Positions 1-32,108 of a stretch of DNA of 32,108 nt are shown here, in pieces. Each line of letters opens with the position of its first letter. Position 1 is the stretch's first letter. The stretch comes from Alphaproteobacteria bacterium (GTDB taxonomy: Bacteria; Pseudomonadota; Alphaproteobacteria; UBA6615). The stretch is from the NCBI GenBank assembly GCA_027297685.1, contig JAPUHN010000298.1, forward strand, positions 1-32,108. The letters are read 5' to 3'. The position numbers and the translations under genes are program-made. The notes below the pieces were generated by a model. The model was not told the origin of the DNA. It worked only from the letters and a program-made list of their open reading frames with translations, and made no database searches.

Positions 1-11
1 TCTCGTAAGTA

Positions 12-2324
12 TTAGCGTTCGACAATTGGTGGCGGTTTGAACGCGGTCACCGGGGGCAAGGCGCCTTCATATTTCTCGATTTCGACCAACGTTGAGTGGG
101 CGATCGGCCCTTGGCCGAGCCGCGACGTGCCTTTATCGAGGGTCAACACATTGGGATTGCCGTGCTTGTCCAAGCTGCCGGTTGCGCTCGCGTCGGCCGG
201 ATCGTACCAGGCGCCGGTCGACAGTTGCACGACACCCTCTCGCACTTCCGGTGTAACCACCACACCCGCGAGCAATTTGCCGCGATCGTTGAACACGCGG
301 GCGACATCGCCATCGGTCAGGCCGCGCGTTGCCGCGTCGTCCGGGTGGATCCATACCGGTTCGCGGTCTTGGACTTTGCTCTCGCGGCTGATCTTGCCAT
401 TGTCCATCTGCCCGTGCAGGCGTGTGCGTGGCTGGTTCGAGATCATGTGCAGCGGATAGCGCGTGGCGAGATCGCCGCCGAGCCATTCGACAGGCTCGAG
501 CCAGGCCGGATGGCCGGGACAATCGTCGTAGCCAAAACTCTCGATTGCTTCGGAGAAAATTTCGATCCGGCCAGATGGGGTGGACAGCCGAAAGAGATCC
601 GGATCGGCGCGGTAGTCGGCGAACAAAACGAAGGGATCGTCGGGGTGGGGCACCTCGACATGGCCGTCGCGCCAGAACGTATCGAAAGACGGCAGGGTCA
701 CATCGTGTTCCGCCGCGCGTTGGCGCGCCCGGTCGTAGAGGTGGCGCAGCCAGTCCGCCTCGTCGCGGTCCTCGGTGAATGCCGCCTCGGTGCCGAGCCG
801 TTGCGCCAGACCGCGGAAGATATCGTAGTCGTGGCGAGCCTCGCCGACCGGCTCGATGGCCTGCTCCATCGCCAAAATGAAACGGTCGCGCGAGGTCGCA
901 CCGATGTCGTTGCGCTCTAGCGTCGTCGTCGATGGCAAAACGATATCGGAGAACTTCGCCGTCGCCGTCCACCAGGGCTCGTTGACGATGATCGTCTCGG
1001 GCCGCCGCCACGCCTCGACCAGCCGGTTCAGATCCTGGTGGTGGTGGAACGGGTTGCCGCCACACCAGTAGATCAACCGGATATCGGGATAGGTACGCTG
1101 TTTGCCGTCGAAATCGTAGCTGGCGCCGGGATTTAGCAGCGTGTCGGATATGCGCGCCACGGGAATCCAGCTATCGCAAGGGTTCTCGCCCGCCGACAGC
1201 ATTGGTGCGGGAACCGACCGCCGCGGATTACCGATATTGCCCATGCTGCCATAGCCGAACCCGAAGCCGCCGCCCGGCAAGCCGATCTGGCCGAGCATTG
1301 CGGCGAGCACCACGGTCATCCAGAACGGCTGTTCGCCATGATCGCCGCGTTGCAGCGACCAATTGGTGTTGATCAAGGTCCGTTTCGCCGCCATACGGCG
1401 GGCGAGGGCGCGGATCGTATCGGCCTCGATCTGGCAGATCGGCGATGCCCAGTCGGCGTCTTTCGGTTGTCCGTCGTCTTGGCCGCTCAGATAGCGGACA
1501 AATCTGGAATAGCCGACGCAATGGCTCTGGAGAAAAGTTTGGTCGGCCAACTCTTCGGTTTCCAACGTAAACGCCAACGCCAGCATCAGGGCCATGTCGG
1601 TGTTCGGCCGCAGAGAAAACCATTCGGCGCCGACAAAATCGGCCATATCGTCGCGGATCGGCGATACATTGACGAACTCCACCCCTGCATCACACGCCTG
1701 TTTCAAAAAAGGTCCGGCGACGTGCTGGCCGGGGCCGCCCGACGACACTTGCGTATTCTTCATCGGTATTCCACCGAAGGCGACGACCATTTCCGAATTA
1801 CCGACAATCGAGTCCCAGGTGGTCGCTTCGGCCATCGCTGCCTGGGCGCTGCCGAGGACGTAGGGTAAAATCGCGTAACCGGCGGCGATCGAATAGGTGT
1901 GAACTTGGTTGGTAAAGCCGCCGACGGTGCCGAGAAAGCGCTGAAGTTGCGTCTTGGCATGGTGGAACCGGCCGGCACTCGACCAGCCATAGGAACCGCC
2001 AAAAATAGCTTGATTGCCGTGCTCGGTACGCACCCGGTCGATCTCGGTCGCGACCAGGTCGAGCGCTTCGTCCCATGGCACCGCGACGAAGGGTTCGGTG
2101 CCGCGCGCCTCGCGGGTACCGCCGGGGCCGTGATCGAGCCAACCTTTGCGGATCATCGGCCGCATAACCCGGCTCTCATCATAGACCGCGTCGACCATCG
2201 AATGGATGATCGGTGACGGGTCGGGGTCTTGGGCGAACGGACGCACCCCCACCAGACGGCCGTCCTCGACTTCCGCGGTGAATGTGCCCCAGTGGGACGT
2301 ATGGAAGCGGTCTGAACGTGCCAT
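12..2324 (-). CDS. Molybdopterin-dependent oxidoreductase, biotin sulfoxide/TMAO/DMSO reductase (BisC-like) family
   Basis: 770-aa ORF; N-terminal region contains IFGGSYGWSSAGRFHHA (family SYGW serine motif) and C-terminal MopB-like domain (MISNQPRTRLHGQMDNG...VWIHPDDAATRGLTDGDVARVFNDRG). No Tat-type signal or N-terminal Cys cluster seen. Confidence 0.93.
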   Translation of the reverse strand: MARSDRFHTSHWGTFTAEVEDGRLVGVRPFAQDPDPSPIIHSMVDAVYDESRVMRPMIRKGWLDHGPGGTREARGTEPFVAVPWDEALDLVATEIDRVRTEHGNQAIFGGSYGWSSAGRFHHAKTQLQRFLGTVGGFTNQVHTYSIAAGYAILPYVLGSAQAAMAEATTWDSIVGNSEMVVAFGGIPMKNTQVSSGGPGQHVAGPFLKQACDAGVEFVNVSPIRDDMADFVGAEWFSLRPNTDMALMLALAFTLETEELADQTFLQSHCVGYSRFVRYLSGQDDGQPKDADWASPICQIEADTIRALARRMAAKRTLINTNWSLQRGDHGEQPFWMTVVLAAMLGQIGLPGGGFGFGYGSMGNIGNPRRSVPAPMLSAGENPCDSWIPVARISDTLLNPGASYDFDGKQRTYPDIRLIYWCGGNPFHHHQDLNRLVEAWRRPETIIVNEPWWTATAKFSDIVLPSTTTLERNDIGATSRDRFILAMEQAIEPVGEARHDYDIFRGLAQRLGTEAAFTEDRDEADWLRHLYDRARQRAAEHDVTLPSFDTFWRDGHVEVPHPDDPFVLFADYRADPDLFRLSTPSGRIEIFSEAIESFGYDDCPGHPAWLEPVEWLGGDLATRYPLHMISNQPRTRLHGQMDNGKISRESKVQDREPVWIHPDDAATRGLTDGDVARVFNDRGKLLAGVVVTPEVREGVVQLSTGAWYDPADASATGSLDKHGNPNVLTLDKGTSRLGQGPIAHSTLVEIEKYEGALPPVTAFKPPPIVER

Positions 2325-2476
2325 CTAGGGGCGTCCTTTATTATCTTCGCGTAGTGTGTTTTAAAGCGCGCCATTGTCCGCACCGGCACGGCAATGTCAA
2401 AGGCCAATCCCAAAGGTAGTATCGCATCGTGCTATCCTGGCTCGGTCAACACGCGCGGCATGATCAGGAGAATCCG

Positions 2477-3268
2477 ATGGATATTCGCCTTGACGGGAAA
2501 ACGGCACTAATCACCGGCGGCAGCGAAGGGCTAGGCCGGGCCATGGGGCGTAAGTTCGCCGAAGCCGGGGCCAACGTGGTGCTGGTGGCGCGTGATCCCG
2601 GCAAATTGGAAGACGCGCAGCGGGAAATCTCCGACGCCGTAGCGGGCACCCAAGCGCGGGTTGAGGTGGTGAGTTGCGACGTCACCGATGCCGCGCAACT
2701 CCACGCGGCATGGGACACGGTGGCGGCGTCGCTGGGCACTGTCGATATTCTGGTCAACAATGCCGGCGCCACCGCCTTTGGACCTTTCTTGGATATCACC
2801 GACGAGATGTGGCAGGCCGATATCGACCTCAAGCTGTTCGCCGCCATTCGGTTGGCGCGCCTCGCAATGCCGGGAATGGCTGATCGAAAATGGGGTAGAA
2901 TAATCAATGTGTTAGCAGTAAGTGCCAAGACGCCAGGTGCGGGAAGTGCACCAACGTCGGTTTCGCGAGCCGCCGGCATGGCATTGACCAAAGTTCTGTC
3001 CGCCGAAGGCGCCCCCAACAATATATTGGTCAACGCGCTTTTGGTCGGGTTGATCCGGTCCGGCCAGCACGAACGCCGTCACCAGGCGACGGCGCCGGAA
3101 AAAACTTTTGCAGAATATATTGCGCCGATAGAAGAGAAATTACCCATTGGACGCATCGGTCAGGCCGAGGAATTCGCAAACTTGGCGTGCTTTCTCGTAT
3201 CCGATGCCGGCTCCTATGTCACCGGATGCGCTATCAACGTCGATGGCGGTCGTTCGCCGGTGGTCTAA
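2477..3268 (+). CDS. SDR-family protein (short-chain dehydrogenase/reductase) with non-canonical active site
   Basis: Start chosen at ATG 2477 preceded by AGGAG (2466-2470). MDIRLDGKTALITGGSEGLG Rossmann motif, LVNNAG motif, C-terminal GCAINVDGG. ORF in track extends upstream to 2429. TAA stop 3266-3268 overlaps the next ATG. Confidence 0.9.
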   Translation: MDIRLDGKTALITGGSEGLGRAMGRKFAEAGANVVLVARDPGKLEDAQREISDAVAGTQARVEVVSCDVTDAAQLHAAWDTVAASLGTVDILVNNAGATAFGPFLDITDEMWQADIDLKLFAAIRLARLAMPGMADRKWGRIINVLAVSAKTPGAGSAPTSVSRAAGMALTKVLSAEGAPNNILVNALLVGLIRSGQHERRHQATAPEKTFAEYIAPIEEKLPIGRIGQAEEFANLACFLVSDAGSYVTGCAINVDGGRSPVV

Positions 3269-6200
3269 TGCCGATGGTTGATACTGGCACCGACGATACG
3301 CTGAGACAGGCCGTCCGCCAAGCGTTGCGCGGCGATGAGACGGCGAGTGTCGAAGCGTTGATGTCGCAGGTTCCGTTCGAGCAAGGCGATCGCGATGCCA
3401 TCGGCGCGCGTGCGAAGGTGTTGGTCGAAGGTATGCGGGTGGCCCGCCGGCGTTTCGGTAGCCTCGATGATTTTCTCCAGGAGTACGAGCTGACGACCCC
3501 TGAAGGCGTTGCGTTGATGTGTCTCGCCGAGGCGCTATTGCGTGTACCCGACGCCGAGACCGCCGACCGGTTGATCGCCGATAAACTCGGTGGGGCTGAG
3601 TGGGAGGCCCATCTGGGGAACAGCGAGAGCTGGTTCGTCAACGCCTCGACCTGGGCGCTGATGTTGTCGGGCCGGGTGGTACAGGAGAATTTTAGCGACG
3701 ATACGGCGGGTCTTCCGACGATCGGTCAGCTGATTGCCCGTGTGGGCGAACCGGTAATCCGTCAGGCGGTGCGGCGCTCGATGCGGATGATGGGCGGCCA
3801 GTTCGTCATTGGCCGGACGATCGGCGAGGCCCTGAAACGCGCCGCCGCCGACGAGGCCGACGGCTACCGGCACTCGTTCGATATGCTGGGCGAAGCAGCG
3901 CGGACCGCCGCCGACGCCGAACGCTATTTCCAAAGCTATATGACGGCCATCGAGGCGATTGGTGAAGCCGCCGACGGGCGCGGTGTTTACGACGCGCCGG
4001 GCATCTCGGTCAAATTGTCGGCGCTGTTCCCGCGCTACGAGTTCAGCCACGCCGGCGTGGCCGTCCCGGCGCTCGTAAAACGCCTGTTGTCGCTATCGCA
4101 GGCCTGCCGCCATCACGATATTGGCCTTACCGTCGATGCCGAAGAGGCCGACCGCCTCGATACCTCGCTCGACATTATCGCCGCCGTTTACGAAAGCCCC
4201 ACGCTCGACGGCTGGTCCGGTTTTGGGCTCGCCGTGCAGGCCTATCAGAAACGCGCCGTTCATGTGGTCGATTGGCTGGTGGCGCTGGCCGAACGGGTCG
4301 GGCGGCCGCTCAACATCCGGCTGGTCAAAGGGGCTTACTGGGACAGCGAGATAAAATGGGCGCAGGAGGAAGGCCTCTCCGGCTATCCGGTGTTTACCCG
4401 CAAGAGCTCGACCGATGTGTCGTATTTGGCTTGCGCCGCCCGGCTGGTCGAGCGCCGGGACGTGATTTACCCGATGTTCGCGACCCACAACGCCCACTCG
4501 GTGGCGGCGGTTTTGCATCTGGCCGGCGATAGGCAAGGCTTTGAGTTCCAGCGCCTGCACGGCATGGGCGAGCCGCTTTACCACCAAATGGTCGGGGCAG
4601 ATGCCAGCTCCCGAGTAGCCTGCCGGATTTATGCGCCGGTCGGTAGCCACGAGGATTTGCTGCCCTATTTGGTGCGCCGGTTGCTGGAAAATGGCGCCAA
4701 CACGTCCTTCGTCAACCGTCTCGGCGACGACGATGCGCCGCTCGATGACATCATCGCCGATCCGGTGGTGACGACGAAAAAACTGAGCGCCGTTCCACAC
4801 CAAAGCATCCCGCTGCCTGCCGACCTGTTTGCCCCCAATCGACAGAATTCCTCCGGAATCGACCTTACCGATCCGTTGAGTGTCGGGCCCCTGTTGGCCG
4901 AGATGGCGACCGCCGCCGAGACAGAATGGCGAGCCGGCCCTTTAATCGACGGCGATGCGGTTAGCGGTGAAACCCAGGCGCTCTTCGATCCCGCCGATAA
5001 TCGGCGCATCGTCGGCCAGGTTAACGAGGCCAGCCCAGAACATGTTGATCGGGCCTTCGAGGCTGCCACCGAGGCTTTCGACAATTGGTCACGGTGGCCG
5101 GCGGACGAACGGGCGGCGTGTCTGGAGCGGGCCGCCGACCTGATGGAGGCTGACCGGGCTGAATTGATGGCGCTGGCTGTGCGCGAAGCCGGCAAGACCA
5201 TCGGTGATGCCTTGGGCGAAGTTCGCGAAGCGGTCGATTTTTGCCGCTACTACGCGTTGCGTGCGCGCGCCGATTTTGCCCGGCCGAACCGCCTGGACGG
5301 CCCGACCGGCGAGACCAATGATGTGTCGCTGCACGGCCGCGGCGTATTCGTTTGTATCAGCCCGTGGAACTTCCCGTTGGCGATCTTTATCGGTCAGGTC
5401 ACCGCAGCGCTGGCGGCCGGCAATGCGGTGATCGCCAAGCCGGCCGAACAGACGCCCCTGATTGCGTTCCGCGCCGTAAGTCTGCTGCACGAGGCCGGCG
5501 TGCCGGCGGGTGCGCTCAATCTGCTGCCGGGCAGCGGTACCGTGGTTGGCCAGGCGCTGGTCGCCGATCCGCGCAATGCCGGGGTCGCCTTTACCGGCTC
5601 GACCGATACGGCGCGGGCGATCAATCGGGCGCTGGCGGCGCGCGACGGGCCGATCGTCCCGTTCATAGCCGAGACCGGCGGCCAGAATGCAATGATTGTC
5701 GACGCCACCGCGTTGCCCGAGCAGGTCACCGACGACGCCATCACCAGCGGTTTCCGTTCCGCCGGCCAGCGCTGCTCGGCGTTGCGGGTTATGTTCGTGC
5801 AGGACGACGTCGCCGGGCGGACGCTGGAGATGCTGCGCGGGGCCAGCGCTGAATTGACCCTGGGCGACCCGATGGACCTGAGCACCGACGTCGGCCCGAT
5901 CATCGACCGCGCTGCGCTGGCAACACTCACCGCGCACGCAGAAAAAATGGCGGTGACGGGTAAAACCCTGGTCGACCTGCCGCTACCGTCGGCGTGTGAG
6001 CACGGATCGTTCTTCGGTCCCAAGGCTTTCGAAATCGATACCCTCGAACGCTTGGACCGCGAGGTGTTCGGGCCGGTCATCCATGTGATCCGCTATCAAG
6101 CCCGCCAACTCGACGCCGTTATCGAAGCGGTGAACCGCACCGGCTATGGCCTGACATTGGGCATCCACAGCCGCATCGAGTCGACCCAGCGCTACATCGC

Positions 6201-6306
6201 GGAGCGGGTCCGCGCCGGCAACGCCTACGTGAACCGCAGTATGATCGGCGCCGTCGTCGGCGTGCAGACGTTCGGCGGCGAGGGGCTGTCGTGCACCGGC
6301 CCCTAG
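3268..6306 (+). CDS. putA: Bifunctional proline dehydrogenase / L-glutamate gamma-semialdehyde dehydrogenase (PutA-like), apparently truncated at the C-terminus by an in-frame TAG
   Basis: PRODH domain (GISVKLSALFPRYE, RLVKGAYWDSEIKWAQ, FATHNAHSVA, QRLHGMGEPLY) followed by ALDH domain (CISPWNFPLAIFIGQ, ETGGQNAMIVDATALPEQV, SGFRSAGQRCSALRV). Ends GGEGLSCTGP-TAG at 6304-6306. Start set at ATG 3268 (TAATG overlap). Confidence 0.93.
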   Translation: MPMVDTGTDDTLRQAVRQALRGDETASVEALMSQVPFEQGDRDAIGARAKVLVEGMRVARRRFGSLDDFLQEYELTTPEGVALMCLAEALLRVPDAETADRLIADKLGGAEWEAHLGNSESWFVNASTWALMLSGRVVQENFSDDTAGLPTIGQLIARVGEPVIRQAVRRSMRMMGGQFVIGRTIGEALKRAAADEADGYRHSFDMLGEAARTAADAERYFQSYMTAIEAIGEAADGRGVYDAPGISVKLSALFPRYEFSHAGVAVPALVKRLLSLSQACRHHDIGLTVDAEEADRLDTSLDIIAAVYESPTLDGWSGFGLAVQAYQKRAVHVVDWLVALAERVGRPLNIRLVKGAYWDSEIKWAQEEGLSGYPVFTRKSSTDVSYLACAARLVERRDVIYPMFATHNAHSVAAVLHLAGDRQGFEFQRLHGMGEPLYHQMVGADASSRVACRIYAPVGSHEDLLPYLVRRLLENGANTSFVNRLGDDDAPLDDIIADPVVTTKKLSAVPHQSIPLPADLFAPNRQNSSGIDLTDPLSVGPLLAEMATAAETEWRAGPLIDGDAVSGETQALFDPADNRRIVGQVNEASPEHVDRAFEAATEAFDNWSRWPADERAACLERAADLMEADRAELMALAVREAGKTIGDALGEVREAVDFCRYYALRARADFARPNRLDGPTGETNDVSLHGRGVFVCISPWNFPLAIFIGQVTAALAAGNAVIAKPAEQTPLIAFRAVSLLHEAGVPAGALNLLPGSGTVVGQALVADPRNAGVAFTGSTDTARAINRALAARDGPIVPFIAETGGQNAMIVDATALPEQVTDDAITSGFRSAGQRCSALRVMFVQDDVAGRTLEMLRGASAELTLGDPMDLSTDVGPIIDRAALATLTAHAEKMAVTGKTLVDLPLPSACEHGSFFGPKAFEIDTLERLDREVFGPVIHVIRYQARQLDAVIEAVNRTGYGLTLGIHSRIESTQRYIAERVRAGNAYVNRSMIGAVVGVQTFGGEGLSCTGP

Positions 6307-6411
6307 GCCGGCGGACCGCACTATCTCCATCGCTTCGCCGTCGAGCGCACCTTGTCGGTCAATACCACCGCGGCCGGTGGTAATACGACATTGGTGACGT
6401 TGGAGGACTGA
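6307..6411 (+). other. Remnant or readthrough extension of PutA C-terminus (34 codons in frame with putA, then TGA)
   Basis: In-frame translation after the TAG: AGGPHYLHRFAVERTLSVNTTAAGGNTTLVTLED-TGA, a recognisable canonical PutA C-terminus. Confidence 0.85.
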
Positions 6412-6435
6412 TCGGTTTTAGATGTCGGTGCGTTG

Positions 6436-9400
6436 CTATGCACGCTTCGGAATCGGGACGCGAAACAACAGGGTGTAAAGGATCGGTACAACACCCAGAG
6501 TAAGGACCGTCCCCAACGCCAGTCCGAACGACACCAGACTCGCTAGCGAAAAGAATAACGGATCGTCGAAGATTATCAGCGGCATCAGTCCCAATATCGT
6601 CGTGATGGTGGTCATCAAGATGGGCCGGAACCGGGCGAGACAAGAATCGATCACCGCGTCATAGGCCGCCTTTCCCCTGGATATCTCGGAATCGATGCGG
6701 TCGATCAATACGATACCGTTATTGATGATGATCCCGGCCAGGCTGAACACGCCGAGTATCGCGAAAAAGCTGAACGGCGCATTGAACACAAGTAATCCGA
6801 CGATGCCGCCAATAAGCGACAACGGGATTGTCAAAAGAATGATCAACGGCCGCCGGAACGAATTGAACTGCCAGATCAACAATACCACGATGGCAAGCGC
6901 CGCTAAGGGCATGTTGCCGAACAAACGCTCCTGCGCCTCGGCCGATTTTTCCAGTTCTGCACCGATCTCCCAACGGTAATCCGGTCCCAGATCGAGCGCG
7001 TCGATTTCGGGCACCAGCAAGGCGAACAGTTCACCAGCTTCCAAGAACTCGTGCTTACCTTCGACCGCCACAGTCCGTTCCTGGTCGCGGCGAACGATGC
7101 GGTCGAGCTCCCAGACGCCCAGAAAATCGGCGATCTGAGAGAGCGGCACATTGGTGCCGCGGCCGGTAGAATAAACGCTAACGTCGGCAAGATTGAATAC
7201 GGACTCGCGCTCTTCGTCGGCCGATTGAAATACGACCGGGATGATCTTGTCGCCTTCCCGGTACTCGGTAAACTCAACACCGTCGACGAACGCATTGAGC
7301 GACAGCGCGACCTCTTGTGATGTCACCCCCGCACGGCGCGCCCGCTTCTGATCGACCAGCACCTGAAGCTTCTTCGTGCGATTGGTCCAATCGTGGCGGA
7401 CGTCGAGCGCACCAGGAATGGCGGCGAATTTGGTGCGCAGTTGTCGCGCTTTTTCCAGCAACGTGTCGGCGTCCGGCCCGATGAGCCGGACTTCGACCAA
7501 TCCCTGTTCGCTGCCTCCGAGCCACATCGGTTTTATGCGACCGCGGACATCGGGAAAGCGGTCGAGCAGAAATTGGCGGCTGCGCTCGACCGTCGCCGCA
7601 ACTTGCGCCTTGGTCTCGGTATCGACCAGCACGAAGGCGACGTGGGGATCGGGGTCGATCGGCGATAGTGAGAGAAAAAAACGCGGACCGCCACTGCCGA
7701 TATAAGCTATCGAGCTGGTGACTTCCGGGTTCGCCTCGCCGTCGTCGAGCCAGGCAACATAGTCTTCGATGACATCGCGGGTGCGCGTCGCCCGGGTGCC
7801 GGCAGGGAGGTCGATATAGGCCAGGAACTGGTTGCGGTCGCTGGCGGGAAAAAAAGTTTTTCCGACGAACTGAAAGCCGTAACCGGAAGCGACAAGCGCC
7901 AGAATTACGCTGGCGAGGACTGCATACCTTTGGCTCAGCGCAACCGCAAGAACGGCCCGGTAGGCACGGTAAAAGCGGCCATCGTAAGCGTCGGTCTGGC
8001 TGCCGCCGCCCGGGCGCACGCGCACTTTCATAAATCCGAAACACATTGCGGGCGTTAACGTCATCGACAGCACCCACGACGTCAGCAGCAGAATGATCAA
8101 GACGAGGGGTAAAGCGATAATGAAATCGCCGGTGCTGCCGGCGATCAGCAGCATGGGGACGAAGGCCAAGATCGTCGTCAGCGACGAGGTCAGAAGCGGG
8201 ATTGCCAGGGTACGCCCGGCCTCGAGACAGGCTACCTTGCGTTCGGAGCCCTGCTCTAGGCGCGCGCGAATATCCTCGGCGACGACGATGCCGTTGTCGA
8301 CCAAAAGTCCCAGTGCGACGATAGTTGCCGCGATCGAGACACGCTGCAGGTCGACGCCGATGAGTGCCATGAAGATGATGCCGGTGAGGATCGTCAGCGG
8401 GACGAAGGAACCGACGATTAGACCGGTGCGCAGGCCGAGAAATACCATGACGACGATAAGCACTGTCACAAGCGTCAAGAAGACGTTGTTGACGGCGCTG
8501 CCCACCGCTCGCTCGATCAACTCGGGCTGGAAGGTGGCGAACTCGAGCACGTATCCCCATGGCAACGTGGCCTCGATTGCAGCGACGCGCTGGCGTAGCT
8601 GTTCGCCGAACTGGACGCTGTTGACGCCGTCGAGGACGGAGACGCTGGCGACGATCGCCGGCTTGCCTCGGAACAGCACCGGTTCTTCAGGGGGGTCGAC
8701 CAGGCTGCGCTCGATCTCGACAAGGTCGATGAGAGCGACGACTTGGTCGTTCGCGGCGACCGGGATCAAGACATCACGGATATCGTCGAGGCTTTGAAAA
8801 TTGCCCGACGGCTCGATGATCAGCGTCGATCCACCCAAGTCAAACCGCCCGCCCGGCAGCAACACGTTTTGCTGTTGCAAGGTGTTACCAATATCGATCG
8901 GTGAAATGCCGAACTGGGCCAGCTTTGCGTTGGAAAATTTCATCAAGACCTGTTCGTCCTGGACGCCGAGCAGGGTTACTTTCTTCACGCCGTCTAGCGA
9001 AGATAGCCGGTCGCGAACGTCACGCGCGACGTCGCGCATTTCTTGCAGCGTAAAGCCGTCACTCCATAGGGCGATGGTCGCGACAGCGGTATCGCCAAAA
9101 TCGTCATTGACCGCCGGTCCAATCGTGCCGTCTGGCAGCTCGCCGGCAATGTCTGAAACTTTGTTGCGCAGGTCGCGAAACGCACCGTCTAGGTCGTCGA
9201 CGTTATCTCCAAAAGTGACGTGAATAAGCGCAGTACCGCTTTTCGATGTGGATTTAATCTCATCGACTTCCGCCATGGTGCGGATTTGTGTTTCCAGCTT
9301 GCGGGTGATCAGATTCTCGACTTGAAATGGGCTCATGCCCGGGAAAGACGCCGTTACAATCGCTTCGCGGATCACAATGTTGGGATCCTCGAAGCGCGGC

Positions 9401-9498
9401 ATGTTGTTGAATGTGACGATGCCGACAATTGTCGCGATCACCGCAAACACGCCGACCACGCGCAGATTATTAAGCGCGAATGCGGTGAGTACCGACAC
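6436..9498 (-). CDS. RND-superfamily efflux pump permease (AcrB/MexF-type inner membrane subunit)
   Basis: 1020 aa; RND architecture with repeated TM blocks, LVDNGIVVAEDIRARLEQG and NNGIVLIDRIDSEI motifs, internal duplication. Confidence 0.95.
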   Translation of the reverse strand: MSVLTAFALNNLRVVGVFAVIATIVGIVTFNNMPRFEDPNIVIREAIVTASFPGMSPFQVENLITRKLETQIRTMAEVDEIKSTSKSGTALIHVTFGDNVDDLDGAFRDLRNKVSDIAGELPDGTIGPAVNDDFGDTAVATIALWSDGFTLQEMRDVARDVRDRLSSLDGVKKVTLLGVQDEQVLMKFSNAKLAQFGISPIDIGNTLQQQNVLLPGGRFDLGGSTLIIEPSGNFQSLDDIRDVLIPVAANDQVVALIDLVEIERSLVDPPEEPVLFRGKPAIVASVSVLDGVNSVQFGEQLRQRVAAIEATLPWGYVLEFATFQPELIERAVGSAVNNVFLTLVTVLIVVMVFLGLRTGLIVGSFVPLTILTGIIFMALIGVDLQRVSIAATIVALGLLVDNGIVVAEDIRARLEQGSERKVACLEAGRTLAIPLLTSSLTTILAFVPMLLIAGSTGDFIIALPLVLIILLLTSWVLSMTLTPAMCFGFMKVRVRPGGGSQTDAYDGRFYRAYRAVLAVALSQRYAVLASVILALVASGYGFQFVGKTFFPASDRNQFLAYIDLPAGTRATRTRDVIEDYVAWLDDGEANPEVTSSIAYIGSGGPRFFLSLSPIDPDPHVAFVLVDTETKAQVAATVERSRQFLLDRFPDVRGRIKPMWLGGSEQGLVEVRLIGPDADTLLEKARQLRTKFAAIPGALDVRHDWTNRTKKLQVLVDQKRARRAGVTSQEVALSLNAFVDGVEFTEYREGDKIIPVVFQSADEERESVFNLADVSVYSTGRGTNVPLSQIADFLGVWELDRIVRRDQERTVAVEGKHEFLEAGELFALLVPEIDALDLGPDYRWEIGAELEKSAEAQERLFGNMPLAALAIVVLLIWQFNSFRRPLIILLTIPLSLIGGIVGLLVFNAPFSFFAILGVFSLAGIIINNGIVLIDRIDSEISRGKAAYDAVIDSCLARFRPILMTTITTILGLMPLIIFDDPLFFSLASLVSFGLALGTVLTLGVVPILYTLLFRVPIPKRA

Positions 9499-9524
9499 GT
9501 CAGGTTACCCGTTGCAAAGCGTGG

Positions 9525-10619
9525 TCATTCGTTCAGTAACTTTACCTTGAGGCCGTCCGACAGGAAGCTAACTCCTGCCGCCGCAATAACTTCGCCCGGT
9601 TGCAAGCCGTCATAGACTTCCACGTACCTGCCGGTGCCGGCGCGGACCTTGACCGGGCGTTCCTGTACCACCGAGTTCGCGGCATCGAAGACGTATACGT
9701 GCGACGATAGTCCGAGCGTTTGGCCCGATTGGTTGGCGGCGGCCAGGGCGGCAATGGGTATCAAAAAATTGGCGACGCTGTCCTCTCCACCAAGCAGAAA
9801 TTCCGCCTCGGCAGTCATACCCGGGCGTACCGACGCAGGCGGTTGGAGAAGCGTCGCTTTGACCGGGAAGGCATTGGCGGCCCCGGCACTGGAGCCGATT
9901 TCAGAAACCACGGCGCTGCAATCACAAGATCCGATGGACGGCAATACGACGGTTGCCGGCAAGCCCAGGTTAATCTGTTCGATAACAGTCTCTGGGATGC
10001 TGAGGGCAATCTGTAAGGCGCCCTCGGCGAATATTTCGAAAAGCGGCTCGCCGCGATTGATCTCTACAAAGGGGTCCACCGACCGCGCCGCGACGATGGC
10101 GTCGAACGGTGCGCGCAGGACAGTCTTGCCCAGGTCGCGGCGGACCCGGCTGAGTTTCGATTGCGCGATTTCGACGTCGTTCTTTGCGGTTTCGAAAGAC
10201 GCCTCCGCCTGGTCGAGCGCCGCTTGGCTGACCCATTTTTTCGCGAACAGGGTCTTTTGACGCTCCAATTCCAGCGATTTTTCCTTAAAGCCGGCGCGTG
10301 CGCTGCCCAAATCGGCTTCCGCCGTCTGCACATCTAATTTGTAGGGCTCGGCATCGAGCACCGCGAGTTCCTGGCCGGCGACGACTCGATCGCCGGTATC
10401 CACCAAGACCTTGGTCACGTTGCCGCTGACCTCGAAGCTTAGGCTGGAGGTATCCGTCGCTTCGACGACTCCGGGAAATTTTCGACTTCGTCCCGAGGCG
10501 TGCAGGGACACGGTGTAGGTCTTGATCGCCCTGATGCGTTCAGTGACCTCCGGCTCGTCTTCCTCGCAGCCGGCGAGCGCTAATGCGGCAAGGACTGCGA
10601 TGACAAGTGTTTTTCGCAC
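9525..10619 (-). CDS. RND efflux periplasmic adaptor (membrane fusion protein), likely lipoprotein
   Basis: 364 aa; N-terminal signal with lipobox LALAGC, SLSFEVSGNVTKVLVDTGDRVVAGQELAVLD lipoyl-like half motif, coiled-coil and C-terminal VYDGLQPGEVIAAAGVSFLSDGLKV; directly upstream of the permease. Confidence 0.93.
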   Translation of the reverse strand: MRKTLVIAVLAALALAGCEEDEPEVTERIRAIKTYTVSLHASGRSRKFPGVVEATDTSSLSFEVSGNVTKVLVDTGDRVVAGQELAVLDAEPYKLDVQTAEADLGSARAGFKEKSLELERQKTLFAKKWVSQAALDQAEASFETAKNDVEIAQSKLSRVRRDLGKTVLRAPFDAIVAARSVDPFVEINRGEPLFEIFAEGALQIALSIPETVIEQINLGLPATVVLPSIGSCDCSAVVSEIGSSAGAANAFPVKATLLQPPASVRPGMTAEAEFLLGGEDSVANFLIPIAALAAANQSGQTLGLSSHVYVFDAANSVVQERPVKVRAGTGRYVEVYDGLQPGEVIAAAGVSFLSDGLKVKLLNE

Positions 10620-10982
10620 AAACGGCCTATTCGTTCGGGTTTAAGGCATTACCGGAGCCGACTCAGCCGTCGCCGGATATGCGCCAATGCATCGTCGTAG
10701 CAATATGGGTGCAGAAGGCAGCCGGTGGTCTGCTGCGTTTCGCCTTGGGGTTGGCCGTTGCAGTGTCCCAGTGCGCAATTGCGCGCCGTGGAAGCGATTG
10801 GAACCAGTGCAAGATGCGCATAGATTGACCTGTCTTTGTTTCTGGTTTCACACGAACACTTCTAGATTGTTTCGCCATTGCCGAAGTGCGCATGGAACGC
10901 TATCGGTTATGGCGGTATTTGTCGATGTTCTGGACCGCCTGACCTGGTGTCCAAGGCGCACAACAGGGATCGGGGATAATCG

Positions 10983-12068
10983 ATGTCCGACGACGTAATA
11001 ATAACCGCCGATGCGTTGCGCGCGCTGACTTATGAAATAATCCGTCACGGCGGCAGCGAAGCCGCGGAATGCCAGATCGTTTCCGACCATCTGGTCGACG
11101 CCAACTTATCGGGCCATGACAGTCATGGCGTCGGTATCGTGCCGACCTATGTGATCAATCTTCAGAAAAATATGTTGCGTCCCAACACTGGCGTGACGAA
11201 CGTCCGCGACGATGGCGCGTTCCTGCAGTTCGACGGCGGCAAGGGCTACGGCCAACGGGTTGCCGGCGAGGCTATGTCGGCGGCGATCGAGCGCTGCCGC
11301 GAGACCGGCATCGTCGTTGCGACCCTCAAGAACGCCCACCACATCGGCCGTGTCGGCGCCTATGGCGAGATGGCGACGGCGGCCGGCATGATCTCGCTGC
11401 ACTTCGTCAACGTGACCGATCATTTCACCATCGTGGCGCCGCACCGGGGCACGGATTCGCGATTCGGCACCAACCCCGTTTGCATCGCCATGCCGACGGG
11501 AAATCCGGCGGAACCGATCATTCTCGATATGGCGACCAGTAAGGTTGCCATGGGCAAACTCCGGGTTGCCGACAACGCCGGGCGGCGGTTGCCCGACGGT
11601 ATCGTCATCGACGCCGACGGCGCGCCGTCGAACGATCCCGGGGTGATGTTCCGCGAACCGCGGGGCGCGCTGTTGCCCTTCGCCGAGCACAAGGGCTACG
11701 GATTGGCGTTGATGGCGGAACTGCTGTCGGGGACGCTATCCGGTGGCGGCACCATCCAACCGGCAAATGAGCGCCTCGACGGCATCATCAATACCATGAC
11801 CGTCATCGTCCTCGACCCGGCGCGCCTTGGCGACGTCGGGTGGATCCTTGGCGAGGTCGATGCGATGGCCGCCTTCGCCAAAGCTTCGCCACCGACGGAC
11901 CCTGATTTGCCGGTCCTGGTACCGGGCGAGCCGGAACGCCTGTCGCGCGCCGAGCGCAATGCCAATGGGGTGCCGTTGGACCGCGAGAGCTGGCAGCAAT
12001 TACTCAGCGCCGGCGAGACGCTTGGCCTTGGCCGTGCCGAAGCGTTAGCGATCGCCGGTGTTGATTAA
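10983..12068 (+). CDS. Ldh-family oxidoreductase (malate/L-lactate/ureidoglycolate dehydrogenase superfamily)
   Basis: 361 aa; GHDSHGVGIVP, KNAHHIGRVGAYGE, FGTNPVCIAMP, AEHKGYGLALMAELLSG signatures. Confidence 0.92.
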   Translation: MSDDVIITADALRALTYEIIRHGGSEAAECQIVSDHLVDANLSGHDSHGVGIVPTYVINLQKNMLRPNTGVTNVRDDGAFLQFDGGKGYGQRVAGEAMSAAIERCRETGIVVATLKNAHHIGRVGAYGEMATAAGMISLHFVNVTDHFTIVAPHRGTDSRFGTNPVCIAMPTGNPAEPIILDMATSKVAMGKLRVADNAGRRLPDGIVIDADGAPSNDPGVMFREPRGALLPFAEHKGYGLALMAELLSGTLSGGGTIQPANERLDGIINTMTVIVLDPARLGDVGWILGEVDAMAAFAKASPPTDPDLPVLVPGEPERLSRAERNANGVPLDRESWQQLLSAGETLGLGRAEALAIAGVD

Positions 12069-12329
12069 GCCGCACTGATTGACCTGATCGACACGCTCGC
12101 GGTCGCTCAACACCGCACCAGCCCGTGCCTGAAACCTGCGACCAGGTGCTATTGGACGGCGAGGCTCCATAACAATCAAAGGCACTTTGGTAAGGGTGCC
12201 AAAGGCCGTTCGCTGCTCCATAAAATACAGCTGTGATGATATTAAACACTATAATAATGTTATACAATTCCTATTGACTCTATAAACTATGTAATACATA
12301 TTTTTTTACGCTTTTAAATTTGTGATTCC

Positions 12330-13127
12330 ATGGTGTCAAATATGAACGCTTCCCACGTCACGGTCTCCGGGCTTAGCCATAGGTATCGGGCAACTCCGGC
12401 TCTCGACGGCATCGACCTCGATATCCCGGCTGGCCAACGGCTTGCTATCGTTGGACGCAGCGGCGGCGGTAAGTCGACGCTGCTCCATATCTTGGCCGGG
12501 CTGATCCGGCCGACCGCTGGCCACGTACAAATCGACGGTGAGACGGTCAGCGGCCCTTCGCCGCGCTGGAACGTCATGTTCCAGCAAGCCTCGCTCTATC
12601 CCTGGATGAGTGTGCGCCAGAGTGTTGAGCTCGGTCTGCGCTTTCTAAACCGTCGGCGCCAAGGCGATGCGATCGCCGAGCGATTGCTCGATCTGGTCGG
12701 GTTGGACGGCCTCGCCGACGTCAATGTGCAAAAATTGTCGGGCGGCCAACAGCAGCGGGTGGCGCTGGCGCGCTCGCTGGCGACCGAGCCGACTTTGTTG
12801 CTGCTCGACGAACCGTTTTCATCGCTCGACGCCTTGACCCGACACGATTTGCAGGACGCGGTTGGCCGTATTGTCAGCGACTTAGGCCTCACCATGGTGC
12901 TGGTCACCCACGACCTCGATGAGGCGATCGTGCTTGCCGATCGCATCGTCGTTATCGGCGAACAGCCCGGTCGTATCGTTGCCGACTTATTGGTCGATCC
13001 GACGCTATCCGACCGCCGCGACACCCACGCCATCGCGCCGCTGCGCGACAAGCTGCTGAGCCTATTTGGGGGGCAATCGGCGGGTGGTGGCGAACCCCAT
13101 CCACACCCTGCAAGGCACGCCGCCTGA
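12330..13127 (+). CDS. ABC transporter ATP-binding protein (nitrate/sulfonate/taurine type)
   Basis: Walker A GRSGGGKSTLL, signature LSGGQQQRVALARSLA, Walker B LLLLDEPFSSLD. The start may be the internal ATG at 12342. Confidence 0.94.
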   Translation: MVSNMNASHVTVSGLSHRYRATPALDGIDLDIPAGQRLAIVGRSGGGKSTLLHILAGLIRPTAGHVQIDGETVSGPSPRWNVMFQQASLYPWMSVRQSVELGLRFLNRRRQGDAIAERLLDLVGLDGLADVNVQKLSGGQQQRVALARSLATEPTLLLLDEPFSSLDALTRHDLQDAVGRIVSDLGLTMVLVTHDLDEAIVLADRIVVIGEQPGRIVADLLVDPTLSDRRDTHAIAPLRDKLLSLFGGQSAGGGEPHPHPARHAA

Positions 13128-13160
13128 TAACAGGCCATCTTCTGAAATAGGAACCTACCC

Positions 13161-14378
13161 ATGAACGATTTTTCCGATGACTCCGCTCTGCTTGGGCGCC
13201 GCGACATCCTCGACCTGCTGGCCGGAGGAGGGCTAGCCGCCCTGGCGGCCAGCTTGCCTGGCAAAGCCTTTGGTGCGTTGCGCAAGCCGGACGACGAGGT
13301 GGTGCGGATTGGCTACATCCCGATCACCGACGCCACGCCGCTGCTGGTTGCCCATGCCAAAGGATTTTTCCAGGACGAGGGGCTCGAAGTCGCCAAGCCG
13401 ACGCTGATCCGCGGCTGGGCGCCGCTCGTCGAGTCCTTCGCGGCGGGCAAATTCAACCTGGTCCATCTGCTGAAACCGATCCCCGTATGGATGCGCTACA
13501 ACAACGCCGTTCCGGTCAAGATCACCGCCTGGTGCCACACCAACGGCTCGGGTGTGGTCACCGGCAAGCATATCGACGCCACCAGTTTCGCTGACCTCGG
13601 CGGCAAGCAGATCGCCGTTCCCTTCTGGTATTCGATGCACAACGTGGTGCTGCAGATGGGCCTGCGTCACGCCGGCATTACGCCGGTTATCAAGCCCCAA
13701 ACGGCAAAGCTGGCGTCGAACGAGGCCAACTTGCTGGTCCTGCCACCGCCGGACATGCCGCCGGCGCTGGCGGCGCGCAAAATCGACGCCTACATCGTCG
13801 CCGAGCCGTTTAATGCCGCCGGCGAAATTCTAGCTGGTGCGCGGATGTTGCGGTTCACCGGCGACATTTGGAAAAACCATCCCTGCTGCGTTGTCGCCAT
13901 GCACGAGGCCGATACGGTGGAACGGCCGGAGTGGAGCCAACGCGTGACCAATGCGGTGGTGCGCGCCGAGCACTATGCGGCCGCCAATAAGCTCGAAGTC
14001 GCCCACCTGCTGTCGCGCGACGGCGCAGGGTATTTGCCGATGCCGGCCAAAATCGTTGAGCGGGCGATGACCCTTTACGATCCGGCGGTCTACGGTCCGA
14101 CCGGCGCGTTACAACACCCCGAGTGGCAAAACGGGCGCATCGATTTCCAGCCTTATCCCTATCCGTCGGCGACCAAACTCATCGTCAATGCAATGAACAA
14201 TACCGTGGTGAGCGGCGATACGACGTTTCTGAAAGGCCTCGATCCAAACTTCGTCGCCGAAGATCTGGTCGATTACCGTTACGTTCGCAAGGCGCTGGAA
14301 CGTTACCCGGCAGCCACTCTGCAGCACGGTATCGATCCGGCCAACCCCTACGAGCGCGAAGAGGTTATCGCCCTGTGA
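13161..14378 (+). CDS. ABC transporter substrate-binding protein (NrtA/CmpA/SsuA-like), probable Tat signal
   Basis: 405 aa; N-terminal LLGRRDILDLLAGGGLAALAASLPGKAFGA (twin-arginine plus hydrophobic stretch), VRIGYIPITDATPLLVAHAKGFFQDEGLEV typical of NMT1/NrtA-type SBPs. Confidence 0.9.
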   Translation: MNDFSDDSALLGRRDILDLLAGGGLAALAASLPGKAFGALRKPDDEVVRIGYIPITDATPLLVAHAKGFFQDEGLEVAKPTLIRGWAPLVESFAAGKFNLVHLLKPIPVWMRYNNAVPVKITAWCHTNGSGVVTGKHIDATSFADLGGKQIAVPFWYSMHNVVLQMGLRHAGITPVIKPQTAKLASNEANLLVLPPPDMPPALAARKIDAYIVAEPFNAAGEILAGARMLRFTGDIWKNHPCCVVAMHEADTVERPEWSQRVTNAVVRAEHYAAANKLEVAHLLSRDGAGYLPMPAKIVERAMTLYDPAVYGPTGALQHPEWQNGRIDFQPYPYPSATKLIVNAMNNTVVSGDTTFLKGLDPNFVAEDLVDYRYVRKALERYPAATLQHGIDPANPYEREEVIAL

Positions 14379-15217
14379 CGACGACCGTCATCCCGCTCGG
14401 CCCTTCTGCGAATCCGGATCTCGCTCCAAGTCCGCCTCGGCGCCAGATGGTAGCGCTGGCCCGCGGCGCTGGATTCGCAGTTGTTGGCATTGGGCTGACG
14501 CTCGGGCTGTGGTGGCTCGCCGGGTTATGGCTGGTGGCTAATCCCAACCTGGTGGCCTTTGGCGGTTTTGCACCCGGCCCGACTCTGTCCGCCCTGTGGC
14601 AAATAGCTCAATCCGGCTGGCTGTGGAACGCAGCCGGCGCCAGCCTGTATCGCGTCGGTGCCGGACTTGGCTGGGCCATTGCCGTCGGGGTTCCACTTGG
14701 TATTCTAATCGGCGGCTCACGCGCTGCCGCGGCCGTCTCACACTTACCCTTTCAATTTCTACGCATGATCAGTCCCTTGGCGTGGATGCCGGTGGCGGTG
14801 ATCGTTTTTGCAACCTGGAACGGTGCGATCATCTTCCTGATCGCCGCCGCGGCGATCTGGCCGATCGTGTTTGCCACCGCCAACGGGTTACGCAAAATCG
14901 ATCCCCACTGGTTCACCGTGGCCCGCAACCTCGGCGGGCGGGGTTTCGCCTTGCTGCGCGTTATCGTGCTGCCGGCAATCGCTCAGGACCTGTTAACCGG
15001 TATCCGGCTGGGGCTCGGCGTCGCCTGGATTGTGCTCGTACCTGCTGAATTTCTGGGTGTCACGAGCGGCCTCGGTTTTGCCATCAACGACGCCCGCGAC
15101 ACCTTGGAATACGACCGGCTTACGGCAATCGTCATCGCAATAGGTGTGATCGGGCTCGTTCTGGATGGATGCCTGCTGGCGATGATCCGCCGCTATCGTT
15201 GGCATTCCTCCGACTAA
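14375..15217 (+). CDS. ABC transporter permease (nitrate/sulfonate/taurine type, BPD-type inner membrane component)
   Basis: GTG start at 14375 overlapping the SBP stop (GTGA), in frame with ORF 14123..15217. Hydrophobic protein with the EAA-like loop region (ARNLGGRGFALLRVIVLPAIAQDLLTGIRLGLGVAWIVLVPAEFLG). Confidence 0.9.
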   Translation: MTTTVIPLGPSANPDLAPSPPRRQMVALARGAGFAVVGIGLTLGLWWLAGLWLVANPNLVAFGGFAPGPTLSALWQIAQSGWLWNAAGASLYRVGAGLGWAIAVGVPLGILIGGSRAAAAVSHLPFQFLRMISPLAWMPVAVIVFATWNGAIIFLIAAAAIWPIVFATANGLRKIDPHWFTVARNLGGRGFALLRVIVLPAIAQDLLTGIRLGLGVAWIVLVPAEFLGVTSGLGFAINDARDTLEYDRLTAIVIAIGVIGLVLDGCLLAMIRRYRWHSSD

Positions 15218-15257
15218 TATTTTTTCTTCTTCAACCCTGCCAAAAAGGAACATCACG

Positions 15258-15794
15258 ATGTCTGTTACCGAAGTTCAAACAACCCATCTGCTTCCCGTCG
15301 ACACCAAGGGTCTCGCCGACCTGGCAGAGGCCGGCAAGCAGGACCCCGGCAAGATCAACACACTCGCGGCCCGCACCGTTGTCGACAAACGATTCCGCTC
15401 GCTGACTTACGTGCGCGATTTAGAGCCCCTGGTGGTCGACGAGCCACCGCACTTGCTTGGCGACAATACCGCTCCCGCTCCTTCCGAGGTTGTGCTGTCG
15501 GCGCTCGGCGCCTGCCTGTCCGTCGGCATCCAGGCCAATGCCGCAGACCGCGGCATCGCGCTTACACGCATAGAGCTGGAGCTCGAAGGCGATATCAACA
15601 CCACCGCGGTTTGGGGCGTCGGCGATCTCGACGACGACAAGCGCCTGGGCTTTTCGGCGGTACGGGTGAAGATAAACCTCGAAGGCGACGCCTCTGACGC
15701 TGAGCTCGACGCGTTGGTCGCCGACGCAGATCGCTGGTCGCCTGTTGGCGGAACCCTGCGTAACCCGGTCGACTTGACCATAGCTCCAGTCTGA
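15258..15794 (+). CDS. OsmC-family protein
   Basis: 178 aa; DEPPHLLGDNTAPAPSEVVLSALGACLSVGIQANAADRGIALTRIELELEGDI: OsmC/Ohr fold signature with the conserved Cys in LGACLS. Confidence 0.9.
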   Translation: MSVTEVQTTHLLPVDTKGLADLAEAGKQDPGKINTLAARTVVDKRFRSLTYVRDLEPLVVDEPPHLLGDNTAPAPSEVVLSALGACLSVGIQANAADRGIALTRIELELEGDINTTAVWGVGDLDDDKRLGFSAVRVKINLEGDASDAELDALVADADRWSPVGGTLRNPVDLTIAPV

Positions 15795-15809
15795 CGCAGA
15801 GCTCATCTG

Positions 15810-16940
15810 GTGCCCGACGGCAACCCAACGCCATCGACATCGTCCGGGTCGCTTGACGCGACCCGGCGCGTTGTCGCTGAAAAGCTACATCCGCTTACGG
15901 TACGGATAGACCAGGACGGGCTGTATCCAGAAGAGGTGCTGCGCGACCTTGGGGTGGCTGGGGCATTCGGCTTGCATTTAGTGGCCCGTGGCGGGCCCGG
16001 CGATATGGCTGGGGCCATCGATGCGATGACGGCCGTTGGCGAAGAATGCCTATCGACGTCTTTCCTCATGTGGTGTCAGAACGCCTGCGCCTGGTATCTG
16101 GAACAGACCGAAAACGAGGCGTTGCGGGCGCGCCTGCAGGACGAAGTCGCGACTGCCCGCCAACTAGGTGGCACCGCGCTGTCGAACCCGATGAAGCATT
16201 TTGCTGGCATCGAGCCTCTACGCCTGTTCGGCCGGCGGGTAGCGGACGGCTACGTTCTCGATGGACAGTTGCCGTGGGTGTCCAATCTCGGCCCCGACCA
16301 CGTCTTCGGCGCGATATTCGGTGTAAAAAATGGCGGGCGCGAGCAGCACGTTATGGCGCTAATCGATTGCGCCGAGCCAGGTATTTCGTTGCGCCAGGAC
16401 GCCCACTTCACGGCACTGGAAGGTACCCGCACCTTTTCCGTCCGTTTCACCGAAGCATTCGTGCCCGATACCATGTTGCTCGCCGAATCCGCCGAAGCAA
16501 TGGTCGGCCGAATTCGCGCTGGTTTCGTTTTGCTGCAAACCGGGATGGGGATTGGCTTGGTGCGCGCCTGCCTTGATATCATGCGGCGGTCCGACCGGAC
16601 GCTGGAACATGTTAATCGTTTCCTCGACGACCGCCCCGACGATCTGGCGGCGGAGCTCGAAGCTGTCGATGCTACGATCCGCGACTTGGCCACAACGCCA
16701 ACCGAGCAATCACCCGATTACATGCGGTCCGTCCTGCAGGCCCGGGCCGATATCTCGACCCTGTCTCTGCGTGCCGCGACGTCGGCGCTCCTGCATGCCG
16801 GCGCCCGCGGTTATCTCCGTCAATCACCGGCTCAACGACGCCTTCGCGAAGCTCATTTTGTCGCCATCGTCACTCCGGCTCTCAAACACCTTCGCAGGGA
16901 ACTCGCACAGACGGCATCGGTTGGCGCCTATTCTCTGTAG
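15810..16940 (+). CDS. Acyl-CoA-dehydrogenase-like flavoprotein (SfnB-like/ACAD family)
   Basis: GTG start; 376 aa; FLMWCQNACAWYLEQ, GYVLDGQLPWVSNLGPDH, C-terminal GARGYLRQSPAQRRLREAHFVAIVTPALKHLRREL typical of ACAD-fold proteins. Confidence 0.83.
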   Translation: MPDGNPTPSTSSGSLDATRRVVAEKLHPLTVRIDQDGLYPEEVLRDLGVAGAFGLHLVARGGPGDMAGAIDAMTAVGEECLSTSFLMWCQNACAWYLEQTENEALRARLQDEVATARQLGGTALSNPMKHFAGIEPLRLFGRRVADGYVLDGQLPWVSNLGPDHVFGAIFGVKNGGREQHVMALIDCAEPGISLRQDAHFTALEGTRTFSVRFTEAFVPDTMLLAESAEAMVGRIRAGFVLLQTGMGIGLVRACLDIMRRSDRTLEHVNRFLDDRPDDLAAELEAVDATIRDLATTPTEQSPDYMRSVLQARADISTLSLRAATSALLHAGARGYLRQSPAQRRLREAHFVAIVTPALKHLRRELAQTASVGAYSL

Positions 16941-17022
16941 CGATAGCCAGATGGTCAGTGGATTATAGGGCGACCAATTTCAACGCAAGAAATTGAAGGC
17001 GCGTGCGCCCTGCATTGGGCTT

Positions 17023-17205
17023 CTAGGAATAAATTCCGATAGCGCCACCGACTACGGCGCCTAAAATTCCAGCGATGATGGCGACGTTTTCGTTGGGGAC
17101 GCCCGGATTTTCCTTACTGCGGATATCAAACATAGCGGCAAACGCGTGACCGAGAATGAAGCCGACAACCGCTCCACCTACTAGAAAAAGAATTGTTGTT
17201 TGCAT
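17023..17205 (-). CDS. Small glycine-rich two-TM membrane protein, unknown function
   Basis: 60 aa MQTTILFLVGGAVVGFILGHAFAAMFDIRSKENPGVPNENVAIIAGILGAVVGGAIGIYS; two hydrophobic glycine-zipper-like segments flanking a polar loop; the composition looks like a real membrane protein. Confidence 0.55.
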   Translation of the reverse strand: MQTTILFLVGGAVVGFILGHAFAAMFDIRSKENPGVPNENVAIIAGILGAVVGGAIGIYS

Positions 17206-17320
17206 AGCGTCTGCTTCAAGCTGGGTGGCAAGTATATCCGTTCAATCCGCACTGGGCCATCAGGCTTATTGCGCCTAATTCTCCTCCTCGTAAATGCTTG
17301 CAAGCAAGAGACGAAGTTCG

Positions 17321-17594
17321 GACTCATACCAAATCTCGCTAGTACGGACCCCTTTCATGGTGACGGATTGGCCCGCCCGGTCAGGCGCGCGGCACAGCGC
17401 GATGCGGGGCCATCGGGCAAGCCGCGCAACGCCGCCGGAGGGCCAATCCGCCCCACCGCAGGCCGCCATCCTTTGTCCGCCGGTGTCGTTGCGGGCCGCT
17501 TGCGGTGCCAGCACCGCGGCGCAACCCGCGCCTATCCGGCGGATAAAATATAGGCGGTGAAATGGGTCTGTATTAACGAGACTTGGTATTAGTC
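17321..17594. repeat. Structured intergenic element (MITE-like or structured RNA candidate) with 37-bp imperfect terminal inverted repeats
   Basis: 17321-17357 vs reverse complement of 17558-17594: 31/37 identical, no gaps. Internal IRs CGGATTGGCCC (17364-17374)/GGGCCAATCCG (17440-17450) and TCCGCCGG (17476-17483)/CCGGCGGA (17536-17543). Confidence 0.75.
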
Positions 17595-17771
17595 GCCATG
17601 CGAAATTGGGATTGCGATTGGTCATCGCGGCAGATTTGACCCAATGCGCACCTTCCAAGCGAAAATGCTGATTTGGCGGCGGACGGCTGGTAGTGCGTAG
17701 AAGAGAATGCGCCTAGCCGTTTCGAATGTATCATGGCACTGTTGCGGCGTTGTTTTTCTTCAGAGAATTTG

Positions 17772-18965
17772 ATGCCGTTACGCTGGGTCATGTTAATCGT
17801 TCTGTTCCTGGTGCGGCTCGCCATGGGCTACCAGTTTCAGTCCGTTGCCTCGGTATCCTCCCATCTCGTGAACGAGCTCGGCTTCAGCTATGCCCAGGTT
17901 GGTACGCTAATTGGGTTCTTCGTGCTGCCTGGCATCGTCATCTCGATTCCGAGCGGTGTTCTGACGCGCGCGGTCAGCGATAAGACGCTGCTGATGTTCG
18001 GCGCGCTGACAATGGTTGTCGGGGCGCTGGTAATGGGAATTGGCGCGGGCACTTCGGAGCTCTATGTGGGCCGCCTGATCACCGGGATCGGCGGCACCAT
18101 TTTCAATGTGATTCTGACTAAAATGGTCACCGACTGGTTCGATGGGAAAGAGATCGTCACGGGATTGGCCGTCATGCTGACGGCGTGGCCGATCGGCATC
18201 GCGCTCGGCCTTCTGACCCAGGGCTTTATTGCCGATACCTATGGCTGGCCTTGGGCGATGCACGCCACCGGCGGTCTGGCGCTGGTCGCGTTTCTGTTGA
18301 CGGCAACGCTATACCGCAATCCACCGCGCGCCACACTCGCTGCCAATCAACCACTGCAGTTTAGCGTACCGCGCCGTCAGCTCGTTCACATCAGTGTCGT
18401 TGGCCTCGGCTGGGCTCTTTTTAATGTGAGCTTAATCATCGTGGTGAGTTTTGGACCGGACGTTTTGATCGAGCATGGCTACGAGGCAGGCGCGGCGCGG
18501 GCGACAATCAGCCTTGCCACCTGGTCGATGCTGATTTCGATCCCTTTTGCTGGCCGGCTAATGGAAGTGTTTGGCTGGATAACGCTTTCCACAGTCGCGA
18601 GCCTGACGGTGGCAGCTGGCGTTATGGCAGCGCTCTCGCAGGGCCTGGCGCCGGAGATGCTCAGCGTTGCCTTCGGGCTGATTTTTGGTATCCCGGCCGG
18701 CGCGTTGATGGCGCTAACGTCGCAAGCGCTTAGCCCCGACAACAGGGGGCCGGGACTGGGAATTTTCTACACTTGGTATTTCGTCGGTATGACGATTGGA
18801 CCCGCATTTGCCGGTAGGATGCGCGATCTGAGTGGCGCCGCCGCACCGCTGATTGCTGGTGCCGTCATGCTCATCGCCGTGGTTATGTGTGTCGGCGCGT
18901 TGCGGGCGCTTCAACGCATCTGGCCGATCGAAGGGGTGCCGAAGCGCGATGTGGTTTCTGGCTAG
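17772..18965 (+). CDS. MFS transporter
   Basis: About 397 aa, 12-TM-type hydrophobic pattern, LNELGFSYAQVGTLIGFFVLPGIVISIPSGVLTRAVSDK-like MFS motif A region. Start chosen at ATG 17772 (MPLRWVM); the track ORF begins at 17733. Confidence 0.9.
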   Translation: MPLRWVMLIVLFLVRLAMGYQFQSVASVSSHLVNELGFSYAQVGTLIGFFVLPGIVISIPSGVLTRAVSDKTLLMFGALTMVVGALVMGIGAGTSELYVGRLITGIGGTIFNVILTKMVTDWFDGKEIVTGLAVMLTAWPIGIALGLLTQGFIADTYGWPWAMHATGGLALVAFLLTATLYRNPPRATLAANQPLQFSVPRRQLVHISVVGLGWALFNVSLIIVVSFGPDVLIEHGYEAGAARATISLATWSMLISIPFAGRLMEVFGWITLSTVASLTVAAGVMAALSQGLAPEMLSVAFGLIFGIPAGALMALTSQALSPDNRGPGLGIFYTWYFVGMTIGPAFAGRMRDLSGAAAPLIAGAVMLIAVVMCVGALRALQRIWPIEGVPKRDVVSG

Positions 18966-19028
18966 CCGGTCTTGCTGCAACAAACCACTTCGCGACTGAT
19001 ACAAACTGGGGCAATCGCATCACATCTG

Positions 19029-20231
19029 CTAAATCGCGCCGGCCTCGCGCAAGGCAACGATGTCTTCCGCCGACTTGCCAAGTTCGCTCAACACGGCGTC
19101 GGTATGTTCGCCCAGCACCGGCGGTGCGCGCCGGATGGCGGCAGGGTCGCGCGAGAATCGAAACGGGATGCCGGGAATTTTGATCTCGCCCTCGGTCGTG
19201 TGATTGGCCGTGGTGACAAGACCCCGCGCCACGGTATGGGCGGCGGTCAACGCCTGCTCGACGGTATTGATCGGGGCACACGAAACGCTGGCGGCGAGAA
19301 GCTTATCGAGCCAGGCCGCCGTGGTATCGGTGCGGAACAAATCGGCGATCATGCCGTCGCATGCGCCCCGGTTGGCCACCCGGTCGCGGTTGCGGGCGAA
19401 GCGTTCGTCTTCGGCCCACTCGGTATGGCCGACCGCGTTGCAGAATGTCGCGAACTGCGTGTCGTTTCCGATCGACAGCGCGATCATGCCGTCGCCGGTG
19501 GGATACGCGTTGTAGGGCACGATATTGGGGTGACCGTTGCCGTAGCGCCCGGCCGCCTTGCCCGATGCCAGAAAATTCGCCGCCACATTGGCCAACAGCG
19601 ACACCCCGGTATCGTAGAGCGATACTTCGATGGCTTGGCCATGGCCGCTACGGTGGCGGGCGTTGATCGCAGCGAGGATGGTCGAGAGCGCGTACAGGCC
19701 GGTGCACAGGTCGACGATGGCAACCCCAAGTTTCATCGGTTCGCCCTCGGCCTCGCCGGTGATGGCCATCAGCCCACTTTCCGCCTGCAGCAAGAAATCG
19801 TAGCCGGGCAGGCCGGCGCGCGGGCCGGTCGAGCCATAGCCGAGGATCGAGCAGCGCACGATTTGCGGCGCGTTGGCTTCGTACCAGGCGTCGTCGAAAC
19901 CGAACCTGGCCATGGTGCCAAGCTTGAAATTGTCGATCACCACGTCGGCGCCGCGCACCAGCTCGCCGAGAATTTCCTGGCCGGCTTCATGCTTCAGGTT
20001 CAGCGTCATACCGCGTTTGTTGCGGTTAGCGCTGAGGAAATAGGCCGATTCCTCGCCAACGAAAGGCGGGCCCCAGGCGCGGGTGTCGTCGCCATGACCC
20101 GGTTGTTCGACCTTGATTATATCGGCGCCCATGTCGCCCAGCAACATGGTGCAAAACGGCCCGGCAAGGACCCGCGTCAGGTCGATCACGCGAAGGCTGT
20201 CGAGGGCGCCGGGTTTTGGTTCGTCGGTCAT
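19029..20231 (-). CDS. CaiB/BaiF (class III) CoA-transferase
   Basis: MTDEPKPGALDSLRVIDLTRVLAGPFCTMLLGDMGADIIKVEQPGHGDDTRAWGPPF...SAYFLSANRNKRGMTLNLKHEAGQEIL signature. Start chosen at 20231; the ORF extends to 20252. Confidence 0.95.
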   Translation of the reverse strand: MTDEPKPGALDSLRVIDLTRVLAGPFCTMLLGDMGADIIKVEQPGHGDDTRAWGPPFVGEESAYFLSANRNKRGMTLNLKHEAGQEILGELVRGADVVIDNFKLGTMARFGFDDAWYEANAPQIVRCSILGYGSTGPRAGLPGYDFLLQAESGLMAITGEAEGEPMKLGVAIVDLCTGLYALSTILAAINARHRSGHGQAIEVSLYDTGVSLLANVAANFLASGKAAGRYGNGHPNIVPYNAYPTGDGMIALSIGNDTQFATFCNAVGHTEWAEDERFARNRDRVANRGACDGMIADLFRTDTTAAWLDKLLAASVSCAPINTVEQALTAAHTVARGLVTTANHTTEGEIKIPGIPFRFSRDPAAIRRAPPVLGEHTDAVLSELGKSAEDIVALREAGAI

Positions 20232-20251
20232 GATCGCGATCCTCGACCCCA

Positions 20252-20317
20252 TCCTTCGACAAGCTCAGGATGAGGTTTGGTATGCGTCGGCATCCTCATC
20301 CTGAGCTTGTCGAAGGA
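20252..20317. repeat. Dispersed palindromic repeat, copy 1 (24-bp perfect arms)
   Basis: TCCTTCGACAAGCTCAGGATGAGG (20252-20275) and its perfect reverse complement (20294-20317), 18-nt spacer. Confidence 0.95.
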
Positions 20318-20335
20318 CGAGGATGAAGACGGCGC

Positions 20336-21211
20336 CTATTCCGCTTTCAACTGGTTGCGGTTGTTGTTGAAGTCGTCGAGGTACTGATCGACTGCTTCCT
20401 TGTTTTTTACACGGAACTGCATGAAATCGGGTTCGCGTTTGTCGAGAAAGGCCTGCATGCCTTCGTTGGCTTCGTCGCTGCCCCACACGTGGGCGAGCAG
20501 TTCCATGCCGTGTTGCCACGAGGCATAGAGCTCGTCGGACTCGTGGTTGAGCGATTTCTTGGTCATGCGGATAGTCTGGCCGCTGTGCGACTTGATGCTC
20601 TCGCACCATTTCTCGGTCTCCTCGCGCAGTTTGTCTTGCGGCACGACCTTGTTGATCAGGCCGATCTCGACCGCCTCGGCGGCGGTGAAGGTGCGGGCGA
20701 GAAAGATCATCTCACGGGCCAGGCGTTCGCCGATCATGCGCGGTATGTATTGCGTTGCGCCGACCGTCGGGCACGCGCCGACCTTGGCGCCGGACTGGCC
20801 GAACATGGCGTTGTCCGAGGCGATGACCATGTCGCACCACAGCGCCAATTCGTGGCCGCCGCCCATGCACCAGCCGTTGACCATGGCGATCACCGGGATT
20901 GGCAGACCGCGGATGGTCATGGCGGTGCCGAGCATGCGGTCGTTCCAATGGTACGCGTTGGCCCAGTTCAACTTCATCATGGCGCCGAAGTCGCCGCCGG
21001 CGGAGAACGACGTGTCGCCGGCGCCGGTGACGACGGCAGCCACGATTGTGGGGTCGTTGCGGGTCGACTTGAAGGCGTGAATCAGCTCGTCGAGGGTGTG
21101 CTCGCGGAAGGCGTTCTGAGATTTGGGCCGGTTTATGGTGATCCAGGCGACATTATTTTCGACTTCGAATAGAATGTCGTTGAAGTCGTCGGACGTGGGT
21201 AGATTGGACAT
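20336..21211 (-). CDS. Enoyl-CoA hydratase/isomerase (crotonase) family protein, BadI/MenB-like
   Basis: MSNLPTSDDFNDILFEVENNVAWITINRPKSQNAFREHTLDELI; SFSAGGDFG; NGWCMGGGHELALWCDMVIAS. ATG at 21211 chosen; the track ORF extends to 21349. Confidence 0.93.
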   Translation of the reverse strand: MSNLPTSDDFNDILFEVENNVAWITINRPKSQNAFREHTLDELIHAFKSTRNDPTIVAAVVTGAGDTSFSAGGDFGAMMKLNWANAYHWNDRMLGTAMTIRGLPIPVIAMVNGWCMGGGHELALWCDMVIASDNAMFGQSGAKVGACPTVGATQYIPRMIGERLAREMIFLARTFTAAEAVEIGLINKVVPQDKLREETEKWCESIKSHSGQTIRMTKKSLNHESDELYASWQHGMELLAHVWGSDEANEGMQAFLDKREPDFMQFRVKNKEAVDQYLDDFNNNRNQLKAE

Positions 21212-21309
21212 CGGTTCGCTCCCCATTGAATTCTTGTTATATGTTTCCGTACGGCGTTTAGCCGCCTGGTGCAACGGGCGTATAAATTGCCCCGCCACAA
21301 TGTTAAATT

Positions 21310-21319
21310 TGTCCGGACA
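21310..21319. promoter_or_regulatory. Perfect palindrome TGTCCGGACA, candidate operator
   Basis: Self-complementary 10-mer in the divergent intergenic region between enoyl-CoA hydratase (-) and SMP-30 gene (+). Confidence 0.4.
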
Positions 21320-21323
21320 TATA

Positions 21324-21335
21324 AATAATATTATT
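21324..21335. promoter_or_regulatory. Perfect AT palindrome AATAATATTATT
   Basis: Self-complementary 12-mer 4 bp from TGTCCGGACA in the same divergent region. Confidence 0.3.
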
Positions 21336-21405
21336 CGAGCACACAACATGCCATGCCGGTCCGGCCACCGCTCGTTGTCGGTATTTAGAGGGGGGAAAAG
21401 TTCGG

Positions 21406-22329
21406 ATGTTCAATCCATTCAAAGAGGTCGAGCTTATCAAGGCTCAGGTTCTTCAAACGTTGCCGGACAAGTTCCGTAGTAGCCGCCGCTCGGATTGGTC
21501 CGATCCGAACCGGCAGGGCGCCGAAGTCGAATGTTTTCTCGAGGGCCCCTCGTTCGACCGCGCCGGCAATCTCTATTTCACCGACATTCCCTTCGGCCGT
21601 ATTTTCCGCATCCCGCCGGACGGCGATATCGAATTGGTCGCCGAATATGATGGTTGGCCGAACGGCCTGAAGATCCATAAAGACGGGCGTATTTTCGTTG
21701 CCTGCTACAAGTACGGCATCATGGAGGTCGACCCCGATAAGGGGACGGTCGAGACAGTTTTGGGGTCGGTGTTCAGCGAAGGCTTCAAAGGCACCAACGA
21801 CCTCCATTTCGCTAAGAACGGCGATCTGTATTTCACCGACCAGGGCCAGACCGGCGTGGTTGACCCCACGGGCCGCGTGTTTCGGTGGGGTGCCGACGGC
21901 AGCCTCGACCGATTGGCGGTCAACATACCCAGCCCCAACGGCATAACGCTGAACATCAAAGAGAACCAGTGTTACGTCGCGGTCACGCGGACCCAACAGA
22001 TCTGGCGTCTGCCATTGATGGCCGACGGCAATGTGTCGAAAACCGGGGTGGCGATCCAACTGTCCGGCGGCCATGCGGGTCCCGACGGCCTCGAGAGCGA
22101 TTCCGAAGACGGTTTGCTCGTGTGCCATCTGGGCGTTGGCATCTGGCGGTTCGACGATAACGGTTTGCCGACCCATCTTATTCATGCCGGCGACGCGCAC
22201 CGGTTGATGACCAATATCGCCTTCGGCGGCCCTGCCAACCAAACGCTGTTCATCACCGATTCCCTGAACGGCAACATCCTGACTGCCGAGCTGCCGATAG
22301 CCGGCAAAACCATGTACGGCCTAAGCTGA
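21406..22329 (+). CDS. SMP-30/gluconolactonase/LRE-family protein (lactonase-like beta-propeller)
   Basis: 307 aa; EGPSFDRAGNLYFTDIPFGRIFRIPPDGDIELVAEYDGWPNGLKIHKDGRIFVA; FTDQGQTG; NGITLN. Confidence 0.93.
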   Translation: MFNPFKEVELIKAQVLQTLPDKFRSSRRSDWSDPNRQGAEVECFLEGPSFDRAGNLYFTDIPFGRIFRIPPDGDIELVAEYDGWPNGLKIHKDGRIFVACYKYGIMEVDPDKGTVETVLGSVFSEGFKGTNDLHFAKNGDLYFTDQGQTGVVDPTGRVFRWGADGSLDRLAVNIPSPNGITLNIKENQCYVAVTRTQQIWRLPLMADGNVSKTGVAIQLSGGHAGPDGLESDSEDGLLVCHLGVGIWRFDDNGLPTHLIHAGDAHRLMTNIAFGGPANQTLFITDSLNGNILTAELPIAGKTMYGLS

Positions 22330-22371
22330 GGCGCCGATCTCCGCCGCTGCGACACGACACACGGGTGCGCC

Positions 22372-23310
22372 ATGACTGCTGCCATCAACAAAATCCTGAT
22401 CTACGGATATGGTGTCATGGGGCAGGCGGTCTCCGGCACTTTCGCTGAGGCCGGCTTCGACGTTCATGTGGTGTCCTCGCGCGCCAATGCGTTGGCCGGC
22501 AGCGCCGATCCGGTGACATTCCATGAAAATCTGTCCACCGGCGCGCCGGATCTGGTCCCCGACATCGTCATCGAGTTCGTGCCGGAGAACTACGAGGACA
22601 AGCAGGCCGTCTACCGCGAAATCGAGGCGGCCTACGGCGGCGCGCCGCTGATCGCCAGCGGTACCTCGGGCCTAGATCTGACGAAGCTGGCCGACGGTCT
22701 GGCTCACGCCGAGCGGTTCCTCGGCGTGCACTATTTCATGCCGGCCGAGAGTACGGCGGTGGTCGAAGTCATGGCCGGGCCAAGCTGTCCACGCGAAGAC
22801 GTCGACGCGGTGTCGGACGCCATGAAGCGCACCGGCAAGGAAACGGTGGTTCTGTATAGCCCGGTGGTCGGCTTCCTGATCAACCGGCTGCAGCACATCA
22901 TCCTGCACGAATGCTATTACCTGATGCAGAACGGCGTCGCTGGACCCGACGATATCGACATGTCGGCGCGGCTAATGCTGGGGCCGCGCATGTGTCTCAA
23001 CGGGCTGGTCCAGCAAAAGGATATCAGCGGGCTCAAAATTCACGCCGATGCCCAGCGATCCATCGTGCCGGAGCTGTACCCGGTCGATACGCCCAACCCG
23101 ATGATCCAGGATATGGTGTCGCGTGGCGAGGGTGGGCTGGGCGACGGCAAGGGGTTTTATGACTGGTCCGGTATGGATGTCGGCGAAATCCGCGCCCGCG
23201 CGGGCCGCCGATTGCGCAAACTGACCGAATTCCTGCGTGCCGAAGCGGCGGAAGAGGCCGGCGCTCTGGAACCGCGCCCGCGCTCGCGCGCAGAGCTTTT
23301 GGGCGAGTGA
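22372..23310 (+). CDS. 3-hydroxyacyl-CoA dehydrogenase-like NAD-binding protein
   Basis: 312 aa; GYGVMGQAVSGTFAEAGFDV Rossmann motif, ASGTSGL, GVHYFMPAESTAVVEV (catalytic His region), SPVVGFLINRLQ. Confidence 0.9.
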   Translation: MTAAINKILIYGYGVMGQAVSGTFAEAGFDVHVVSSRANALAGSADPVTFHENLSTGAPDLVPDIVIEFVPENYEDKQAVYREIEAAYGGAPLIASGTSGLDLTKLADGLAHAERFLGVHYFMPAESTAVVEVMAGPSCPREDVDAVSDAMKRTGKETVVLYSPVVGFLINRLQHIILHECYYLMQNGVAGPDDIDMSARLMLGPRMCLNGLVQQKDISGLKIHADAQRSIVPELYPVDTPNPMIQDMVSRGEGGLGDGKGFYDWSGMDVGEIRARAGRRLRKLTEFLRAEAAEEAGALEPRPRSRAELLGE

Positions 23311-23384
23311 GCGACGGAGATCTCGTTACCTCTCGCCCGTTTACCCTGGGTCTGGTAACTTCGGAGTAGCCACAGGGTTCGCCA

Positions 23385-24485
23385 ATGAAAATCACCGAAA
23401 TCACACCGATCGCCATTTCGCTGCCGATGACCAAACCGCTCAAGATGGCGGGCATCGTCTTCGACCATAGCGACAACGTGCTGGTTCGCGTTACCACCGA
23501 TAACGGTCTGGTCGGCTGGGGTGAAGCGTCGGCGTCGCCGACCATGACCGGCGAGACGGTGGAAAGCATGATGGCGGCGATCCGCTACCTCTCGCCGTTT
23601 TTCATCGGCCGCGACCCTGCGGAGTTTGCCGATAATCTGGCGCTGATGGATTTCCGCCTCTACGGCAACGCCAGCGCCAAGACGGTGCTGGAAATGGCGT
23701 TCTACGATCTGGCGGGCAAGGCAGTGCAGAAGCCGCTGGCGGAACTGCTGGGCTCGGTGCGGCGAACGCGCCTGCCGGTCTTGTGGCTGCTGGCGTCGGG
23801 TAGGCTCGATGAGGATTTGGCCGACGGCAAAGAGAGGCTCGATGACGGCTTTAAATCGTTCAAGATCAAGGTCGGGACGAACTCGGTCGCCGACGACATC
23901 GAACGCGCGAAGCAGGTCCGCAAGCTGGTCAATGGTGGCGTCCAATTGTCGTCTGATACCAATCAGGGCTGGTCGCTTGAAGACGCCATCACGTTTGTCG
24001 AGGGGGTTGGTGACACATTGGACTTCATCGAGCAGCCGATAATGGGCCATGACGTCGAAGGCATGGCCGAGGTACAGCGCCACGCCAAGGCGCCGATCGG
24101 CGCCGACGAAGGCCTGCACAGTCTCCGGGACATCCGCCTCCACAAGGAAATGGGTGCAGCCCAGGGCGGCAGTCTGAAAATGATCAAGCTGGGTGGTGTC
24201 ACCCGCGCCTATGAGGCGGCGTGCCTGTGCGACGAATTGGGCATGAACGTCAACATGGCGGGCAAGATTGCGGAATCGAGTATCGCCAGCGCCGCCGTTT
24301 TGCATATCTCGGCTGCCGCGCCATCGCTTGACTGGGGCCTCAGCATTACCAATCAATATGTCGCCAAGGATCTTGTGCGCAATCCGATCGTGGTCGTGGC
24401 GGGCGACGCCGTTCTGCCAGAGGGTGCGGGGCTTGGCGTCGAGGTCGACGAGGACGCGGTGCAAGAGTTCAGTGTTAGCCGTTAA
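23385..24485 (+). CDS. Enolase-superfamily protein, mandelate racemase/muconate lactonizing enzyme family
   Basis: 366 aa; FKIKVG (KxK), SSDTNQGW, FIEQP, GADEGLHS, LKMIKLGGVTRA motifs. Confidence 0.94.
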   Translation: MKITEITPIAISLPMTKPLKMAGIVFDHSDNVLVRVTTDNGLVGWGEASASPTMTGETVESMMAAIRYLSPFFIGRDPAEFADNLALMDFRLYGNASAKTVLEMAFYDLAGKAVQKPLAELLGSVRRTRLPVLWLLASGRLDEDLADGKERLDDGFKSFKIKVGTNSVADDIERAKQVRKLVNGGVQLSSDTNQGWSLEDAITFVEGVGDTLDFIEQPIMGHDVEGMAEVQRHAKAPIGADEGLHSLRDIRLHKEMGAAQGGSLKMIKLGGVTRAYEAACLCDELGMNVNMAGKIAESSIASAAVLHISAAAPSLDWGLSITNQYVAKDLVRNPIVVVAGDAVLPEGAGLGVEVDEDAVQEFSVSR

Positions 24486-24545
24486 CAGTTAGCTATCGGC
24501 CGTTAGCCACAACCAAGCAGCTAATAGCTACCCGCTAACAGCTCA
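24474..24545. repeat. GTTAGC/GCTAAC-rich inverted repeat cluster between convergent genes
   Basis: GTTAGCCGTTAACAGTTAGCTATCGGCCGTTAGCC...GCTAATAGCTACCCGCTAACAGCTC; GTTAGCC twice direct, GCTAAC in inverse orientation. Confidence 0.6.
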
Positions 24546-24547
24546 CG

Positions 24548-25303
24548 TCAGTCCCGCGTGCGCCAATCGCGCCGCAAGTCGAGAGAATAGACGAACCGTC
24601 CCTCGGGATGAACGCTGCGCGTGGTCTCGAACAGCCGGCCGTTATGATCGGTGTAGCGGCGAACGATCGTCATCGCCGCTGTGTCCGGCGCGACTTCCAG
24701 ATGCCTTGCCAGTGCTCCGTCGATGTGGCTGGCGAACATATCGAGCTGGGCGTGGCCGATGATTTCGCCGTGTTGCTGCTCGATGATTTGGTGAACCGCA
24801 CGGTGATCGACCGACACTTGCCGCGCGGCATTCTCGAACTGGGGCAATACGTAGACGTCTTGCCAGCAGATCGGCATGTTTGCCCTTTCCGAGCGGCGAA
24901 CGCCGCTAATTCGGAACCAGTCGGCGCCCGACTGCACTTTCAGAATTTCGGCCTGTTCGGCATTGAGCGAAATGCGGCCCGACTCCATGACTTCGAAGCT
25001 GGTCCCCGGATAGCGTAATAATTCCGACAGGGCGCTGACCGATTGCACGTATGCTTGCTCGGGCCGCGCCGACATAACGCGTGTGCCCGAGCCGCGGCGC
25101 ATTGCCACCATTCCTAACTCGCGCAATTGGCGTAGCGCTTCGCGCACGGTGTATCGGCTGACGTTGTAGCGGTCGCACAATTCCATTTCGGTCGGCAACA
25201 TCGCGCCCACCGCGAACTTCTCAGCGGCGATGTCCGCCATCAGGTCGTCGGCAATGACCTGGTAGCGCGGCCGGTCGGTATCGCTGATCGTCGATGTCAT
25301 CAC
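24548..25303 (-). CDS. GntR-family transcriptional regulator (HutC/UTRA subfamily)
   Basis: 251 aa; wHTH YQVIADDLMADIAAEKFAVGAMLPTEMELCDRYNVSRYTVREALRQLRELGMVAMRRGSGTRV followed by UTRA-like ligand domain. Confidence 0.95.
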   Translation of the reverse strand: MMTSTISDTDRPRYQVIADDLMADIAAEKFAVGAMLPTEMELCDRYNVSRYTVREALRQLRELGMVAMRRGSGTRVMSARPEQAYVQSVSALSELLRYPGTSFEVMESGRISLNAEQAEILKVQSGADWFRISGVRRSERANMPICWQDVYVLPQFENAARQVSVDHRAVHQIIEQQHGEIIGHAQLDMFASHIDGALARHLEVAPDTAAMTIVRRYTDHNGRLFETTRSVHPEGRFVYSLDLRRDWRTRD

Positions 25304-25450
25304 CTATCTTCCGCTGTACGCACGAAAGAATCTACCTCTCGGCGTCGTTTAATGCATCGATAGGATCGTCGAACCCAGGGCATCGCTTTACAGGCGCCAA
25401 CACCGGTGCGATACGTGATTTTCCAATAAGAAAAGCCAGGGGGGATCGTC

Positions 25451-26680
25451 ATGACCTATCCGACAGGTGAAAGTTACGCCTGGAACGTTGAGGCGATCGG
25501 CTACTGCGATCTCGAAGGACGGCCGGCATTCAAACTGGCGCTGCATCAAGCAGGCGACCGCTGGTATCTCTATACGGCCAAATTCTGGCATCCGGGATAT
25601 TCCATCGTCGAGGTCACCGACCCAGCCAATCCGCGGTTTGTCCGTTTCATCGAAGGTCCGGCGAACACCTGGACCTTGCAGGTACAAATCGCCGATGGAA
25701 AGATGATCACGTCGCAAGAAAAAATCATGGAGGGCTGGGGCGACACACCGGGCATGCCCAATGGCGAGGGGTTTTTGATCTGGGACCTGGCCGACCCCGA
25801 AGACCCGCAACTGCTGGGTCATTTCAAGACCGAGGGCGACGGAACGCACCGCAACTATTACGATGGCGGCCGTTACGTCTACGCCACCGGGCTGCCCAAC
25901 GGCTATATCGGCCATATATTGCAGATCGTCGATATCGACGATCCCGCCAATCCGACGGAGGTCGGGCGTTGGTGGAAACCCGGTCAATGGACGGAAGGCG
26001 GCGAGACCGGTGCGCCGCTCGGTATCTTGCTGCATGGCGGCGCCTATGTGAAAGGCGACCGCGCCTACATGCCCTATGGCTCGGGCGGGTTCGTCATCCT
26101 CGACATTTCCGACAAGACCAAGCCGACGATGATCAGCGATTTGCCGTTTTCGCCGCCCTTCGTCAATTTCATCGCCGTGCACACCGCCGTGCCGTTGCAG
26201 GGGCGCGATCTGGTGGTGGTCAATTCCGAGGCGATCAAGGAGAATTGCGAGGAACCGCTGGGCTATTGCGGCATCGTCGATGTCAGCGACGAGACCAATC
26301 CGCATCTCATTTCGCTATTCCCGCTTCCGGTACCGCCCGCGGCGGCGCCGTACCGAAATTTCTGCGAGCGCGGTGGCCGCTTCGGGCCGCACAACCAGCA
26401 CCAGCCCCAAAACCAGGACATCCTCTATCAGGGCGAAGATTTGTCTTTCGTGACCTATTTCAACGGCGGATTGCGGATATACGATATTACCGACGAGCGG
26501 TTGCCACGCGAAGTCGGCTATTTCATGCCGCCCGACCCGTTGGAACGCCGCGGGTTATTGCCGGCGAGCAAACTCGTCGCCCAAACCGAGGACGTGATCG
26601 TCGATAATCGCGGCAATATTATCGTGTCCGACAAAAACCACGGCATCTATGTGCTGCGCTACAACGGCCTGAATCCATAA
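25451..26680 (+). CDS. LVIVD-repeat beta-propeller protein, function unknown
   Basis: 409 aa with repeated IVEVTDPANPRFV, IVDIDDPANPTEVG, ILDISDKTKPTMI, IVDVSDETNPHLI, IYDITDERLPREVG units; no obvious N-terminal signal peptide. Confidence 0.88.
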   Translation: MTYPTGESYAWNVEAIGYCDLEGRPAFKLALHQAGDRWYLYTAKFWHPGYSIVEVTDPANPRFVRFIEGPANTWTLQVQIADGKMITSQEKIMEGWGDTPGMPNGEGFLIWDLADPEDPQLLGHFKTEGDGTHRNYYDGGRYVYATGLPNGYIGHILQIVDIDDPANPTEVGRWWKPGQWTEGGETGAPLGILLHGGAYVKGDRAYMPYGSGGFVILDISDKTKPTMISDLPFSPPFVNFIAVHTAVPLQGRDLVVVNSEAIKENCEEPLGYCGIVDVSDETNPHLISLFPLPVPPAAAPYRNFCERGGRFGPHNQHQPQNQDILYQGEDLSFVTYFNGGLRIYDITDERLPREVGYFMPPDPLERRGLLPASKLVAQTEDVIVDNRGNIIVSDKNHGIYVLRYNGLNP

Positions 26681-26705
26681 ACGCCATCCGGCGGCGCCCG
26701 CATCG

Positions 26706-26721
26706 TGAGCTTGTCGAAGGA
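26706..26721 (+). repeat. Solitary half-copy of the dispersed palindromic repeat
   Basis: TGAGCTTGTCGAAGGA, identical to the corresponding segment of the 20294-20317 arm. Confidence 0.7.
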
Positions 26722-27024
26722 GAGGGAGCCGGGCCGCTTACTTGTATGTCGAGGAATGACGCTGGTTGGCGTATATCAGCGTCGTCCGGGTGAGGCCGTC
26801 TCATACTGAGGCCGGTGATCGTGATCGGCCTGCTGATCAGAAAAAACATTTGGTGCGCGGCCTCAGCTTCGGCTTCGTGCGCCGGGCAAATTAAGGGGGA
26901 CCTCACGGCTCGCCTGTCGACGCATGAGTTAGCAATCCAACTTCGCACCTCGACGTGAATGCGACGGGCCGGCGCCGCCACAGCTATAAGAATTTCTGAT
27001 ATGGATTATCGAGATACATAATTA

Positions 27025-27051
27025 TTCACACGGTCGCTTCCGCGTTATAAT
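27025..27051 (+). promoter_or_regulatory. Candidate sigma70-type promoter for the LLM gene (TTCACA-N15-TATAAT)
   Basis: TTCACA 27025-27030, consensus TATAAT 27046-27051, 59 bp upstream of the ATG; AT-rich upstream sequence. Confidence 0.4.
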
Positions 27052-27110
27052 GCACGCTTACGGAATTCGGGCGCGGTATGCCGTCCGCCGGACGGGTTAA
27101 GGAGCAAGCG

Positions 27111-28166
27111 ATGAAATTCGGGCTATTCGGCGGCGCCCAGGCCGTGCCGGGCCAAGTCGTTACCGAAGCGGCGCTCGGCTATCACGAGTATGGCGAATAT
27201 ATCCAACTGGCCGAAAAGCTCGGCTATACCAGCGCCTGGTTGGTCGAACACCATTTCACCGGCTTTTCCCAGTTGTCGGCAACGTTGAACTATCTCTGCT
27301 ATCTAGCTGGTATCACTTCGAAAATTCGTCTCGGTAGCGCCGTTGTTGTGGTGCCTTGGTTCAACCCCATCATGCTGGCCGAACAGGTTGGCACGCTCGA
27401 TCAGATTTCCAAAGGCCGCTACGATTTCGGCATCGGCCGCGGCTACCGCGCCAACGAGTTTGTCGGCTTCGGCATCGACATGGCCGACGCGGAAGACATC
27501 TTCCAGGAATCGATCGCGATCATCAAACGCGCCTTCACCGAGCCCGAGCGCTGGTCCTACAAGTCGGACCGCTGGGAGTTCAACCAAGTGGTCGTCGAGC
27601 CGCCGACCGTGCAGCAGCCCTATCCGCCGATGTGGGTCGGCGCCGGCAGCGAGGGCTCGATCCGCAAGGCGGCGCAAAACGGCTACAATTTGTTGCTCGA
27701 CCAGATGACGCCGTTCGAGGGCATCGGCGAGCGGATCAACTACTATCGCGACGAGCTCGACAAGCAGGGCCGCGACTTCGATCCCTATTCGATCGCCGTG
27801 ACCCGCGGGTTGATGGTCGCCAATAACGGTAAAGCGCGCAAAGCCGCACACGCCCTGCGCAATAAGTTCATCACCGAAGTGCAGGTTCTGGCGACCGACA
27901 AGCGGTTCCAGGTCAAGTCGTTCAACCCGGTCGCTGGTTCCCGCTGGAAGGGCCGCAACGACCCGGTGGCCATATCCGAGGCCGGCGCCATCCTCGGCAA
28001 GTCCGACGAGATGGGCGAGCGCATCCAGAAACTCTACGATCTCGGCGTGCGCAATGTTCTCTTGCACGACCTCGCCGGCGAGACCGAGTCGCTGCAGCAG
28101 TTCGCCGAAGAGGTAATGCCGCACTTCCTCGATAAGGAAGGCCCGGTGGCGCAAGCCGCAGAGTAG
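27111..28166 (+). CDS. LLM-class flavin-dependent oxidoreductase (bacterial luciferase-like monooxygenase)
   Basis: MKFGLFGGAQ...YIQLAEKLGYTSAWLVEHHFTGFSQLSATLNYLCYLAGITSKIRLGSAVVVVPWFNPIMLAEQVGTLDQISKGRYDFGIGRGY. AAGGAGC upstream of ATG 27111. Confidence 0.95.
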   Translation: MKFGLFGGAQAVPGQVVTEAALGYHEYGEYIQLAEKLGYTSAWLVEHHFTGFSQLSATLNYLCYLAGITSKIRLGSAVVVVPWFNPIMLAEQVGTLDQISKGRYDFGIGRGYRANEFVGFGIDMADAEDIFQESIAIIKRAFTEPERWSYKSDRWEFNQVVVEPPTVQQPYPPMWVGAGSEGSIRKAAQNGYNLLLDQMTPFEGIGERINYYRDELDKQGRDFDPYSIAVTRGLMVANNGKARKAAHALRNKFITEVQVLATDKRFQVKSFNPVAGSRWKGRNDPVAISEAGAILGKSDEMGERIQKLYDLGVRNVLLHDLAGETESLQQFAEEVMPHFLDKEGPVAQAAE

Positions 28167-28373
28167 GGCGGGCGCGGCGATGCCAATCTGCCCTGCAAAT
28201 TAGGCAAATCAGACCGTCGCGTTGCGCATAGTCGAAGCCAGCAATACTGGTGCCGTCGCGCGGCTGCGCTATGATAGGTTAAACTATGTTTTAGCGGGCG
28301 TCGGGGGCGCCCGTACACCAATTCAAGCCACAAAGCCGGCGTGACGTGCTGGCCATAAAAAGGGAATTAAGCC

Positions 28374-30713
28374 GTGGACGCACCCGTATTCGGCACAGGG
28401 CCATACGCTGTCAGCCAACCTGTCACCCGCACCGAAGATCCGCGCCTGTTGCGCGGCGGCGGTGTGTACACCGATGACCGCAATTTGCCGGGCCAGGCCT
28501 ATGCGGTGTTCGTGCGTTCAGTCGTTGCCCATGGCGACATCAAAGCCATCAACATCGACGCCGCCAAGGCCGCGCCCGGCGTGCTGGCAGTCTACACCCA
28601 CACCGATATCGACGCCGCCGGCTTCGGCAACCTGCCCAATAACCTGCCGCTGAAAAGCCGCGACGGCTCGGACCTGATCGTGCCGCCGCGCCCGGCGCTG
28701 GCCAAGGGCCGGGTGCGTAATGTCGGCGAGCCGGTGGTTGGCGTGATTGCCGAGACTTTGGACCAGGCGCGCGACGCGGCTGAACTTGTCGAACTCGAGA
28801 TCGACCCGCTGCCGGCGAACACCGACGTCGACGCCGCCGTGGCCGATGGCGCCCTGCAGTTGCACGAGGACGCGCCGGGCAATGTCTGCATCGATTTCCA
28901 GATGGGCGACGCCGACGCCACCGCGGCGGGGTTCGAGGCGGCGGCCCATGTGACCCGCCTGCGCCTGGTCAACAATCAGGTCTTCGTCTCGGCCATGGAG
29001 CCGCGCGCGTTCATCGGCGATTACGATACCGAGCGCGACCGCTATGTGGTCTACACCGGCTGCCAGGGCGTGTTCGGCTTGCGCAATGGCCTGGCCAACG
29101 CGATTTTGAAAGTGGCGCCCGAGAAGGTGCGGGTGATAGCTGGCGATATCGGCGGCTCGTTCGGCATGAAGGCGATGCCCTATAACGAATACCCGGTGGT
29201 TTTACTGGCGGCCAAGCAACTCGGCCGGCCGGTCAAATGGACCGCCGACCGCTCGGAAAGCATGCTGTCGGACCATATGGGCCGGGGCAGCGTGTACGAC
29301 GCCGAGCTGGCGCTCGATGCCGATGGCAAATTTCTCGCCGCGCGGGTCAACGGGATCGCCAATATGGGCAGTTATTTGACCGGCACCGGGCCGCTCGCCC
29401 AGACGGTCAACGTCTGCAAGAACCTGCCGTGTATGTATCAAACCCCGGCGGTCGATGTGAACATGCGGTGCGTGTTCACCAATACGGTCTACGTCGGCGC
29501 CTATCGCGGCGCCGGCCGGCCCGAGGGCAACTACATCATGGAGCGCCTGGTCGATACCGCGGCGCGCGAGATGGGGATCGACCGGGTCGAGATCCGCCGC
29601 AAGAACCTGGTTTCGCCCGACGCCATGCCGTTCACCGCGGCGAGCGGGCAGGTCTACGACAGCGGCGATTTCGAACCCATATTCGACAAGGCGTTGGCGG
29701 CCGCCGACTGGGATGGGTTTGGCAAGCGGCGCGCGGCGTCGGAGGCGGCGGGCATGAAGCGCGGCCTGGGTATCTGCGCCTATCTCGAAGTCACCGCGCC
29801 AGCCGGCAAGGAGATGGGCGGCCTGCGCTTTACCGACGACCGGGTAACAATTGTCTCGGGCACGCTCGATTATGGCCAGGGTCACCGGTCGACGTTTGCG
29901 CAAATTCTGTCGGCCCGTCTGGGCATCCCCTTCGATAAGATCGACCTGCTGCAGGGCGACAGCGACGAGCTGATCGTCGGCGGTGGCACCGGTGGCTCGC
30001 GCTCGGTCATCGCCGAAGCCGGCGCGCTGTATGAGACCGCGGCCGAAGTCATCGAAAAGGGCCGCGCGGTGGCGGGTCATGTGCTGGAAGCGGCGGTCGA
30101 GGATGTCGAGTTCGCCGATGGGGAATTCCGCATCGCCGGCACCGACCGCAGCATTGGCATTTTCGAGCTGGCGACGCGGGCGCGCGAGCTCGGCGGGGTC
30201 GATGGGTTGCCGGAGACGATCGATACCGAATTGGTCCACGACACCGCGCCGTCGGCGTTTCCCAACGGCGTCCATATCTGCGAAGTCGAGATCGATCCCG
30301 AGACCGGAACCACGCGGGTCGACCGCTACGCGGTGGTCGACGATTTCGGCACCATCGTCAACCCGCTGCTCGCCGAGGGACAGGTCCATGGCGGCATCGT
30401 TCAGGGCATCGGCCAAGCGCTGATGGAACACATCGTCTATGACGATGACGGCCAATTGCTGACCGGTTCCTACATGGATTATCAGTTGCCACGCGCCATC
30501 GAGGTGCCCGATATCGTGTTCGACGATCACCCGGTGCCGGCGACCACCAATGTGCTCGGCGCCAAGGGAGCCGGCGAGGCAGGGTGTAGCGGCGCGCTGC
30601 CGGCGGTGATGAACGCGATGGTCGACGCGCTGGCCGAGTACGGGGTCACCAACATCGACATGCCGGCGACGCCGCACCGCGTCTGGCAGGCGATCCACGG
30701 TAACGCCAGTTGA
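28374..30713 (+). CDS. Xanthine dehydrogenase/CoxL-family molybdopterin-binding (large) subunit
   Basis: 779 aa, GTG start; GGGVYTDD, GGSFGMKAMPYNEYPV, YVGAYRGAGRPEGNYIMERL, TGGSRSVIAEAGALYE, GAKGAGEAGCSGALPAVMNA. Confidence 0.95.
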   Translation: MDAPVFGTGPYAVSQPVTRTEDPRLLRGGGVYTDDRNLPGQAYAVFVRSVVAHGDIKAINIDAAKAAPGVLAVYTHTDIDAAGFGNLPNNLPLKSRDGSDLIVPPRPALAKGRVRNVGEPVVGVIAETLDQARDAAELVELEIDPLPANTDVDAAVADGALQLHEDAPGNVCIDFQMGDADATAAGFEAAAHVTRLRLVNNQVFVSAMEPRAFIGDYDTERDRYVVYTGCQGVFGLRNGLANAILKVAPEKVRVIAGDIGGSFGMKAMPYNEYPVVLLAAKQLGRPVKWTADRSESMLSDHMGRGSVYDAELALDADGKFLAARVNGIANMGSYLTGTGPLAQTVNVCKNLPCMYQTPAVDVNMRCVFTNTVYVGAYRGAGRPEGNYIMERLVDTAAREMGIDRVEIRRKNLVSPDAMPFTAASGQVYDSGDFEPIFDKALAAADWDGFGKRRAASEAAGMKRGLGICAYLEVTAPAGKEMGGLRFTDDRVTIVSGTLDYGQGHRSTFAQILSARLGIPFDKIDLLQGDSDELIVGGGTGGSRSVIAEAGALYETAAEVIEKGRAVAGHVLEAAVEDVEFADGEFRIAGTDRSIGIFELATRARELGGVDGLPETIDTELVHDTAPSAFPNGVHICEVEIDPETGTTRVDRYAVVDDFGTIVNPLLAEGQVHGGIVQGIGQALMEHIVYDDDGQLLTGSYMDYQLPRAIEVPDIVFDDHPVPATTNVLGAKGAGEAGCSGALPAVMNAMVDALAEYGVTNIDMPATPHRVWQAIHGNAS

Positions 30714-30735
30714 TTATTACCGTGCGTCCTAGCCA

Positions 30736-31668
30736 ATGATGTTGCAAAGCGTGCGCGTGCGGGTGGCGGCGATGCCGCCGCCGCTAGCCGGTTTCCTGTT
30801 GATCGTGCTGGCCAGCGCCTTCTTCGCCACGATGCACAACACCATTCGCTTCGTTACCGCCGGCGAAGGCGTCCATCCGTTCGAGGCGGCGTTTTTCCGT
30901 AACCTGTTCGGCGTTATCGTGTTTATTCCGTGGCTACTGAAAAACGGCTTCAGCGGCTTCCGGACCAAACACTTCGGCATGCATCTCGGCCGCGCTGGGC
31001 TGAATTCGGTTTCCATGCTGTCGTGGTTTACCGCGCTTAGCCTGATGCCGGTCGCCGACGCCACGGCGTTGAGCCTCATGGGGCCGGTGTTCGTCGCCCT
31101 GCTTGCCATTGTATTCCTCGGCGAGCGCGTAGGCCCGCGGCGCTGGCTCGGCATCAGCCTGGCGATCGCCGGCGGTTTGATCATCATCCAGCCCGGCTTT
31201 TCAGCGGTCGGCACCGGCACCTGGCTCATTCTATTTTCCGCCATCGTCGTGTCGTGCTCGAAGCTGATGGCGAAAGTCCTGTCGGATACGGAATCGGCGG
31301 CGACGATTGTCGCCAATCTGACCTTTCTCATGGTGCCGATCTCCCTGGTGCCGGCGCTCTTCGTCTGGCAGACGCCGACCCTGGAGCAACTGGCGTTTTT
31401 GGCCTTGATCGGCGTGTTCGGCACGATCGGACATTTGCTGTTCGTGCAGGCCTATAAACTGGCCGATATCAGCTTGGTCGAGCCGGCGATTTTCACCCGC
31501 ATGATATGGGCGGCGCTGATCGGCTTCCTGCTGTTTTCTGAATTCCCCGATCTGTGGACCTGGATCGGTGGCGCGGTGGTCGTCGTCGGCACCACCTACA
31601 TCGCGCGCCGCGAAGCTGTCCGCGGGGTGAAAAAAGTGCCGGTTGCCGCAGCCCCGGTGGGCGACTGA
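30736..31668 (+). CDS. DMT-superfamily transporter (EamA domain)
   Basis: 310 aa with 10-TM-type pattern; HPFEAAFFRNLFGVIVFIPWLL, FTALSLMPVADATALSLMGPVFVALLAIVFLGERVGPRRWLGI. Confidence 0.93.
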   Translation: MMLQSVRVRVAAMPPPLAGFLLIVLASAFFATMHNTIRFVTAGEGVHPFEAAFFRNLFGVIVFIPWLLKNGFSGFRTKHFGMHLGRAGLNSVSMLSWFTALSLMPVADATALSLMGPVFVALLAIVFLGERVGPRRWLGISLAIAGGLIIIQPGFSAVGTGTWLILFSAIVVSCSKLMAKVLSDTESAATIVANLTFLMVPISLVPALFVWQTPTLEQLAFLALIGVFGTIGHLLFVQAYKLADISLVEPAIFTRMIWAALIGFLLFSEFPDLWTWIGGAVVVVGTTYIARREAVRGVKKVPVAAAPVGD

Positions 31669-31686
31669 GGCGGCGGTCGCCCGGCG

Positions 31687-31767
31687 TCATCCTTCGACAA
31701 GCTCAGGATGAGGATTTAAGAGGACGCGAAAAAACAAACCCCTCATCCTGAGCTTGTCGAAGGATGA
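31687..31767. repeat. Dispersed palindromic repeat, copy 2 (27-bp perfect arms)
   Basis: TCATCCTTCGACAAGCTCAGGATGAGG (31687-31713) and reverse complement (31741-31767), 27-nt spacer; lies between convergent DMT (+) and YciI (-) genes. Confidence 0.95.
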
Positions 31768-31789
31768 AGGGTAAGGCGCGATAAATCCC

Positions 31790-32077
31790 TTACGCCAACG
31801 ACGTGCCGTAGCGCCAGCGGGTGATGCGGACTTTCTCGAAGACGCCGCCGGCAGTCATTGGTTCGGCGGACACAAGCGCTTCGGCGGCGGCGCGGTCGAC
31901 GACCTCGATGATGAACAGGCTGCCTTGCACCTGGAGGCCGTCGTCACTGCGCAATGGGCCGTGGGCGACGAACCGGTCGATGATCGAGCCCTGGTAGGTG
32001 TGGTGCGCGGCGGCTGTCTGCTTGCGCCGCTCGGTCGCATCGGGGCCGTCGATGCATTCGCACACGAACATCTGCAT
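31790..32077 (-). CDS. YciI-family (YCII-related) protein
   Basis: 95 aa; MFVCECIDGPDATERRKQTAAAHHTYQGSIIDRFVAHGPLRSDDGLQVQGSLFIIEVVDRAAAEALVSAEP ferredoxin-like YCII pattern. Confidence 0.85.
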   Translation of the reverse strand: MQMFVCECIDGPDATERRKQTAAAHHTYQGSIIDRFVAHGPLRSDDGLQVQGSLFIIEVVDRAAAEALVSAEPMTAGGVFEKVRITRWRYGTSLA

Positions 32078-32108
32078 CCCAGTTTCGGGCGCGCGGTCGC
32101 CCTGGCGC

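Follow-up and report, generated by a model that had tools for sequence, protein, structure and literature searches.

A non-coding mobile element flanked by TNA triplets in an alphaproteobacterium, with a probable IS630-type mover

Among described systems, one close to the element reported here is RUP of Streptococcus pneumoniae, which occurs with IS630-Spn1. Like our element, RUP is a non-coding intergenic sequence whose terminal inverted repeats (TIRs) match those of an IS630-family insertion sequence (IS), its presumed mover in trans; it is, however, 107 bp long and inserted at TA, whereas ours measures 262 bp, is GC-rich, carries a TNA duplication and is unrelated in sequence (PMC2229807). 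ISY100, of the IS630 / Tc1-mariner group, resembles the presumed partner of our element by its transposase family, its single DDE transposase and its short TIRs. Almost all insertions of ISY100 are nevertheless into TA, with duplication of these 2 bp, whereas TNA is the probable duplicated target in the group considered here (PMC2170065). Correia/NEMIS, ERIC and CIR are, similarly, small palindromic intergenic elements giving fold-back transcripts, but their described sizes and ends set them apart; CIR, also present in Alphaproteobacteria, is listed without TIRs (PMC2229807).

The window, that is, the whole stretch of 32,108 nucleotides analysed, contains at positions 17327 to 17588 a sequence that is almost certainly a copy of a non-autonomous mobile element (MITE). 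It runs over 262 bp from TACCAA to TTGGTA, or 264 bp if the flanking A and T of the TNA copies are included, and its ends were set at the points where homology between 22 full-length copies stops. The sequence-only reading had placed these ends at 17321 and 17594. The inverted-repeat arms on which it relied are real, and the segments 17321-17357 and 17558-17594 do pair, without gaps, at exactly 31 of their 37 positions; the alignment of sister copies, however, puts the true ends, TACC and GGTA, at 17327 and 17588. Homology stops sharply at ATACC/GGTAT, so that the outer GACT/AGTC of the proposed arms belongs to the host flank.

The left TIR, TACCAAATCTCGCTAGTACGGACCCCTTTC, occupies 17327-17356 of the forward strand, and the right one 17559-17588, reading TACCAAGTCTCGTTAATACAGACCCATTTC on the minus strand; the left arm is defined by its pairing and is kept in other copies. 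Between them, the predicted fold delimits two arms to which, as to the element itself and its flanking triplets, no strand is assigned: a GC-rich nested palindrome centred on GCGCGATGCGGGGCCATCGGGC (17358-17455) and a second, imperfect GC-rich hairpin (17462-17558). The 11-bp internal stem CGGATTGGCCC/GGGCCAATCCG and the stem nested in it were both found, and the closing stem with two arms in a three-way layout, already noticed from the letters, was recovered in the predicted fold of both strands. The centre of the first arm is also present in repeats with other ends: its central hairpin (17396-17435, GCGATGCGGGGCATCG-like) recurs within repeats of related genomes that are bounded differently (CTAGAGCA...), at loci L033-L036 and L038 of genomes G020, G022, G013 and G007. 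This suggests that modules are exchanged between families of MITEs, or that the centre is under some constraint.

The element lies between divergent genes, since a 60-aa membrane-protein-like ORF (MQTTILFLVGGAVVGF..., 17023-17205, assigned from its sequence and devoid of Pfam match) is on the minus strand and an MFS transporter gene (17733-18965; Pfam MFS_1, E=3.9e-37) is on the plus strand, starting 144 bp past the element. This copy is not located at a stop codon. No conserved protein had been recognised in the element, and this was borne out: the ORFs of 88-127 aa that overlap it belong to no Pfam or NCBIfam family and were treated as spurious for that reason. No orthologous empty site was found: at the loci of the nearest MFS homologues (proteins 70-72% identical), alignment with the window is confined to the MFS gene.

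The host genome (3.84 Mb in 396 contigs, 97.9% complete) was searched by BLAST with the element, which returned 85 matching pieces. Twenty-two copies are full-length (263-265 bp) and have flanks unrelated to each other, and about ten more are partial. The pairwise identity of the full-length copies is 86-96%, with a median of 91%, and each lies 3-9% from the consensus. The same genome contains internally deleted copies, TIR-to-TIR miniatures of 33-70 bp and a sister subfamily whose ends are TACCAAGGGTCAGTGATA; the TIR motif occurs in it 82 times, against none for a reversed control. The copy-number search suggested with the first description thus reveals a multicopy family with sharp ends and conserved TIRs, and the accompanying search for target duplications finds TNA flanks across its copies. 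Together with a transposase-bearing element having the same ends, these properties uphold the mobile-element reading originally offered as one of two possibilities. The family is short, non-coding, bordered by TIRs, multicopy at unrelated loci and associated with a target duplication; its autonomous counterpart with the same ends is found in G013, a genome of the same GTDB family as the host, and is not intact in the host assembly. Comparison of the MITE DNA with plasmid and phage collections gave no match. One further copy (G030:C681) was not counted as independent spread because it shares its left flank with host contig C169; it is probably due to mis-binning or to a shared locus. Solo TIRs on host contigs C41, C8, C138, C162, C242 and C44, where no transposase-bearing element was recognised, were taken as truncated or chance ends. 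A second palindromic repeat family of the window, CCTTCGACAAGCTCAGGATGAGG, is arranged in inverted pairs in a REP-like manner (20235-20334, 26698-26735 and 31687-31778).

When the element is taken as TACC...GGTA, its flanking triplets are of the form TNA. In the window the left triplet is TCA (17324-17326) and the right one TTA (17589-17591), their register being given by sister copies flanked by TTA/TTA or TAA/TAA; the single mismatch between them is that of a decayed duplication. Thirty-five (35) host copies have both ends; the middle base of TNA is concordant between left and right in 22 of them, compared with 13.1 in shuffles (p=0.0013), and discordant in 13. Elements with related ends in other genomes are concordant in 16 of 23 cases (5.9 when shuffled). 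The signal is cleaner in other Alphaproteobacteria than in the host: the complete genome G304 gives 16 of 19 (5.2 when shuffled), with TCA/TCA, TGA/TGA, TTA/TTA and TAA/TAA all represented, and agreement is total in G034 (6/6) and G066 (9/9). Both in the host and in G304, TNA is mostly preceded by a pyrimidine, in general C, and followed by a purine, in general G, which yields a CTNAG-like context; IS630 itself prefers CTAG as its target. The 2-bp TA duplication typical of the IS630 family is not what these elements display. Under such a classical duplication, identical elements would need ends lying one base apart in their TTA and their TAA copies, and the occurrence of TCA/TCA and TGA/TGA flanks excludes it; one Rhizobium IS has copies with the same ends flanked by TTA/TTA and by TAA/TAA. 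It is very probable that the family duplicates a 3-bp TNA target. For IS630-type elements, this would represent a departure from the TA specificity of the literature, and a search by title found no relevant account of IS630 with TNA, nor of MITEs in stop codons.

The TIR was found in 20 of 385 genomes scanned across the class, and in three of these (G013, G102 and G267) it is directly followed by an IS630 transposase coding sequence. The G013 element is complete: it spans 1,167 bp (G013:C495:2100-3266), is flanked by TAA/TAA and has termini nearly identical to those of the MITE, the right end agreeing at 12 of 12 and 16 of 20 bases and the left end being less similar. Its transposase is encoded by two overlapping ORFs in different frames. 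The C-terminal one matches the NCBIfam IS630 model (NF033545) with 153.6 bits for a cut-off of 100, the N-terminal one reaches 86 bits, and Pfam recognises DDE_3 (1e-26) as well as HTH_33. Homologues on plasmids, about 75% identical, carry an IS630-family annotation, and several have TACC-like ends; seven plasmid IS630 copies are flanked by TTA/TTA or TAA/TAA, and TAA/TAA was also read on either side of an Azospirillum copy that has a TACCAAGTCC end. Within the host assembly no intact IS630 was found, only a degenerate transposase fragment (C172:6843-7082). In G102, about twenty copies of a single IS end are located at contig ends, which illustrates how draft assemblies lose elements of this type, and an intact host IS630 could have been lost in the same way. 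The family is nevertheless probably no longer active in the host, as only this decayed fragment is left and the copies have drifted from their consensus. Similarity of the ends (12-16 of the 20 terminal bases) and the same kind of duplication, both observed in another genome, point to an IS630-type (Tc1/mariner-like) transposase as the likely mover of the MITE. This enzyme, a DDE transposase supplied in trans, would bind and cut the TIRs of about 30 bp (TACCAARTCTCGYTAATACGGACC...), and the non-coding element would move by cut-and-paste into a TNA trinucleotide, duplicated upon insertion. Taken as a whole, this account is highly probable. The element is of a known kind, the MITE, and its family stands out by the TNA duplication and the placement of many copies at stop codons; as a MITE it is ordinary, and would usually go unnoticed or be wrongly annotated as an RNA or as small ORFs.

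The nature of the duplication itself invites another mover, since the IS5-type (IS1031-like) group uses 3-bp TNA duplications and might have mobilised a MITE with TACCAARTCTCG ends. This is very unlikely, as the transposases lodged inside TACC-ended elements are of the IS630 type and the sole DDE_Tnp_1 match in the host (contig C62) has 30-bp ends unrelated to those of the MITE. The latter locus (L137, G000:C62) encodes a 540-aa DDE_Tnp_1 transposase between perfect 30-bp inverted repeats and is unrelated to the TACCAA family. It is scarcely credible, on the other hand, that the element is a REP/BIME-like repeat owing its spread to a tyrosine (RAYT) transposase: it is indeed palindromic, extragenic and repeated, and very short TIR-to-TIR forms of 33-59 bp exist, but it combines long TIRs with target duplications, which REPs are not known to do.

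The first description had also considered a structured RNA upstream of the MFS gene, and a cis-regulatory or small RNA controlling this gene, conserved for its fold, would suit both the position of the element 144 bp upstream and the stability of the three-way fold. The 274-nt stretch reaches -168.7 kcal/mol on the plus strand and -171.7 on the minus strand (z about -9.3; 0 of 200 shuffles equally stable). The two strands fold alike, however, as is expected for any inverted repeat, and the copies adjoin unrelated genes. Double changes affect one pair among the 22 aligned copies, against 0.9 in shuffles, in a comparison whose power is limited by the identity of about 91% between the copies. Within the consensus fold, GC pairs show 30 C>T changes, which keep a G-U pair, and 23 G>A changes, which break the pairing (p=0.41), and an Rfam scan of the window gave no match at the gathering threshold. 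Lacking covariation beyond shuffles, a bias preserving G-U pairs and an Rfam match, the RNA alternative was abandoned as extremely improbable. Under transposition by an IS630-type enzyme, the internal palindromes would be inherited from the founder copy rather than kept up as RNA.

On one of the two strands, every TNA triplet reads TAA or TGA. Of 35 host copies, 10 have a duplicated TNA that serves as stop codon to an ORF at least 100 codons long, against about 11% of comparable nearby TNA sites, non-coding or stop-codon (p about 0.004). This excess was spotted post hoc in the host and then tested in G304, G066 and G034 with a simple ORF caller and on small samples: stop codons account for 12 of 19 copies in G304 (p 5e-7; 10 of 16 by a second detection, p 2e-5), for 7 of 9 in G066 (p 0.002) and for 2 of 6, not significantly, in G034. 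The excess is seen in three of the four genomes tested; of eight autonomous plasmid IS copies, none is at a stop codon. At such insertions the duplication restores the stop. The loss of insertions within genes accounts for the extragenic location of the copies, but not by itself for an excess over intergenic TNA sites, for which targeting, selection for hairpins at 3' ends or a bias of the null are possible origins. We tentatively envisage, as an idea that may well prove wrong, that a branch of alphaproteobacterial IS630 shifted from TA to TNA and that its MITEs actively favour stop codons, the stop being regenerated and the hairpin forming a new mRNA 3' end. If such a preference were true, the stop codon would be a safe harbour for insertion; the excess would offer a simple model of how a mobile element can multiply where genes are densely packed and yet leave them unbroken, and strong hairpins may end up at mRNA 3' ends. 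Among seven genomes scanned, G066 holds by far the most matches to the TACCA(A/G)(A/G)TC.. end pattern (~190) and appears heavily colonised. The copies examined in G304 (loci L268-L287) are MITEs of 118 bp and those in G066 (L294-L306) of about 150 bp, all with the same ends; 12 of 19 and 7 of 9, respectively, coincide exactly with the stop codon of a long ORF.
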